A stretch of DNA of 64,000 nt from an uncultured Veillonellaceae bacterium (lineage in GTDB: Bacteria; Bacillota; Negativicutes; Veillonellales; Negativicoccaceae). This document shows positions 1 through 64,000 of this stretch, piece by piece. Numbering within the stretch: position 1 is the stretch's first letter; each line of letters starts with the position of its first letter. The translations under genes were made by a program, and so were the position numbers. The notes under the pieces were generated by a model that saw only the letters and a list, made by a program, of their open reading frames with translations, searched no databases and had not been told where the DNA came from. Location: contig CAMCNU010000001.1 of the NCBI GenBank assembly GCA_945876385.1, forward strand, positions 1-64,000, in the 5' to 3' direction.

Positions 1-302
1 GTCTGCTCTTCGGCGCAGCTGACAGCAAGAAAGTCGGCAGCTTTGAAATCGGTGCAGATTATGTCAGCGCGGAACGTTTGAGCCATCTCGGCGGTTCGGG
101 TCTGGATATCACGGGTCCGCTTGATTTGATGGACTTCCAACTGGCGGAAAAAGTCAACTACTGGCAGGCCAGCGCGGCGGTCGTACCGTTTGAAAATACC
201 TTGCTCAAAGGCTACTATGCATTCAATGTAGAAGCGAAAACGGGCAACTACAAGTATGACGGAGACAACCTCTGGGGCGTTGAATTCAACTACTACTTCT
301 GA
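1..302 (+). CDS. OmpM-like outer-membrane porin, C-terminal fragment (cut by window edge)
   Basis: The frame is open from position 3 to the TGA at 300-302, so only the last ~99 residues are seen. They alternate polar and hydrophobic residues as in beta-barrel strands (SFEIGADYVSAE, YWQASAAVVPFENTLLKGYY). They end in GVEFNYYF: a C-terminal Phe preceded by aromatics is the usual outer-membrane insertion signal. In Negativicutes such barrels with an N-terminal SLH domain (OmpM) tether the outer membrane to peptidoglycan. The SLH part would lie left of the window, so the family name is inferred from the barrel tail and the genomic setting. A strong terminator follows at once, and a second copy of the same tail lies 330 bases downstream. 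Confidence 0.75.
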   Translation, partial: LLFGAADSKKVGSFEIGADYVSAERLSHLGGSGLDITGPLDLMDFQLAEKVNYWQASAAVVPFENTLLKGYYAFNVEAKTGNYKYDGDNLWGVEFNYYF

Positions 303-316
303 TTTTCTCGGAAGGG

Positions 317-346
317 AAGAGACGACTACGGTCGTCTCTTTTTTTT
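317..346 (+). terminator. Rho-independent terminator of the porin gene
   Basis: Perfect 10-bp stem (317-326 with 331-340), 4-base loop TACG, then a run of T to 346. The stem core recurs after the duplicated tail at 648-676. Confidence 0.92.
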
Positions 347-359
347 GTCATCAATTTAG

Positions 360-632
360 TATAAAGTCGGCAGCTTTGAAATCGGTGCGGACTATGTCAG
401 CGCAGAAGCCGGCAGCTATATCGGCGGTTCCGGACTCGATATCACCGATCCTCTCTTGGCCGGTCGCTATGGTGGAAAAGTGACCTATTGGCAGGCGAGT
501 GCGGCTGTAGTACCGGTGGAAAATACTTTGCTCAAAGCGTACTATGCATTTGATGCGAAAGCCAAAGATGCGGATGGTAAGGAATGGAAAGGCGATAATC
601 TCTGGGGAGTAGAATTCAACTACTACTTCTGA
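360..632 (+). pseudogene. Headless second copy of the OmpM-like porin tail
   Basis: From 363 to the TGA at 630-632 the sequence reads as a close relative of the preceding porin tail: KVGSFEIGADYVSAE, then GGSGLDIT, YWQASAAVVPVENTLLK and GDNLWGVEFNYYF. An in-frame stop (TAG 357-359) lies just before the homology, and I find no in-frame ATG or ribosome binding site, so it cannot be translated alone. Differences (for example DAKAKDADGKEWKGD against VEAKTGNYKYDGD) are spread along the fragment and keep the frame. It therefore derives from a distinct paralogue rather than a recent identical duplication. Best read as what remains after recombination between tandem porin genes, or as a silent donor segment. 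Confidence 0.85.
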
Positions 633-647
633 TTCATCTGTCAGAGG

Positions 648-676
648 AAAGAGACGACTGCGGTCGTCTCTTTTTT
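648..676 (+). terminator. Terminator after the porin-tail fragment
   Basis: Stem AAAGAGACGAC (648-658) pairs with 663-673 around loop TGCG, followed by six T (671-676). It is nearly identical to the terminator at 317-346, so the duplication covers barrel tail plus terminator. Confidence 0.9.
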
Positions 677-863
677 GTGCGCAGGCGGTGTGCGGTGATG
701 AGCCGATAGATAGGTATAGGCAATCGGCGGAGGACGGGAGCGGGCACGTAGGGGGTGCGGGCGCTCAGAGGGCAGGGCGGTGCGTTACAGCGGGGCAGCA
801 GAGAGTATCATCCCTGCCGTGAGCGGCAGAGCGGATGATACGTCAGGCAGGAGAAACGGGAAA
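677..863. other. Non-coding, G-rich stretch between porin remnant and aldolase gene
   Basis: No credible ORF on either strand, no clear promoter and no match to an RNA family I recognise. The + strand is strikingly purine/G-rich from about 720 to 800. The only strong structure is the two-step hairpin at 805-841. Confidence 0.5.
805..841. other. Two-step hairpin without T-run
   Basis: Outer stem GTATCATCC (805-813) pairs with GGATGATAC (833-841). Inner stem CTGCCG (814-819) pairs with CGGCAG (824-829) around loop TGAG, with a 3-base bulge at 830-832. That is 15 paired positions but no T tract on either strand, so it is not a canonical terminator. Function unknown. Confidence 0.55.
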
Positions 864-903
864 TAAAAAACGAACCGCAGCTCATGATTGCGGTTCGTTT
901 TTG
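864..903 (-). terminator. fba: Terminator of the aldolase gene (symmetrical)
   Basis: A 12-bp stem, AAACGAACCGCA (868-879) with TGCGGTTCGTTT (889-900). Read on the minus strand it follows the aldolase stop and is followed by a T-run (complement of the A-tract 862-870). Confidence 0.88.
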
Positions 904-931
904 TGTTGCCGATTTACGGCAGTCGGCGGAA

Positions 932-1819
932 TTATTTTCCGACGGATGCGCGGTAGATGGTGTCGACCGATTCGCCGAGCAAGCGGTCGAATTCATCCGC
1001 GCTCATGTCGACATGCAGTCCTTCCGTCAGTGCACGGGAGAACGAGGCGATGACGTCGTCGTTGGCGCGGAGTTTGTCGTTCGCTGTCTCACGGCTGTAG
1101 CCGCCGGAGAGGGCGACGATGCGAATGACGGCCGGATAGTCGAGCAGACCGTGGTAGAGGTTGGCCCGTTCCGGCAACGTCAGCTTGAACATGACGTATT
1201 CGTCGTCCTTGAGCGTGGCGGTCTGTGCGGTAAGTTCGCGCAGGAGAATGTCTTCTATCGCGGCCTTGTCCTTGGCGTGGATGTCGACTTCCGGCTCGAT
1301 AATCGGCACAAAGCCCGCGGCGATGATGTGGCGTGCGTAGTCGAATTGCTGGGCGACGACGCGGCGAATGCCGTCCTCATTCAATTCCTTGATGACGGAG
1401 CGCATTTTCGTGCCGAAGATATGGCGTTCTTTGGCTTGGGCGAGCAATGCGTCGAGTTCTTTCATCGGTTTCATCAGTTGGACGCCGTCGGTTTCTTCCG
1501 CCAGACCTTCGTCGACTTTCAAAATCGGGATGATGCCTTTGTCCCAGAGGTAGTCCGCGGTATATTCGCCGTCAATTTTCGAGTTCATCGTGACTTTGAA
1601 CAGAATGGCCGCGAGAATTTTGTCGGCGGTAAATGACGGGCTTTGGATAATCCGCGTGCGCATTTGGTGGACGAGGGCAAACATGTCTTCGTCACCGTTG
1701 TACGCCGTTTCCGGGATGCCGTACAGGCGCAGGGCTTTCGGTGTCGAGCCGCCGCTTTGGTCGAGTGCCGCGATAAATCCGTCGGCATGGGTCATGCGTT
1801 CGAGTTGTTGGTTGTTCAT
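932..1819 (-). CDS. fba: Fructose-bisphosphate aldolase, class I
   Basis: 295 residues. Catalyses reversible cleavage of fructose-1,6-bisphosphate to dihydroxyacetone phosphate and glyceraldehyde-3-phosphate in the cytoplasm (glycolysis/gluconeogenesis). The bacterial class I family, as in Staphylococcus, is recognised from [11 protein letters not shown] near the N-terminus, KVDEGL (101-106), IIEPEV (173-178), FKLTLP with the expected Schiff-base lysine at 212, and ALSGGYSR (236-243) for phosphate binding. Length is typical. The ATG (minus strand, 1819) has AAGGAGG about 8 bases upstream. An extended -10 promoter precedes it and a symmetrical terminator follows, so it is probably monocistronic. 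No zinc-ligand pattern of class II enzymes is seen. Confidence 0.95.
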
Positions 1820-1846
1820 GGTACGCCTCCTTAGTGTGTTGTATAT

Positions 1847-1855
1847 AGTATACCA
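1847..1855 (-). promoter_or_regulatory. Extended -10 promoter of fba
   Basis: Minus strand reads TGGTATACT, about 27 bases upstream of the fba start. No good -35 at 17 bp; the TGn extension probably compensates. Confidence 0.65.
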
Positions 1856-1894
1856 TATAGGTGTCTATCTGCGTACATCACATATACGCTTCGG

Positions 1895-3322
1895 TCAGCG
1901 TTTGCGTAAAAAGGTGCCGAGTATGCCGCGGGCGATTTCGCGGCCGATGGTGCGTGTGATGGTGGTCACCATCGAGTCGATGCCTTTTTCCACATAGGTT
2001 TTGGACGGTCGGCCTCGACGGGCGGGCGGTTCGTCTGCGGGCGACGCGGCGGCCTGCTTCGCCTGCTCTGCCAGCGCTTCATAGGCGGAGTAGCGATCGA
2101 CGGCGTCATGGTAGGCGTCATACAGCGGCGAATCGAGAACAATCCGGCGGTATTCCTCGTCCGTGAGCGGCGTAAAGGAGGAGGCCGGCGGAGGGATGAG
2201 GACTTTTTCGACCGGCAGGGGACTGCCGGATTCGTCGAGCAGGGAGATGAGCGCCTCGCCCGTACGCAGTGCGGTGAGTTCGGCCTCGACATCCAGTGCG
2301 GGATTGGCGCGGAAGGTGTCGGCGACGGCGCGCAGGGTTTTGCGTTCGCGCGGCGAATAGGCGCGGAGCTGGTGGATGATGCGGTTGGCGAGTTGGTTGA
2401 GTACCGTGTCCGGGATGTCGAGCGGGTTTTGCGTGATGAAAAAGACGCCGACGCCTTTGGAACGAATCAGGCGCACGACCTGCTCGATCCGGGTGCGAAT
2501 GGCGGCGGGCATGTCCGCGGTAAACAGCAGGTGGGCCTCGTCAAAGAAAAAGACGAGTTTCGGTTTGTCGGGATTACCGACTTCCGGCAGCATGTCAAAG
2601 AGTTCGGACAGCAGCCACAGCAGGAACATCGCATAGAGCATGGGCTGTTGCAAGAGTTGCTTGCTGTTGATGACATTAATCACGCCGTCGCCGCTTTCGT
2701 CGGTGCGGAGCAGGTCGGCGATGCGCAGGGACGGCTCGCCGAAAAAGGACGTGTGACTGCCGTCTTCGAGCAGGAGCAGTTTGCGTTGCAACGCCGCCAG
2801 TGTTTGCGGTGCGATGCGTCCGTAGGTGAGGGAATAGTCTTTGGCATGCTCGCCGATGTGCGTGAGCAGACTGCGCAAGTCTTTGGCATCCAGGAGCAGG
2901 AGTCCTTCGGCGTCGGCGATTTTAAACGCGATGCGGAGCGCGCCGTCTTGGGTGTCGTTCAGCTCGAGCAGGCGTGAGAGCAGGAGCGGTCCCATTTCCG
3001 AGACGGTGACCCGTAGCGGCAGGCCTTCCGCGCCGTAGACGTCCCAGAGTGTGACGGGAAAGCCGCGGAAGGAAAAATCCGCGATGCCGATTTCGTCCAG
3101 GCGCTGGAGGATGTGGTCATTCATAGTGCCGGGGCGGCAGAGATTGGCCAGGTCGCCTTTGACGTCGGCGACGACCGTCGACACGCCGAGGGCACTGAAC
3201 TGTTCGCAGAGTACTTTGAGCGTGACGGTTTTGCCCGTGCCGGTGGCTCCTGCAATCAGGCCGTGTTGATTGGTTTTGTCGGGGCGCAGGAATGTATGTG
3301 CGCCGAGTCGGATGTGCTGCAT
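1895..3322 (-). CDS. HerA-like ATPase, DUF853/YjgR family
   Basis: 475 residues. A P-loop ATPase of the HerA/FtsK superfamily: Walker A GATGTGKT (25-32) and Walker B VFFFDEAH (257-264). It has the family pattern TNQHGLIAG before the P-loop and IPDTVLNQLANRIIHQLRAYSP after Walker B. A proline/alanine/basic linker (around PPARRGRPSK) joins a short C-terminal tail. The in vivo role of DUF853 proteins is not established; a DNA-translocating or processing role is inferred only from HerA kinship. No nurA-like partner is adjacent. The start (3322) has GGGAGG upstream. It runs in the same direction as fba, but fba has its own promoter. Confidence 0.85.
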   Translation of the reverse strand: MQHIRLGAHTFLRPDKTNQHGLIAGATGTGKTVTLKVLCEQFSALGVSTVVADVKGDLANLCRPGTMNDHILQRLDEIGIADFSFRGFPVTLWDVYGAEGLPLRVTVSEMGPLLLSRLLELNDTQDGALRIAFKIADAEGLLLLDAKDLRSLLTHIGEHAKDYSLTYGRIAPQTLAALQRKLLLLEDGSHTSFFGEPSLRIADLLRTDESGDGVINVINSKQLLQQPMLYAMFLLWLLSELFDMLPEVGNPDKPKLVFFFDEAHLLFTADMPAAIRTRIEQVVRLIRSKGVGVFFITQNPLDIPDTVLNQLANRIIHQLRAYSPRERKTLRAVADTFRANPALDVEAELTALRTGEALISLLDESGSPLPVEKVLIPPPASSFTPLTDEEYRRIVLDSPLYDAYHDAVDRYSAYEALAEQAKQAAASPADEPPARRGRPSKTYVEKGIDSMVTTITRTIGREIARGILGTFLRKR

Positions 3323-3386
3323 AAATCAAACCTCCCTTATACGGTTATGATAGCACGTAGGCAAGGCGAAGGGGAGAGCCGTTTTT

Positions 3387-3395
3387 TGGTATAAT
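3387..3395 (+). promoter_or_regulatory. Extended -10 promoter of the GIY-YIG gene
   Basis: TGGTATAAT (-10 hexamer 3390-3395), 23 bases before the ATG at 3418. No convincing -35. Confidence 0.65.
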
Positions 3396-3417
3396 CAAAG
3401 GGATAGAAGCGGAAGGG

Positions 3418-3738
3418 ATGAGGGACGTGTATTATACCTATATCGTACGTTGCGCCGACGGGACGTATTATACCGGTTTTACGACGGATGTGGCGGCGCG
3501 GACGGCACAGCACAATGCCGGCAAGGGGGCCAAGTATACGCGCTCGCGGTTACCGGTGCGGGAGGTCTGGCATGTCGCTTGGGAGACGGAGCACGAGGCG
3601 CGCCGCTGCGAGTGGTACGTCAAGCGGCTCACGCATGCGCAAAAGGCGCAGCTGGCGAGCGGCAAGCGCCGTTCGGCGGCGTATCGGACAGTTTGGGAGC
3701 GGCTTTTAGCGCAGGTGGTGGGCAGTAGCGGCAATTGA
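3418..3738 (+). CDS. GIY-YIG nuclease-fold protein, UPF0213 family
   Basis: 106 residues. Single small GIY-YIG domain: YYTYIVRCADGTYYTGFT at the N-terminus carries the paired Y-x-Y/Y-x-G strands, followed by a basic helix with H and R and a conserved W/E region (AWETEHEARRCEWYVKRL). UvrC and homing endonucleases share this fold, but stand-alone UPF0213 proteins have poorly defined roles; a DNA-cleavage or DNA-repair role is only inferred. The ATG at 3418 sits directly after GGAAGGG with no spacing. GTG at 3427 would be spaced ideally and matches the usual family N-terminus, so the true start may be 3427. The stop codon lies inside the -35 of the next promoter. Confidence 0.85.
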   Translation: MRDVYYTYIVRCADGTYYTGFTTDVAARTAQHNAGKGAKYTRSRLPVREVWHVAWETEHEARRCEWYVKRLTHAQKAQLASGKRRSAAYRTVWERLLAQVVGSSGN

Positions 3739-3763
3739 CAGCGCGGTCGGCGCGTGGTATAAA
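3735..3763 (+). promoter_or_regulatory. Strong promoter of the NimA-like gene
   Basis: TTGACA (3735-3740), 17-bp spacer, TATAAA (3758-3763) with TGG extension. Expected transcript start near 3770, just ahead of the palindrome at 3778. Confidence 0.8.
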
Positions 3764-3777
3764 TAAGATGGTAAAGA

Positions 3778-3811
3778 AATACAAAAAAACAAAGATTTGT
3801 TTTTTTGTATT
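3778..3811 (+). promoter_or_regulatory. Perfect 34-bp palindrome, candidate operator/leader hairpin
   Basis: AATACAAAAAAACAAA (3778-3793), 2-base spacer GA, then the exact reverse complement (3796-3811). It starts about 8 bases after the predicted transcription start and ends 24 bases before the ATG of the NimA-like gene. It is far more A+T-rich than its surroundings. It may be a repressor operator or an RNA hairpin; position favours autogenous or stress-responsive control of the downstream gene. Confidence 0.6.
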
Positions 3812-3835
3812 ACGGTAATCTGAGAGGGTGGGACA

Positions 3836-4309
3836 ATGCGAAGGACGGATCGGGAAATCAGCGATTTCCAACAGATGCTGGCGATTATGGAAGCGTGTGA
3901 GTGCCTGCGCTTGGGATTTATCGACGGCGAGGAAATATATATGGTGCCGCTCAATTTCGGCTACGAAGTGACGGGTGATAACGAGCTCACGATTTATTGT
4001 CACGGGGCGCACGTCGGCCGCAAAATCGATTTGGCTCGTAAGCTGGATCGGGCGGGCTTTGAGATGGACTGCAAGCATGAACTCATGACGGCGGAGCTGG
4101 CCTGTGATTTTTCATTTATGTATGCATCCGTGATGGGCAGCGGGACGGTGCGCGTACTGGACAATCCGGAAGATAAAATACATGGGCTCACGCAAATCAT
4201 GCGGCATTACGATCCGAGCCGCGAATTTCATTTTGAACCCGAGATGGTGAGGGCGGTCGGCGTGATTGAACTCAAGGTCACGGACTGGTCATGCAAGGCG
4301 CACGGCTAA
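3836..4309 (+). CDS. Pyridoxamine 5'-phosphate oxidase-like flavin protein, NimA type
   Basis: 157 residues. FMN-binding split-barrel protein: RRTDREISDFQQM, CECLRLGFIDGEEIYMVPLNFGYE, IYCHGAHVGRKID and the C-terminal VGVIELKVTDWSCKAHG are the layout of the nitroimidazole-resistance (NimA)/5-nitroimidazole-reductase-like family. Some members reduce nitro groups or bind flavin or haem; the physiological substrate is usually unknown, and drug resistance should not be assumed from the fold. Spaced G-rich Shine-Dalgarno (GAGGGTGGG) before the ATG. Monocistronic: its own promoter, a leader palindrome, and a terminator at 4348. Confidence 0.85.
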   Translation: MRRTDREISDFQQMLAIMEACECLRLGFIDGEEIYMVPLNFGYEVTGDNELTIYCHGAHVGRKIDLARKLDRAGFEMDCKHELMTAELACDFSFMYASVMGSGTVRVLDNPEDKIHGLTQIMRHYDPSREFHFEPEMVRAVGVIELKVTDWSCKAHG

Positions 4310-4347
4310 CGCCGCCTGACTACCCACCAAGGCAACTCGGCAAGCGT

Positions 4348-4377
4348 AAGAAACGACCGTAGGAGTCGTTTCTTTTT
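4348..4377 (+). terminator. Terminator after the NimA-like gene
   Basis: 10-bp stem AAGAAACGAC (4348-4357) with 4365-4374, 7-base loop, followed by a T-rich tract. Confidence 0.9.
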
Positions 4378-4378
4378 A

Positions 4379-4387
4379 TGTTATAAT
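4379..4387 (+). promoter_or_regulatory. Extended -10 promoter of cdaA-cdaR-glmM
   Basis: TGTTATAAT (-10 at 4382-4387), directly after the upstream terminator and 30 bases before cdaA. No good -35. Confidence 0.65.
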
Positions 4388-4417
4388 GGGGATATGCAAT
4401 AAAGCGGGGTAGAAAAT

Positions 4418-5242
4418 ATGACAATGCAGATAGAAGGCCTGCTGACCACCATCCGGATACTGGATATTGTCGATATCTTGGTGGTTGCGGTCATCTTGTA
4501 CCAACTGTATTACATGATTCGCGGCACGCGCGCCATGACGCTGATTAAAGGGCTCCTGATGATCGGTATTTTCAGTATCGTCAGCCGCTGGCTCGATTTG
4601 CACGCGGTGAACTGGCTGCTCGAAAAGGCCATCACGGTGCTGATTGTCGCGCTGCCGATTGTGTTTCAGCCGGAATTGCGCAAAGCGCTGGAACAGCTGG
4701 GACGCGGGCGCTTCATCAATCGCAGCTCGATTGTCGATGATGATGAATTGATGCGCGTGATTGACAGCGTGGTGCATGCGTGTGAAACGATGGCCCGCCA
4801 AAAAATCGGCGCATTGATTGTGTTTGAACGCTCGGTCGGCTTGGGGGATTTTAACGATACGGGGATTTATATCGATGCGGTGGTGAGTGATGAACTGCTG
4901 GGCAATATATTCATTCCGAATACGCCGTTGCATGACGGTGCGGTCATTATCCGTGAAAATCGGGTGGTCGCTGCCGGTTGCCTGTTGCCGCTGACGCAGG
5001 ATCGGACGCTGTCCAGCGAGCTGGGGACGCGTCATCGGGCGGCTATCGGTCTGACGGAGCAGGCGGATGCCTTGGTGGTCGTCGTCAGTGAAGAGACGGG
5101 GACGATTTCCTATGCGTACGGCGGACATATTTATCGTCATTTTGACGGGGATAATTTGCGCAATATGCTGAGAAATTACTTGCTCAAAAGCGGAGAGCGC
5201 TTCTCCCTGATTGGCGATATGCTGAAATGGAGGCCCAAATGA
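4418..5242 (+). CDS. cdaA: Diadenylate cyclase CdaA
   Basis: 274 residues. Membrane-bound enzyme that condenses two ATP to cyclic di-AMP, the messenger for potassium/osmolyte and cell-wall homeostasis. Three hydrophobic segments (about 15-33, 42-58 and 66-83) precede the DisA_N/DAC domain. Its two signature motifs are intact: DGA at 173-175 and RHR at 205-207. Length matches the family. First gene of the classic cdaA-cdaR-glmM operon, overlapping cdaR by four bases (ATGA). A c-di-AMP riboswitch further along this window (36508) is a plausible target of its product. Confidence 0.97.
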   Translation: MTMQIEGLLTTIRILDIVDILVVAVILYQLYYMIRGTRAMTLIKGLLMIGIFSIVSRWLDLHAVNWLLEKAITVLIVALPIVFQPELRKALEQLGRGRFINRSSIVDDDELMRVIDSVVHACETMARQKIGALIVFERSVGLGDFNDTGIYIDAVVSDELLGNIFIPNTPLHDGAVIIRENRVVAAGCLLPLTQDRTLSSELGTRHRAAIGLTEQADALVVVVSEETGTISYAYGGHIYRHFDGDNLRNMLRNYLLKSGERFSLIGDMLKWRPK

Positions 5243-6162
5243 AGTTGCGAACAGGGGGCAACTGGGTTGCCAAAATCATTTGTCTGGTCATTGCGGTCGT
5301 CTTGTGGCTGTTTATCATGAATGATCAAAATCCGGTGATAGAAGGCCGCTATACGGTGCCGGTGGTGACGACGGGATTGCCGTCGTCGTTGGTGGCGAGC
5401 GGCGTACCGGATACGGTGACGTTGCACTTGCGGATGCAACGCAACACGATGCTCGGTCTGCGCGAGTCGGAGTTGTATGCGGGCGTGGATTTGTCGGAAG
5501 CGGAGCCCGGAGAGTATCCGCATCAGACGATTCGGGTGATGTTACCGCCGGGGGTCGAGCTGATTGAGCAGACGCCGGCGGAATTTACCTTGCGCGTGGA
5601 GAATTTTGTCTTGCGTACCTTGCCGGTATCGGTACATATCGTCGGTAAGCCGGTCGCCGGCTATGAGGCGAAGGTGGAAGAATCGGTGCCGGATACGGTG
5701 ACGGTGTCGGGTGCGTCGGGGGCGCTCGACCGGATTGCGGCGGTCACAGCGACGGTCAGTGTTGACGGGCAGCAGCAGTCGTTCCAGACGGTCGCGCCGA
5801 CGGAAGCGCGCGATCAGGACGGCAATATCGTATCCGAGGTCAATGTCGCACCGGCGAATATTTTGGTCAAGGTCAAATTGGCCGGCGCGGAGGGGCGTGC
5901 GGAATTACCGCTGGCGGTGCCGATTGTCGGGCAGCCGGCGGTCGGATATCGTGTCGCAGGGGTCACGGTGACACCGGCGCGGGTCGCCTTGCAGGCGGCA
6001 CCGGAGGCGGTGCAGGAGCAGACGGAGTGGTCGCTTCCGCCGCTGTCGGTCAGTGACGCGACGCAAGATGTAGTGACACAGGTGCCGATACCGGTACCTG
6101 CGGGCGGCACCGTGACGCCGGAAGTCGCGGAAGTACATGTGCGGATTGTACCGCAGACATAA
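5239..6162 (+). CDS. cdaR: CdaR, YbbR-domain regulator of CdaA
   Basis: 307 residues from the ATG at 5239, chosen because GGAGG (5229-5233) is well spaced; an ATG four codons earlier lacks a site. One N-terminal membrane anchor (WVAKIICLVIAVVLWLFIM) is followed by an extracytoplasmic part made of several YbbR repeats. These are seen as recurring VPVxxxGxP / LPVxVxIVGKPVAGYEA / ELPLAVPIVGQPAVGYRV units with V-T-V-x-G-A-type endings. CdaR binds and modulates CdaA. Partner of both neighbours in the operon. Confidence 0.93.
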   Translation: MKLRTGGNWVAKIICLVIAVVLWLFIMNDQNPVIEGRYTVPVVTTGLPSSLVASGVPDTVTLHLRMQRNTMLGLRESELYAGVDLSEAEPGEYPHQTIRVMLPPGVELIEQTPAEFTLRVENFVLRTLPVSVHIVGKPVAGYEAKVEESVPDTVTVSGASGALDRIAAVTATVSVDGQQQSFQTVAPTEARDQDGNIVSEVNVAPANILVKVKLAGAEGRAELPLAVPIVGQPAVGYRVAGVTVTPARVALQAAPEAVQEQTEWSLPPLSVSDATQDVVTQVPIPVPAGGTVTPEVAEVHVRIVPQT

Positions 6163-6174
6163 CGGAGGAAACAG

Positions 6175-7518
6175 ATGGCACGATTATTCGGCACGGACGG
6201 GGTACGCGGCGTAGTCAACGACACGCTGACTCCGGAGTTGGCATTTCATTTGGGGCGGGTCGCGGCGATGTATTTCAGTGAGCGGCATGCGGCACCGCGG
6301 TTTTTAATCGGACGCGATACGCGCATTTCCGGTACGATGCTGGCGGCGGCGCTGGCGGCGGGGATTTGCTCGGTCGGCGGCGAAGTGGATGATGCGGGCG
6401 TCATCCCGACGCCGGGGGTGGCGTATTTGACGAAACGGGGACGCTATGCGGCGGGGGTGATGATTTCCGCGTCGCACAATCCGTTTCCCGATAACGGGAT
6501 TAAATTTTTCGATTCGGAAGGATTCAAGCTGCCCGACGAGACGGAAGATATACTCGAAGAGATGTTGCGCCAGACGTCGCCGGAGCAGGCGGAGCGACCG
6601 ACGGGGGCGGATGTCGGGAGGATTACCGCGCGGCCGGATTTATTGCAGCGCTATATCGATCATGTCATCGCCACGGCGCCGGTACGGCTCGACGGCATGA
6701 AGGTCGTGACGGACACGGCCAACGGCGCGGCGAGTGCGGTGACGCCCGTCGTCTTGGAGCGCCTCGGTGCGACGGTCATCAAGCTGGGGGCGGAGCCGGA
6801 CGGTGTCAATATCAATGCCGCGTGCGGCTCGACACATCCCGAACGCTTGCAGGCGGCGGTACGAGAATACGGTGCGGCGGCCGGAGTGGCCAATGACGGA
6901 GATGCCGATCGCTGTATTTTGGTGGACGAGCAGGGTGAACTCGTGGACGGCGACCGGATTATGTACATGTGTGCGCGGCAGTTGCAGGCGCACGGCGAAT
7001 TGGCGGACGACACGGTAGTGGCGACGGTCATGAGCAATATCGGCTTGGAGAAGTCGCTGGCACAGCACGGTATCCGCTTGGCACGGACGGCGGTGGGCGA
7101 CCGCTACGTGCTGGAGCATATGCGCGGGCACGGCTATGTCCTCGGCGGTGAGCAGTCGGGGCATGTGATATTTCTCCGGCACAATACGACGGGCGACGGC
7201 GTATTGACCGCGGTGCAGGTACTGGGGATGATGCAGGAACGCCAGGCGAGTATTCGCGAATTGACCGCGGAGCTGGCGATTTATCCGCAACTCTTGGTCA
7301 ATGTACCGGTGCATGACAAACATGCATGGGAAGAGGATGCCGTCGTGCAGGCGGCGATTGCATCCGGGGCGGATGAGCTCGGAGATGACGGTCATATCCT
7401 GGTGCGGGCGTCCGGGACGGAGCCCTTGGTCCGGGTCATGGCGGAAGGACCGTCGGAAGAACAGCTGCGGCGCATAGTCGATGAGATTGTCGGCGCGATT
7501 GCGCGGGACGAAGGATAA
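6175..7518 (+). CDS. glmM: Phosphoglucosamine mutase GlmM
   Basis: 447 residues. Converts glucosamine-6-phosphate to glucosamine-1-phosphate, feeding UDP-GlcNAc for peptidoglycan and lipopolysaccharide. The phosphoserine loop is SASHNP (Ser100), the Mg-binding loop DGDADR (241-246), the sugar-binding region GEQSGH, and the C-terminal phosphate-binding loop RASGTEPLVRVMAEG. Full length. GGAGG precedes the ATG by about 7 bases. Third gene of the cdaA operon; GlmM binds and inhibits CdaA in studied Firmicutes, linking wall-precursor supply to c-di-AMP. Ends in a strong terminator. Confidence 0.97.
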   Translation: MARLFGTDGVRGVVNDTLTPELAFHLGRVAAMYFSERHAAPRFLIGRDTRISGTMLAAALAAGICSVGGEVDDAGVIPTPGVAYLTKRGRYAAGVMISASHNPFPDNGIKFFDSEGFKLPDETEDILEEMLRQTSPEQAERPTGADVGRITARPDLLQRYIDHVIATAPVRLDGMKVVTDTANGAASAVTPVVLERLGATVIKLGAEPDGVNINAACGSTHPERLQAAVREYGAAAGVANDGDADRCILVDEQGELVDGDRIMYMCARQLQAHGELADDTVVATVMSNIGLEKSLAQHGIRLARTAVGDRYVLEHMRGHGYVLGGEQSGHVIFLRHNTTGDGVLTAVQVLGMMQERQASIRELTAELAIYPQLLVNVPVHDKHAWEEDAVVQAAIASGADELGDDGHILVRASGTEPLVRVMAEGPSEEQLRRIVDEIVGAIARDEG

Positions 7519-7522
7519 TTAC

Positions 7523-7560
7523 ACACGTTCGTACGGTATCATCCCGTACGGACGTGTTTT
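7523..7560 (+). terminator. Terminator after glmM
   Basis: 14-bp stem (7523-7536 with 7544-7557, one G-U pair), 7-base loop, followed by TTTTGG. Confidence 0.88.
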
Positions 7561-7730
7561 GGTATGCGGCGATTTCCGATGCAGGCGGCGTGCGTCGATT
7601 GCCGGCGCGTGCAGCCGTTGAGTTTCATTTTCGATTGGGTAAAGTGAAAATCACTCATGTGTGAAGACGGCGTAAACATCCGCAGAAATAAAAATAAAAA
7701 TCGATATAATCCGATGATACGGGTAGTAAA

Positions 7731-7752
7731 TGAGAATGAAAAGTGATAAAAT
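7731..7752 (+). promoter_or_regulatory. Promoter of recJ operon with shared upstream 13-mer
   Basis: TGATAAAAT (-10 at 7747-7752, extended) preceded by TGAGAATGAAAAG (7731-7743). The same 13-mer sits in nearly the same place before the tetrapyrrole operon (27991). The rest of 7561-7730 holds another TATAAT at 7704-7709 but no gene that I can support. Confidence 0.5.
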
Positions 7753-7789
7753 AGAACTTAATAGATGAGTATTGAGAATGTGAGAGCAA

Positions 7790-9793
7790 ATGAACAAGAA
7801 GTGGAAATCACGGCCGATATGTGCCGCCGCCCCGGAGGTCGTACAGACGTACGGCTTGCATCCGATTGTGGCGGAAATGATGGCGGCGCGGGGCGTGCAG
7901 GATGTAGCCGCCGCGCAGCGTTTTTTATATGCAACATTAGACGATCGGTATGATCCGTTTTTGATGAAAGGCATGGCGGCGGCGGTCGAACGGATTCGCA
8001 CGGCGCTGGAGGCGGAGGAACCCATCGTTGTGTACGGGGATTATGATGTCGACGGGATTACGGCGACATCGGTTTTGGTGCGTTGTTTGCGTGCACTCGG
8101 TGCGCGGGCGGACTACTATATCCCCGACCGCCAAGCGGAAGGATACGGCCTGCATGCCGAGGCGCTTGAGCAGTTGGCCGCGCGCGGTGCGCAACTGGTG
8201 ATTACGGTCGATTGCGGAATCAGTGCGGCGGAGTTGGTAGAAGCGTTTCAGGACCGGTTGGACTTCATCGTGACGGATCATCACAATCCGGGGCCTGTCA
8301 TCCCGCCGGCAGTCGCCGTACTCGATCACAAGCAGGACGGCTGCACCTATCCCGACCGCAATTTGGCAGGAGTGGGGGTGGCCTATACGCTCTGTCGCGC
8401 GCTGTGGCTGACCCTGCGCGGGGAAGACTATACGGCCGATGTCGAATTGGTCGCGCTGGGGACGGTCGCCGACGTGGTCGCGCTCACGAATGAAAACCGG
8501 ATTTACGTGCGGGAAGGGTTGCGGCGCATGGCGCAGTCGCAGAACGAAGGCCTGCTGGCGTTGCTGGAGGTGTGCGGGATTGCGCCCGATGCGGTGACTT
8601 CGGAGCGCATCGGTTTTTCACTGGCACCGCGATTGAATGCGGCGGGGCGGTTGGCGCATGCCCGCTTGGGGGTGGAGCTGCTGCTGGCGGAGGACGCCGC
8701 GACGGCCAAAGAGCGGGCGCAGCAGCTGTTTGCGCTGAACAGTGAGCGGCAGCGCAAGGAGCGGGAACTGTTTGCGCGTGCGGAAGAGCGGATTGCCGAG
8801 TTGGGTATACAGACATGCGATGCACTGGTTGTGGACGGTGCGGATTGGCATCCCGGGGTCATCGGGATTGTCGCCTCGCGCCTGGTGGAGCGGTATTATC
8901 GGCCGATTGTCATGATTGCCGTCGACGGGGATATCGGCAAAGGTTCTTGCCGCAGTATTCCGGGCTTTGATATTTTTCAGGCGCTGACAGCCTGTCAGGA
9001 CTTGCTGATTCAGTTCGGGGGACATACGCAGGCGGCCGGATTTTCCGTTGCGAAGGAATGCATTCCGGCGTTGCGCGAACGCTTGGCACACTTGGCGGCA
9101 ACAACCCTGACGGAAGACGATCGGATACCGGTGCTGGAAGTGGAACGCGAGTTGCGCCTGGCCGATATCGATGTCGATTTTGTCAATGCGGTGGCGACGC
9201 TCGAGCCGTTCGGCGAGGCAAATCCCGCGCCGCTGTTTATGACACACGGCGCCGCGCTGGCCAATGTGCGGCGTATCGGCGTGGAACGCAATCATCTCAA
9301 ACTCGAATTGCGGCAAGAGGCGGCAGTATGTGAAGCGGTCGGCTGGGGCTACGGCGAACGGTCGTCCGAGCTGTTTGCAGGAGACCGGGTGGGGGCGGTG
9401 TATGCGCTCCAACTCAATGAATGGCAAGGACGGACGACGGTGCAGGCCGTGTTGCGCGATATTGTCGTGGAAGACGCCGAACCGGTCGTATTGCATCGGG
9501 ATATGCTGGCGGCACTCTATCCGCGGGTCAAGTCGCTACTTGCGGGGCGGGAGTATATTCCCGAGCAGCTGGAGCGGATTTTGGCGGAGCGGCATCACGG
9601 TGTGTATTCGCCGCGAGCGATTGCGCTGGCGTTGACGGTATTTACGGAACTGGGCATCGTGACTCGGGAACCACGCGAGGGCGGCATCTTGTATCGCTGG
9701 GGCGATGTGCGCGGCAAACTCGATCTGGCGATGTCGTTGACATATTTGCAATACAGTAAAGGAGGTGGAGGCCATGAAGGAAACGACGGTTAA
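7790..9793 (+). CDS. recJ: Single-stranded-DNA exonuclease RecJ
   Basis: 667 residues. Mn/Mg-dependent 5'-3' exonuclease on single-stranded DNA in recombination and mismatch/base-excision repair. DHH-family motifs are intact: DYDVDG (84-89), DCGIS (141-145), TDHH (162-165), and the DHHA1 motif GGHTQAAG. An OB-like domain (LEPFGEANPAPLF, then the LKLEL region) and a C-terminal extension of about 100 residues follow, as in Firmicutes RecJ. Start ATG 7790 has only a weak GAGAG site. The C-terminus overlaps the next gene by 20 bases, indicating translational coupling. Confidence 0.96.
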   Translation: MNKKWKSRPICAAAPEVVQTYGLHPIVAEMMAARGVQDVAAAQRFLYATLDDRYDPFLMKGMAAAVERIRTALEAEEPIVVYGDYDVDGITATSVLVRCLRALGARADYYIPDRQAEGYGLHAEALEQLAARGAQLVITVDCGISAAELVEAFQDRLDFIVTDHHNPGPVIPPAVAVLDHKQDGCTYPDRNLAGVGVAYTLCRALWLTLRGEDYTADVELVALGTVADVVALTNENRIYVREGLRRMAQSQNEGLLALLEVCGIAPDAVTSERIGFSLAPRLNAAGRLAHARLGVELLLAEDAATAKERAQQLFALNSERQRKERELFARAEERIAELGIQTCDALVVDGADWHPGVIGIVASRLVERYYRPIVMIAVDGDIGKGSCRSIPGFDIFQALTACQDLLIQFGGHTQAAGFSVAKECIPALRERLAHLAATTLTEDDRIPVLEVERELRLADIDVDFVNAVATLEPFGEANPAPLFMTHGAALANVRRIGVERNHLKLELRQEAAVCEAVGWGYGERSSELFAGDRVGAVYALQLNEWQGRTTVQAVLRDIVVEDAEPVVLHRDMLAALYPRVKSLLAGREYIPEQLERILAERHHGVYSPRAIALALTVFTELGIVTREPREGGILYRWGDVRGKLDLAMSLTYLQYSKGGGGHEGNDG

Positions 9794-11996
9794 TCAGGCC
9801 TTTGACAGGCAGGCGGCGTATCGGCACCTTACGGATACGATTCGCGGGTACTTGCCCACGGCGGATTTTGACCGGATTGACGAGGCGTTTGAGTTGGCCG
9901 ACACCGCCCATGCCGATCAAAAGCGCATATCCGGCGAGCCGTATATTATGCATCCGTTGGCGGTCGCGCAAATCATCGCCGGCTTGCAGATGGACTCGGA
10001 AGGCATCATGGCGGCGCTGCTGCACGATGTGGTGGAAGACACGGAATACACGCTGGAAGACATTACGATGTTGTTCGGCGAAGAGGTCGCGTTTTTGGTC
10101 GACGGCGTGACGAAACTCGGTAAAATCGACTACAAAACCAAGGAAGACCAGCAACTGGAAAATTATCGGAAGATGTTTTTGGCAATGGCCAAAGATGTCC
10201 GCGTGGTGGTCATCAAGCTGGCGGACCGCCTGCACAATATGCGCACGTTGGGGGCGATGCGTCCCGACAAGCAGCAGCGGATTGCCAGAGAAACGCTGGA
10301 GATTTTCGCGCCGCTGGCGCACCGGCTGGGGATGTTTACCGTCAAATGGGAGTTGGAGGATTTATCCTTCCGCTATCTCGAGCCGGAGCAGTATTATGAT
10401 TTGGTCGAGCAACTCAAGGTCAAACGCAAACTCCGCGAGGAAATCGTCAATCAGACGATGGACGTGTTGCGCGACGCGATTGCGGAGGCGGGAATCAGTT
10501 TTGAAATTACGGGGCGGCCGAAACATTTTTACAGTATTTATAAAAAACTGCAAAAGGGCAATCGTGACTTGAGCCAGATTTACGATTTGTATGCGACGCG
10601 GGTGATCGTCAAGACGATACCCGATTGTTATGCGGTGCTGGGGATTGTGCACAGTCTGTGGAAACCGCTGCCGTATCGGTTCAAGGACTATATCGCCATG
10701 CCGAAACCGAATATGTACCAGTCGTTGCACACGACGGTCATCGGTACGGCGGGGCAACCCGTGGAAATCCAAATCCGCACGGAAGAGATGCATCGGGTCG
10801 CCGAATACGGCGTCGCCGCACACTGGCGTTACAAAGAGGGCGGCGGTAAGAGCGGGCGTGATTTGGATGAGAAAATCGGGTGGCTGCGGAAGCTGCTCGA
10901 GTGGCAGGATACGAGCAATCCGAAGGAGTTTGTCGATTCGCTCAAGTTGGATGTATTTGCCGATGAGGTATTTGTCTTTACGCCGAAGGGGGATGTCATC
11001 GACTTGCCGCAAGGCTCGATTCCGCTGGATTTTGCGTATCGGATTCATACGGATGTCGGCAATACCTGCACGGGCGCCAAGGTCAACGGTCGCATCGTGC
11101 CGATGGACTATACGCTGAAAAACGGCGATATCGTATCGATTATCACCTCGAAGACGGGTAAGCCCAGTCTGGACTGGCTCAATATCGTGGCCTCGTCGGA
11201 GAGTCGTGCGAAAATCCGCAGTTGGTTCAAAAAAGCGAACCGTGAAGACAATATCGCCAAGGCCAAAGATGCACTCGAGTCGGAGGCCAAGCGGATGGGT
11301 TATGACTGGAAGACGCTCAATCAGCCGGGGCGCTTGGAAACCATCGCCGGCCAAATCAATGCCGGCACGGCGGACGACTTGCTGGCGGCGACGGGCTACG
11401 GCGGCATGACGGTCAACGGGATTTTGCTCAAGCTGATTGATATCGATAAAAAGGAAAAAGAAAAGCATGCGCCGCCGGTCTCCAATCTGCAAGAAACCTT
11501 GGACGGACTACGGCTGTCGAAGCACAAGCAGAAAGGCAACAGCGGGGTACTGGTCAAAGGAGAACCGGGGCTGTTGGTGCACATGGCGCGGTGCTGTACG
11601 CCGGTGCCGGGCGATGCGATTGTGGGGTATATCACGCGCGGTCGCGGCGTCTCGGTACACCGGCTGGATTGTACGAACATGGTACATCTGCAAGACCCCG
11701 AACGGCTGATTGAAGTCAGCTGGGCATACGGTGTCGAGGAGACGTTTTTGGTGGCGGTCGAAATCAAGGGTAACGACCGGCCGGGATTGATGGCCGATAT
11801 ACTGGGCGTCATTTCCGAGATGAAACTGTCTGTCGGGTCGGTCAATGCGGATTTGCCGCAAAATAAAGAGGCGCATATCTGGATGGGAATTCAAATCCGG
11901 GATGTCGCGCAGTTGGAGTTTGTCATGACCAAGATGCGACGGGTGCGCGATGTGTATTCCGTGCGACGGATGCAGACGTCCGAGCGCGGACAGTGA
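9774..11996 (+). CDS. rel: Bifunctional (p)ppGpp synthetase/hydrolase (RelA/SpoT, Rel)
   Basis: 740 residues. Makes and degrades the stringent-response alarmone. Domain order: HD hydrolase with LLHDVVEDT (HD near residues 84-85, so hydrolase probably active), synthetase with [23 protein letters not shown] with [29 protein letters not shown], a zinc-finger/CC region ([12 protein letters not shown]), and a C-terminal ACT domain ([18 protein letters not shown]). Start set at ATG 9774, eight bases after GGAGG; a GTG nine bases earlier overlaps that site. The recJ-rel-dtd order is common in Firmicutes. Confidence 0.97.
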
Positions 11997-12009
11997 AAGG
12001 AGACGGCGT

Positions 12010-12459
12010 ATGAGAGCGGTGGTACAACGGACCAAATCGTCCCGCGTCAGTGTGGGCGGTGAGGTCGTCGGCACGGCCGATGCGGGGCTGACGGTGCTGG
12101 TCGGGGTCGGCCGAGACGATACGGAAGAAGATGCCCGCTATATCGTGCAGAAGATACTGCATTTGCGGATTTTTGAAGATGAAGACGGCAAGCTCAACCG
12201 TTCGTTGCTTGACGTCGGCGGAGAATTGTTGATTGTGTCGCAATTCACGTTGTACGGCGACTGTCGCAAAGGACGGCGGCCGGGGTTCAGTGAGGCGGCG
12301 GTGCCGGCGGAGGCGGAGCGGCTCTATGAGGTCGTGGTCGACGGTTGCCGGGCGGCCGGCGTGACGGTCGGTACGGGGCGATTTCGGACGGAAATGGACG
12401 TGGAATTGGTGAATTGGGGGCCGGTCACGCTCTTGCTCGACAGCCGGCGGCAATTTTAA
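12010..12459 (+). CDS. dtd: D-aminoacyl-tRNA deacylase
   Basis: 149 residues. Hydrolyses D-aminoacyl-tRNAs (and mischarged Gly-tRNA) to protect translation. Typical start [15 protein letters not shown], active-site SQFTLYG (77-83), and the cross-subunit Gly-cisPro motif NWGPVT with G137-P138 as in E. coli. AAGGAG lies 8 bases before the ATG. Sits 13 bases after rel. Confidence 0.97.
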
Positions 12460-12468
12460 GGAGAGAGT

Positions 12469-13110
12469 ATGAAAATTATCGCACATACACTGGGCGCGTT
12501 GGCGACGAATGCGTACCTGCTGGCGGATGAAACGACGGGCAACGCCATGATTATCGATCCCGCCGCCGAACCGGACGTGCTCATCGGTGAACTGAAAAAA
12601 CGGGAGTGGACACTGCGGACGGTCGTGCTGACACACGGCCATGCCGACCATATCGGCGCAGTGAATGCGCTGCGTGCCGCCTATCCGGAGGTTACGGTCG
12701 TCATGCACGCCGCGGATGCCGACTACCTGTCCGATCCGCGACTCAATTTGTCGGCGTACTTGGAAGGACCGGTGACCTGTGAGGCGGCGGACAGCTATGT
12801 CCGCGAGGGGGACGTGATTGCGCTTGACGGTATCCGGCTGGAGGTGCTGGAGACGCCGGGCCATACGCCGGGCGGCATCAGTCTGTACGCGGCCGACGAG
12901 GCGGTAGTATTTTCCGGTGATGCGCTGTTTAACGGCTCCATCGGGCGGACGGATTTCCCCGGCGGTTCGTTGGAAACGTTATTGGACGGGATTCGCGCGA
13001 AACTGTTGACACTGCCGGAAGACACTGTCGTTCTTTCCGGACACGGACCGGCGACGACCGTCGGTGAAGAAAAACAATGGAATCCGTTCCTGGGAGGCGG
13101 CAGATGGTAA
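12469..13110 (+). CDS. Metallo-beta-lactamase-fold hydrolase (glyoxalase II-like)
   Basis: 213 residues. Zinc hydrolase with THGHADHIG (HxHxDH at 56-61), TPGHTPGGISLY, FSGDALFNGSIGRTD and the distal histidine in LSGHGPATTVGEEKQWNPF. This short form groups with glyoxalase II-like/YcbL-type thioesterases often found next to dtd in Firmicutes; the substrate cannot be told from sequence. GGAGAG precedes the ATG. Its last seven bases overlap the start of the next gene. Confidence 0.88.
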   Translation: MKIIAHTLGALATNAYLLADETTGNAMIIDPAAEPDVLIGELKKREWTLRTVVLTHGHADHIGAVNALRAAYPEVTVVMHAADADYLSDPRLNLSAYLEGPVTCEAADSYVREGDVIALDGIRLEVLETPGHTPGGISLYAADEAVVFSGDALFNGSIGRTDFPGGSLETLLDGIRAKLLTLPEDTVVLSGHGPATTVGEEKQWNPFLGGGRW

Positions 13111-14162
13111 CCAAAGATGCCCAATTTTGGCTGCGCATTGCGATTGTCGGTATCGTCGCGCTGATTGTCTATTTGGAGCCGTGGGTGGTCGTGCCGTTTG
13201 TCCTGGCGCTGTTTTTGGCCTTGCTGTTGCGGCCGCTGGTGGATGTACTGATGGCCGCGGTCACACGAGCAGGATGGCGACGATTTCCGGTAGATATTGC
13301 GATTTTGATTTCCTTTGCGGTATTCATCCTGGTCATGTACCTGATTATGCAGAGCATTTTCGTACCGTTCATCAGCGAATTGCAACTCTTTATTGCCCAG
13401 TTGCCGATGCTGACCGACCAGATGATTCGGATGGCGCTGGTGTTTCAGGATCGGTGGTTTGATTTCGTGCCGGCGGACGTGCAGCTGATGATTAAAGATT
13501 TGCTGCGGCGCGGCGCCAACTATTTAATCGAAATCGCCCAGACAAGCGTCTTGCTGTTGCTCAGCTTTACGGGAACACTGGTGGAATTGATTGTCGTGCC
13601 GATTATCGCATTTTATATGATGAAGTCGGGCGATCGTTTCAAAGACGTTTTCGTCGGCCTGTTTCCGGAAGCCTATCGCGGGCATTTGCGGCATATTATT
13701 CATGAAATGCACGAAACGCTCAGCGCGTATATCCGCGGGCAACTGCTCATGTGCGCATTGATCGCCGCCTTGGTCTTTGCCGGGATGTGGTTCTTTGACG
13801 TACCGTATCCGTTGGTCATCGCACTGCTGGCGGGGCTGATGGAGCTCATCCCGATTGTCGGGCCGATTGTCGGCGCGATACCGGCCGTATTGCTGGCGGG
13901 GACGGTCAGTTGGATGCTGGCGGCCAAGGTGCTGGTGTTTTATATTGTGGTGCAGCAACTCGAAGGGCATGTCATCATGCCGAATACGATGGGTAAGGTC
14001 ATCGATATTCATCCCGTCGCGATTATCGGCGGTGTTCTGCTCGGCAGCTCGGTGCTGGGGATTTTCGGGATGATGCTGGCGGTGCCGGTGCTGGCCGTGA
14101 CCAAGGTGCTGGCCCGACATATGTGGTATTACAATCGGTATAAGCGGATGGCAAGCGAGTAA
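13104..14162 (+). CDS. AI-2E family membrane permease
   Basis: 352 residues from the ATG at 13104 (GGGAGG seven bases upstream); the longer frame from 13077 has no site. About seven to eight hydrophobic segments, including IAIVGIVALIVYLEPWVVVP, LLLLLSFTGTLVELIVVPII, PLVIALLAGLMELIPIVGP and the terminal GVLLGSSVLGIFGMMLAVPV. The family signature GLMELIPIVGPIVGAIPA is present. Members are exporters or antiporters of uncertain substrate; autoinducer-2 export is proven for few. Confidence 0.88.
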   Translation: MVTKDAQFWLRIAIVGIVALIVYLEPWVVVPFVLALFLALLLRPLVDVLMAAVTRAGWRRFPVDIAILISFAVFILVMYLIMQSIFVPFISELQLFIAQLPMLTDQMIRMALVFQDRWFDFVPADVQLMIKDLLRRGANYLIEIAQTSVLLLLSFTGTLVELIVVPIIAFYMMKSGDRFKDVFVGLFPEAYRGHLRHIIHEMHETLSAYIRGQLLMCALIAALVFAGMWFFDVPYPLVIALLAGLMELIPIVGPIVGAIPAVLLAGTVSWMLAAKVLVFYIVVQQLEGHVIMPNTMGKVIDIHPVAIIGGVLLGSSVLGIFGMMLAVPVLAVTKVLARHMWYYNRYKRMASE

Positions 14163-14175
14163 AGGGGGAAGACGC

Positions 14176-14646
14176 ATGCGACAAAGCAATATTATGGCGA
14201 CGCTCAAAGAAAAAATCAAAGAGCACAAGTATAAGTTCACGACGCAGCGCCAGGATATTTTGCAGGTGTTCACGGAGAGCGATGAAAATCATATGAGTGC
14301 GGAAGACGTCTATCGGGCGGTCAAAGAAGTACGACCCGACATCGGTTTGGCGACGGTGTATCGGACGTTGGACTTGTTTGTCGAGTTGAATTTGCTCCGC
14401 AAACTCGATTTCGGTGACGGGCGTGCCCGCTACGAATTGTACAATCATGACGAGCCGCATTTCCATCATCATTTGATTTGTTTGAATTGCGGCGTGATTC
14501 GGGAGTTTCGACATGATATGCTCGAGCCGCTCGAACAAATGATTATGCAAGAAGATGCCTTTGAAGTGGTCGATCATGTGTTGAAATTTTACGGCTATTG
14601 CGGTGATTGCCGCCGCAAACGTGCCGAACGCGCGAAGCGTGATTGA
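14176..14646 (+). CDS. fur: Fur-family metal-dependent transcriptional regulator
   Basis: 156 residues. N-terminal winged helix (KYKFTTQRQDIL, then MSAEDVYRAVK and LATVYRTLDLFVE), followed by a metal-binding dimerisation half with HFHHHLICLNCG and C-terminal YCGDCRRK. The two CxxC pairs bind structural zinc; the histidine cluster resembles Fur more than PerR or Zur, though these cannot be told apart safely by eye. GGGGGAAG lies upstream of the ATG. Its last bases overlap the proposed start of hemZ. Confidence 0.88.
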   Translation: MRQSNIMATLKEKIKEHKYKFTTQRQDILQVFTESDENHMSAEDVYRAVKEVRPDIGLATVYRTLDLFVELNLLRKLDFGDGRARYELYNHDEPHFHHHLICLNCGVIREFRHDMLEPLEQMIMQEDAFEVVDHVLKFYGYCGDCRRKRAERAKRD

Positions 14647-16069
14647 GCGGACATTCAGCTGGACGGGGCCGCTGTCCTGCCACTCCATGGTGGCGCAGAT
14701 TATGTTGCGCTACGGATTCCGTCGTGAGGAGGCAGCACCGTATGTGCGGGTCGCGCTGACCGAGGGCGATACATGGACGCTGCGGGTCACGGCCGGCGAT
14801 GCCGTGATTGCGGCGGCGACGGCGCTCACGAGCCGCGCCGCGGCGGGGCGGGCGCTGCAAGATGCACTGGGGAGATTGACGGGGCAGAAGCTGGGCGCAT
14901 GGGGATACCTCATCGGCATGCGACCGACCAAGGTGCTCCATCCGTTTTTTGCGCAGGACGACTACGCACAGGCGGCGGAGCGGTTTTTGCGCGACGCGCG
15001 CGTGGCGCCCGCAGAGCGGCAGTTGCTGCAGGAGGTCGGCGCCTTGCAGCGGGAGTACGTGGCGACGGATTGGCGGGATGTCGCCCGCAAGGTCGCGGTT
15101 TATATCGGGATTCCGCTGTGTCCGAGTCACTGCTCGTACTGCTCGTTTCCGGCGCGCATTGCCGCCCCCGATGAGGATTGGGAGCGGTTGACGGCGGATT
15201 TGTGCCGGGACGTGGAGCGGGCGGGCGCATTGATGCGGCGCCACGGGTTGACCGCCGACTCCGTCTATTACGGCGGCGGTACACCGACGGTATTGCCCGC
15301 GCCGTACTTCGCCCGACTGTTGCATACGGTGGCCGACGCGTTACCGTTGCCGGAGGAATACACCGTCGAGGCGGGACGGCCCGATACCATTGATGCGGCC
15401 AAATTGCAAGCGATGGTGCGCTATGGCGTCACACGCATCAGCATCAATCCGCAAACCTTGCAGGACGAGTTGTTGGCGCGGATTCATCGGGCGCATTCCG
15501 CCGCCGATGTCGGACGTATCTATCAGGCGGTGCGGGCACTTCCGTTTCAGTCGGTGAATATGGACTTGATTGCCGGACTGCCGGGGCAGACTGTCGAAGA
15601 TATGCGTGCCAATATTCGTACCCTGACCGCGTGGCGACCGGAAAATATCACGGTGCATACGCTCGCACTCAAGCGACACAGCCCGCTGGCGGCCGCATCC
15701 GCGGGAGAGTTACCCTCGGCCGCCGCCACCGCGCAAATGCAGCGGGAGGCGGGTGAGACCTTGCGCGCCGCGGGGTATCTGCCGTATTATGTATATCGGC
15801 AGAAGTACATGACGGCGGATTTGGCCAATGTAGGCTACACCTTGCCGGGCTATATTTGCCGCTACAATATTCAAATGATAGCGGAACGGATGCATATCTT
15901 GGGAATCGGTCCGGGAGCAACCAATAAAGTACTGAAGAATGAGGCGTTTCAGTTTGCGCGTTGTTATTTTCCGTGGGATGCCGATGTGTACCATCGGCGG
16001 CAGGAGGAGTATCTGCGGCAACGTGACGAACTGTTTGCCGGACTGGCAAGTAAAGGAGAGAGAGTATGA
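14639..16069 (+). CDS. hemZ: Radical SAM coproporphyrinogen III oxidase-like protein HemZ
   Basis: About 476 residues. A HemN-family radical SAM enzyme with the cluster motif CPSHCSYC (CxxxCxxC), YYGGGTPTVL, VEAGRPDT, RISINPQ, MDLIAGLPGQT and VHTLALKRHS. In Bacillus, HemZ sits near these genes and is linked to anaerobic haem synthesis, but biochemical proof is thin. Start uncertain: GTG 14639 gives an N-terminus that lines up with Bacillus HemZ and overlaps fur, but has no Shine-Dalgarno; ATG 14687 is an alternative. Ends in an ATGA overlap with hisS. Confidence 0.88.
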   Translation: MIERTFSWTGPLSCHSMVAQIMLRYGFRREEAAPYVRVALTEGDTWTLRVTAGDAVIAAATALTSRAAAGRALQDALGRLTGQKLGAWGYLIGMRPTKVLHPFFAQDDYAQAAERFLRDARVAPAERQLLQEVGALQREYVATDWRDVARKVAVYIGIPLCPSHCSYCSFPARIAAPDEDWERLTADLCRDVERAGALMRRHGLTADSVYYGGGTPTVLPAPYFARLLHTVADALPLPEEYTVEAGRPDTIDAAKLQAMVRYGVTRISINPQTLQDELLARIHRAHSAADVGRIYQAVRALPFQSVNMDLIAGLPGQTVEDMRANIRTLTAWRPENITVHTLALKRHSPLAAASAGELPSAAATAQMQREAGETLRAAGYLPYYVYRQKYMTADLANVGYTLPGYICRYNIQMIAERMHILGIGPGATNKVLKNEAFQFARCYFPWDADVYHRRQEEYLRQRDELFAGLASKGERV

Positions 16070-17334
16070 TTAAAGCGCTGCGCGGCACGCAGGATATATT
16101 ACCCGTCGCCGCGGAAAAATGGCAGTTTTTGGAGACGCGGATTCGCAGGTTGTGTCGGCAGTACGGTTTCGGAGAAATCCGCACGCCGCATTTTGAACAG
16201 ACGGAATTGTTTCAACGGGGTATCGGCGAGACGACGGATGTGGTCTCGAAAGAAATGTATACGTTTTCGGATCGGGGCAACCGCTCGCTGACCTTGCGTC
16301 CGGAGAACACCGCGGCGGCGGTACGGGCCTACTTGGAGCACAAGGAGTATGCCGACCAAGGCGTAACCAAATGGTACTACATGGGCTCGATGTTTCGCTA
16401 TGACCGTCCGCAAGCGGGGCGCTTTCGGGAGTTTCATCAATTCGGTATCGAGATTTTAGGCACACCGCTGCCGCAGGCGGATGCGGAATGTATCGCGATG
16501 GCGGTACAGCTGTTTACGGAATTGGGATTGCAGGATTTGACCGTGTATATCAATTCGGTCGGTTGTCCCGTATGCCGGCCGCGCTATCGGCAGGTGTTGC
16601 TGGACTATTTGCAACAATATCGAGGCGAGCTGTGTGAAGACTGCGTGGCGCGGATGGAGAAAAATCCGCTCCGCGTCTTGGATTGCAAACAGGAACATTG
16701 TCATGCGGTCGCACTCGGCGCGCCGCGCTTGACGGCGCATTTGTGTGAGGAGTGCGCGACGCATTATCAGGCGGTGCAGGCGCTGCTGGCCGCGGCGGGG
16801 ATTGAGGTCACGGAAGATCCGCGCTTGGTGCGCGGACTGGATTACTACACGAAGACCGCCTTTGAAATCCAATATGCGCCGCTCGGTGCGCAGAGTGCCA
16901 TCTGCGGCGGCGGGCGCTATGACGGACTTGTCGAAGAAATCGGCGGGATTTCCGTGCCCGGTATCGGCTTTGCGGTCGGGCTGGAGCGCTTGCTGTTGGC
17001 GCTCGAGTCTCAGCAACTGTTGCCGGAGCAGGAAGCCGCGGCGGATGTCGCCATTGCGGTGCAAACCGAGGCGGCCAATGAGGTCGCTTTTGCGCTGGGG
17101 CAACAACTGCGGCAAGCCGGCCGGTCGGTGGATACGGATCTCTTGCAGCGCAGTATGAAGAGCCGGCTGAAGCAGGCCGCTAAAAGCGGTGTGAAGTATG
17201 TTATAATAATGGGCGAAACCGAATTGACGGAGGGGACAGTGACGTTGCGCGATATGCAAAGCCACGCGCAGGAGACTGTTCCGCAAGCGGCACTGACGGA
17301 CGTGCTGGCCACAAAACTCGACGGGAGAGGATGA
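16066..17334 (+). CDS. hisS: Histidyl-tRNA synthetase
   Basis: 422 residues. Class II enzyme charging tRNA-His. Starts IKALRGTQDILP; motif 2 region RPENTAAAVRAYLEH and GSMFRYDRPQAGRFREFHQFG; histidine-specific motif GLDYYTKTAFEI; motif 3 GIGFAVGLERLLLALE; anticodon-binding C-terminal domain. Shine-Dalgarno GGAGAGAG. Adjacent aspS is the usual Firmicutes partner. Confidence 0.98.
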   Translation: MIKALRGTQDILPVAAEKWQFLETRIRRLCRQYGFGEIRTPHFEQTELFQRGIGETTDVVSKEMYTFSDRGNRSLTLRPENTAAAVRAYLEHKEYADQGVTKWYYMGSMFRYDRPQAGRFREFHQFGIEILGTPLPQADAECIAMAVQLFTELGLQDLTVYINSVGCPVCRPRYRQVLLDYLQQYRGELCEDCVARMEKNPLRVLDCKQEHCHAVALGAPRLTAHLCEECATHYQAVQALLAAAGIEVTEDPRLVRGLDYYTKTAFEIQYAPLGAQSAICGGGRYDGLVEEIGGISVPGIGFAVGLERLLLALESQQLLPEQEAAADVAIAVQTEAANEVAFALGQQLRQAGRSVDTDLLQRSMKSRLKQAAKSGVKYVIIMGETELTEGTVTLRDMQSHAQETVPQAALTDVLATKLDGRG

Positions 17335-17338
17335 TCCG

Positions 17339-19132
17339 ATGGAAACGATGGCAGGATTACGACGGACAAAAGGTTGCGGTGAAGTCGCCGCAGTGGATGA
17401 CGGACAGGAAATAGTATTGTGCGGTTGGGTGGAGCGCCGCCGCGATCACGGCGGGTTGATTTTCATCGATTTGCGTGACCGGTCGGGGGTCGTGCAGTTG
17501 GTGGCATCGCCGGACTATGACGCCACGAGCTTTCACAAGGCGGAAGCCATTCGCAATGAATACGTGATTGCCATTCGCGGCAAGGTACGCCGCCGCGATG
17601 CGGAAACGGTGAATGACCATATGGCGACGGGGCAATGGGAAGTCGTCGTCATGGAATTGCGCATACTGAACGCGGCCAAGACACCGCCGTTTTATATTGA
17701 AGACAATGTGGATGTCGATGAAAATATCCGACTGAAATATCGTTACCTGGATTTGCGTCGGCCGGAAATGCAACGCAACTTGCGGTTGCGTCACCAAGTG
17801 ACAAAAGTCATGCGGGACTTTTTGGATGAACGCGGATTTTGGGAAATCGAAACGCCGATGCTGACTAAGAGCACGCCGGAAGGGGCGCGTGACTACCTGG
17901 TGCCGAGCCGTGTCAATCCGGGCAAATTCTATGCATTGCCGCAATCGCCGCAGTTGTTCAAGCAGATTTTGATGGTCTCGGGGATGGAACGGTATTTTCA
18001 GATTGCACGTTGTTTCCGGGATGAAGACTTGCGGGCGGATCGGCAACCGGAATTTACCCAGTTGGATATCGAGATGAGTTTTATCGAACGCGATGAGATT
18101 TTGACCATGATGGAAGACATGATGGCGCAGATTTTCAAGCGCGTGCTGCAGCGTGATATTGTCACGCCGTTCCCGCGGATTTCGTATGATGATGCCATGC
18201 GTCTGTACGGTTCGGACAAACCGGATTTGCGTTTCGACATGCCGTTCTTTGATGTGACGGACGTGGTCGCGACGACCGATTTCAAGGTGTTCCGTTCGGT
18301 GGTGGAAGCCGGCGGGCAGGTCAAGGGGATTGTCGTGACGGGAGATGCGGGCATCCCGCGCCGTGAGCTGGACGGTCTGGTGGATTATGTCGGCCGGTAC
18401 GGTGCAAAAGGCCTCGCGTGGATTATGATTAATACCGACGGCAGTATTAAGTCGCAGATCGCCAAGTTCCTCGGGGAAGAGATGATTCGCGCCATCATTG
18501 CACGCAGCGGCGCGCAGCCGGGGGATTTGATTTTGTTGATTGCCGATCAGGCGGCGACAGTGGCGCAGGCACTCGGCGAATTGCGCTTGGAAATGGCACG
18601 GCGGATGAATTTGATTGATCCGGACAAGTTGGCCTTTACGTGGGTACTGGATTTCCCGATGTTTGAATACAGCGAGGAAGAAAAACGCTATGTGGCGATG
18701 CATCACCCCTTTACCTCACCGCGCGAGGAAGATGTGGAACTCTTGGAAAGCGCGCCGGGCGAGGTCAAGGCCAAAGCGTATGATATGGTGCTCAACGGGA
18801 TTGAAGTCGGCGGCGGCAGTCTGCGTATTTATCAGGAAGAATTACAGGAACGCGTCTTCAAGGCCATCGGGATTACGGCCGAAGAAGCACGCGAGAAATT
18901 CGGATTTTTGCTGGATGCATTCCAGTTCGGCGCACCGCCGCACGGCGGCATCGCCTTCGGCTTGGATCGGCTGGTCATGCTGATGGCGGGACGCGCCTCG
19001 ATTCGTGACGTGATTGCCTTCCCGAAAACACAAAGCGCCATCGATCCGATGACGCAGGCGCCGGGTGAAGTGGCACCGAAGCAATTGCGGGAACTGGCCA
19101 TTCGGACGGAAGAAAAACTGGTGAAAAAGTAA
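17339..19132 (+). CDS. aspS: Aspartyl-tRNA synthetase (bacterial type)
   Basis: 597 residues. Class II enzyme charging tRNA-Asp. N-terminal OB-fold anticodon domain (VLCGWVERRRDHGGLIFIDLRDRSG), motif 2 FRDEDLRADRQPEFTQLD, bacterial GAD insertion in the middle, motif 3 GGIAFGLDRLVMLMAG. GGGAGAGG is spaced well for ATG 17339; ATG 17348 is also possible. Whether it is discriminating or non-discriminating cannot be judged here. Followed by the 6S RNA gene. Confidence 0.97.
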   Translation: METMAGLRRTKGCGEVAAVDDGQEIVLCGWVERRRDHGGLIFIDLRDRSGVVQLVASPDYDATSFHKAEAIRNEYVIAIRGKVRRRDAETVNDHMATGQWEVVVMELRILNAAKTPPFYIEDNVDVDENIRLKYRYLDLRRPEMQRNLRLRHQVTKVMRDFLDERGFWEIETPMLTKSTPEGARDYLVPSRVNPGKFYALPQSPQLFKQILMVSGMERYFQIARCFRDEDLRADRQPEFTQLDIEMSFIERDEILTMMEDMMAQIFKRVLQRDIVTPFPRISYDDAMRLYGSDKPDLRFDMPFFDVTDVVATTDFKVFRSVVEAGGQVKGIVVTGDAGIPRRELDGLVDYVGRYGAKGLAWIMINTDGSIKSQIAKFLGEEMIRAIIARSGAQPGDLILLIADQAATVAQALGELRLEMARRMNLIDPDKLAFTWVLDFPMFEYSEEEKRYVAMHHPFTSPREEDVELLESAPGEVKAKAYDMVLNGIEVGGGSLRIYQEELQERVFKAIGITAEEAREKFGFLLDAFQFGAPPHGGIAFGLDRLVMLMAGRASIRDVIAFPKTQSAIDPMTQAPGEVAPKQLRELAIRTEEKLVKK

Positions 19133-19150
19133 GGTAACGCCGTGTACGCC

Positions 19151-19179
19151 TTGAAAAGACAGCGGTAATTTGGTATGAT
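19151..19179 (+). promoter_or_regulatory. Promoter of the 6S RNA gene
   Basis: TTGAAA (19151-19156), 17-bp spacer, TATGAT (19174-19179) with TGG extension. Predicted start at about 19186. Confidence 0.82.
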
Positions 19180-19185
19180 AAACAT

Positions 19186-19375
19186 ACAGACAACCCCCTG
19201 CTGTGCACGTGCAGCTCAGTTATTTTGAACCAACACCATTACTTAGGGAGTCCGGCTCTGCTCGCAGAGTATACTTCTTCGGGCGGGAAGACACCCACCT
19301 GCAAACGCAGGCTCAAAATACGGCAAAACGACATGGTGGGGACTATAACCGCTGGCTATCCGGCGGTTATTTTTT
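19186..19375 (+). ncRNA. ssrS: 6S RNA
   Basis: A transcript of about 190 bases between aspS and rarA, the same position as a 6S RNA in Bacillus. The 5' part CCCCCTGCTGTGCACGTGCAG and the 3' part GAAGACACCCACCTGC resemble conserved 6S blocks. A CCTGC-AAAC-GCAGG hairpin lies in the 3' strand. Closing helices are available (ACACCAT with ATGGTG). It has its own consensus promoter and a strong terminator. 6S RNA mimics an open promoter and sequesters housekeeping RNA polymerase in stationary phase. Called from synteny, motifs and architecture; no covariance search was possible. Confidence 0.82.
19345..19375 (+). terminator. Terminator of 6S RNA
   Basis: 11-bp stem (19345-19355 with 19360-19370, one G-U), loop CTAT, six T. 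It ends 12 bases before rarA. Confidence 0.92.
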
Positions 19376-19386
19376 ATGGAGTCGAT

Positions 19387-20736
19387 ATGGATAATTTATT
19401 TACACAAAGCACAGCGACGGACTTTCGGCCGTTGGCCGTGCGGATGCGGCCGCAAACATTGGCGGATATCTGCGGGCAGGAGCAGGTGGTCGGGCCGACG
19501 AGCTTTTTGGCGGCGATGGTTCGTCAGGATACCGTGCCGTCGCTCTTGCTGTACGGACCGCCCGGAACGGGCAAGACGACGATTGCCCATGTGATTGCGC
19601 AGATGACGCAAAGCCACTTTGTGACGGTCAACGCGACAACCAGCGGGGTGGCGGAGTTGCGCAAGGTCATTCACGAGGCCAAGGAACAGGGCGTGTTGTA
19701 CGGACGGCGGACGATTGTGTTTATCGATGAAATTCATCGATTCAATAAAGGGCAGCAAGATATTTTGTTGTCCTATGTGGAAGACGGAACCATCGTGCTC
19801 ATCGGCGCGACGACGGAAAATCCGTTTTTTGAGGTCCAGCGGGCGCTGTTGTCGCGGATGCGGTTAATCCGACTGGAGGCGTTGTCGGTCGCGGCGATTG
19901 AGCGGATTTTGGCGGCGGCACTGACGGATGCGGAGCGGGGGCTCGGTACGTTGCGACTGGCTGTGCAAGAGGGCGCTCTGCATCAGATTGCGGTGCGGGC
20001 GGACGGTGACGCACGCTTGGCGCTGAATTTTTTGGAGCAGGCGGCGGCAGGCCTTGCGGAGGGCGCGGCGCTGACGATGGAGCGGGTGGCGGAAATCGGC
20101 GTCGAACGAGTGCAGTACGACAAGCAGGGAGACAGTCATTACGATGTGGCGTCCGCGTTTATTAAAAGCATGCGCGGGTCCGATGTCGATGCGGCCTTGC
20201 ACTATATGGCACGGATGATTGCCGGCGGAGAAAAGCCGTCGTTTATCGCGCGGCGGATGATGATTTGTGCTTCGGAAGACGTCGGCCTGGCCGATTCCCA
20301 TGCGTTGGTGGTGGCGACGGCGGCGGCACAGGCGGCGGAGATGGTCGGGTTCCCCGAGGCGCGGATCATTTTGGCGCATGCGGTGACGTATATTGCGCTG
20401 GCGCCGAAGAGCAACAGTATCATCGGCGCGATAGACCGCGCACAGGCACGGGTTGCGCAGGGGGCGTTCGGCGCCGTGCCGGCGCACTTGCGGGATGCGC
20501 ACTATACGGGCGCGGAAAAATTGGGACACGGCGCGGGATACCGGTATGCGCACAACTATCCGAACGGCTGGGTGAAGCAACAGTATTTGCCGGATGAATT
20601 GGTGCAGGATCGTTATTACCGACCGCGTTCACTCGGGGCGGAAGCCGAGTTGGTGCGGCAATGGAATGCACGGCGAGGACAATTACAATCGGAGGGCAGC
20701 AATGGCAAGACGGACGAAGGAAACGGAACACGGTGA
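19387..20736 (+). CDS. rarA: Replication-associated recombination protein RarA (MgsA)
   Basis: 449 residues. AAA+ clamp-loader-like ATPase acting at stalled forks. [18 protein letters not shown] near the N-terminus, Walker [10 protein letters not shown], Walker [10 protein letters not shown], sensor [10 protein letters not shown], and C-terminal MGSA motifs ([32 protein letters not shown]). Start ATG 19387 follows a GGAG. The frame is open further upstream, but that part lies in the 6S RNA gene. Overlaps ftsK by 35 bases. Confidence 0.95.
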
Positions 20737-22987
20737 CGCGGCACGACGGCATGAGCGCCTGCGCTATGAAATCGCGGGGGTGCTCTTGGTTGCGCTGGGC
20801 TTGTTCAGTTTGGTCAGCCTGGCGGGCTTGGAAGCGGGACTGCTGGGGGAATGGGTGCACTATGCGTATGCATATTTATTCGGCCGCGGGGCGTTTCTGC
20901 CGGCTCTACTGCTGATTCTCGTCGGTGCGCGGTACATTTATCGGCATGAACGGTTGGCGCTCGGCACGCGGGAAGTCGTGTGGTTCGTTTACGGAGTGTT
21001 GCTGCTGGTGACGATCCACTGGTGGTATGTCAGTGCCGGTGATGAACTGCGTCCCGATTACTTTGTAGAATACGGCGGTTTAATCGGCGGTATCGGGTTA
21101 CTGTGTTTGCGGACATTGTTCGGCGAGGACGGGGTCAAAATCCCGCTCGTGGTGATCGCCCTCGTCAATACGATTATTTTGACGCAATGGACATTGGCGG
21201 ACGGAATGCGTTTTGTGAAGAAAAAGACGCAGCCGGCATTGGAAAAAGCGGGGCATCGTATGCGGACCGAGATGGAAAAGCATGCCGCGCCGGCGCCTGT
21301 GCACGAAACGGGCGAACGCAAACCGCATTTTTTTGCGATCGGCAAGTCGTCGTCGCGTAACGCGGAGGCGGATGCGACAGGCGCGGCGTCGGATGTGACA
21401 TCTCCGCCGCCGCCGGAGACGGATGCACCGTCGACGGCGCCGCCGGTTCGTCGTCCGCGCAGGCAAAAGTCCGCGGCGGATACCGTCAGTACGGAAGACA
21501 ATGACGATACACGGCAGGTCAAGCCGGAGCAAGGGGGAGGCGCGCCGCGCACCCGGACAGACTATCGGTTGCCGCCGCTGAGTTTGCTGCAGGAAGGGCA
21601 TTCACGGGCGGGTGACCGTGCGCGGGAAGCCGAGGACAACGCGCGTAAAATCGAAGCCTTGATGGCGAGTTTCGGTGTGGATGCGCACATTGTGCATGCC
21701 AGTCACGGCCCGACGGTGACGCGCTATGAGTTGGAACCGGGACCGGGGGTCAAGGTCAGTCGGATTGTGAACTTGGCGGATGATATCGCGTTGCAGTTGG
21801 CGGCGACGGATGTCCGTATCGAAGCGCCGATACCGGGCAAGGCGGCGGTCGGTATCGAAGTACCGAACCGGACGGTAGATGCCGTGTCGCTGCGGGATGT
21901 ATTGTCGCATGATGAATTTCGCAACGCTCGCGGCGGTGTCGTCGTCGGGCTCGGCGAAGACATCACGGGGCAGCCCGTGATTACCGATTTGACGAAGATG
22001 CCGCACCTCTTGGTGGCGGGATCGACGGGCTCGGGGAAAAGCGTCTGTATCAATACGTTGATTGCGGGCATTCTGTTCCGTTCGTATCCCGATGAGGTCA
22101 AATTGATTTTGATTGACCCGAAAGTCGTCGAATTGGCAGGATACAATCGCTTGCCGCATTTGCTGACACCGGTCGTCACCGACCCGAAAAAGGCGGCGGG
22201 GGTGTTGCGCTGGGCGGTGCGGGAGATGGAAAACCGTTACCGTCTGTTTGCCTCGGCCAAGGTCAAAGATATCGGCCGGTATAACGAAGTGCATCCGGAA
22301 GAAAAGTTGCCGCTCATCGTTATTATCATCGACGAATTGGCGGATTTGATGACGGTCGCGCCGGCCGATGTCGAAGAGTCGATTTGCCGGCTGGCACAGA
22401 TGGCGCGCGCGGCGGGATTGCATTTGGTATTGGCGACCCAGCGGCCGTCGGTCGATGTCATTACCGGTACGATTAAAGCCAATATTCCCAGTCGGATTTC
22501 TTTTGCGGTGTCGAGCCAAATCGATTCGCGGACGATTTTGGATATGGCGGGTGCGGAAAAGCTACTCGGCAAAGGAGATATGTTGTTTTATCCGATCGGT
22601 GCGGCCAAACCCCGCCGCGTGCAGGGGGCATTTGTGTCGGATACGGAGATTGAAGCGGTCGTGGAATATATTGCCGACCAAGCGGCGCCGGTGTACAGTG
22701 ACACGGTGACGGACGCGGTTGCCGCGCCGACGGCGGAGGCACCGCAGTGGGATGACGAGTTGCTGCCGGAAGCGGTGCGGATGGTCATGGAAACCGAGCA
22801 GGCTTCTGTATCGATGTTGCAACGGCGCTTCCGCATCGGGTATACGCGGGCGGGACGCTTGATTGATACGATGGAAAATATGGGTATCGTCGGGCCGAAT
22901 GTCGGCAGCAAGGCGCGCGAGATTTTATTGACGCCGGAGGAAGCGGAGCGGCTGTTGACACCGCCCGAGGAGGAAGTACGGGAATGA
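20702..22987 (+). CDS. ftsK: DNA translocase FtsK/SpoIIIE
   Basis: 761 residues. Membrane-anchored motor that clears chromosome ends from the division septum. Four hydrophobic segments in the first ~175 residues are followed by an Ala/Pro/acidic linker of about 130 residues. The motor has Walker A GSTGSGKS, Walker [11 protein letters not shown] and the [13 protein letters not shown] loop. A C-terminal winged-helix gamma domain follows ([19 protein letters not shown]) and reads polar KOPS-like sequences. The ATG at 20702 has GGAGGG seven bases before it. Overlaps the next gene by four bases. Confidence 0.96.
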
Positions 22988-23412
22988 GTATCGGAGACAT
23001 TTTGCGAACGGAACGGGAAAAGCAGGGGCTGTCCATTGCGGATATTTCCCGACGGACGTATATTGCCGAGTCCTACTTATGGGCCTTGGAAACGGAAGAC
23101 TACAGCCGCTTGCCCGGTGCCGTCTATATCAAGGGCTGGCTGCGTAACTACGGAGAAGCGCTGGGTCTGTCGGGGATTGCCCTGGTGGATCGCTGGAATG
23201 AAGAACATCAATCGCGCCGGCCCCACACGGTCATGAACGGGACGGTGCAGGCCGGGCGACGCTACCTGACTTCGCCGGAGCGGGTCGAGATGTTGGGGCG
23301 CAAACGGCGCACATCGGCACGTCGTTCCACGCCCAGCAAACAGCGCCGGATTTGGTACGGTCTCGGCTGGTTGGTCGTTGCCGGTGCCGTGGTGTGGACG
23401 TTTTGGTTATAA
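22984..23412 (+). CDS. Short RodZ-like helix-turn-helix membrane protein
   Basis: 142 residues. N-terminal HTH_25 domain ([20 protein letters not shown], then the conserved [14 protein letters not shown] and [16 protein letters not shown]), a basic middle, and one transmembrane segment at the very end ([19 protein letters not shown]) after a positive-inside cluster. RodZ links MreB to the elongation complex. Here the extracytoplasmic domain is absent: the protein ends inside or just after the membrane span and is followed by a real terminator, so this is not a cut at an assembly edge. Confidence 0.85.
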
Positions 23413-23432
23413 GCCGCGAGAGCGGCTTTTTT
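23411..23432 (+). terminator. Terminator after the RodZ-like gene
   Basis: 7-bp stem AAGCCGC (23411-23417) with 23422-23428, loop GAGA, T-run to 23432. Confidence 0.88.
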
Positions 23433-23447
23433 GTTGCCTGTGCGGGT

Positions 23448-23476
23448 CTGACAGGCCGTGTCGAATTTGATATAAT
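23448..23476 (+). promoter_or_regulatory. Promoter of smc-ftsY
   Basis: CTGACA (23448-23453), 17-bp spacer, TATAAT (23471-23476) with TGA extension. Confidence 0.8.
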
Positions 23477-23505
23477 AATGACTATACAATAGCGGGAGTT
23501 ACGGC

Positions 23506-26500
23506 ATGCGATTATTACGAATGGTGTTGCGCGGTTTTAAGTCATTTGCGCAATCGACGGAAATTGAATTTGCAGACGGTGTCACGGGTATCGTCGGACC
23601 GAACGGTGCGGGCAAGAGCAATATTGCCGATGCGGTGCGGTGGGTACTCGGTGAGCAGAGTATACGTCAGCTGCGGGGAGAAAAAGCGGCCGACGTTATT
23701 TTTGCGGGTACGGAAGACATACGCCCGAAAGGGGCTGCGGAAGTGACGCTGGTCTTTGACAATCCGCACGAACTGCTGTTGCCGGACGTTGCCGAGGTGG
23801 CGGTCACGCGCCGCTTGCTGCGTTCGGGTGACAGCGAATACATGATTAATCGTCGTGCTTGTCGCTTGAAGGATATTCATCTTTTGTTTGCCGATACGGG
23901 TCTGGGCAAGGATTCGATGGCGGTTATCGGTCAAAACCGGGTGGATCGGATTTTAATCGGCAAGCCGGAGGAACGCAAGGCGATTTTTGAAGAGGTGGCC
24001 GGCATTACGCGTTACCGTATGCGTAAGCAGGACGGGTTGCGCAAGCTACATGCAGCGGAACAGAATATGCAGCGGGTGCAGGATGTGGTGCAGGTCTATG
24101 CCGATCAACTGGAGCCGCTGGCCGCACGGGCGGAAACGGCTCGCCGGTATCACCTGTGGAAACAGCGCGAACAGGCGGCACTGACAACATTGGCATGGCA
24201 ACGTTGGCAAAATGCGCAACGCAAGCTGACACGCGCGGAAAATGAATGCATCCACGCGGAGCGGGAATTGACTGCTGCCCGTACGGCGGTCGTAGCGGCG
24301 CAAGCGGAGCGGGAGCGTCGCTTGGCGGCGGAAGAAACCGAGGCGCGGCAGCAGCGTGAACTCGAGCAACAGCGCACGATGACGCAAACGCGGCAGGAGC
24401 GCGCCAAAGGAGAATGGCAAGCCGCGCAGGAGCGGCTGGCACGGCACGGCGAAGAGGAAAAGCAGGCGGCGGAAGCGCTACAGACGATAGACAGCGAGTT
24501 GGCCGCGGGACGGGCGGCCATTGCGGAAACGGATGCGCGTCGGAGCGAGCTCGAGAAACAATACGAGGCGGCGCAGACCGCGGCACAAGCGGCCATGCAG
24601 ACAGCGGCACAGGCCGAGGCGGCGATGCAGGCGTATCGGCAGCGTCGTGCGGCGCAGGAAGCGGCGGCGCGTGATGCGCGCAAGTCCATTGCCGAACGGC
24701 AGGCACAAGCGGCGGCAATCGCGAAGGAAATCGAACTGATGCGCGACCGTGCAAGGCAAGAGGAGGCGCGGGCGGCACAGTATGACGATACACTTCACGC
24801 ATTGCAGGCTGCGGTCGAGGACGGCGAGCGTGCGGTCACGGAGATGCGTGAGCGTCTGACCGCGGCACGACAAGCGGCACAAGCGGCGAAACAGCACTAC
24901 GAAGACTGCCGGAGCTTGCGTGCAAAGCGGCAGGAAGAGGCGATGCTGCGGCAGCAAGCGGTGCAGCAGCATCGAGAACGCATCGGGTATCTGGAGCATT
25001 TGGCCAATGAATATGAGGGATTCGGCCGTGCGACGAAAATGATTTTGCAGGCCAACGCGTCATGGCGCGACGATTGTATCGGCACGGTGGCGGATATCCT
25101 GAGCGTACCGGCAGCGTATACGACGGCACTGGACATTGCATTGGGGGCGCGGTTGCAACACCTTGTCGTGCAGGACGGTGCGACGGCGAGAGCGGCCATC
25201 CGCTACTTGCAAAAGCGCGGCGGCGGGAGAACGACGTTTTATCCGTTGGCGGATATCCGCGGCCGCGAGTTGCGTCCGTATGAGCGGGCGGCGTTGCGCG
25301 AGGCGGGAGTCTGCGGCAGTGCCGCGCAATGTGTGACATACGAGCCGGTGTATGAAGCACTGGTCACGTACTTGCTGGGCGGCACGATGATTGTCGATAC
25401 GATGGAAACCGCGCAACAGTTGGTGACGAAGTATGAACGGCGCTTGCGCATGGTGACGCTGGACGGACAGTTGTTTCAGCCCGGCGGGTCGGTCACGGGC
25501 GGCAGTACGCGGCAGGCGGAGCTGACGGTGTTCGGTAGGCGTCGCGAACTGCAGTCGTTACAGGAAGAACTCGCCGCATTGCAGGCGGCACCGGCGATTG
25601 ACATCCCGCCGTTGGAGCGTGCAGCGGCCGCCGTGGCCGAGGCGGAAGAAACCGTGCGGGAATTGACGACCGCCGCGGTGCAAGCCGAGTCACGCCGGGC
25701 GGCCGCAGTGGCAGAGTGTCGGCGTGTGCAGGAATTGGCGGATGCGGCGCGGGCGGACAGCGCCGCGGCACGACAGCGGGCGGATACATTGGCGGAAGAG
25801 TGCCGCCGCGAACCGCTCTTGGCGCCGGAGGAAGAAATCCCCTCGGAAACGGCTCCGTATACGGATGAGGAACTGGCGACCTATCGGCAAGAGGCGACAA
25901 ATCGGCAGGTGCGGTGCGCGCAACTCGAAGGGGATGTGACACGCGCACGGGAAAACACGGCGACGCTGGCAACGCGAGAACAGGAATTGGCGACACGCCG
26001 ACACCGTCAACGCGAGCAGTTGGCGGCGCTGGCGGCGGAAACGGAACGCTTGCAGGCGCGCAGCCAAGTCTGCGAAGAAGCACTCCGTGAGGCAACCCGC
26101 GCGGCGACGGCGGCGGCGCAAGCGGCCGATGCGTATTATGCGGAACACAGTGAGCGGCGGGCGGCGGAACAGGCCGCCAATGCCGCTTACGATACCTTGC
26201 GGGAAGCGGAGCGGGATGCCCAAAGTGCGGCGGAACTGGCCCGTGCCAAAGTGACTGCGGCCCGTACGGAGACAGACGAACGAGCGGCGGCATTTGCCGC
26301 GACCGGGTACACGGCGGATACGATTGACTCCGTTCGCGTGGAGGGGACGACACCGGAAATCGAGCGGACGGTCATACAGGCACAGCGGGAAATCGCCGCG
26401 CTGGGAGATGTCAATCCGCAGGCGGAGGAAGAGTATCGGCAGGCACGGGAACAGCATTCGTTTTATGAAACGCAATTGGCCGACTTGGCCAAGGCACGCC

Positions 26501-27024
26501 ACGGCCTGCAAGAGGTCATTGCTACCATCGATCGGGAGATGGAGCGACAGTTTACGGAAGCGTTTGCCGCGGTAGGCACGGAATTTCAGCGGATTTTTAC
26601 GCATTTGTTCGGCGGCGGTGAAGCGCGGTTGGAATTGGTGGCGAGCGAAGAAGATCCCGTCGGCGGCGTCGAAATATTGATTCGACCGCCGGGGAAAAAG
26701 CGGCAGTCGTTGGCGCTGCTGTCCGGCGGCGAGCGGGCGTTGACGGTGATTGCGTTGTTATTTGCTTTTCAAGTCGTACGGCCGGCTCCCTTTTGTCTGG
26801 TCGACGAAGTGGATGCGGCGTTGGACGATGCAAATGTGGAACGATTCGGCCGATACTTGCAAAGCGGCCGCAATGATACCCAGTTTATCGTCATTACACA
26901 CCGCAAGCAGACGATGCAGGCGGCCGATCGCCTGATCGGTGTGACGATGGCACAAAAAGGCGTATCGACACTGATTGCGGTCGATTTGGCGGATAAGGAG
27001 GAACACAATGAGCTTTTTGGATAA
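23506..27024 (+). CDS. smc: Chromosome partition protein SMC
   Basis: 1172 residues, family length. ABC-type ATPase head split by a long antiparallel coiled coil. N-terminal Walker A GPNGAGKSN; Ala/Arg/Gln/Glu-rich coils at about 170-500 and 680-990; a globular hinge in between (EGFGRATKMIL to VTGGSTRQAEL); C-terminal signature LLSGGERALT; Walker B CLVDEVDAALDDAN. Works with ScpA/ScpB (not in this window) in chromosome compaction. Transcribed from its own promoter and overlaps ftsY by 17 bases, a standard Firmicutes pair. Confidence 0.97.
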   Translation: MRLLRMVLRGFKSFAQSTEIEFADGVTGIVGPNGAGKSNIADAVRWVLGEQSIRQLRGEKAADVIFAGTEDIRPKGAAEVTLVFDNPHELLLPDVAEVAVTRRLLRSGDSEYMINRRACRLKDIHLLFADTGLGKDSMAVIGQNRVDRILIGKPEERKAIFEEVAGITRYRMRKQDGLRKLHAAEQNMQRVQDVVQVYADQLEPLAARAETARRYHLWKQREQAALTTLAWQRWQNAQRKLTRAENECIHAERELTAARTAVVAAQAERERRLAAEETEARQQRELEQQRTMTQTRQERAKGEWQAAQERLARHGEEEKQAAEALQTIDSELAAGRAAIAETDARRSELEKQYEAAQTAAQAAMQTAAQAEAAMQAYRQRRAAQEAAARDARKSIAERQAQAAAIAKEIELMRDRARQEEARAAQYDDTLHALQAAVEDGERAVTEMRERLTAARQAAQAAKQHYEDCRSLRAKRQEEAMLRQQAVQQHRERIGYLEHLANEYEGFGRATKMILQANASWRDDCIGTVADILSVPAAYTTALDIALGARLQHLVVQDGATARAAIRYLQKRGGGRTTFYPLADIRGRELRPYERAALREAGVCGSAAQCVTYEPVYEALVTYLLGGTMIVDTMETAQQLVTKYERRLRMVTLDGQLFQPGGSVTGGSTRQAELTVFGRRRELQSLQEELAALQAAPAIDIPPLERAAAAVAEAEETVRELTTAAVQAESRRAAAVAECRRVQELADAARADSAAARQRADTLAEECRREPLLAPEEEIPSETAPYTDEELATYRQEATNRQVRCAQLEGDVTRARENTATLATREQELATRRHRQREQLAALAAETERLQARSQVCEEALREATRAATAAAQAADAYYAEHSERRAAEQAANAAYDTLREAERDAQSAAELARAKVTAARTETDERAAAFAATGYTADTIDSVRVEGTTPEIERTVIQAQREIAALGDVNPQAEEEYRQAREQHSFYETQLADLAKARHGLQEVIATIDREMERQFTEAFAAVGTEFQRIFTHLFGGGEARLELVASEEDPVGGVEILIRPPGKKRQSLALLSGGERALTVIALLFAFQVVRPAPFCLVDEVDAALDDANVERFGRYLQSGRNDTQFIVITHRKQTMQAADRLIGVTMAQKGVSTLIAVDLADKEEHNELFG

Positions 27025-27961
27025 GGTCAAGCAGGGGCTGGCGCGTACCAAGCAAAGTCTGGTCCGCAATATCGAAACCATTGTTATCGGCTATGCCGAA
27101 ATTGACGACGAATTTCTCGACGACCTTGAAGCGGTACTGCTGACGGGAGATTTGGGGGTCACGGCGACAGACTACTTGATGCATGAAATTCGGCGCGGGG
27201 TCACGGAAGGCGAGATTCATCACACGAAGGAAGTGATTCCGTTTATTGAAAAGACATTGGCGGCAAGACTGGAGACGCCGCCGGAGTCCGACGTCAGGCA
27301 CCGTCCGGAAGTGATTTTGATTGTGGGGGTCAACGGTGTCGGCAAGACGACCAGCATCGGCAAGTTGGCGCATTATTATCACTCGCAGGGGAAAAAAGTA
27401 TTGCTCGCGGCCGGCGATACGTTTCGTGCGGCGGCGTCCGAGCAGTTGACTATTTGGGCGGAGCGTGTCGGGGTCCCGATCGTCAAGCACGGCGAAGGCG
27501 CCGATCCCGCCGCCGTGGTGTATGATGCATTGGAATCCGCAGTCGCACGTGATGTCGATGTGGTTCTCATCGACACAGCGGGCCGATTGCACACGAAGGT
27601 CAACTTGATGAATGAGCTGGAAAAAATCAGTCGTGTAGCGAAAAAAATTATCCCCGATGCACCGCATGAAACCTGGCTGGTGCTGGATGCGACGACCGGT
27701 CAAAACGCGGTCAGTCAGGCCAAACTGTTCGGCGAGATTGTCCCCTTGACGGGTGTGGTGTTGACGAAATTGGACGGGACGGCCAAAGGCGGGGTCGTAT
27801 TCTCCATTAAAGAAGAACTGGGCGTACCGGTGCGTTGGATCGGTCTGGGCGAAGGGATTGACGATTTGCAGGTATTCCGTCCGGAACCGTTTGTGCAGGC
27901 GCTCTTTGCCGAACAACACAATACTATTACCGAAAGTACGAAACAACGAGGCATCCGCTGA
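27008..27961 (+). CDS. ftsY: Signal recognition particle receptor FtsY
   Basis: 317 residues. SRP GTPase that docks ribosome-nascent chains at the membrane. N domain (LDKVKQGLARTKQSL), G1 GVNGVGKTT, DTFRAAASEQL, G3 DTAGR, G4 TKLDGTAKGG. It lacks the long acidic A domain, as is usual in Firmicutes. ATG 27008 follows AAGGAGG. The stop codon lies within the terminator loop. Confidence 0.97.
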   Translation: MSFLDKVKQGLARTKQSLVRNIETIVIGYAEIDDEFLDDLEAVLLTGDLGVTATDYLMHEIRRGVTEGEIHHTKEVIPFIEKTLAARLETPPESDVRHRPEVILIVGVNGVGKTTSIGKLAHYYHSQGKKVLLAAGDTFRAAASEQLTIWAERVGVPIVKHGEGADPAAVVYDALESAVARDVDVVLIDTAGRLHTKVNLMNELEKISRVAKKIIPDAPHETWLVLDATTGQNAVSQAKLFGEIVPLTGVVLTKLDGTAKGGVVFSIKEELGVPVRWIGLGEGIDDLQVFRPEPFVQALFAEQHNTITESTKQRGIR

Positions 27962-27974
27962 TGCCTCGTTTCTC
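27945..27974 (+). terminator. Terminator overlapping the ftsY stop
   Basis: 11-bp stem (27945-27955 with 27960-27970), loop CGCT, modest T-rich tail. Confidence 0.8.
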
Positions 27975-27990
27975 ATTACGGCGTTATCAG

Positions 27991-28013
27991 TGAGAATGAA
28001 AAGATGCTATAAT
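27991..28013 (+). promoter_or_regulatory. Promoter of the tetrapyrrole operon with shared 13-mer
   Basis: TATAAT (28008-28013) with TGC extension, preceded by TGAGAATGAAAAG (27991-28003), identical to 7731-7743 before recJ. The 13-mer lies just downstream of the -35 position and is a candidate regulator site. Confidence 0.6.
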
Positions 28014-28038
28014 AGAAATAATGTAAAGGGGTGACGTG

Positions 28039-28713
28039 ATGAGGACACGACAATATAATCCGTTACCGACAGCACATAATATCTATGATTTGGTACGGTA
28101 TGCCGTGGTGATGCCGCTGGTGAAGACGGACGGGGCGTGGCATGTGTTGCTGGAAGTGCGTGCGGCAGGCTTGCGCCGTCATCCGGCAGAAGTCGCTCTG
28201 CCGGGCGGACGGATTGAGCAGACGGATACAGGCAGCTTATCCGCGGGCTTGCGCGAGATGCGTGAGGAGTTGGGCATCGATTCCGGTTCGTGGGAGGTGC
28301 TGGGGGCATTGCCGTTGGCACAGACCGCATATGGCCGCTGGGTGGCACCGCATGTGATTCGGCGTGACGGGCTGCCGACGCTGTATCCGGATCCGGTGGA
28401 AGTGGCGGATGTATTTACGGTGCCGGTCAACTGGCTCATGCAGACAAAACCGGAACAGATGACGATGTGGGACGGTGTGTATATGGAGACCGACATGCCG
28501 TTTCCGATGGAACCGCGTCGGTCGCCGGGATGGCGGAAAGTCGCTTCCTATGATGTCTATTTTTATCGCTATGACGGCCATGTGATTTGGGGACTGACCG
28601 CGCGGATTTTGCGCAGTTTTTTGGCGGTGTGCAATACGGCGGGCATCGGCCCCGATTATGATTTTTTCAAGTGGGAGGAGAACAATCATGAACACAGTAT
28701 CCATCCGCATTGA
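28039..28713 (+). CDS. Nudix hydrolase, probable CoA pyrophosphatase
   Basis: 224 residues from ATG 28039 (AAAGGGG upstream). The Nudix box is LPGGRIEQTDTGSLSAGLREMREELGI with the expected G, E, REx2EE and G residues, preceded by the CoAse-type HPAEVALPGG context. Members cleave CoA to 4'-phosphopantetheine and adenosine 3',5'-bisphosphate; substrate inferred from motif layout. Heads the tetrapyrrole operon and overlaps the next gene by 26 bases. Confidence 0.82.
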   Translation: MRTRQYNPLPTAHNIYDLVRYAVVMPLVKTDGAWHVLLEVRAAGLRRHPAEVALPGGRIEQTDTGSLSAGLREMREELGIDSGSWEVLGALPLAQTAYGRWVAPHVIRRDGLPTLYPDPVEVADVFTVPVNWLMQTKPEQMTMWDGVYMETDMPFPMEPRRSPGWRKVASYDVYFYRYDGHVIWGLTARILRSFLAVCNTAGIGPDYDFFKWEENNHEHSIHPH

Positions 28714-28894
28714 GGGGATGCATTGTGACCATTGTGTACAAGCGGTGACCCGCGCCCTGACCGAGGCCGGCGCACAAGACGTGCAGGTCGATTTGGCGGC
28801 GGGAACGGCTGTCGCTGCCGTGCCGTCGTCGCTGTCGGCCGAGATGCTGGCAGCGGCTGTGGAAGATATCGGATTTGATGCCTATGTGCAGTAA
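28688..28894 (+). CDS. Heavy-metal-associated (HMA) domain protein, CopZ-like
   Basis: 68 residues. A single ferredoxin-like HMA domain with GMHCDHC (CxxC metal site near residues 13-16). Such proteins carry Cu(I) or other soft metals to P-type ATPases or repressors. No copper ATPase or repressor is next to it; instead it lies between a Nudix gene and precorrin-2 dehydrogenase. A role in metal handling for tetrapyrroles is speculative. GGAGGAG precedes ATG 28688. Confidence 0.88.
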   Translation: MNTVSIRIEGMHCDHCVQAVTRALTEAGAQDVQVDLAAGTAVAAVPSSLSAEMLAAAVEDIGFDAYVQ

Positions 28895-29534
28895 GCCGAC
28901 ATGGATGCCGCTGTTTGTCGATGTACAAAAGCGGCGTGTCGTGATTGTCGGCGGCGGCCGAATTGCGGCGCGTAAATTGGCAAAAGTGCCGACCGGATGC
29001 CGCTGGATCGTAATTGCGCCGGTCGTTGCAGAGGCCATTCGGGAACGGATGCGTACGGATGCCGGCCACTGGGAAGCGCGCACGTTTCGCCCGACGGATG
29101 TGCAGGCGGGAGATCTGGTCATCGGTGCCGTCGATGATTCCGCGGTCGGTCGCGAAATCGCGGCGGCGGCGGCCGCGGTCGGGGCTTGGTATAACGATGC
29201 CTCCGATGTGGACGGCGGCGACGTATTGCTGCCGGCGTCGGGGGGTGACGGGGCCGTGACTTGGGCGGTGAGTACGGGCGGCGCAGCGCCGCGGTTACTC
29301 AAACTGCTCAAAGACGATTGGGACCGGCAATACGGGATGCTGGGCACGGTAGCGGCGGACCTGGCGCAGTGGCGGACAACCGTCAAGGCATTGCTGCCGA
29401 CACAGAAACTGCGGGAACAGTTTTGGCGTCGATGCTTGCCGGAGGATACGCTGGCACGCGTGCGCCGCGGCGAATGGGAACAAATCAAGGAGGAGATGGA
29501 AGATGCAATTAGCCGTCTTAGGGTTAAATCATAA
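28884..29534 (+). CDS. Precorrin-2 dehydrogenase/sirohydrochlorin ferrochelatase-type (Met8/CysG-N)
   Basis: 216 residues. NAD-dependent oxidation of precorrin-2 to sirohydrochlorin (siroheme/cobalamin branch). PLFVDVQKRRVVIVGGGRIAARK is the family N-terminus with the GxGxxA-type nucleotide site; IGAVDDSAVGREI and NDASDVDGGDVLLPA follow, and the C-terminal helical domain is complete. Start ATG 28884 overlaps the HMA gene; no clear Shine-Dalgarno, so coupling is likely. Overlaps hemA by 32 bases. Confidence 0.9.
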   Translation: MCSKPTWMPLFVDVQKRRVVIVGGGRIAARKLAKVPTGCRWIVIAPVVAEAIRERMRTDAGHWEARTFRPTDVQAGDLVIGAVDDSAVGREIAAAAAAVGAWYNDASDVDGGDVLLPASGGDGAVTWAVSTGGAAPRLLKLLKDDWDRQYGMLGTVAADLAQWRTTVKALLPTQKLREQFWRRCLPEDTLARVRRGEWEQIKEEMEDAISRLRVKS

Positions 29535-30786
29535 TACCGCGCCGATTGCCGTCCGGGAACGGTTTGCGCTGACGCCCGAAGAGGTGCGGCAGGCATTGGG
29601 GCATATCAATGCGCTGGCGGACCTGGATGAGGCGGTGTTGCTGTCGACGTGTAACCGTACGGAACTGTATGCCGTATTTGATGACGATGCGGACGGCCTG
29701 CCGGCCCTGGAAAAAGTCTACCAAGCCATTGCCGGAGAAATGCCGGGGAAAGAGCATTTCTACTACTATAAAGGCGAGCAGGTCATTTACCATTTATTCC
29801 GTGTCGCGGCGGGGATGAACTCGCTGGTGGTCGGGGAAGGGCAGATCCTTTCGCAGGTCAAGGTGTCGTATCTTACGGCGGTGCGGGAGGGCACGACCGG
29901 TCCGGTACTGAATGTATTGTTCCAACGTGCACTCGCCATCGGGAAGAAAATCAGGACGGAAACGCATATTGCGGACAATCCGGTATCCGTCAGCTATGCG
30001 GCGGTCAAAAAGGCGCATGAAGTGTTGGGGCATTTGGCCAACCGTCGGGTGCTGATTCTCGGTGCGGGCACGATGGCGGAGCTCATGGCGAAACATTTGG
30101 CCGGTCACGGGGTGGAAAGCATTATCATTGCGAACCGCAATCTGGAGAAGGCGAAAGAGCTGGCCGCACAGTTTCACGGACGCGCCGTACCGCTGGAGGA
30201 ACGTTTGCGTTGGGCGGGGCGTGTGGACATGATTTTGACCTCGACAGGGGCGACGGAATATTTGATTACACTCAGTCAGGCGACCGAGCTGATGATGAAG
30301 CGCCAAGGCAAGCCGCTGATGATGATTGATATTGCCGTCCCGCGCGATATCGATCCCGAAGTAGGCGATATTGACGGCGTGACCTTATATAATATCGACG
30401 ATTTGACACAGGTCGTGGAAGACAATAAACGTATGCGCGCGAAAGAGGCCGAGGCGGCGTATCCCCTGATTGAAGAGGCGGTCCGTGAAATGACCGACCG
30501 GTTTGAATATCTGTCAATGCGGCCGCTGATGGTGGCGATTACCGATCGGTTTGATTTGGTGCGCCGCCGGATTGTGAAAAAGGCCTTTATCAAGACACCT
30601 GACCTGACGGAAGAAGAGCGCCGCGTCATCGAAGGGATGTCGAAAATGATTGTGCGTAAGTTGCTCCGCGAACCGATGATAAAATTCCGTGATATCGCGG
30701 GCAGCGATGAGGAGCATGTGTATCGCGATATGTTGCGGGAGATATACGGCATTGATGACGGCAAGGAGGCGGGCCATGAGAAATAA
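29503..30786 (+). CDS. hemA: Glutamyl-tRNA reductase
   Basis: 427 residues. First committed step of the C5 pathway: glutamyl-tRNA to glutamate-1-semialdehyde. LGLNHNTAPIAVRERF, catalytic Cys50 in LSTCNRTE, GEGQILSQVK, NADPH site ILGAGTMAELMAKHL, and C-terminal dimerisation helices. AGGAGGAG precedes the ATG. Works with HemL, HemB and HemC downstream. Confidence 0.97.
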   Translation: MQLAVLGLNHNTAPIAVRERFALTPEEVRQALGHINALADLDEAVLLSTCNRTELYAVFDDDADGLPALEKVYQAIAGEMPGKEHFYYYKGEQVIYHLFRVAAGMNSLVVGEGQILSQVKVSYLTAVREGTTGPVLNVLFQRALAIGKKIRTETHIADNPVSVSYAAVKKAHEVLGHLANRRVLILGAGTMAELMAKHLAGHGVESIIIANRNLEKAKELAAQFHGRAVPLEERLRWAGRVDMILTSTGATEYLITLSQATELMMKRQGKPLMMIDIAVPRDIDPEVGDIDGVTLYNIDDLTQVVEDNKRMRAKEAEAAYPLIEEAVREMTDRFEYLSMRPLMVAITDRFDLVRRRIVKKAFIKTPDLTEEERRVIEGMSKMIVRKLLREPMIKFRDIAGSDEEHVYRDMLREIYGIDDGKEAGHEK

Positions 30787-31720
30787 ATTGCGGGTCGGCA
30801 CGAGAAAGAGCGCCTTGGCGTTGTGGCAGACGCGATATGTGATGCAGCTCTTGACGGAGGCGTATCCGACACGGTCGTGGCAATTGGAAGAAGTCCCGAC
30901 CAGCACGATCGGCGACCGCCGACTGGAGCAGGCGTTGCATACATTCGGCGGAAAAGGCGCCTTTACGGAAGAATTGGAAGCACAGTTGCGCGACGGTCGA
31001 ATCGATTTTGCGGTGCACAGCCTGAAAGATATGCCGACACAGCCGGCCGCGGGCACGGTCATCGGCGCCATCCCGGTGCGCGCTTCGGCGGCGGATGCCT
31101 GGGTGGCCAACGGGGATTGTCCGCTGGCGGAGTTGCCGGCGGGAGCGCGTGTCGGGACGTCCAGCCTGCGGCGGGTGGCACAGCTCAAGCGGTTGCGTCC
31201 GGATATCGAATGTGTGTCGATTCGCGGGAATGTACAGACCCGTCTGGGGAAATTGCAAGGGGAAGTGGATGCCGTGATTTTGGCGGAAGCCGGCTTGGCG
31301 CGTTTGGGCTTGGCGGATGTCATCACGGCGCCGCTCTTGGCGGAGAATTGGCTGCCGGCCGCCGGGCAGGGTGCCGTTGCCGTACAGTGTCGTGCGGATG
31401 ATACGGAGCTGTTGGCATTACTTGCCGCGATTCACGATGAGCCGACGGCGCAGGCGGTCGGTGCGGAGCGTGCGTTTTTGGGAGCGCTGGAAGGCGGCTG
31501 TCAAGTGCCCGTCGGCGCGTATGCCGAGCGGGAGGGTGAAACTCTGCATGTCAGCGGAGTGTTGCTGTCGCTTGACGGCCGGACGGCGGTACACAAGACC
31601 GTGTCCGGCGCGGCAACGGCGTATGTGACGCTCGGACGGCAATTGGCGGAGGCGGTGCTGGCGGACGGCGGCCGCGCCGTTTGGGAAGACGTACGGAGTA
31701 CATTGGAGGCAAAGATATGA
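30776..31720 (+). CDS. hemC: Porphobilinogen deaminase (hydroxymethylbilane synthase)
   Basis: 314 residues from ATG 30776. Polymerises four porphobilinogens. VGTRKSALALWQT at the N-terminus, HSLKDMPT, GTSSLRR, and Cys242 in LEGGCQVPVGAYA for the dipyrromethane cofactor. Overlaps hemA by 11 bases and the next gene by four (ATGA). Confidence 0.97.
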   Translation: MRNKLRVGTRKSALALWQTRYVMQLLTEAYPTRSWQLEEVPTSTIGDRRLEQALHTFGGKGAFTEELEAQLRDGRIDFAVHSLKDMPTQPAAGTVIGAIPVRASAADAWVANGDCPLAELPAGARVGTSSLRRVAQLKRLRPDIECVSIRGNVQTRLGKLQGEVDAVILAEAGLARLGLADVITAPLLAENWLPAAGQGAVAVQCRADDTELLALLAAIHDEPTAQAVGAERAFLGALEGGCQVPVGAYAEREGETLHVSGVLLSLDGRTAVHKTVSGAATAYVTLGRQLAEAVLADGGRAVWEDVRSTLEAKI

Positions 31721-33246
31721 AGGGAATCGCCTATTTAATCGGAGCGGGGCCCGGTGACCCGGGATTGTTTACACTCAAAGGGAAAGCGTGTGTGGAGGCC
31801 GCCGATGTCGTCATTTACGATTATCTGGCCGATGAAGAGTTGTTGGGCTGGGCGCCGTCGGATGCGGAGCTGATTTATGCGGGCAAGCAGGCGGGCAACC
31901 ATGCGTTGACGCAGGATGAAATCAATGCGCTGCTGGTGAATCGCGTTGCCGCCGGTCATGTGGTGGCACGACTGAAAGGCGGCGACCCGCTGGTTTTCGG
32001 CCGCGGCGGGGAAGAAGCGATGGCCTTGCGGGCGGCAGGACTGGCGTTTGAGATCGTTCCGGGGGTGACCAGTGCGATTGCGGCGCCTGCCTATGCCGGG
32101 ATACCGGTGACGCAGCGGGCGATGGCGACATCGTTTGCGGTGGTGACCGGGCACGAGGATCCGACAAAAGAAACGACCGGTGTCAATTGGAAGCATATTG
32201 CCTGCGGGGCGGATACACTGACGTTTGTGATGGGCTTGGGCAATTTGCCGGACATCGCCGCACGCTTGCAGGAGTATGGCCGTGACGCCGCCACGCCGGC
32301 GGCGGTCGTCCGCTGGGGGACGAAACCGGAACAGCAGACGGTGGTCGGGACACTGGCGACGATTGCGCAAGAGGTAGAGCGTGCCGGTCTCAAGCCGCCG
32401 GGATTGCTCATTGTCGGGGATGTGGTCGGATTGCGGCCGCAGCTCAATTGGTTCGAAGAAAAGCCGTTGTTCGGTGCGCGTGTGGTCGTGACTCGTGCCC
32501 GCAAGCAGGCGGGCGCGCTGTCGCGTCTGTTGCGGCAACAGGGCGCCTATGTCATGAGCGTACCGGCCATTCGGACGGTGGCGACGGATAATCATGCCGA
32601 GCAGGACGCGGTCTTGCATAATTTAGCGCCGTTTGACTGGGTGCTGTTCACCAGTGTCAATACGGTCGAGTACTTTGCGGAGGCGCTGGTGCGTAACGGG
32701 CTCGACATGCGCGCCTTGGCCGGTAAAACGGTGATGGCGGTCGGCAAGAAAACGGCGGCCGGGCTGGCCAAGGCTGGCATTGTCGCGGATTCGGTACCGG
32801 CCAATGCATCGGCGGAAGGGATGCTTGCCGTGTTGGAAGGGGTACCGATGAAGGGGCGCAAGGTACTGTTGCCGCGTGCGGCCGAAGCGCGGGAGTTGTT
32901 GCCGGATACATTGCGCGAAGCCGGCGCCGAGGTGACGGTGCTGCCGGTGTACCGGACAGAACCGGAGCTGCGTGGCGGTCATGGCGAGCGACTGGCAGCG
33001 GCATTGCGGGAAGGCACGGTGGACGTCGTCACCTTTACGAGTGCGTCGACCGTGCGTAATATTGTCGCGATGCTGGGAGACGATGCCTCGTTGTTGCGCA
33101 ACGTACAATTAATCGCCATCGGCGACATTACCGCAGCGGAGTTGCATGCCTACGGCTTGCAGGAAGACGGTATTGCCGAAGAAGCTACGATAGAAGCATT
33201 GGCCGAAGCGGTGGCGGTTGCGTATCGAAAGGAGTCTGACGTATGA
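31717..33246 (+). CDS. cobA-hemD: Fused uroporphyrinogen-III C-methyltransferase/uroporphyrinogen-III synthase
   Basis: 509 residues. The N-terminal half is a SUMT methyltransferase: YLIGAGPGDPGLFTLKG, RLKGGDPLVFGRGGEE, PGVTSAIAAPAYAGIPVT. The C-terminal half (from about 255, GARVVVTRARKQAGALS) is HemD: FTSVNTVEYF, VGKKTAAGLAKAG, LLPRAAEARELL, FTSASTVRNI. One polypeptide therefore closes the ring and methylates uroporphyrinogen III to precorrin-2, the substrate of the dehydrogenase encoded three genes upstream. The fusion is frequent in Firmicutes. Start follows GGAGG. Confidence 0.95.
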   Translation: MKGIAYLIGAGPGDPGLFTLKGKACVEAADVVIYDYLADEELLGWAPSDAELIYAGKQAGNHALTQDEINALLVNRVAAGHVVARLKGGDPLVFGRGGEEAMALRAAGLAFEIVPGVTSAIAAPAYAGIPVTQRAMATSFAVVTGHEDPTKETTGVNWKHIACGADTLTFVMGLGNLPDIAARLQEYGRDAATPAAVVRWGTKPEQQTVVGTLATIAQEVERAGLKPPGLLIVGDVVGLRPQLNWFEEKPLFGARVVVTRARKQAGALSRLLRQQGAYVMSVPAIRTVATDNHAEQDAVLHNLAPFDWVLFTSVNTVEYFAEALVRNGLDMRALAGKTVMAVGKKTAAGLAKAGIVADSVPANASAEGMLAVLEGVPMKGRKVLLPRAAEARELLPDTLREAGAEVTVLPVYRTEPELRGGHGERLAAALREGTVDVVTFTSASTVRNIVAMLGDDASLLRNVQLIAIGDITAAELHAYGLQEDGIAEEATIEALAEAVAVAYRKESDV

Positions 33247-34226
33247 ATACATTGACACGGCGTCCGCGCCGCTTGCGAAATCACCCGCAGTTGCGGCGCA
33301 TGGTACGGGAACATCAGCTGACGACGGCGGATTTGATTTATCCGTTGTTTGTGGTGCCGGGTGAGCATATTCGGGAAGAGATTCCGAGTTTGCCGGGGCA
33401 GTACCATCTCTCGGCAGACCAAGCGGTCCGGGTGGCAAAAGAAGCGGCGGCGCTCGGTATTCCGGCGGTCGAAGTGTTCGGTATTCCGACCTATAAAGAT
33501 GAAGACGGTTCATCGGCGTGGCAAGATGACCAACCGGTACAGGCGGCTGTCCGGGCTATCCGGCGCGAGGTGCCGGAACTGTATGTGATGACCGATGTCT
33601 GCATGTGCCAATATACGACGACGGGGCATTGCGGGCATGTGGAAGACGGGAAAATCAGCAATGACGCGACGTTGCCGCTGTTGGCAAAGGTCGCACTCAG
33701 CCATGCCCGCGCAGGGGCGCATATGATTGCGCCGAGTGATATGATGGACGGCCGTATCGGGGCGTTGCGTGAGGCGTTGGACGGAGAGGGCTTCAGCGAC
33801 GTTGCGATCATGAGCTATGCGGCGAAGTATGCGTCGGCGTACTACGGCCCGTTTCGGGATGCGGTGCACTCCGCGCCGCAATTCGGTGATCGCAAGACTT
33901 ATCAAATGGACTGTGCGAATGCGCGGGAAGCGTGTAAAGAAATCGCCTTGGACGTCGACGAGGGTGCGGATATCATTATGATTAAGCCGGCACTGGCGTA
34001 TTTGGATATCGTACGGGCGGCGCGGGAGGCCTGCGATTTGCCGATTTGCGTGTATAATGTCAGCGGTGAATATGCGATGGTCAAAGCGGCCGCCGCGCGC
34101 GAGTTGATTGATGAACGGCGCTTGGTGCTGGAAAGCCTGCTTGCGATGAAACGGGCGGGAGCCGACATCATTATTACCTACCATGCGTTGGATGTCGCAC
34201 GGTGGCTCAAGGAGAGAGAATGCTGA
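33243..34226 (+). CDS. hemB: Delta-aminolevulinic acid dehydratase (porphobilinogen synthase)
   Basis: 327 residues. Condenses two 5-aminolevulinates. The zinc site [14 protein letters not shown] has Cys120, 122 and 130, so it is the zinc-dependent type. Active-site lysines are Lys195 ([15 protein letters not shown]) and Lys248 ([11 protein letters not shown]). Full length. ATGA overlap with cobA-hemD. Confidence 0.97.
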
Positions 34227-35536
34227 TGCAGTGGACAAAGTCGGCGGCGGCCTTTGCCGAAGCCAAACAGTATTTGCCGGGCGGGGTCAACAGTCCGGTG
34301 CGGTCATTCCGCAACGTCGACATGACGCCGCCGTTTATCGCCTCCGCCAAAGGAAGTCATATTACCGATATTGACGGGAATGAATACATTGATTATGTTC
34401 TCAGCTGGGGACCGATGATTTTGGGGCATGCCGATGAGGAAGTATGCCAAGCACTGGCCGCGCAGGCGCAGCGCGGCACCAGTTACGGCGCACCGACCTT
34501 GCTGGAAACGGAGATTGCGCAGTTGCTGCAGGATTTTTTCCCCGCACTGGAAATGGTTCGGCTGGTGAATTCGGGCACGGAGGCGACGATGAGTGCGTTG
34601 CGCTTGGCACGCGGATTTACCGGGCGCAGCAAAATCGTCAAGTTTATCGGGTGTTATCACGGACACAGCGACGGTCTGCTGGTCAAAGCGGGGTCGGGGG
34701 CGACGACGTTCGGCGTACCGGACAGCCCGGGGATACCGGCGGAAATCGCGGCCGACACCTTAACCATTCCGTACAATGATTTGGCGGCGGCGCAGGCGCT
34801 GTTTGCCGCGCAAGGTGAGGACATCGCCGCGGTTATTATTGAAGGCGTGGCGGGCAATATGGGACTGGTCGTGCCGCAAGACGGATATATGAAGGGGCTG
34901 AAAGCGCTGACGGAACAGTACGGTGCCCTCTTGATTATCGATGAAGTGATGAGCGGGTTCCGCGCTTCCCGCGGCGGTGCGCAAGCGACTTACGGGGTGC
35001 GGCCGGATTTGATGTGTCTCGGCAAGGTCATCGGCGGCGGATTGCCGGTCGGTGCATTCGGCGGCCGGCGTGACGTGATGGAACATTTGGCGCCGGCGGG
35101 CAATGTCTATCAGGCGGGTACGCTGTCGGGCAACCCGTTGGCGGTAACGGCAGGGTTGGTGACCTTGCGGCGCCTGCAGGATACGGCGGTATTTGCGGAG
35201 TTGGAAGCCAAATCCGAACGCCTCTGCGACGGTTTACGCAGTGCGGCGGAGCAGGCGGGACTGTCGTTGCAGCATCACCGTATCGGGTCGATGTTTACCG
35301 TGTTCTTCAGCGAAGAACCGGTCGTCGATTATGCGACGGCTTGTCGAAGCCGTTTGGATGAGTTTGCCGTGTACTTCAAAGCGATGTTGGGACAGGAGAT
35401 TTATCTTGCGCCCAGCCAGTTTGAATGCGGATTCATGTCGCTGGCCCACAGCGAGGCGGATATCGAGCGGACGATTGTCGCGGCGACGAAGGCGTTCGAG
35501 GATGTTGCGGAATATCGTGCCGCCCGTATGCGATAA
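34220..35536 (+). CDS. hemL: Glutamate-1-semialdehyde 2,1-aminomutase
   Basis: 438 residues. PLP enzyme converting glutamate-1-semialdehyde to 5-aminolevulinate. [47 protein letters not shown], and PLP lysine in [20 protein letters not shown] 34220 lies right after GGAGAGAG and overlaps hemB by seven bases; ATG 34226 is possible. Last gene of the operon. No hemE/hemH type gene follows, so the operon supplies uroporphyrinogen III for siroheme/cobalamin, and haem only if other loci exist. Confidence 0.97.
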
Positions 35537-35542
35537 TCTTAT

Positions 35543-35571
35543 TTTTCAACTGTTTGCAGGTATGGTACAAT
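35543..35571 (+). promoter_or_regulatory. Promoter of the glycosyltransferase gene, likely leaderless
   Basis: TTTTCA (35543-35548), 17-bp spacer, TACAAT (35566-35571) with TGG extension. Predicted +1 at 35578, two bases before the ATG. Confidence 0.6.
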
Positions 35572-35579
35572 AAAACCGT

Positions 35580-36545
35580 ATGAGACACCATGAAGAGTTG
35601 CTTGTATCCATAGTGGTACCGCTGTTTAACGAAGAAGACAACATTGCACATTTTTATGCCGCGCTTTGCGATGTCATTGACTCGCGTCCGGAAAGATTCG
35701 AACTGGTATTTGTCGATGACGGTTCACGCGATCGGACCCCGTTGCTGCTCAAGGAGCTGGCGGCGCGCGATGCGCGTGTACGCAGCTTGATTTTGGCACG
35801 GAATTTCGGTCATCAATTGGCATTGACTTGCGGGATGGACTATGCCGCGGGCGATGCGGTGATTACCATGGACGGCGATATGCAGCATCCGCCGGCGCTG
35901 TTGCCGGATTTGCTGGCGGCGTGGTACGACGGCTATGACGTGGTGCAGACCGTGCGTCTGTCGACGGCCAATGTCAGCCGGTTCAAAAAATGGACGTCCA
36001 GCGGATACTATCGATTCATCAACTCGATTTCCAAGGTGGAGATTGTCGAAGGCGGATCCGATTTTCGGCTGTTGGATCGCAAGGTGGCCGATCGGTTGCA
36101 GGATTTTCGGGAGCACGCCCGATTTTTGCGCGGGATAGTCAGCGATATCGGGTATCGGCAGACACGGATCACCTTCCGCGCACCGGAGCGTTTTGCCGGA
36201 GAAAGCAAATTTTCTTTGCGGAAAATGGTGCGCTTTGCCATTGACGGGATTACGTCATACTCGACCGTACCGCTACGACTGGCGCTGTACGTGGGACTTT
36301 GTATGGGACTGGTCAGTCTACTGATGATCGGGTATGTTTTGCTGGTCAAGTATTATTTTTGCGAAGCGGTATCCGGCTGGGCGACGGTCGTCGTGGCGAT
36401 TTTGATGCTGGGCGGTATCCAGTTGGTGTTTTTGGGTGTGATCGGTGAATATATCGGTCGGATTTTTGAAGAGGTGAAGGGGCGACCGCTGTATTGGCTG
36501 CGTGCCATTTACGGCGGAGCGGAAAACAACGGCGAGAAACAGTGA
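35580..36545 (+). CDS. Glycosyltransferase family 2, membrane-anchored (GtrB/DPM-like)
   Basis: 321 residues. Cytoplasmic GT-A domain: LVSIVVPLFNEEDNIAHFY, FVDDGSRDRTP, MDGDMQHPP, then two C-terminal membrane spans (about 233-256 and 266-290) as in polyprenyl-phosphate glycosyltransferases (GtrB, ArnC, Dpm1 type). It probably loads a sugar on undecaprenyl phosphate for surface-glycan modification; the sugar is unknown. No Shine-Dalgarno precedes ATG 35580, and no better start keeps the conserved N-terminus. The last codons also form part of the c-di-AMP riboswitch at 36508. Confidence 0.9.
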   Translation: MRHHEELLVSIVVPLFNEEDNIAHFYAALCDVIDSRPERFELVFVDDGSRDRTPLLLKELAARDARVRSLILARNFGHQLALTCGMDYAAGDAVITMDGDMQHPPALLPDLLAAWYDGYDVVQTVRLSTANVSRFKKWTSSGYYRFINSISKVEIVEGGSDFRLLDRKVADRLQDFREHARFLRGIVSDIGYRQTRITFRAPERFAGESKFSLRKMVRFAIDGITSYSTVPLRLALYVGLCMGLVSLLMIGYVLLVKYYFCEAVSGWATVVVAILMLGGIQLVFLGVIGEYIGRIFEEVKGRPLYWLRAIYGGAENNGEKQ

Positions 36546-36636
36546 TATGTGTGCGGGGGAACCATGCAGTTGGGGTGAATTTCGCAAATTGCGAAAAGGA
36601 GTGCTCTTTCCTAACCCGTCAGCTAACCTCGTGAAG
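36508..36636 (+). promoter_or_regulatory. Cyclic di-AMP riboswitch (ydaO-yuaA leader)
   Basis: Highly conserved blocks of this aptamer are present in order: GGGGGAACC (36555-36563), GGGGTGAAT (36572-36580), a hairpin TTCGC-AAATT-GCGAA (36581-36595), then AACCCGTCAGCTAACCTCGT (36613-36632). The closing helix can form between TTTACGG (36508-36514) and TCGTGAA (36629-36635); the 5' strand lies inside the last codons of the glycosyltransferase gene. No terminator follows; the aptamer ends one base before AAAGGAG of the next gene, which suggests translational control. Known members turn genes off when c-di-AMP is high and often precede cell-wall hydrolases. Confidence 0.87.
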
Positions 36637-36647
36637 AAAGGAGCAAT

Positions 36648-37310
36648 ATGATTCAGTTACGACGATTGGTGATGGCCGTGGCATTGCTGGCGATACCTTG
36701 CGGCGGTGCGATGGCGACATTTCATCCGGGAGACAGCGGAGAAGAGATACGGATTGTCCAGACACAATTGGGCGTCTTGGGGTATGAGGTCGAGGCGGAC
36801 GGTATTTACGGGCAGGCAACGGCGGGAGCCGTACGGGCGTTTCAGGAAGAACACGGCCTGGAGGCGGACGGGCTCATCGGTCCGATTACCTATCGTGCCT
36901 TAATCGGACGGGATATCCCCGTCAGTCGCGGAGATTTTTCGACGACATTGATTCGGCGCCTGGTGTCGATTGCACAGCAGTATGTCGGAGTGCCCTATGT
37001 GTACGGAGGAACAACCCCGAGCGGGTTTGACTGCTCCGGGTTTGTGCAGTTCGTAGCGAGTAATTCGGGGCTTTACGTGCCGCGGTCGGCGGATGAACAA
37101 TACCAAATGGGTCGCAGTGTAGCCGGTGATGATTTGCGACCGGGAGATTTTGTCTTTTTTTCCGATGACGGACACGGGATTTCGCATTCGGGGATTTATC
37201 TCGGTTACGGACGGTTTATCAGTGCGACCAGTAGTCGTGGCGTGGCGATTGACAGCCTGAGCGGCGATTATTGGGGAGACACATATATCGGCGCACGCCG
37301 GATGATTTAA
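36648..37310 (+). CDS. NlpC/P60 peptidoglycan endopeptidase with peptidoglycan-binding domain
   Basis: 220 residues. Signal peptide (LRRLVMAVALLAIPCGGAMA, cleavage near 23), a PG_binding_1 domain (DSGEEIRIVQTQLGVLGYEV to YRALIG, about 28-87), then an NlpC/P60 catalytic domain with Cys129 in GFDCSGFVQF and His180 in ISHSGIYLG. Exported hydrolase that cuts stem peptides during wall growth. The Shine-Dalgarno AAAGGAG (36637-36643) is only four bases from the ATG and directly joins the c-di-AMP riboswitch. A terminator follows. Confidence 0.93.
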   Translation: MIQLRRLVMAVALLAIPCGGAMATFHPGDSGEEIRIVQTQLGVLGYEVEADGIYGQATAGAVRAFQEEHGLEADGLIGPITYRALIGRDIPVSRGDFSTTLIRRLVSIAQQYVGVPYVYGGTTPSGFDCSGFVQFVASNSGLYVPRSADEQYQMGRSVAGDDLRPGDFVFFSDDGHGISHSGIYLGYGRFISATSSRGVAIDSLSGDYWGDTYIGARRMI

Positions 37311-37311
37311 C

Positions 37312-37333
37312 AAGAGGCGCAAGCCTCTTTTTT
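37312..37333 (+). terminator. Terminator after the NlpC/P60 gene
   Basis: 7-bp stem AAGAGGC with GCCTCTT, GCAA tetraloop, T-run 37328-37333. Confidence 0.9.
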
Positions 37334-37336
37334 CGT

Positions 37337-37358
37337 ATCGATAAAAATATGAATCGAT
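37337..37358 (+). promoter_or_regulatory. Paired ATCGAT sites before the metal transporter, candidate operator
   Basis: ATCGAT at 37337-37342 and again at 37353-37358, separated by an A+T-rich 10-mer and lying 19 bases before the transporter ATG. Could be a metalloregulator (Fur/Zur/MntR type) site overlapping the promoter; no clear -10/-35 pair could be fixed. Confidence 0.3.
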
Positions 37359-37376
37359 GCGCATGTGAGGAAAGCT

Positions 37377-38093
37377 ATGATTGCAGCGGAAGCATTGGGA
37401 TACCACTATGAGCGGGAGTGGATTTTTCGCGATGTAACATTTCGGATTGCGCGCGGCGAATTTACGGCGCTCATCGGTCCGAACGGCGCGGGTAAGAGTA
37501 CATTGCTCAAATTGTTGGGCGGTATTTACCTGCCGTCGGCGGGCAAGGTGCGTATTGACGATATGACGGTGGGCGCCGCGCAGCGCGCCGGAAAGATCGG
37601 ATATGTCCCGCAAAATTACAGTCAAAATACCGCGGCATTTCCCGCCAGCGTGGCCGAGGTGACGGCGCTGGGGCTGGTCACAAGTCGTCTTTCTCAGGCG
37701 GAACGGGAGCGGCGGGTCATGACGGTACTCACGGAAGTCGGGATGGAGGCGTACAGCCGATATCGTATCGGCGACCTGTCGGGCGGCCAGCAACAGCGGG
37801 TAATGATTGCGCAGGCCTTGGTCAAGCAGCCGAGCGTGCTATTGCTTGACGAGCCGACGAGCGGGATTGATTACACGACCGGGAGTGAATTGATGAAGTT
37901 ACTGCGCTTCCATAATCAGCGCGACAATATTACCGTGGTGATGGTCTCGCATGACCTGGAGCGGGCGTTGCCCTGTGCGGATCGGGTCTTGTGTCTGAAT
38001 CGGGAGCTGTGCTATGACGGTCGGCCGGACGGATTTTATCAAGCGCATGAATACGGGCGGCATTTGTTTTACGGAAAGCGAGGGACGCCGTGA
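37377..38093 (+). CDS. Metal ABC transporter ATP-binding protein (ZnuC/MntB-like)
   Basis: 238 residues from ATG 37377. ABC ATPase with Walker A GPNGAGKST (34-42), Q-loop VPQNYSQN, signature LSGGQQQRV, Walker B LLLDEPTSGID, and H-loop VSHDLE. Sequence type and the partner permease place it in the zinc/manganese uptake family. Overlaps the permease start (TGATG). No substrate-binding protein gene is adjacent. Confidence 0.88.
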   Translation: MIAAEALGYHYEREWIFRDVTFRIARGEFTALIGPNGAGKSTLLKLLGGIYLPSAGKVRIDDMTVGAAQRAGKIGYVPQNYSQNTAAFPASVAEVTALGLVTSRLSQAERERRVMTVLTEVGMEAYSRYRIGDLSGGQQQRVMIAQALVKQPSVLLLDEPTSGIDYTTGSELMKLLRFHNQRDNITVVMVSHDLERALPCADRVLCLNRELCYDGRPDGFYQAHEYGRHLFYGKRGTP

Positions 38094-38923
38094 TGGAGAT
38101 GTGGCAGTACGAGTTTATGCGGCGTGCGCTCGCAGCAGGGCTGATGATTGCGTGGCTGTGCCCCCTGGTCGGCATGCTGGTAGTGGTTCGGCGGCAAGCG
38201 CTGTTGGGCGACGGATTGGGGCATATCGCCTTTGCAGGGGTGACCGCATCGTCGTGGTGGGGGATATATCCGCCGCTCGGCGCGATGCTGATTACTTTGC
38301 TGGCGGCACTCGGTATTGAAAAAGTCCGCCGGCGGCATCGGCATTACAGTGATATGGGATTGGCGCTTTTCTTTTATGCGGGCTTGGCGGCGGCGATTGT
38401 ATTTGCATCGCTGGGCAATGTATCCAATGTAGGGATTATGGGATTCCTGTTCGGCAGTATTTTGACCGTGACGGAGACGGAGCTGGTCGGGATGGGTGCG
38501 GTCAGCGCATTGGTGACAGTGTTGCTTTGGTATTGGCGCCGCGACTTGGTCGCGCTGGCTTTCGATGAGGCGATTGCCCGGGTCAACGGGGTACGGGTCG
38601 ATGTCTTGCAGACGATATTTGCGCTGCTGGTGGCCGGAGTGGTCGTGCTGGGGATGACCGTGGTGGGTATCCTCTTGGTCAGTGCGTTGATGATTGTACC
38701 CGTGGCGGCCGCGCATTTATGGCAACAAAGTTTTGTGCGGACGACGGGCGTGGCAGTCGGCTATTCCCTGCTGTCGGTATACAGCGGGTTGGTGTTGAGT
38801 TATCAGTACGATTTGGCGCCGGGCGGCACGATCGTGTTGGCCGGTTTGGCGGCGTATGTATTGACGTGGTGGGCGGTGACGGCGATTCGCCGCTGTGCGG
38901 GACGTACGGACAGGAGGGCGTAA
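38093..38923 (+). CDS. Metal ABC transporter permease (ZnuB/MntC-like)
   Basis: 276 residues. Seven to eight membrane helices. ABC-3 family signature regions include RRQALLGDGLGHIAFAGV near the N-terminus, VSNVGIMGFLFGSIL, FDEAIARVNGVRV (contact with the ATPase) and GILLVSALMIVPVAAA. Imports Zn, Mn or Fe with the preceding ATPase and an external binding protein encoded elsewhere. GGGACG lies before ATG 38093; translation is probably coupled. Confidence 0.9.
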   Translation: MEMWQYEFMRRALAAGLMIAWLCPLVGMLVVVRRQALLGDGLGHIAFAGVTASSWWGIYPPLGAMLITLLAALGIEKVRRRHRHYSDMGLALFFYAGLAAAIVFASLGNVSNVGIMGFLFGSILTVTETELVGMGAVSALVTVLLWYWRRDLVALAFDEAIARVNGVRVDVLQTIFALLVAGVVVLGMTVVGILLVSALMIVPVAAAHLWQQSFVRTTGVAVGYSLLSVYSGLVLSYQYDLAPGGTIVLAGLAAYVLTWWAVTAIRRCAGRTDRRA

Positions 38924-38924
38924 G

Positions 38925-39713
38925 ATGCGGATTGCGATGATGCAAATGGAAGTGGTGGCGGGCGACGTACGAAAGAATACGGAGCATGCGTTCGCGTTGC
39001 TCGAAGAAGCGGCACCGCAGGCGGATTTGTTGGTCTTGCCGGAAATGTGGACGGTGGGCTATGATTTTCGCCGCTTGGACGAGCAAGCGAACACACCGGG
39101 AGACGCACTGTTGACCGCGTTGGCACAATGGGCACAAAAGCAGGGAAAGTATCTCCTCGCGGGGAGCTTGCCGACGCGGGAGAAGGGGCGGCTGTACAAC
39201 CGCTCGTACGTGTACGGACCGCAGGGAGAAATCGCCTCGTACGATAAGTTGCATCTTTTCAGTCTGCTGTCCGAGCCGCGGCGATTTACCGCGGGCAATC
39301 GGCTGACGCTGGCCGAGGTCGGGGATGTGACGGTCGGGTGCAGTATCTGCTACGATGTGCGGTTTCCGGAAATGTACCGACGGTTGTCGATGGACGGTGC
39401 GACATTGGTCGCGATTCCCGCCGAGTGGCCGACCTCACGCTTGGAGGCGTGGCGGTGCCTGGTGCGGGCGCGGGCGATGGAAAATCAAATCTATATTTGT
39501 GCGGTCAATGCCGTGGGCTGTTACCGCGACAATGTGTTTGCGGGGCACTCCTGCCTGGTGGCGCCCGACGGCACATATGTCGCCTTGGCGGGAACGGAAG
39601 AAACGATTATCTACGGGACGTATGAGCCGCAAGCGGTGGCAACGACACGGGAGCGGATGAGTGTCTGGCAGGATCGGCGGCCGGATATTTACGGGGCGGA
39701 TACCGAAGCATGA
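38925..39713 (+). CDS. Carbon-nitrogen hydrolase (nitrilase superfamily, omega-amidase-like)
   Basis: 262 residues. The catalytic triad is visible: Glu40 (LPEMWTVGY), Lys108 (YDKLHLF) and Cys142 (CSICYDVRFPEMYR). IPAEWPTSRLEAWRCLVRARAMEN and the NAVG region match the Nit2/YafV omega-amidase type, which removes ammonia from alpha-ketoglutaramate-like compounds; the exact substrate is uncertain. AGGAGGG precedes ATG 38925, one base after the permease stop, so probably co-transcribed with the transporter. Confidence 0.9.
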   Translation: MRIAMMQMEVVAGDVRKNTEHAFALLEEAAPQADLLVLPEMWTVGYDFRRLDEQANTPGDALLTALAQWAQKQGKYLLAGSLPTREKGRLYNRSYVYGPQGEIASYDKLHLFSLLSEPRRFTAGNRLTLAEVGDVTVGCSICYDVRFPEMYRRLSMDGATLVAIPAEWPTSRLEAWRCLVRARAMENQIYICAVNAVGCYRDNVFAGHSCLVAPDGTYVALAGTEETIIYGTYEPQAVATTRERMSVWQDRRPDIYGADTEA

Positions 39714-39733
39714 TATTCGCCGGTTGGCGGATG

Positions 39734-39742
39734 TGATATAAT
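39734..39742 (+). promoter_or_regulatory. Extended -10 promoter of alaS operon
   Basis: TGATATAAT (-10 at 39737-39742), 31 bases before alaS. No strong -35; no T-box leader fits in the short space. Confidence 0.65.
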
Positions 39743-39773
39743 GGAGTGAACATAAATATAAGGGGGACAGACG

Positions 39774-42380
39774 ATGAAAGGCAATGAAATTCGCCGCCGC
39801 TTTTTGACGTTTTTTGAAGATAAAGGACATCTACGCTTGGACAGTTTTCCGTTGATTCCGAAAGACGATCCGAGCTTATTGCTGATCGGTGCCGGAATGG
39901 CGCCGCTGAAGCCGTATTTTACAGGAAAGGTGACACCGCCGTGCCCGCGCGTGACGACATGCCAAAAATGCATGCGTACGGGGGATTTGGAAAATGTCGG
40001 ACGGACGGCGCGGCATCATACTTTTTTTGAGATGCTGGGGAATTTTTCCTTCGGAGATTATTTTAAGAAAGACGCGATTCATTGGGCGTGGGAATTTTTG
40101 ACCGAGCAGTTGGCGTTGGAGCCGGAGCGCCTCTATGTGACGATTCACCCCGATGACGAAGAAGCGTACGCCATCTGGCATGACGAAGTCGGCGTGCCGG
40201 CAGAGCGTATTTATAAGTTGGATGATAATTTTTGGGAAATCGGTGAAGGTCCGTGCGGCCCGTGCAGTGAGATTTTCTACGACCAAGGCGAAGCGTTCGG
40301 TACGGACGAGGAAAACCGAATGGGCGGTGAAGGGGACCGCTTTTTGGAAATCTGGAACTTGGTATTTTCGCAATATAATCGCACGGCCGACGGCAAGTAT
40401 GAGCCGCTGGCCCATAAAAATATTGATACCGGTGCCGGTCTGGAACGGTTGGCGGCGGTACTGCAGCACAAGAAAAACAATTTTGAAACGGATTTGATTT
40501 ATCCCTTAATTGAGCAGGCGGCCGCACTGGCCGGGGTGCGCTACGGCGAAAGTGAAGTGACGGATGTCGCGCTCAAGGTTATCGCCGACCATGCACGGGC
40601 GACGACCGTGTTGATCGGTGACGGCGTGTTGCCCTCCAACGAGGGGCGCGGTTATGTATTGCGACGGATTATCCGCCGGGCGGTCCGTAAGGCCAAGATG
40701 CTCGGTATTACGCAGCCTTTTATGGCACAGATGGTGGATACGGTCATTGATTTGCTCGGCGAAGGTATTACCGACTTGCCGGGTAAGCGCGATTTTATCA
40801 AAACCAATGCGGCGACCGAGGAAGCCCGTTTCCAGCGGACGTTGGATCAGGGCTTGCTGTTGTTGCAGGAGCGGCTGGATGAGTTGGCGCAGCAGGGAGT
40901 ACGTGTGCTGGACGGCAGCGATGTGTTCAAGCTGTATGACACGTACGGTTTCCCGTGGGAGTTGACGGAAGAAATCGCCGCCGAAGCGGGAGTGAAAATC
41001 GACCAAGACGGATTTGTCCGCGCGATGAACGAGCAGCGGGAACGTGCCCGTGAAGCGCGTGAAAAACGCGATGCCAAAGTCGTGACGCCGGATACGACCG
41101 GTCTTGCCGGCGCCGGTCGGGTATACGACGAAGCGGTACGGGACACGACGATTATCATGCTCGGTCGTGACGGACAGGAAATCGATACGGCGGAAGACGG
41201 TGATGAGGTCATCGCGATTTTGGCGGCCAGCCCGTTCCATGCGGAAGGCGGCGGCCAGCTGGGCGATGTCGGCTGCTTGCGCGGTGCGAACGGGACGATG
41301 AACGTAACGGATACGAAACGCAACCCCGACGGGACGATTTACCTGACGGGGCAAGTGGAAGCCGGTTTGTTACAAAAAGGCGACGCCGTGTCGGCCGAAC
41401 CGGACACGGAGCGGCGGCATGATATGGCGCGCAATCATACGGGGACGCACTTGTTGCAGGCGGCGTTGCAGCATGTGGTCGGGGCGCATGTCACACAGGC
41501 GGGCTCGGTGGTGATGCCGGATCGGTTGCGGTTTGACTTTACCCATGCGCAACCGCTGACAGAAGAACAACTGGACCGAGTGGAAGCTTACGTCAATGAA
41601 GTGATTTGGCGGGGGATTCCGACGGTGATTGAAGAGATGCCGATTGCGCGTGCCAAGGAAATGGGCGCGATGGCACTGTTCGGTGAAAAATACGGTGATG
41701 TCGTCCGCGTGGTACAAGTGCCGCAGGTCAGTATCGAGTTGTGCGGCGGCAGTCATGTGGCCAATACGGGTGAAATCGGTTTGTTCCGGATTGTGTCCGA
41801 AAGCGGCATCGGTTCGGGGATTCGCCGTATCGAAGCGGTGACCGGACGCGGGGCCTATGCACAGGTAAAAGCGGAAGCCGGTACCCTTGCCGCGCTGGCG
41901 ACGTTACTCAAGGCGACGCCGACGACGGCAGTCGAACGGCTGGAGCATACGCTGGCCGACAAAAAAAGTATGGAGAAAGAAATTGCTGCCTTGCATCGTG
42001 ACCAAAGTAAGCAGGTCATCACTGCATTGGTCGCGGCGGCGACGACAATCGGCGGGTTGCAGATTGTGTGCGGTGAAGTGCCGGCGGCGGATATGAATGA
42101 ATTACGGGAAATCGGTGACATGCTGAAAACCCGTCCCGATGTGGATGCGCTGCTCATCGGCGCAGTACATGACGGCAAGGTCAGTCTGCTGGCGACGGCG
42201 AATGCGGCGGCAGTGGCGGCCGGCATGCATGCCGGGCAAGTCGTCAAGGCGGCAGCGACAGCTTGCGGCGGCGGCGGCGGCGGGCGGCCCGATATGGCGC
42301 AGGCGGGCGGTAAAGACCCGTCCCGACTGGGCGCGGCATTGGCGGCCGGAATGGATGCTGTCAAGGCAGCCGTATCCTGA
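39774..42380 (+). CDS. alaS: Alanyl-tRNA synthetase
   Basis: 868 residues. Class II core (EIRRRFLTFFEDKGH, RTARHHTFFEMLGNFSFGDYFK, GAGLERLAAVLQ), tRNA-recognition middle, editing domain with zinc ligands (NHTGTHLLQAAL and CGGSHVANTGEIG), and the C-terminal DHHA1 domain ending in the Gly-rich ACGGGGGGRPDMAQAGG. GGGGGA lies upstream of the ATG. Starts the alaS-ireB-ruvX-DUF1292 cluster. Confidence 0.98.
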   Translation: MKGNEIRRRFLTFFEDKGHLRLDSFPLIPKDDPSLLLIGAGMAPLKPYFTGKVTPPCPRVTTCQKCMRTGDLENVGRTARHHTFFEMLGNFSFGDYFKKDAIHWAWEFLTEQLALEPERLYVTIHPDDEEAYAIWHDEVGVPAERIYKLDDNFWEIGEGPCGPCSEIFYDQGEAFGTDEENRMGGEGDRFLEIWNLVFSQYNRTADGKYEPLAHKNIDTGAGLERLAAVLQHKKNNFETDLIYPLIEQAAALAGVRYGESEVTDVALKVIADHARATTVLIGDGVLPSNEGRGYVLRRIIRRAVRKAKMLGITQPFMAQMVDTVIDLLGEGITDLPGKRDFIKTNAATEEARFQRTLDQGLLLLQERLDELAQQGVRVLDGSDVFKLYDTYGFPWELTEEIAAEAGVKIDQDGFVRAMNEQRERAREAREKRDAKVVTPDTTGLAGAGRVYDEAVRDTTIIMLGRDGQEIDTAEDGDEVIAILAASPFHAEGGGQLGDVGCLRGANGTMNVTDTKRNPDGTIYLTGQVEAGLLQKGDAVSAEPDTERRHDMARNHTGTHLLQAALQHVVGAHVTQAGSVVMPDRLRFDFTHAQPLTEEQLDRVEAYVNEVIWRGIPTVIEEMPIARAKEMGAMALFGEKYGDVVRVVQVPQVSIELCGGSHVANTGEIGLFRIVSESGIGSGIRRIEAVTGRGAYAQVKAEAGTLAALATLLKATPTTAVERLEHTLADKKSMEKEIAALHRDQSKQVITALVAAATTIGGLQIVCGEVPAADMNELREIGDMLKTRPDVDALLIGAVHDGKVSLLATANAAAVAAGMHAGQVVKAAATACGGGGGGRPDMAQAGGKDPSRLGAALAAGMDAVKAAVS

Positions 42381-42394
42381 GAGGAGGAAAACAG

Positions 42395-42655
42395 ATGTCG
42401 GTGCATGATGAAACGAAATTTTTCAAACCGATTCAACGTACGGATTCCGAAGTATCCGTGATGTTGCGGGAAGTCATTGCGGCAATGCGCGAAAAAGGAC
42501 ACGATCCCGTCGTCCAACTGGCAGGATATTTGTTATCGGGAGATCCCACTTATATTACGGCGCATCGTGAAGCGCGTAACCTGATACGCGGTTTTGAAAA
42601 AGACCGGATTTTGGAAAGCTTGATTGCCAGCTATGTCGATTCGCATCAATTATGA
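42395..42655 (+). CDS. ireB: IreB-family regulatory phosphoprotein (UPF0297)
   Basis: 86 residues. DETKFFKP..., VSVMLREVIAAMREKGHDPV, LAGYLLSGDPTYITAHREARNLI and ESLIASYV are nearly invariant in this family. IreB is a small substrate of a Ser/Thr kinase-phosphatase pair controlling envelope stress in Enterococcus; function elsewhere is inferred. GAGGAGG before the ATG; ATGA overlap with ruvX. Confidence 0.95.
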   Translation: MSVHDETKFFKPIQRTDSEVSVMLREVIAAMREKGHDPVVQLAGYLLSGDPTYITAHREARNLIRGFEKDRILESLIASYVDSHQL

Positions 42656-43065
42656 GTCGGATATTGGGGTTGGACGTCGGTGAGCGGCGCACGGGCATTG
42701 CCGTCAGCGATCCCTTCGGCTGGACGGCGCAGGGCGTGGAGGTATGGAAGTCCGTCTCACGCGAAGCGGATATCGAGCGGATTGTGCATTGGGCGCAGGA
42801 ATATGATGCAGCGACAGTAGTCATCGGCTTGCCGCTCAATATGGACGGGAGCAGAGGGCCGCGGGCGCAATGGATGGAAGCGTTTGCACAGGAACTGGGC
42901 GAGCGCTTGCCGGACAGAGAAATCGTACTGCATGACGAACGCCTGTCTACGGTACAGGCGGAGCGCAGTCTGATTGCGGGCGGTGTGCGGCGTGCCAAAC
43001 GTCGTACGGTAATTGACAAGATGGCGGCTGTCGTGATATTACAGAGCTATCTGGATGCGCGGTGA
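42652..43065 (+). CDS. ruvX: Putative pre-16S rRNA nuclease / Holliday-junction-resolvase-like YqgF
   Basis: 137 residues. RNase H fold with GLDVGERRTGIAVSD at the N-terminus, VIGLPLNMDGSRGPRA, and HDERLSTVQAER with catalytic acids. Needed for 5'-end maturation of 16S rRNA in studied bacteria; earlier annotated as a resolvase. Conserved position between ireB and DUF1292. Confidence 0.95.
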   Translation: MSRILGLDVGERRTGIAVSDPFGWTAQGVEVWKSVSREADIERIVHWAQEYDAATVVIGLPLNMDGSRGPRAQWMEAFAQELGERLPDREIVLHDERLSTVQAERSLIAGGVRRAKRRTVIDKMAAVVILQSYLDAR

Positions 43066-43084
43066 GCGTAGAGGAGGAGTCGAT

Positions 43085-43375
43085 ATGGCGGAAGATACAA
43101 AAAGCACGGCGGAAGAAGAAGTCATCGTGGTACTGATTGAAGGGCCGAACGGAGAAGAAGAATATTACGCACAAGATGTCATCATCCCGTATGAGGGCAA
43201 AGAATTTGCGATTTTGGTGTCGGTCGATGAGGACGACTCCGACGCGGAGCCGGAAATCATTGTGGCGCGGATGGATCAGGACGATGACGGTGAAATCGTA
43301 TATGTCTCGCCGGAAGAGGACGAATTTACGGCAGTAGAAAAATTGTATAACGAAATGTTTGCCGAAGAAGAATAA
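43085..43375 (+). CDS. DUF1292 protein (YrzB-like)
   Basis: 96 residues from ATG 43085 after GGAGGAG. Very acidic; IVVLIEGPNGEEEYYAQDVI, YEGKEFAILVSV, EIIVARM and EIVYVSPEEDEF match the family pattern. Function unknown; always found with alaS/ireB/ruvX in Firmicutes. Followed by a terminator. Confidence 0.9.
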   Translation: MAEDTKSTAEEEVIVVLIEGPNGEEEYYAQDVIIPYEGKEFAILVSVDEDDSDAEPEIIVARMDQDDDGEIVYVSPEEDEFTAVEKLYNEMFAEEE

Positions 43376-43380
43376 GGACG

Positions 43381-43418
43381 ACGGTGCCGGCGGGAAATGA
43401 TTCCGCGGCACCGTTTTT
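43381..43418 (+). terminator. Terminator after the DUF1292 gene
   Basis: 9-bp GC-rich stem (43381-43389 with 43406-43414), inner pairing, T-run to 43418. Confidence 0.9.
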
Positions 43419-43447
43419 GTATGGACTGAAATCGCGCGGGGCGGGTG

Positions 43448-43456
43448 TGATATAAT
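43448..43456 (+). promoter_or_regulatory. Extended -10 promoter of the solute-binding-protein gene
   Basis: TGATATAAT (-10 at 43451-43456), 17 bases before the ATG. No strong -35. Confidence 0.65.
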
Positions 43457-43473
43457 AAATCCGAGGTGAGCGG

Positions 43474-44532
43474 ATGCGCAGATGGATTCCCATCTTGCTG
43501 ATCGGGGTGGCGGTGTTGATGTTGGCATCGTGGAACAGCGAGAGAAAACAAGTAGCGGAAACGCAGCCGAGTGTGACACCTACACAGACATTGGTCGTGT
43601 ACACGGACATGTCACACGATATGGCGGAAACAATCAGTCATGCCTATTTGGAAAAGTCAGGCGTGCGTTTGGAAATGCACCCGATGCCGATTGATCGAAT
43701 CGTCGCCTATCTGATGGACAGCGAGGCATTGCGTGTCAATGCGGAGGATGCACAGGCAGTCGATTTGGTCTGGGGCAGCGAGATGTTGTTGCGCCGGTTG
43801 GAGGAGCAGCATCTTTTGCGTGCGTATACCTCGGAGCATACGGATATCGTCGATGCCCGTTTCAAAAATGAGGACGGGTTTTGGGTCGGTACATGGTATG
43901 TGCCGTTGGTGTTGGCGGTACGGGAAGAGTATTATCGTGAGTACGGCGAAGACTTGCGGACGTGGACGGACTTGACAGATAATCCGACGGTACGGTTGGC
44001 GATGACGGATTTTATGGCGGCGGATATGACGGCCGAGCTGTTGTATTCCATGGTGGAGATGTACGGTGAGGAGCGCGCCTTTGACCGTTTACGCGACTGG
44101 CATCGACACATGGCACAGTATGCCAAGTACCTGACGACACCGGTGCGTATGCTGGCACTGCAAAAAGCGGATGTCGCGATTGCGGACGCGGAGAGCGTAC
44201 GGACCGCGATTGCCGACAATCTGCCCGTGCGCATGGTCTATCCGCAGGACGGTACGGCGTATTACTTGTACGGCATGGGGATTCCGCGGGAAGCGGCGCA
44301 TGTGCAGGAAGCGCAAGAGTGTGTAGATCGGGTACTGTCCGGTTGCTTGTTCGGGTCATTACAGCATCAGCGCTATTATTTTTACTATACAGGCTATCCC
44401 GGGGTGCAAGTCGTGGATGCACATCGCGAAGAGCCGGTGTTGTGGCCGACCACCAAACACTATACGGAGGAGGGCAAACAGGCCTTGCGCTCGCGCTGGT
44501 TACGGCAAGTGCGGTTTGCGGAAGAAGAATGA
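43474..44532 (+). CDS. Orphan extracellular solute-binding protein (Fe3+/spermidine type)
   Basis: 352 residues. N-terminal hydrophobic segment (WIPILLIGVAVLMLASW) without a lipobox cysteine, so an uncleaved anchor or signal peptide. It continues as a class II periplasmic binding protein: LVVYTDMSHDMAETISHAYLEKSGV, VDLVWGSEMLLRRLEE, FWVGTWYVPLVLAV, and PREAAHVQEAQECVDRVLSG. Closest in pattern to Fe3+ (FutA/FbpA-like) receptors. No permease or ATPase is adjacent; it has its own promoter and overlaps cinA by four bases, so it heads a transcript entering cinA-recA. Partner transporter unknown. Confidence 0.8.
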   Translation: MRRWIPILLIGVAVLMLASWNSERKQVAETQPSVTPTQTLVVYTDMSHDMAETISHAYLEKSGVRLEMHPMPIDRIVAYLMDSEALRVNAEDAQAVDLVWGSEMLLRRLEEQHLLRAYTSEHTDIVDARFKNEDGFWVGTWYVPLVLAVREEYYREYGEDLRTWTDLTDNPTVRLAMTDFMAADMTAELLYSMVEMYGEERAFDRLRDWHRHMAQYAKYLTTPVRMLALQKADVAIADAESVRTAIADNLPVRMVYPQDGTAYYLYGMGIPREAAHVQEAQECVDRVLSGCLFGSLQHQRYYFYYTGYPGVQVVDAHREEPVLWPTTKHYTEEGKQALRSRWLRQVRFAEEE

Positions 44533-45020
44533 AAGAGGAACGGCAGGGACAAGTATACAGGCCTCCGGCAAGCTTGAACGCCGGAGAGACAATCGCGGTG
44601 GCCGAGTCGTGTACCGGCGGGATGATTGCCGCGCGGCTGACGGAGGCGCCGGGGGCGTCAGCGTATTTTGCGGGCGGTGCGGTGACGTATACAGACGCTG
44701 TCAAAACACGGGTGTTGGGAGTGCCCGCCGCGATGCTGAGGATGTACGGCGCCGTCAGTGAGCCGGTGGCACGGGCGATGGCGGAAGGCGTATTGCGTGT
44801 ATATCAAGCGACATGGGCGATGGCGACGACGGGATTTGCCGGTCCCGGCGGGGGCAACGCGGCAGAGCCGGTCGGTACGGTCTATATTGCGACGGGGCGT
44901 GCGGGCGAGATAGCGGTACGGCGGTATGTGTTTGCCGGCAATCGGGAAGATGTGCGCCGCCAAGCGGTAGAAGCGGCGTGGATACAATTGGAGCGACATT
45001 GGACGGTCAAGGAGGAGTAA
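44529..45020 (+). CDS. pncC: CinA C-terminal domain, nicotinamide-nucleotide amidohydrolase (PncC)
   Basis: 163 residues from ATG 44529 (overlapping the previous stop). Only the amidohydrolase domain is present: [25 protein letters not shown]-like [20 protein letters not shown]-like [24 protein letters not shown] and PVGTVYIA. It deamidates NMN in the pyridine nucleotide salvage cycle. The MoaB-like N-terminal domain of full CinA is missing, which is common. Sits before recA as in many Firmicutes. Confidence 0.92.
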
Positions 45021-45021
45021 G

Positions 45022-46077
45022 ATGAGTGCAGAGCAGGTACGTGAAGAGAAAATGAAAGCGGTCGATCGCGCGATTCAGCAAATCGAACGCGATTTCGGTG
45101 CAGGCGCGGTCATGCGGCTGGGCGAGGCGGGGCCGAATCTGAATGTGGAAGTCATTTCGACGGGTATTTTGGCGTTGGATTTGGCACTCGGCGTCGGCGG
45201 TTTTCCGCGCGGGCGTGTCGTCGAAATCTACGGTCCGGAGTCATCCGGAAAAACGACGGTGGCATTGCATACGATTGCACAAGCGCAAAAAGACGGCGGG
45301 ATTGCCGCATTTATTGATGCCGAACACGCACTCGATCCGATTTATGCGCGGCGCTTGGGCGTCGATACGGCGAATTTGCTCGTGTCGCAACCGGACACCG
45401 GCGAACAGGCGCTGGAGATTTGTGAGATGTTGGTCCGCAGCGGCGGAGTGGATATCGTGGTCATCGACTCGGTGGCGGCCTTGGTACCGAAAGCCGAAAT
45501 TGAAGGCGATATGGGCGATTCACACGTCGGGTTGCAGGCACGGCTGATGAGTCAGGCCTTGCGGAAACTGACCGGGATTATCAGCAAATCCAAAACGACC
45601 GTTATTTTTATCAATCAGTTGCGGGAAAAAGTCGGTGTCATGTTCGGTAATCCGGAAACGACGACAGGCGGTCGTGCGCTGAAGTTTTATGCATCCGTGC
45701 GGGTCGATATTCGCAAAGGAGAGGTCATTAAAGTACGGGACGAATTTTTGGGCAATCGGACGCGCGCCAAAGTCGTCAAGAACAAAGTCGCGCCGCCGTT
45801 CAAACTCGCGGAATTCGATATGATGTACGGCGAAGGGGTATCACATGAAGGTACACTTATCGATATCGGGGCCAATATGGATGTCATCCAAAAAAGCGGC
45901 GCGTGGTATTCGTATCAAAATGAGCGGATGGGGCAAGGCAAAGAAAATGCCAAAATCTATCTGAAAGAGCATCCGGAAATTGCCGCGGAAATTGAAAAGA
46001 TTATTCGCGATACGTTGGTCGCGGAGCCGGAGCGCTTTGAAGAAGGCGAAATCACGGAAACGGACAGTCATGAATGA
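45022..46077 (+). CDS. recA: Recombinase RecA
   Basis: 351 residues. RecA core: [20 protein letters not shown] with Walker [10 protein letters not shown], Walker [15 protein letters not shown], loop [10 protein letters not shown], and [20 protein letters not shown], all intact. Acidic C-terminus. GGAGGAG precedes ATG 45022. recX overlaps its end. No obvious LexA box was found just upstream, since transcription comes through cinA. Confidence 0.98.
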
Positions 46078-46549
46078 GCAGGCGTATGAGCAAGCGCTGA
46101 CGTATCTTTCCCGCCGCAATTACAGCCAAACGGAACTGGCGCGGAAACTGCAGCAGAAGGGGTATGAAACGAGCGAGATCCGGGAGGTTCTCGCTCGTTT
46201 GTGTGCGGCGCAAATTGTGGATGACGAAGGGCTGGCCCGGCGTTTGTATGAACAGTATATAGACGACGGTGTCTATGGGAATTCGTATATTGCGTATCGG
46301 CTGCAGCAGAAGGGATTGGAGATGCCCGCACGCATGAGTGCGGAGGAAGAAAATCGGCGTGCGTTGCAGCTGGTTCGCAAACGCTTGCTGGATTCCGCCG
46401 GACAGGTCACAAAACGGAAACTGGCCTCGTTTTTGGCCAATCGGGGCTACGGTGCGGGGACATTGTATGCCGTATGCGAGGAGTTGGGCGATGCGGTTTT
46501 GCTTGACACTACGGGGAAAAAATCCTACAATAAATACAGGCAATCGTAG
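46070..46549 (+). CDS. recX: Regulatory protein RecX
   Basis: 159 residues. Repeated three-helix modules ([19 protein letters not shown], then [25 protein letters not shown], then [14 protein letters not shown]) typical of RecX, which binds RecA filaments and limits their activity. Start ATG 46070 lies within the last codons of recA (8-base overlap). Confidence 0.92.
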
Positions 46550-46591
46550 ATAATGAGCACGATACAAACAACAGAATACAGGATGTAAGGA

Positions 46592-48166
46592 GTGGCAGAC
46601 TCTTTACACGCAAGGGAGGTGAAAATCATTTCCGAATTAGTGATTTACGGACTTCTCTTGGTGATTATCGGAGTCGCCGGCGGGTATTTTTTACGTCGTG
46701 CCGCTGCGGAATCGAAAATCGGCAGTGCCGAAAGAGAAGCCGAACGAATTCGTGAAGAAGCGCAGCGTGCGGCAGAAACGATGCACAAAGAGCAAGTGTT
46801 GCAGACAAAGGAAGAGATGCATCGCTTGCGTGCGGAAATCGAGCGTGACGAAAAGAATCGTCGTAATGAGCTGAATCGTTACGAACGGCGATTGGAGCAA
46901 AAAGAAACAAATCTGGATAAACGAGCCGATACGTTGGAACAAAAAGAAACGGCGTTGCAACGTAAGGAAACGAAAATCAGAGAACGACAGCAAGCAGCGG
47001 ATGAACTGTACAGCCAACAGATGAGCAAACTGGAAGAAATCTCCGGGATGACATTTGAGCAGGCCAAAGGGATTTTGCTGGCCAATGTGGAACAAGATAT
47101 CAAGCATGAAAAAGCGGTGCTGATTCGCGAGCTGGAAAGCCAGTGTAAAGAAGAGGCGGACAAGCAGGCGCGTGAAATCATTTCGCTGGCCATTCAGCGG
47201 AATGCGGCGGAGCAGGTGTCGGAGACGACCATTTCCGTCGTGACCTTGCCGAACGATGAAATGAAAGGACGTATTATCGGACGGGAAGGACGAAATATTC
47301 GCGCGTTGGAAATGGCGACGGGCGTCGATTTGATTATTGACGATACCCCCGAAGCCGTCACCTTGTCGGGCTTCAGTCAAGTGCGACGCGAGGTCGCACG
47401 GGTCGCGCTGGAAAACCTGATTAAAGACGGACGGATTCATCCGGCCCGTATTGAGGAAATGGTCGAAAAGGCACGCAAGGAAGTTGACAAGCGAATGCGC
47501 GAAGCCGGTGAGCAGGCGTTATTCGATCTCAATATTCACCACATGCATCCCGAGTTGGTGAAAATACTGGGACGCATGAAGTATCGCACCAGCTACGGGC
47601 AGAATGTACTGCAACATTCTGTCGAAGTGGCGAATTTGGCGGCGGCGTTGGCGGCGGAAATCGGCGCCGATGCGGAACTGGCCAAACGGGCCGGCTTGTT
47701 GCATGATATCGGTAAAGCGATTGACCAGGAAATCGAAGGAAAGACGCATGTGGAGCTGGGCGTCGAAATTGCCAAGAAGTATCATGAGCCGGATGTGGTC
47801 GTCAATGCGATTGCATCGCATCACGGCGATACGGAAGCCACCTACGTGGAATCGGTATTGGTGGCGGCGGCGGACGCGATCTCGGCAGCACGGCCGGGCG
47901 CACGTCGTGAAACATTGGAAAATTATCTGAAGCGATTGACTAAATTGGAAGAAATTGCCAAATCCTTTGACGGTGTGGAAAGCTGTTATGCGATTCAGGC
48001 CGGTCGGGAAATTCGGGTCATGGTAAAACCGGAAAAAGTGACGGAGGATGATGTAACGCTCTTGGTGCATGATATTGCCCAGCGTATCCAAAACGAGTTG
48101 CAGTATCCGGGACATATCAAGGTGGTCGTCATTCGCGAAACACGCGCGACTGATTACGCCAAATAA
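46592..48166 (+). CDS. rny: Ribonuclease Y
   Basis: Up to 524 residues. Membrane-anchored endoribonuclease that starts mRNA decay. N-terminal span ([19 protein letters not shown]), long Glu/Arg/Lys coiled coil (about 40-190), KH domain ([22 protein letters not shown]), HD domain ([12 protein letters not shown], then IASHHGD), and the conserved C-terminus ending RATDYAK. The start is unclear: GTG 46592 has no room for its AAGGA site, whereas GGGAGG (46614-46619) is ideally placed for ATT 46628, giving M-S-E-L-V; GTG 46619 is a third choice. Coordinates give the longest canonical option. Confidence 0.93.
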
Positions 48167-48181
48167 GGTAAGAAATGACAG

Positions 48182-48210
48182 ACCGTCGCTTACGGGCGAC
48201 GGTTTTTCTT
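48182..48210 (+). terminator. Terminator after rny
   Basis: 8-bp stem ACCGTCGC (48182-48189) with 48196-48203, loop TTACGG, T-rich tail. Confidence 0.88.
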
Positions 48211-48285
48211 TGCCTTGCGGCGCAAGAAAAAGGAAATTCGCGCATGGCGGAGAATATTAGCAAGGAGTGAGAGGAGGGCGGCCGC

Positions 48286-50064
48286 ATGAAATTCAGCGAA
48301 GCATTTATTGAGCAAGTACGGAACGGAAATGATATCGTGCAAGTTATCGGTGAAGTTGCCGCCTTGCAAAAGAAGGGGAAGACGTATTGGGCGTGCTGTC
48401 CGTTTCACCACGAAAAAACGCCGTCGTTTTCCGTATCTCCCGAAAAAAACTTTTTTTATTGTTTCGGCTGCCATGAGGCGGGCGATGTGTTTTCCTTTAT
48501 TCAAAAATATGAGCATTGCACCTTTCCTGAAGCGGTTGAGCGTTTGGCAAACCGGATTCATCTGGCCGTGCCGGAGACGGAGCTGTCACCGGCGGAAAGG
48601 CGGCAGGAACAGCAGCGTAAAGCGCTGTACGAAATCAATGAACTGGCCGCCGAGTACTTTCATAACTGCCTGACGAAAACCGGCTTGGGGGCACCCGGAC
48701 TGGAGTATTGGCAAAAACGGGGGCTCAGCGCCCAAACGGTGGTCGATTTCAAGTTAGGCTATGCGGTCGATGAATGGTCCCGTTTGTATCGGGATTTTAC
48801 CAAGCGCGGGTACAGTAAAGAGTTGCTGTTGGCCGCCGGTCTGTGTACCGAGAAAAACGGTGAAGTATATGACCGTTTTCGCGGGCGCTGTATGTTTCCG
48901 ATACGCGACGCCAAAGGCCGCGTGGTCGGCTTCGGCGGGCGGATTTTGGACGCGGGCGAGCCGAAGTATTTGAATTCGCCCGAAACGGCGATATTTAATA
49001 AGCGCAACTTGCTGTTTGCCTTGTCGCGTGCGTTGCCCGCGATTCGTCGGACAGAGCAGGCCGTGCTGGTCGAGGGCTATATGGATGTCGTCGGTGTGCA
49101 CAACCGGGGTGTGACCAATGTCGTGGCGTCCTTGGGGACGGCATTTACCGAGGCGCAGGCACGGTTGCTGCATCGCTCGGCCAAGGAGCTGTTGATTGCG
49201 TATGATATGGATCGGGCGGGACGGACGGCGACGAAGCGGGCGATTGAGATTGCGCGCAAGGTCGGGATTCGCTTGCGGATTGTGACGTTGCCCGACGGTA
49301 AAGATCCGGACGAATATATCCGTGAGCACGGAGCGGACGCGTGGCAGGAGGCGATTCGGGCGGCGCAAGGCGTGATTGACTATTCGCTCAAAATGGCCCT
49401 GCAACAAGGCAATCCGACGACAATTGACGGAAAAAATCAGATTCTGCGGGAGATGATACCCTTGATTGTCGAGACGGAAAATGCGGTCGCAGTCGACGGG
49501 TACTTGACGAAGCTGGCGACGGTACTGCGGATGAACGAGGGGCTCGTACGCAGTGAAGCCGCACAGTATATCGAGAAGGCGGGGAAACAGGTGTATGTCG
49601 CGCCGGCTCAGGTGGATACCGAGTCGGTATCGGCGGCGGACACCACCCAGCGTCAAAAGGCGGAGGCGCTGTTGTTGGGATACTTGCTGCAGGGCGGCGA
49701 TATGGCGGCGGTCGCGGCACAAGTGCCGCCGAGCGATTTTACCGATTCGCTCTGGCAGGAGGTATATACGCAGTGTTTGGCGGTTTGGCAAGAAAGCGGT
49801 GCATTGACGGAAGAGGCGGTACGTCGCCGGATACCCGACGCGCATCGCGAACGCTATGCCCGGGTGGTGATGGCGGCGCTTCCCATGGGGGACGGTACGG
49901 CCGTTTCCTACATGCGTCCGTTGCGGCGGGCGGCGTTGCAAGAGCGGTATGAGCAGCACTGCCAGCAGGCGGAAGCGTATATTCGGCAAGGAGATGAGGC
50001 GCGTTATCGAGAGGAAATGAAGGCGGGCATGAAGGTCAGCGAATTGTTGCGTGAATGGCAATAA
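48286..50064 (+). CDS. dnaG: DNA primase
   Basis: 592 residues. Zinc-binding CHC2 finger at the N-terminus (CCPFHHEKTPSFSVSP then FYCFGC), RNA polymerase core with IRDAKGRVVGFGGRIL, Toprim motifs (VEGYMDVVGVHNRG, AYDMDRAGRTATKRA), and a C-terminal DnaB-interacting domain. Makes RNA primers for the replisome. GAGGAGG is spaced for ATG 48286. Precedes the sigma factor genes, as in the classic dnaG-rpoD macromolecular synthesis operon. Confidence 0.97.
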   Translation: MKFSEAFIEQVRNGNDIVQVIGEVAALQKKGKTYWACCPFHHEKTPSFSVSPEKNFFYCFGCHEAGDVFSFIQKYEHCTFPEAVERLANRIHLAVPETELSPAERRQEQQRKALYEINELAAEYFHNCLTKTGLGAPGLEYWQKRGLSAQTVVDFKLGYAVDEWSRLYRDFTKRGYSKELLLAAGLCTEKNGEVYDRFRGRCMFPIRDAKGRVVGFGGRILDAGEPKYLNSPETAIFNKRNLLFALSRALPAIRRTEQAVLVEGYMDVVGVHNRGVTNVVASLGTAFTEAQARLLHRSAKELLIAYDMDRAGRTATKRAIEIARKVGIRLRIVTLPDGKDPDEYIREHGADAWQEAIRAAQGVIDYSLKMALQQGNPTTIDGKNQILREMIPLIVETENAVAVDGYLTKLATVLRMNEGLVRSEAAQYIEKAGKQVYVAPAQVDTESVSAADTTQRQKAEALLLGYLLQGGDMAAVAAQVPPSDFTDSLWQEVYTQCLAVWQESGALTEEAVRRRIPDAHRERYARVVMAALPMGDGTAVSYMRPLRRAALQERYEQHCQQAEAYIRQGDEARYREEMKAGMKVSELLREWQ

Positions 50065-50079
50065 ATCTGAGGAGAGGAC

Positions 50080-51177
50080 ATGACAGAGACAGCGAACCGA
50101 AATATTGAACAGCAAATGGCGGAGTTAATGGCGTGTGTTGACGGAAATCATCAATTAGCCTATGATGAGATACGGCAACGTGCCGAGCGCGGCAAGTGGA
50201 CGTACGGACGTTGGGATCGGATTTTGGATCGTCTGGCGGCACGCGATGTGAAGATTGTCGCCGGCGCCGCCGTCCATACGGAAGAAGACCGGCTGGCGGA
50301 GAGCAGCGGTGCCCGTATGGACGATCATGTGCGTGTCTACCTGAAAGAAATCGGGCAGGTGGATTTGCTGGACGCGCAGGAAGAAATCGAAATCGCACAG
50401 CGTATTCACGCGCCGGGAGAAACGGACGGTACGGAAACGCCGGCCGAACTGGCACGGTTGGAAGAAGACTCCGTCCTGGCTCGCCAGGAGTTGTCCGACG
50501 CCAATTTACGCTTGGTGGTCAGCATTGCCAAACGCTATGTCAATCGCGGTCTGTCTTTTTTGGACTTGATTCAGGAAGGCAATATGGGGCTTTTGCGGGC
50601 GGTTGAAAAATACGATTATACAAAGGGATTTAAGTTCAGTACCTATGCGACTTGGTGGATTCGCCAGGCGATTACCCGCGCCATCGCCGATCAGGCGCGG
50701 ACGATACGGATTCCGGTGCATATGGTGGAAACCATCAATAAATTGAACCGCTTTGAACGGCAAATTTCGCACGAACAGGGACGCGAAGCGACGGAAGAAG
50801 AGCTGGCGGAGATGATGGATATCACCGTTGAAAAAGTGCGGGAAATTATGAAAATATCGCAAGAACCGGTCTCGCTGGAAACGCCGATCGGTGAGGAAGA
50901 GGACTCTCACTTGGGGGCGTTTATCGAAGACCATGATGCAGTGGCGCCGGAAGAGGCCGCCGCGGCCATATTACAACGGGAACAAATCGAGCGGGCCTTG
51001 GCGGCTCTGCCCGAGCGAGAGCGGGAAGTGATTTATTTGCGGTTCGGATTGCGTGACGGCAAGCATCGCACATTAGAGGAAGTCGGCGCGTATTTCGACG
51101 TCACCCGCGAACGCATTCGGCAGATTGAACGCAAAGCGCTGGAAAAACTCCGCGCCAAAGGCAATCTGTTACAATAG
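50080..51177 (+). CDS. Principal-type RNA polymerase sigma-70 factor, short form
   Basis: 365 residues. Short sigma-1.1-like N-terminus ([36 protein letters not shown]), region 1.2 ([17 protein letters not shown]), region 2 with [19 protein letters not shown] and [18 protein letters not shown], region 3, and region 4.2 helix [21 protein letters not shown]-reading residues match those of the next gene, so both should read the same promoters. GAGGAG upstream of the ATG, 15 bases after dnaG. Whether this or the next gene is the canonical RpoD cannot be settled here. Confidence 0.93.
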
Positions 51178-51202
51178 AGAACTATCGAAGGAGAGACATC
51201 GA

Positions 51203-53104
51203 TTGAAGGATACGGATTTGAAAACGGATGGGGTAAGAGCGATGGACGAACAAGCGACAGCGAAACAGGAGGTACGTCCGAAACGAAAACGGAAAACGGT
51301 CGCCCAGCGGATGGAAGAAGCCGTTGCGACGATTTTGCGCTGCCAAAACGGTGACATCACGACAAGCGAGGCCAACGATTGTTTACGTAAGCATCGTTTT
51401 TCACAGCGCAGTATCAGCATCCTGAATGCCCGTCTGGCAGAAGCGGGGGTGCCCTGCTTGGAAGCGGACGGGACGATGGCGGTCGCGTCGACGTCCGTGC
51501 AAGCGACTGCTGCACAAACGGCACATAGTGACGAACAGGTGCAGACGGAGACCGCACCGCCTGACGGACAGGCAAGCGGGGGCAAGTCCCGCAAGACGGC
51601 GAGCCGAGTCGGCAAGACGTCGAAGAAAACCGCCCGGAGAAAAGGCGCAAAAGGTGACGACGAAGCACTGACATTGGACGAAACATTGGCTGAGCTGGTG
51701 AGATTGGGAAAAAAAGAAAAGCAGCTCAATGAAGACGATGTCATGGACCGGCTGGCCGTGTTTGAGCTTAACCCGGAAAAAATCGAAGAGATTTATGAAA
51801 TGTTTCATGCCGAGCGGATTGAGTTGACGGCAACCGATAAAGAAGATGCGGAAATGGCCGATGAAGATGCCAAGGCGGCGGCGCAATTTGCCGCACAGGA
51901 TACCGGCGATCAGGTCAACCTGGACGATCTGGTGCGGATGTATCTGAAAGAAATCGGCCGCGTGCCGCTGTTGACGGGAGACCAGGAAGTCGAGCTCGCC
52001 AAGCGGATTGAAGCGGGCAAAGCGGTCGTTGCGGCCAAGGAAGAACGGAATGCGGTCATTGCGTGGCTGGCGGCACATGCAGACAGCATGAATGAAGACG
52101 GCGAGATTCCCTATGCGGTTTTTGTGCTCCCCAAGGAATGGCAAGACGATGACCGTATGCAGGAATTGCTGGCGCGCGGGCTGGACGCGCTTGCCGTGCA
52201 TATCGAGGGGAAATTAAGCGTAGCGAAAGCGGCCGAACTCGCACAGGAAGTCGCGGGATTACCGCTCGATGTCGATGCGGATATGACCGCCCTCTATACG
52301 GCTGACGAGGTGCGCGAGCGCTTGTCTGCGGCGTATGCGGATGCCGCGACGCAACAGGAAGAAGAGCGTATCTTGGCGGATGCGCATATAGCCAAACAAA
52401 GTCTGACGGATGCCAACTTGCGGCTGGTGGTCAGCATTGCCAAACGGTATGTCGGTCGCGGGATGCAGTTCTTGGATTTGATGCAGGAAGGCAATCTCGG
52501 GCTGATTAAGGCGGTAGAAAAATTCGACTATACCAAGGGATACAAATTCAGTACGTACGCGACGTGGTGGATTCGCCAGGCGATTACCCGTGCGATTGCC
52601 GACCAGGCGCGGACGATACGTATTCCCGTGCATATGGTCGAGACTATCAACAAGCTGGTACGGACGTCGCGGAATTTGTTGCAAAAATTGGGGCGCGATC
52701 CGATTCCGGAAGAAATCGCCGCGGAGATGGACATCACCGTTGAGCGCGTTCGGGAAATCATGAAAATCGCACAGGAACCGGTATCATTGGAGACGCCGAT
52801 CGGCGAAGAAGAAGATTCGCATTTGGTCGAGTTTATCGAAGACCGTAACGCCGTCGCACCGGAAGAGGCCGCCTCCGCCATTATGTTGCGCGAGCAGGTG
52901 GATGATATCCTGCAGGGGTTGACACCGCGGGAGCGCGAGGTCATTTACTTGCGGTTCGGGCTGAAAGACGGCAAGCAGCGGACACTGGAAGAAGTCGGAC
53001 AGTATTTTGAAGTGACGCGGGAGCGGATTCGGCAGATTGAGCGTAAGGCACTGGAAAAATTGCGCAATAAAGGCCGCCACGAGCGGATTACCGATTATCT
53101 CTGA
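51203..53104 (+). CDS. rpoD: Principal sigma-70 factor RpoD, long form with duplicated sigma-1.1-like module
   Basis: 633 residues from TTG 51203, chosen because AAGGAG (51188-51193) lies nine bases before it; ATG 51242 is an alternative. Two sigma-1.1-like three-helix modules (about 36-84 and 156-208) are joined by a Ser/Thr/Lys-rich linker. Then come an acidic stretch, region 1.2 ([18 protein letters not shown], about 240), a non-conserved insert of roughly 100 residues before region 2.1, region 2.4 ([18 protein letters not shown]), region 3, and region 4.2 ([18 protein letters not shown]). It is 25 bases after the shorter sigma gene, so co-transcribed with dnaG and that gene. Confidence 0.93.
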
Positions 53105-53105
53105 C

Positions 53106-53135
53106 TTGACGGTCGGAAAGTCGATACAGTATAAT
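53106..53135 (+). promoter_or_regulatory. Promoter of the CAT-anticodon tRNA gene
   Basis: TTGACG (53106-53111), 18-bp spacer, TATAAT (53130-53135), just after the rpoD stop. Lacks the TGn extension seen at most other promoters here. Confidence 0.8.
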
Positions 53136-53152
53136 AGATGTGCATTTCTTCG

Positions 53153-53227
53153 GGGCCTATAGCTCAGGGGTAGAGCAACCGGCTCATAACCGGTCGGTCC
53201 CTGGTTCGATCCCAGGTGGGCCCACCA
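53153..53227 (+). tRNA. tRNA with CAT anticodon, probably elongator Met (Ile2 possible)
   Basis: 75 bases with encoded CCA. Acceptor stem GGGCCTA pairs with TGGGCCC; D-arm TAGCTCAGGGGTAGAGC; anticodon arm CCGGCTCATAACCGG; T-arm CCTGGTTCGATCCCAGG. The initiator features (C-A mismatch at the acceptor end, three G-C pairs in the anticodon stem in the fMet pattern) are absent. CAT could read Met, or Ile if C34 is lysidine-modified; the sequence alone does not decide. Confidence 0.93.
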
Positions 53228-53237
53228 AATACAGAGA

Positions 53238-53263
53238 AAAGAGCGGCGTCAGCCGCTTTTTTT
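53238..53263 (+). terminator. Terminator after the tRNA
   Basis: 6-bp stem AGCGGC (53242-53247) with GCCGCT (53252-53257), A-run before and T-run after. Confidence 0.85.
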
Positions 53264-53269
53264 GCGGTT

Positions 53270-53298
53270 TTGACAAAACGGACCGTGAATGGTACACT
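53270..53298 (+). promoter_or_regulatory. Promoter of rnpB
   Basis: TTGACA (53270-53275), 17-bp spacer, TACACT (53293-53298) with TGG extension. Begins seven bases after the tRNA terminator. Confidence 0.85.
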
Positions 53299-53303
53299 AA
53301 GCG

Positions 53304-53645
53304 ATGCGAGTAGGAGAGACAATCGCGAGCATGGCTCGAGGAAAGTCCGAGCTCCGCAGGGCAGAGTGCCGGATAACGTCCGGCGAGGGTGACCTCAGGG
53401 ACAGTGCCACAGAAATGCAAACCGCCGGCAACGGTAAGGGTGGAACGGTGCGGTAAGAGCGCACCGGCGATGGGGTAACTCATCGGCCAGGTAAACCCCA
53501 CTCGGAGCAAGACCGAATAGAAAAGGGAGGAAGTTGCCCGCTGACCTTTTGGGTGTGTCGCTTGAACGGCAAGGCGACTTGTCGTCTAGATAGATGATTG
53601 TCACCGTGTAAACGGAACAGAACTCGGCTTATTGATCACTCGCAG
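53304..53645 (+). ncRNA. rnpB: RNase P RNA (class A)
   Basis: Catalytic RNA that removes 5' leaders of pre-tRNAs. Conserved blocks in order: GAGGAAAGTCCGAGCTCC, GGGTGACCTCAGGGACAGTG, CCACAGAAATGCAAACCGCC, GGTAAGGGTGGAACGGTGCG, AAACCCCACTCGGAGCAAGA, and the 3' ACGGAACAGAACTCGGCTTA. The P1 stem forms between TGCGAGT (53305-53311) and ACTCGCA (53638-53644), which fixes the ends. Length about 340 is usual. Confidence 0.98.
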
Positions 53646-53646
53646 G

Positions 53647-53670
53647 AAATCCGCTACGGCGGATTTTTCT
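53647..53670 (+). terminator. Terminator of rnpB
   Basis: 8-bp stem AAATCCGC with GCGGATTT, loop TACG, T-run. Confidence 0.92.
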
Positions 53671-53705
53671 TTGCGTACAACAGGTGCCATGTCGGGTCAC
53701 GAAAA

Positions 53706-53734
53706 TTGACGAAATCGCGCTGACCTTGTATAAT
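53706..53734 (+). promoter_or_regulatory. Promoter of trxA
   Basis: TTGACG (53706-53711), 17-bp spacer, TATAAT (53729-53734). Confidence 0.82.
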
Positions 53735-53771
53735 GAAATTATTAGATGTGTGAACAAGGGAGGATATAGCA

Positions 53772-54098
53772 ATGGCAACGATTACAGCAATTACCACCAA
53801 AGCGGAATTTGATACGGAAGTGTCGCAGTATGAAGGCACGGTCTTGGTAGATTTTTGGGCACCGTGGTGCGGTCCGTGCAAAATGATTACGCCGGTCGTC
53901 GACGACCTGGCGGAAGAATTTGCCGGCAAGATTAAAGTCGTCAAAGTCAATGTGGACGACGGCGGTGACCTGGCGGGAGAGATGGATGTGATGGGCGTAC
54001 CGAGCCTGTTGTTCTTTGTCAACGGCAAGGAAGTCGAACGCATTGTCGGCAATCATCCGGACAAACTGAAAGACGCTTTTGCCCGTCTGGCGAAGTAA
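53772..54098 (+). CDS. trxA: Thioredoxin
   Basis: 108 residues. Redox active site WCGPC (Cys33, Cys36), VDFWAPWCGPCK, and cis-Pro in MGVPSLLFF. Cytoplasmic disulfide reductant fed by thioredoxin reductase. GGGAGG before the ATG. Monocistronic by promoter and spacing; a clear terminator was not found between it and rpmE2. Confidence 0.97.
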   Translation: MATITAITTKAEFDTEVSQYEGTVLVDFWAPWCGPCKMITPVVDDLAEEFAGKIKVVKVNVDDGGDLAGEMDVMGVPSLLFFVNGKEVERIVGNHPDKLKDAFARLAK

Positions 54099-54164
54099 GC
54101 GAACGAGACGATTTGCCTGCGGCAGCGCCGGACAGATACGGCAGGAAAAAAGAGGGGCGGATGC

Positions 54165-54193
54165 TTGCATTTGCGGACGGCATTTGCTATACT
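54165..54193 (+). promoter_or_regulatory. Promoter of the L31 gene
   Basis: TTGCAT (54165-54170), 17-bp spacer, TATACT (54188-54193) with TGC extension. Confidence 0.75.
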
Positions 54194-54232
54194 TACTAAG
54201 TATTAGTGTGAAATAGAAAAGAGGTGCCAACT

Positions 54233-54484
54233 GTGAAGAAAGGAATCCATCCAGAGTATCATCCGGTCGTATTTCAAGATGCGGGCGCGGACTTTGCATT
54301 TTTGACACGTTCCACGATGACGTCCAATCAGACGATTCAGTGGGAGGACGGGAATGAATACCCGTTAATCAACGTGGATATCAGCAGCAAGTCGCATCCG
54401 TTCTATACGGGCCAGCAGCGTTTTGCGAAAGCGCGCGGTCGTATTGAAAAATTCAATAAACGATACGGCAAAGACAGCGAGTAA
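54233..54484 (+). CDS. rpmE2: Ribosomal protein L31, type B
   Basis: 83 residues from GTG 54233 (GAGG 9 bases upstream). [28 protein letters not shown] and [10 protein letters not shown] are the type B pattern. The zinc-ribbon cysteines of type A L31 are absent, so it is the zinc-independent form, which in Bacillus replaces type A under zinc limitation. Only this copy is in the window. Leads the Bacillus-like rpmE-prfA cluster but is followed by a terminator. Confidence 0.95.
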
Positions 54485-54489
54485 CAGAG

Positions 54490-54526
54490 ATAGGCGGGCA
54501 CGTAACGGTGTCTGCCTATTTTTTAT
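54490..54526 (+). terminator. Terminator after rpmE2
   Basis: 12-bp stem (54490-54501 with 54508-54519, two G-U pairs), loop GTAACG, T-run to 54525. Confidence 0.9.
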
Positions 54527-54537
54527 AAGGAGAATAT

Positions 54538-55464
54538 ATGGATATAGAGCAAGCGGGGAAAAAAGTGTATGTCGGCGGGCAGGCGGTCATTGAAGGGGTC
54601 ATGATGCGCGGGCCGGAATATGTCGCAACGGCGGTACGCGAACCGGGCGGCGGCATTGTCGTCAAGAAAACGAAGCTGCAGAGCGTTTCCAATCGGTTTC
54701 CGATTCTGAAGAAACCGATGTTGCGCGGTATGGTGGCACTATACGAGTCGCTTCTCATCGGGATGAAATCGCTGATGTTTTCGGCGCAGGCCGCGGGCGA
54801 AGAGGAAGAAGCGCTCAGTGACCGGGAAATCTATGTGACGATGGCGTTTTCGACAGTGTTTGCGATTGTGCTGTTCTTGGCGATTCCGACGTATGCGGTG
54901 AAATTTATACCGGGCCTGGACGGGCATCCGATTGTCATGAATTTGGCGGAAGGTGGTATTCGTCTTGTGATTTTTTTGGCGTATTTATACGGCATTTCGC
55001 TCACGAAAGATATCCAACGTGTATTTGAATATCACGGGGCGGAACATAAGACGATTTTTTGTTATGAAAAAAATCTGCCGATGACCGTGGCCAATGTCCG
55101 CTGTCAGCCGCGATTGCATCCGCGGTGCGGGACGAATTTTTTGCTGATGGTCGTGGTCATCAGTATTTTTGTGTTTGCGTTTTTGGGCTGGCCGTCGCTG
55201 TGGGAGCGCATCGTGTCCCGGGTGCTCCTGATGCCGGTCGTAGCGGGGCTGGCGTATGAATGGATTCGCATGGCGGCGGAGACGACCAATCCGTTTTTGC
55301 AGGCGCTGGTGCGGCCGGGATTGTGGCTGCAACTGATAACCACCCGCGAGCCGCATGACGACCAAATCGAAGTAGCGATTCGCGCATTGGAAGAAGCCAA
55401 ACCGACAGAAGAAGCGACCGCAGAGTCGATGGAAGAAGTGACAGGCGCGTATGTGGCAGGATAA
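54538..55464 (+). CDS. DUF1385 membrane protein (YqhQ-like)
   Basis: 308 residues. [15 protein letters not shown] at the N-terminus, [16 protein letters not shown] with conserved His residues in the middle, and [14 protein letters not shown] are family marks. Four or so membrane segments (about 100-120, 140-158, 205-225, 230-250). The family lies near prfA/prmC in many Firmicutes; no proven function. The acidic C-terminal tail overlaps prfA by 14 bases. AAGGAG before the ATG. Confidence 0.92.
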
Positions 55465-56524
55465 GTTACAGATTATTGAAGACACGTTTATGGATTTGGA
55501 GCAACAAATCAGCGATCCCGATGTGATTGCCAGGCAGGAGGAATGGCGGCGGCTCATGAAACGACATGCCGATTTGGCGGAGACGGTGCATGTGTATCGG
55601 GAGTATAAAAAAGTAGTAGCGGATGCGGCGGAAGCGGATGAGATTTTGCAGGATGCGGCGGCGGATGCGGATATGACCGCACTCGCCAAGGAGGAGCTCG
55701 CGGCGGCGAAAGCGCGGCGGGGCGAACTGGAAGATCGACTGAAAATCCTCTTGTTGCCGAAGGATCCTCTGGATGAGAAGGATGTCATCGTAGAAATTCG
55801 CGCAGGTGCCGGCGGCGAGGAGGCGGCGTTGTTTGCGGCGGATTTGTTGCGGATGTATACGCGTTTTGCCGAACGGCAAGGGTGGAAGCCGACCTTGATG
55901 GACAGCAACGGCACAGGGCTGGGCGGCTATCGGGAGGTCATCTTGAGTATCAGCGGTCACGGTGCGTTCTCGAAGTTGAAATACGAAAGCGGTGTGCATC
56001 GTGTCCAACGCGTCCCCGAGACGGAAAGTGCGGGGCGGGTGCATACGTCGACGGTGACGGTAGCGGTACTGCCGGAGGCGGATGAAGTGGAAGTCGAAGT
56101 CCGGCCGGGGGAGATTACGATTGATACGTATTGCGCCTCGGGGGCCGGCGGGCAATATGTCAATCGGACGGCGAGCGCGGTACGTATCACGCACCATCCG
56201 ACGGGGATTGTCGTGACCTGCCAGGATGAAAAAAGCCAGCTCAAAAACAAGGAGAAGGCGATGCGCGTGTTGCGTGCGCGCTTATTTGACAAGGCGGCGC
56301 AGGAAGCGCACGATAAAATGGCCGCCGATCGCAAGAGTCAAGTCGGTACGGGTGATCGGTCGGAACGGATTCGGACATATAATTTCCCGCAAGGACGAGT
56401 GACGGATCATCGCATCAATTTGACAATCTATCAATTGTTGCATGTACTGGACGGCGAGTTGGATGAATTACTGACCGGGCTGATTACGGCCGATCAGACG
56501 GAGAAATTGCAGGCGATGGCATGA
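55451..56524 (+). CDS. prfA: Peptide chain release factor 1
   Basis: 357 residues. Reads UAA/UAG stops. GGQ loop in [17 protein letters not shown], downstream [11 protein letters not shown], and the PxT-type codon-recognition region of RF1 ([13 protein letters not shown], where PET matches the P-x-T tripeptide). ATG 55451 inside yqhQ has no separate Shine-Dalgarno. The Gln of GGQ is methylated by PrmC, encoded next with an ATGA overlap. Confidence 0.96.
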
Positions 56525-57375
56525 ATCGGACATGGGATTTGCGCAGTATGCTGAGTTGGATGACGGGATACTTGCAGGACAAACATATACCGGACGCTCG
56601 GCTGGAGGCGGAGCTGTTGTTGGCGCAGGCGGTCGGACAGGATCGCCTGTACTTGTATACGCATTATGATACGCCGCTGACGACTGCAGAGCTGGCCCGA
56701 TTGAAGTCGTGGCTGTTGCGGCGCGTCGCCGGAGAGTCGGCGGCGGTGATTTTCGGTGAAAAAGAGTTTATGGGGCTGCCGTTTCGGGTGACGGCCGATG
56801 TACTGATACCGCGCGGAGATACGGAAATCTTGGTGACGGAAGTATTGTCGCGTCGCGGCGATGCACCGCAGACCGTGCTGGATATCGGTACGGGAAGCGG
56901 TGCCATATTGGGGAGTTTGTTGCATTATCGTCCGCAGTGGCACGGTACGGCCGTCGATTGTTCACCCGCCGCGCTGGCGGTGGCGGCGGACAATTTTGCG
57001 GCGTTGGGTGTAGCGTCGCGTGCGGTTACCGAAGAGAGCGACCTGTTCAGTGCGGTGGTTGGCGAACGGTTTGATGTAGTCGTGTCGAATCCGCCGTATA
57101 TCCCGACAGGCGCCATCCCGACCTTGGCGCCGGAAGTGCGTCGTGAGCCGCATTCGGCATTGGACGGCGGCGCGGACGGACTGGATGTATTGCGGCGATT
57201 GGTACGGCAGGCGGCGGAGCATGTCGTCGCCGGCGGTCTCTGCGCTCTGGAAATCGGTTATGAGCAAGGACGGGCGGTACAGGCGCTCGTGCAGGCGGAC
57301 GAACGCTATACCGCACCGAAGGTGGTTCGAGATCTCGGCGGGCATGATCGGGTCGTCATATGGGAAGTGAAATGA
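56521..57375 (+). CDS. prmC: Release factor glutamine methyltransferase
   Basis: 284 residues. N-terminal helical domain, then a class I methyltransferase: [11 protein letters not shown] for SAM and catalytic VVSNPPYIP (NPPY binds the target Gln). Methylates the GGQ motif of RF1, its upstream neighbour. ATGA overlaps at both ends. Confidence 0.96.
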
Positions 57376-58403
57376 TGCATACAAAACGAGTGGTCGTCTC
57401 CACGCAGGTCACGGCGGAGGATGCAACTGTTCGATACGCGGCGGCGCTGCTGCGCGCCGGCGAATTGGTGGCGTTTCCGACGGAAACGGTCTACGGACTC
57501 GGTGCCGACGGACTGTCCGAGGCGGCGGCGCGTGCAGTCTATACGGCCAAGGGGCGGCCGAGTGACAATCCGCTGATTTTGCATGTCGACGGGCGGGAGA
57601 TGCTGACCGGCGTAGCGGCACAAGTCAGTACGCTGGAAGAACGGCTGATACATGATTTTTGGCCGGGCCCGCTGACACTGGTATTTCCGAAAACCGCAGC
57701 GGTACCGGAGTCGGTGACGGGCGGCGGCGATACGGTAGCGGTACGTTCGCCCCGTCATCCGGTCGCGTTGGCGCTGATTCGTGCGGCGGGAGTGCCGATT
57801 GCCGCGCCGAGCGCCAACCGTTCGGGGCGCCCGAGCCCGACGACGGCGGAGATGGTATGTCATGATTTGACGGGGCGCATTGCACTGGTGCTCGATGCCG
57901 GTCCCTGCACGGTCGGTGTGGAATCGACGGTCGCCGCGTGCAGCGACGGCCGCATTACGATTTATCGGCCGGGAGCGGTGACGGCGGAGATGCTGTCCGC
58001 ATACGGACCGGTGACGCTGGATCCCGCACTCTCGGGAGCGGGCATACCGAAAGCGCCGGGAATGAAGTATCGGCACTATTCCCCGCGTGTTCCGGTGACG
58101 ATTTGGCAGGGAGACGGTGCGGCGGTGGCCCGTTCGCTCAAGGCGCACTATCGCGGCGATTGCGGCTATTTTGTCAGTCGGGAGACCGCAGCGCTGTTGC
58201 CGCCGGAGGCGCACACGTTCATTTGGGGGGCGCGCGCGGATTGCCAAGCCATGGCACACGGCTTGTATGCGGCGCTGACCGTATTGGAACAATTGCCGAT
58301 TACGGAAATTTATGCGGAAGGAGTCGCCGCTCGTGAGCTCGGTGCGGCCATTATGAACCGGTTGGCGAAAGCGGCCGGCTATCATATCAAGGAGGTCAAG
58401 TAA
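57372..58403 (+). CDS. ywlC: L-threonylcarbamoyladenylate synthase (Sua5/YwlC)
   Basis: 343 residues. Makes threonylcarbamoyl-AMP for t6A37 of ANN-decoding tRNAs. YrdC domain: GELVAFPTETVYGLGAD, KGRPSDNPLILHV, WPGPLTLVF, SANRSGRPSPTTA. The C-terminal Sua5 domain (from about 225, PGMKYRHYSP) makes it the long two-domain form. Start ATG 57372 overlaps the prmC stop. Confidence 0.95.
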   Translation: MMHTKRVVVSTQVTAEDATVRYAAALLRAGELVAFPTETVYGLGADGLSEAAARAVYTAKGRPSDNPLILHVDGREMLTGVAAQVSTLEERLIHDFWPGPLTLVFPKTAAVPESVTGGGDTVAVRSPRHPVALALIRAAGVPIAAPSANRSGRPSPTTAEMVCHDLTGRIALVLDAGPCTVGVESTVAACSDGRITIYRPGAVTAEMLSAYGPVTLDPALSGAGIPKAPGMKYRHYSPRVPVTIWQGDGAAVARSLKAHYRGDCGYFVSRETAALLPPEAHTFIWGARADCQAMAHGLYAALTVLEQLPITEIYAEGVAARELGAAIMNRLAKAAGYHIKEVK

Positions 58404-58849
58404 TGCGGGTATTGTTTGTTTGTACGGGAAATACCTGTCGCAGTCCGATGGCGGAAGCGATTTTGAATCGGGAAATCGCCGCCCGCGGGCAGGAAGGATG
58501 GCTGGCGCTTTCCGCGGGACTGATGCCGGGCGTCGGGGCGCCCGCTGCGGCACATGCGCAGACGGTAATGCAGGCGCGCGGCGCGGATTTGCAAGCACAT
58601 CGTGCCCGTCGTCTGGCCGAGCCGTACGTCCAAGCGGCGGATCGGATTGTGGTCATGACGGCCGCGATGAAAGATGTCGTCACCGCCATGTACCCGAATG
58701 CCCGGGGCAAGGTACTGACGCTGGCGGAATGGGCCGGTGAAACGGGAGATATAGCGGATCCGTTCGGCGGTTCGCTCGAAGATTACGAACGCTGTGCGGA
58801 CGACATCGAACATAAGATTATGCACGCTTTGGACCGTGCGGAAAAATAA
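58403..58849 (+). CDS. Low-molecular-weight protein phosphatase (YwlE-like)
   Basis: 148 residues. P-loop CTGNTCRS (Cys7, Arg13) and the acid loop DPFGGS give the LMW phosphatase fold. In Bacillus the orthologue at this position (YwlE) is a protein-arginine phosphatase: Thr in the P-loop third position (CTGNTCR) favours phosphoarginine, as here. So arginine rather than tyrosine phosphatase is the better guess. AAGGAGG upstream; overlaps ywlC by one base. Confidence 0.9.
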   Translation: MRVLFVCTGNTCRSPMAEAILNREIAARGQEGWLALSAGLMPGVGAPAAAHAQTVMQARGADLQAHRARRLAEPYVQAADRIVVMTAAMKDVVTAMYPNARGKVLTLAEWAGETGDIADPFGGSLEDYERCADDIEHKIMHALDRAEK

Positions 58850-58862
58850 TCGTTCCGCACGG
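58834..58862 (+). other. Hairpin at the end of the phosphatase gene
   Basis: Perfect 9-bp stem CCGTGCGGA with TCCGCACGG, 11-base loop spanning the stop codon, no T-run. May attenuate or stabilise the transcript. Confidence 0.5.
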
Positions 58863-58872
58863 CTTCATCTTG

Positions 58873-58881
58873 TGGTACGAT
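58873..58881 (+). promoter_or_regulatory. Extended -10 promoter of rpiB operon
   Basis: TGGTACGAT (-10 at 58876-58881), 28 bases before rpiB; -35 poor. Confidence 0.5.
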
Positions 58882-58908
58882 ACAAAGAGAAGAAAAGGAG
58901 GCACAGGT

Positions 58909-59355
58909 ATGCGAATAGTGATTGGCAGTGATCACGGCGGATATCATTTGAAAGAAAGCATCCGCCTCGATTTGGAACAAAACGGGTATGAAGTCGTTGA
59001 TTGCGGAACCCACTCGACGGATTCCTGCGATTATCCGGATATTGCACGGGAAGTCACGGCGCAGGTCAATGCGGATGCAAAGACATTCGGGATACTGATT
59101 TGCGGTACGGGTATCGGCATCGGTATCGCAGCCAACAAGGTTCCCGGGATTCGGGCAGCGTTGTGTCACGATACATTTTCCGCCAAGGCGGCCCGCGCGC
59201 ATAATAACGCCAACATCCTGACCATGGGCGAACGGGTCATCGGACCGGGACTGGCCCTGGAAATCGTGCATGCGTTCTTGCAGGCGGAGTTCGAAGGCGG
59301 TCGGCACGAACGGCGTGTCCGGAAGATTGCCGAGCTGGAAGGAGAACGGTCATGA
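58909..59355 (+). CDS. rpiB: Ribose-5-phosphate isomerase B
   Basis: 148 residues from ATG 58909 after AAGGAGG. Interconverts ribose- and ribulose-5-phosphate. IGSDHGGYHLKE, ICGTGIGIGIAANKVPGIRAALCHD with the catalytic Cys, and NVLTMGERVIG-like NILTMGERVIGPGLA are diagnostic. ATGA overlap with the next gene. Confidence 0.96.
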   Translation: MRIVIGSDHGGYHLKESIRLDLEQNGYEVVDCGTHSTDSCDYPDIAREVTAQVNADAKTFGILICGTGIGIGIAANKVPGIRAALCHDTFSAKAARAHNNANILTMGERVIGPGLALEIVHAFLQAEFEGGRHERRVRKIAELEGERS

Positions 59356-59885
59356 GTATCGGGACGGAAACGGCTGCCGCACTGCGCGAACTGTGTGAAA
59401 CGGCGCAATTTGCACCCGGGCAGGTCATCGTCATCGGCGGCTCATCGAGTGAAATCGCCGGCGGTGTCATCGGTAAAAACAGCTCGATGGAAATCGGCAC
59501 GGAAGTCATTCGCGCCGCGATGGAAATCGCGCGGGAGTATCGGCTCGACTTGGCAATTCAGTGCTGTGAGCATTTGAATCGTGCGCTCGTCGTCGAACGG
59601 AATGCCGCCGCACGGTACGGTTGGGAAGAAGTATCCGTCGTGCCGTGGCTGCATGCGGGCGGGTCACTGGCGACCAACGCCATGGCGCTGTTTGACGATC
59701 CGGTGGTAGTGGAACGGGTGGCGGCACACGGCGGTTTGGATATCGGACAGACACTGATCGGGATGCATTTGCGGCGGGTGGCGGTACCGGTTCGCTTGAC
59801 GCAGCATCATATCGGACAGGCGACGGTCGTCGCGGCACGGACAAGACCGCCGCTCATCGGCGGCACGCGGGCGCATTACGAATGA
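59352..59885 (+). CDS. UPF0340/TIGR01440 family protein (YwlG-like)
   Basis: 177 residues. [49 protein letters not shown] and [13 protein letters not shown] define the family, which is restricted mainly to Firmicutes and lies between rpiB and glyA. No characterised biochemical function. Confidence 0.93.
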
Positions 59886-59917
59886 GCCTGCAGTGCGGCG
59901 CAAAGAAAGGGGACAAC

Positions 59918-61156
59918 ATGAATACCATCCAACAACAAGATCCGGCACTGTACGAATACATGCAGTCGGAACAATTACGGCAGCAACACAAATTGGAAAT
60001 GATTGCTTCGGAAAACTTCGTCAGCAAGGCCGTGATGGAAGCGCAGGGAAGTGTCTTGACCAACAAATATGCGGAAGGATACCCCGGCAAACGCTATTAC
60101 GGCGGCTGTGAATTTGTCGATGAAGTGGAACGATTGGCACAAGACCGTGCCCGCGAATTGTTCGGTGCGGAGCATGTCAATGTTCAACCGCATTCCGGTT
60201 CACAGGCCAATTTTGCCGTATATTTTGCGCTGTTGCAGTACGGTGATACCATTATGGGGATGAATCTGGCGCACGGCGGCCACTTGACGCACGGCAGTCC
60301 GGTCAACGTGTCGGGGAGCTATTTCCGCATCGTGCCGTACGGGGTACAGGAAGGTACGGAGCGAATCGATTATGACGATATGGAGCGGATTGCGCAAGAA
60401 ATACGCCCGAAGCTGATTATCGGCGGCGGAAGTGCCTACTCGCGCATCATCGATTTTGAACGGATGGCGGCGATTGCGCACAGCGTGGATGCGATTTTCA
60501 TGGTAGATATGGCGCATATTGCCGGACTGGTCGCGGCCGGATTGCATCCGAATCCGGTGGACGTCGCGGACGTCGTCACCACGACGACACACAAAACACT
60601 GCGCGGACCGCGCGGCGGATTGATTATGTGCAAAGAAAAATATGCCAAAGCCATCGACAAGTCCATTTTCCCGGGGATTCAAGGCGGACCGTTGATGCAT
60701 GTAATTGCGGCGAAAGCGGTCGCCCTCGGTGAGGCGTTACAGCCGTCGTTCAAAGACTATGCGCGGAAGGTCGTTGCCAACGCCAAAGTCTTGGCCGAAG
60801 CGCTGGAGACGCACGGACTGCGCATCGTGACCGGCGGGACGGACAATCATCTCATGCTGGTGGATGTACACACCTCGCTGGGGATGACCGGCAAAGAGGC
60901 GGAACAGGTGTTGGACCGAATCGGAATTACCTGCAATAAGAATACGATTCCGTTTGAAACACAAAGCCCGTTTATCACGAGCGGCATTCGGCTGGGTACA
61001 CCGGCCTTGACGACGCGCGGCCTGGGTGAGGATGATTTCCGGGAGATCGCATCGATTATGGCAGATGTACTGCGTGCTCCGGCGGACGCGACCGTCGCAG
61101 CGGCGGCAAAAGAGCGGGTAGCGGCGTTGTGTCGGGCGTATCCGCTGTATGAATAA
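59918..61156 (+). CDS. glyA: Serine hydroxymethyltransferase
   Basis: 412 residues from ATG 59918 (AAAGGGG upstream). PLP enzyme converting serine and tetrahydrofolate to glycine and methylene-THF. [38 protein letters not shown] lysine in [13 protein letters not shown], and [15 protein letters not shown]. Full length. Confidence 0.97.
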
Positions 61157-61167
61157 GGAGGCTGGCA

Positions 61168-61794
61168 ATGAATATTCATGTATTGGATCATCCGTTAATT
61201 CAACACAAAATGACCCTGCTGCGGGCAAAGGAGACAAGCTCCAAAGATTTCCGTGAATTGCTCGAAGAAATCACCCTGTTGATGGGCTATGAAATTACTC
61301 GCGATTTACCGCTGGAAGATGTCGCGGTGACGACCCCTGTCGGTGAAACGGTCGGCAAGCGTGTAGCGGGGAAAAAGGTCGGCATTGTTCCGGTTCTGCG
61401 GGCGGGTCTCGGCATGGTCGGCGGCATGCTCAGCCTCATTCCGACGGCGCGGGTCGGACATGTCGGTCTGTATCGCGACCCGGCGACGTTGAAACCGGTC
61501 GAATACTACTGCAAATTGCCCTCGGATATTACCGAACGCGATTTTATTATCACCGATCCGATGTTGGCGACGGGCGGTTCGGCGGCGGCGGCGATTACGC
61601 TGCTCAAAGAAAAAGGCGCCAAATCGATTAAGCTGATGTGTATCGTGGCGGCGCCGGAAGGTGTGCGTGTCGTCAATGAATGCCATCCCGATGTGGAAAT
61701 CTATACGGCGGCACTCGATGACCACCTGAATGACCACGGATACATCGTGCCGGGCTTGGGAGATGCAGGCGATCGCATTTTCGGAACGAAGTAA
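61168..61794 (+). CDS. upp: Uracil phosphoribosyltransferase
   Basis: 208 residues. Salvages uracil to [22 protein letters not shown] loop [15 protein letters not shown], and C-terminal [13 protein letters not shown] for uracil. AAGGAGG upstream. Last gene of the cluster; glyA-upp order as in Bacillus. Confidence 0.97.
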
Positions 61795-61815
61795 GCGTAG
61801 TACATACGACACAGT

Positions 61816-61858
61816 AAAAGAGTCTACGATACGGGTAACGTACGGTAGACTCTTTTTG
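61816..61858. terminator. Bidirectional terminator between upp and the RluA-family gene
   Basis: 12-bp stem AAAAGAGTCTAC (61816-61827) with GTAGACTCTTTT (61845-61856). T-run after it on both strands, so it serves the convergent genes upp and the minus-strand pseudouridine synthase. Confidence 0.9.
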
Positions 61859-61893
61859 TGTGTGACGAAACTCGTATGGAGTCAGGCGGACAC

Positions 61894-62772
61894 CTACAAT
61901 GCCAGTCGCGCAATCAGTGCTTGCATGTCAGCGGGGAGGGGGGCAGTCGCATGGAGCGGCAGACCGGTATACGGGTGCGTGAAGGTGAGCGCAAAGGCGT
62001 GCAGGGCCTGTCGTGCAATCAGGTCAAGGCGGCCGCCGTAGAGGTCGTCGCCTAAAAGCGGATAGCCTAGGTGGGCAAGATGCACGCGAATCTGGTGCGT
62101 ACGTCCGGTCGCCAACACGAGTTGCAAGCGGGAGGCGGACGGCCGGGCGGCGAGACGGCGAACATAGGTGCGTGCCGTCTGCCCACGCATCAGATGGACC
62201 TCGCGCTCGATGATACTCCCTTCTTTCCGTGCGATCGGCAGTCGAATGTCAGCCAGCGGCGCCGGGAAATATCCCGTGACGACCGCCTCGTAGTGACGTT
62301 CGAGACCGGCGAAGGCGCGTTGCATAAAATCGTGTTGCGCTTTAGCGCTGAGCGCGACGACGAGCAGGCCCGAGGTTTGTCTGTCCAGGCGGTGAATCGG
62401 GTGCGGGCGGGTTTGGCCGCGCGTGTCGTCCAAGTAGGCTTGCAGTGCATGTAACAGCGTATGCCGACGTTCCTGCGCGGTCGCGTGAGTCAGCATGCCG
62501 GCCGGTTTGTTGACAACTAAAAAATCGCTATCCTCATAGACAATATCGAGGGGGATTCGCCACGGGAGGAGCGGTTGCGGGTCGTCCCAGTTGAGGACGA
62601 CCGTGTCGCCGTGACCGACGATTGCATCCCATGTCACCGGCGTGCCGTTGCAGGTGATACGTGCGAGGCGACGCAGGCGGCGGCGTTGCGAAAGCGAATA
62701 GCCGCGTTTTTTTATCAGCCGCGAGAGGCGATGGCCCGCTTCATCGGCGGTAACAGTCCAAGTGATATGCAT
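61894..62772 (-). CDS. RluA-family rRNA/tRNA pseudouridine synthase
   Basis: 292 residues. N-terminal S4-like domain (GHRLSRLIKKRGYSLSQR, LARITCNG), then the synthase with VVNKPAGMLTHA, HRLDRQTSGLLVVA (catalytic Asp), ATGRTHQIRVHLAHLGYPLLGDDLYGG. RluD/RluC/YjbO types cannot be separated by eye. The ATG has no Shine-Dalgarno, and the -10 lies so close that the mRNA should start at the A of ATG. Confidence 0.92.
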   Translation of the reverse strand: MHITWTVTADEAGHRLSRLIKKRGYSLSQRRRLRRLARITCNGTPVTWDAIVGHGDTVVLNWDDPQPLLPWRIPLDIVYEDSDFLVVNKPAGMLTHATAQERRHTLLHALQAYLDDTRGQTRPHPIHRLDRQTSGLLVVALSAKAQHDFMQRAFAGLERHYEAVVTGYFPAPLADIRLPIARKEGSIIEREVHLMRGQTARTYVRRLAARPSASRLQLVLATGRTHQIRVHLAHLGYPLLGDDLYGGRLDLIARQALHAFALTFTHPYTGLPLHATAPLPADMQALIARLAL

Positions 62773-62778
62773 AGGTGT

Positions 62779-62808
62779 ATTGTACCGTACGGCGGTGCAA
62801 AATGGAAA
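62779..62808 (-). promoter_or_regulatory. Promoter of the RluA-family gene, predicted leaderless
   Basis: Minus strand: TACAAT (62784-62779) with weak TTTCCA (62808-62803) at 18 bp. The -10 end is seven bases from the A of the start codon at 62772. Confidence 0.5.
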
Positions 62809-62826
62809 TGCGGACAGCGGCGGGTA

Positions 62827-62835
62827 TGCTATAAT
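62827..62835 (+). promoter_or_regulatory. Extended -10 promoter of polA
   Basis: TGCTATAAT (-10 at 62830-62835), divergent to the RluA-family promoter; no clear -35. Confidence 0.65.
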
Positions 62836-62855
62836 GATAGCAATAAGGAGGAACT

Positions 62856-64000
62856 ATGACACCAAAATTAGTCCTGATTGACGGAAACAGTTTGCTATAT
62901 CGGGCGTTTTTCGCCTTGCCGCCGCTGTCGACACCGCAGGGGGTACCGACGCATGCGGTATACGGTTTTTTGTTGATGCTGGCCAAGTTGTATGCGGAAT
63001 TGCGCCCGGACAGAATCGCCGTCGCGTTCGATCGGGGACGGGTGACGTTTCGGAACGAAAAGTATGCCGATTACAAAGGACATCGTCCCGACGCGCCGGA
63101 GGATTTGGTGCCGCAATTTGCGCTCATTCGCGAGGTACTGACTACGCTGGGCATTGCCCGCTATGAGCAGGAAGGCTATGAGGGTGACGACCTCATCGGC
63201 ACATTGGCCAAGGCGGCGGCAGGGAAGTATCGCGTCGCGATTGTCACGGGCGATCGGGATACCTTGCAATTGGTCGATGACAATACGACGGTCTATTTGA
63301 CAAAAAAAGGTATCACCCAAATGGAGACGATGACGGCGGATCGTGTCGAGGAAGTCTATCGGATTACTCCGGCACAAGTCGTCGACTTGAAAGCACTGAT
63401 GGGAGATGCATCCGACAATATTCCCGGTGTGCCCGGGGTCGGGGAAAAGACCGCCCAAAAATTGCTGGCGGAATACGGCAATTTGGATGAAGTGTATGCG
63501 CATTTGGATGAAATCCGCGGCCCGAAGTTGCAAGAACGATTGCGGGAGCATAGGGACAGCGCCTACTTGTCGCAGGAGCTGGCGACCATCGAGCGGGATG
63601 TGCCGCTGGCGTTTGATTGGGAGGAGATGATACCGCAGGCACGCCCGGCGGAAGTGGAAGAGCTGTTCCGTCGGTTGGGATTTCAGCAGGTACTGAGCAA
63701 GTTGGAGCAGGCGAGATTGGTCGCGACGGCGGGTGATTTGTTTGCGCTTCCGGCAGAGAGCGCGCCGGTCGAAGCGATTGCGTATGTCGAAAATGCCGCT
63801 GCCCAAGTCGTCGCTGCGTGGGACAGCATTGCCGTCGCTATGCAGGTGAGCGGACGCGTGCCGCATGTGGTGTGTGAGGGGTTGGCGGTCGCCGCCGGCG
63901 ATACGATGTACTACTGGGACGGTACGCGGGCAGGCGAGATTATCGAAGCCGTATTGGCGTCGGAATTGCATGTCGTGACGACATCGGCCAAAATGCTGTA
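62856..64000 (+). CDS. polA: DNA polymerase I, N-terminal part (cut by window edge)
   Basis: The frame is open from ATG 62856 (AAGGAGG upstream) to the window end, 381 residues seen. The 5'-3' exonuclease domain is complete: VLIDGNSLLYRAFFAL, VAFDRGRVTFRNE, YEGDDLIGTLAK, TGDRDTLQLV, LMGDASDNIPGVPGVGEKTA. The start of the 3'-5' exonuclease-like domain (DSIAVAMQVSGRVPHVV) lacks the D-x-E metal ligands of active proofreading domains, so that domain is probably inactive, as in Bacillus-type Pol I. The polymerase domain lies outside the window. Confidence 0.96.
   Translation, partial: MTPKLVLIDGNSLLYRAFFALPPLSTPQGVPTHAVYGFLLMLAKLYAELRPDRIAVAFDRGRVTFRNEKYADYKGHRPDAPEDLVPQFALIREVLTTLGIARYEQEGYEGDDLIGTLAKAAAGKYRVAIVTGDRDTLQLVDDNTTVYLTKKGITQMETMTADRVEEVYRITPAQVVDLKALMGDASDNIPGVPGVGEKTAQKLLAEYGNLDEVYAHLDEIRGPKLQERLREHRDSAYLSQELATIERDVPLAFDWEEMIPQARPAEVEELFRRLGFQQVLSKLEQARLVATAGDLFALPAESAPVEAIAYVENAAAQVVAAWDSIAVAMQVSGRVPHVVCEGLAVAAGDTMYYWDGTRAGEIIEAVLASELHVVTTSAKML

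Follow-up and report, generated by a model that had tools for sequence, protein, structure and literature searches.

A c-di-AMP aptamer without its P1 closing stem, overlapping a glycosyltransferase gene and predicted to occlude the Shine-Dalgarno sequence of an NlpC/P60 hydrolase gene

In the 64,000-nucleotide stretch of Veillonellaceae DNA analysed here (the window), a c-di-AMP riboswitch aptamer is seated between the genes for a GT2 glycosyltransferase and an NlpC/P60 cell-wall hydrolase, with its 5′ part in the coding region of the former and its 3′ part at the ribosome-binding site of the latter, which raises the question of whether and how such an aptamer could control the hydrolase gene. 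The full length of the Rfam covariance model RF00379 (c-di-AMP, ydaO/yuaA) matches positions 36522-36648 of the plus strand at 69.4 bits (E = 4.9e-14; gathering score 38 bits), and this is the one copy in the 1.52 Mb genome. The conserved core sequences CGGGGGAACC, GGGGUGAA and AACCCGNCAGCUAACCUCG are all present. In an alignment of 102 Negativicutes aptamers, in which 40 columns are conserved at ≥93%, the window copy agrees with the class consensus at 34 of 34 conserved columns outside P1 and at 0 of 6 within P1, which indicates that the core was kept while P1 went; the sole aptamer that departs from the consensus at more of these columns is L011, with 10 mismatches. The stretch 36522-36648 is a genuine c-di-AMP aptamer and a member of RF00379 that lacks one structural feature of the class, the P1 stem. 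An earlier note on this DNA had placed a c-di-AMP riboswitch between the two genes, at 36508-36650; the assignment is borne out by the Rfam score, whereas the extent gives way to that of the model. The overlap with the upstream coding region that it described is larger than it claimed, as the GT2 gene ends within the aptamer, with its stop codon (36543-36545) in the loop of the P2 hairpin, and both the P1 slot and the P2 5′ strand consist of GT2 codons. The features of the locus are as follows.

4775-5128, plus strand: diadenylate cyclase (DAC) domain (PF02457, 157.6 bits)
35543-35571, plus strand: promoter-like site TTTTCA-17-TACAAT upstream of the GT2 gene (scan; chance frequency)
35580-36545, plus strand: GT2 glycosyltransferase gene, 321 aa (open reading frame; Pfam PF00535, Glycos_transf_2)
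36522-36648, plus strand: c-di-AMP (ydaO/yuaA) riboswitch aptamer (RF00379 covariance model, 69.4 bits; single genome copy)
36533-36537, plus strand: slot of the P1 5′ strand (GCC/GUC in relatives), unpaired here (covariance model, alignments)
36539-36552, plus strand: weak P2 hairpin, ACA 36539-36541 with UGU 36550-36552, GT2 stop codon in the loop (covariance alignment, fold)
36553-36558, plus strand: core helix 5′ strand, GCGGGG (covariance and class alignments)
36598-36611, plus strand: P5 hairpin, GGAG/UUCC; its loop UGCUCU, 36602-36607, is the pseudoknot 5′ strand (anti-Shine-Dalgarno) (alignment, pairing)
36627-36632, plus strand: core helix 3′ strand, CCUCGU (covariance and class alignments)
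36634-36636, plus strand: slot of the P1 3′ strand, AAG here (GGC/GAC in relatives), unpaired (alignments)
36637-36643, plus strand: Shine-Dalgarno sequence AAAGGAG of the NlpC/P60 gene (sequence)
36640-36645, plus strand: pseudoknot 3′ strand GGAGCA, which includes the Shine-Dalgarno core (6 bp with 36602-36607)
36648-37310, plus strand: NlpC/P60 cell-wall hydrolase gene with N-terminal PG_binding_1, 220 aa, the presumed regulated gene (open reading frame; PF00877 and PF01471)
37312-37335, plus strand: intrinsic-terminator-like hairpin and T run 3′ of the NlpC/P60 gene (terminator scan)

Since a DAC domain is encoded at 4775-5128, the genome can plausibly make c-di-AMP. The site at 35543-35571 is the only promoter-like site on the plus strand of 35400-37450, at chance frequency, and no internal promoter was found in the 3′ end of the GT2 gene by a sequence scan, which is a weak method. 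The NlpC/P60 protein is 67% identical to that of a relative, the metagenome-assembled genome SUG113, labelled Veillonellaceae bacterium. Elsewhere, the window encodes a 6S RNA (19192-19346; RF00013, 65.8 bits) and a class A RNase P RNA (53307-53646; RF00010, 280.4 bits), with a tRNA (53153-53224) just upstream of the latter.

The P1 stem is plain in the class alignment, as GCC-GAA ... AGGC or, in three relatives, GUC-GAA ... AGAC, and because both sides of one P1 pair change together in relatives, the helix is supported. Around the conserved GAA, 3 to 6 P1 pairs form in 101 of the 102 aptamers, against 0 in the window copy; the scan takes the best of several registers, so that individual counts are possibly slightly generous. 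The RF00379 alignment likewise marks the P1 slot near 36533-36537 as unpaired, with four ‘v’ marks. Among the 102 Negativicutes aptamers compared, the loss of P1 is confined to the window copy. A different closing helix, UUUACGG with UCGUGAA (36508-36514 with 36629-36635), had been proposed in the earlier note, which also ended the aptamer one or two bases before the Shine-Dalgarno sequence. Neither proposal holds: the helix would consume UCG 36629-36631 of CCUCG, the near-invariant core strand that pairs with CGGGG, and was rejected for that reason, and the Shine-Dalgarno sequence turns out to be the last element of the aptamer, as the 3′ strand of its pseudoknot. By eye, inspection 5′ of 36522 for a displaced or substitute P1 gave only UUUAC/GUGAA, which retains about three usable pairs once the core forms and was likewise rejected.

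The loop of P5 (36602-36607) is complementary to 36640-36645 over 6 bp (−7.0 kcal/mol), and opening of the base of P5 would extend the pairing to 8 bp (−8.8 kcal/mol); this pseudoknot exceeds those of the nearest relatives in length, and its 3′ strand GGAGCA contains the GGAG of the Shine-Dalgarno sequence AAAGGAG. The sequence of a crystallised ydaO RNA (4QLM) is printed in PMC5393176, which discusses a pseudoknot; in that sequence the P5 loop reads CUCCUUCG and complements CGAAGGAG, 3′ of P1. The passages of PMC5393176 drawn on here leave the pseudoknot strands unnamed, and the match to the CUCCUUCG/CGAAGGAG pairing is our own identification; on this basis, the pairing of loop and Shine-Dalgarno sequence in the window appears to correspond to the crystallographic pseudoknot, and we count that feature as present. 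Comparison of own with permuted partners across the 102 loci shows that loops pair better with their own 3′ strands (14.13 vs. 12.64, sd 0.22; 0 of 5000 permutations), and the advantage persists when each distinct loop is represented by a single locus (48 loops, p = 5e-5); the reported test takes in only the hairpin loop and the sequence that follows P1, wide windows being noisy. Shuffles of the window’s own loop region pair equally well in 1.35% of cases (probability 0.0135). Some of the complementarity is generic, as could be expected from purine-rich Shine-Dalgarno sequences and a pyrimidine-rich loop: 51% of mismatched partners score 12 points or more as well.

With the Shine-Dalgarno sequence inside the predicted ligand-dependent fold, the aptamer has the defining feature of direct occlusion, and ligand binding would block the ribosome-binding site directly. 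The NlpC start codon follows the pseudoknot strand by 2 nt in the window and by 2-14 nt in 82 of the 102 loci, so that this layout is ordinary for the class. We consider it probable that the aptamer controls translation of the hydrolase gene in this manner. When c-di-AMP is bound, 36553-36558 would pair with 36627-36632 as the core helix and 36602-36607 with 36640-36645 as the pseudoknot, burying GGAG, and synthesis of the NlpC/P60 protein would fall. At low c-di-AMP, the pseudoknot would open, CUCGU of the core 3′ strand would pair with GCGAG 36532-36536 in the coding tail of the GT2 gene, and the Shine-Dalgarno sequence would be free. Closure would depend on the core helix and the pseudoknot; because P1 is gone, ligand affinity may be poor and is probably weakened. 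Ribosomes translating the GT2 gene traverse the P1/P2 region and should briefly unfold it. The earlier note had also proposed a translational switch, and control of translation has good support in the anatomy of the locus and is the rule in the class; its proposed means, a closing helix abutting the Shine-Dalgarno sequence, falls with the conflict with the core described above.

Two sets of loci show further arrangements at the aptamer 3′ end. In four loci from Thermoanaerobacterium and Thermoanaerobacter (L036, L037, L044 and L061), the aptamer runs into a purine-rich, Shine-Dalgarno-like stretch and a start codon, so that the layout with the Shine-Dalgarno sequence in the pseudoknot may extend beyond the Negativicutes. 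In a gene family whose products start with FGFGKTG, the aptamer is followed by a leader of 140-170 nt, long enough to hold a terminator, in L098, L100, L111, L113, L114 and L119, and the start comes right after the pseudoknot in L099, L102, L106, L108, L109 and L162; the expression platform was probably swapped between these orthologues.

The relatives found by the searches include no genome of the same genus. The order GT2-aptamer-NlpC is kept in L002, L003, L005-L009, L011 and L012, which share with the window an aptamer directly before the NlpC start and a Shine-Dalgarno sequence at its 3′ end; they differ in that P1 is intact (GCC/GGC or the covarying GUC/GAC) and in that the GT2 stop codon lies at or upstream of P1. 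Across the order, a GT2 orthologue (≥50% identity over nearly full length) is present in 60 of 61 genomes and the DAC domain in 60 of 61, and RF00379 was found in 11 of 61. Where the flanks were read, an NlpC/P60 gene lies downstream of the GT2 gene in families f1, f3 and f4, and a different gene follows GT2 in the f2 loci L211 and L224-L229. No RF00379 aptamer was found in the f4 genomes. With a model derived from the intact aptamers of relatives together with that of the window, we identified gutted relics between the GT2 and NlpC/P60 genes in L190 (E = 1.9e-6), L192 (E = 6.6e-9) and L217 (E = 5.8e-9), in which the outer helices, the ends of the core helix and the Shine-Dalgarno sequence are kept and about 50 nt of the ligand-binding middle are gone. 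A longer, mutated relic occupies the same intergenic place in L191 (E = 4.4e-6), and weaker leftovers, with little beyond the GAGACAGAGAGGAG end, were found in L218-L222. Intact aptamers, gutted relics and loci with none thus form a series within one order, and the restriction of RF00379 to 11 of 61 genomes together with relics at the same place indicates that the riboswitch was lost or eroded in several lineages.

A second c-di-AMP riboswitch target in the family is KimA, which was not found in the genome of the window. In the family relatives L004, L013 and L014, the gene for a KimA/YdaO-like transporter carries a c-di-AMP aptamer of its own; past the pseudoknot strand GUAAGGUC in these leaders, two pairings are possible, GGUCCC with GGGACC, or GACC with GGUC at the Shine-Dalgarno sequence GGGAGG, and a three-way translational switch is a possible reading of this arrangement.

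With gutted relics occupying this site in sibling genera, decay has to be considered for the window copy as well: an event that shortened the junction between GT2 and aptamer would have let the GT2 frame read into the aptamer and removed P1, leaving c-di-AMP poorly sensed and the NlpC/P60 gene on its way to constitutive expression or to another form of control. The loss of P1 in the window alone among 102 aptamers, the GT2 stop codon inside P2 rather than at or upstream of P1, the relics in L190, L191, L192 and L217 and the leftovers in L218-L222, the absence of the aptamer from family f4 while the DAC domain persists in 60 of 61 genomes, and the failure to find KimA in this genome all speak for such a course. 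However, all 34 conserved positions outside P1 are intact, the nearest relatives have shorter pseudoknots, and L011, the other low-scoring copy, has lost more conserved positions (10 mismatches). On balance, early decay is a possible but somewhat doubtful account; judging from the alignments, the window copy may be entering a path of erosion, along which its intact core indicates that it has not gone far.

When the pseudoknot is left out, the predicted fold joins GCGAG 36532-36536, within the GT2 coding tail, to CUCGU 36628-36632, a pairing incompatible with the core helix. Forcing the core costs 3.4 kcal/mol in the window, with the energy of pseudoknot and ligand not counted; in the P1-bearing relatives the cost is 0.0 (L002), 3.0 (L008), 3.6 (L005) and 5.6 kcal/mol (L007), so that in three of four the gap is similar to or larger than that in the window. 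Minimum-energy folds of the leader are no better than those of shuffles (z from 0.05 to 1.65), as expected for a pseudoknotted, ligand-stabilised RNA. These modelled energies are compatible with a two-state switch, for which they are weak evidence. An aptamer that works without P1, closed by the core helix and the Shine-Dalgarno pseudoknot only, whose 5′ region has been recoded as the tail of GT2 and through which glycosyltransferase translation and c-di-AMP would jointly set hydrolase synthesis, seems to us an unlikely arrangement. The coupling proposed in the earlier note, in which ribosomes finishing GT2 set the state of the aptamer and hydrolase synthesis reads both GT2 translation and c-di-AMP, is highly improbable; the element that such ribosomes would open is the pairing 36532-36536/36628-36632. 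In its favour, the GT2 frame runs across the P1 slot and the P2 5′ strand, and its codons pair with the core 3′ strand in the predicted ligand-free fold. Against it, the helix originally offered conflicts with the core, folds of the region do not exceed shuffles, and the GT2 genes of relatives stop at P1 or earlier, so that a link by way of the coding sequence is not a conserved trait. The overlap makes interference by ribosomes physically plausible; coupling to upstream translation is speculative.

Control of transcription, in which c-di-AMP would favour premature termination at a Rho-dependent or unrecognised site as in Bacillus ydaO, has precedent in the founding members (PMC6488665; PMC9960051) and would have terminator room in the 16 of 102 class loci whose start codon lies far from the pseudoknot, but it has very little chance of applying in the window, where no more than 15 nt lie between the core 3′ strand and the NlpC start codon, no terminator-like site was found by the terminator scan between the GT2 stop at 36545 and that start codon, and relatives have the same geometry. 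The absence of a terminator had been recorded in the earlier note, and its remark that most described members act through terminators agrees with the literature, though a translational nlpC member has been reported (PMC9960051).

Direct occlusion, the preferred reading, can be set against known systems. With the ydaO/yuaA class (RF00379), the window aptamer shares the core sequence, the GGG/CCC helix, the pseudoknot between P5 loop and 3′ end and a cell-wall hydrolase as target; it differs in having no P1, a 5′ end within an upstream coding region, a Shine-Dalgarno sequence that is part of the aptamer, and no terminator. According to the passages of PMC9960051 drawn on here, the founding ydaO member acts through a terminator, whereas the nlpC riboswitch of Corynebacterium glutamicum is translational, with a CTCC:GGAG pseudoknot at the ribosome-binding site proposed by its authors. 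The latter thus has in common with the window an NlpC/P60 target, the lack of a canonical terminator, translational action and the pseudoknot at the ribosome-binding site; it belongs to a different phylum and gene neighbourhood, and neither P1 loss nor an upstream coding overlap is described for it in those passages. The direct-occlusion riboswitches SAM-II and preQ1-I/II likewise hold the ribosome-binding site in a ligand-stabilised aptamer pseudoknot (PMC10907184, in the passages that define the group, where c-di-AMP is not named among the examples), whereas the aptamer class of the window is much larger and has two ligand sites. The gene target and the probable mode of control are ordinary; the loss of P1, the coding overlap and the context of erosion are unusual.

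Taken together, these comparisons make the Negativicutes expression platform readable from sequence, as in most loci the Shine-Dalgarno sequence is the pseudoknot 3′ strand, and C. glutamicum nlpC, the one experimentally supported translational case, becomes a testable general rule. Together with the relics of sister genera, the copy without P1 offers a natural series in which to follow the loss of a riboswitch whose gene pair and ligand persist.
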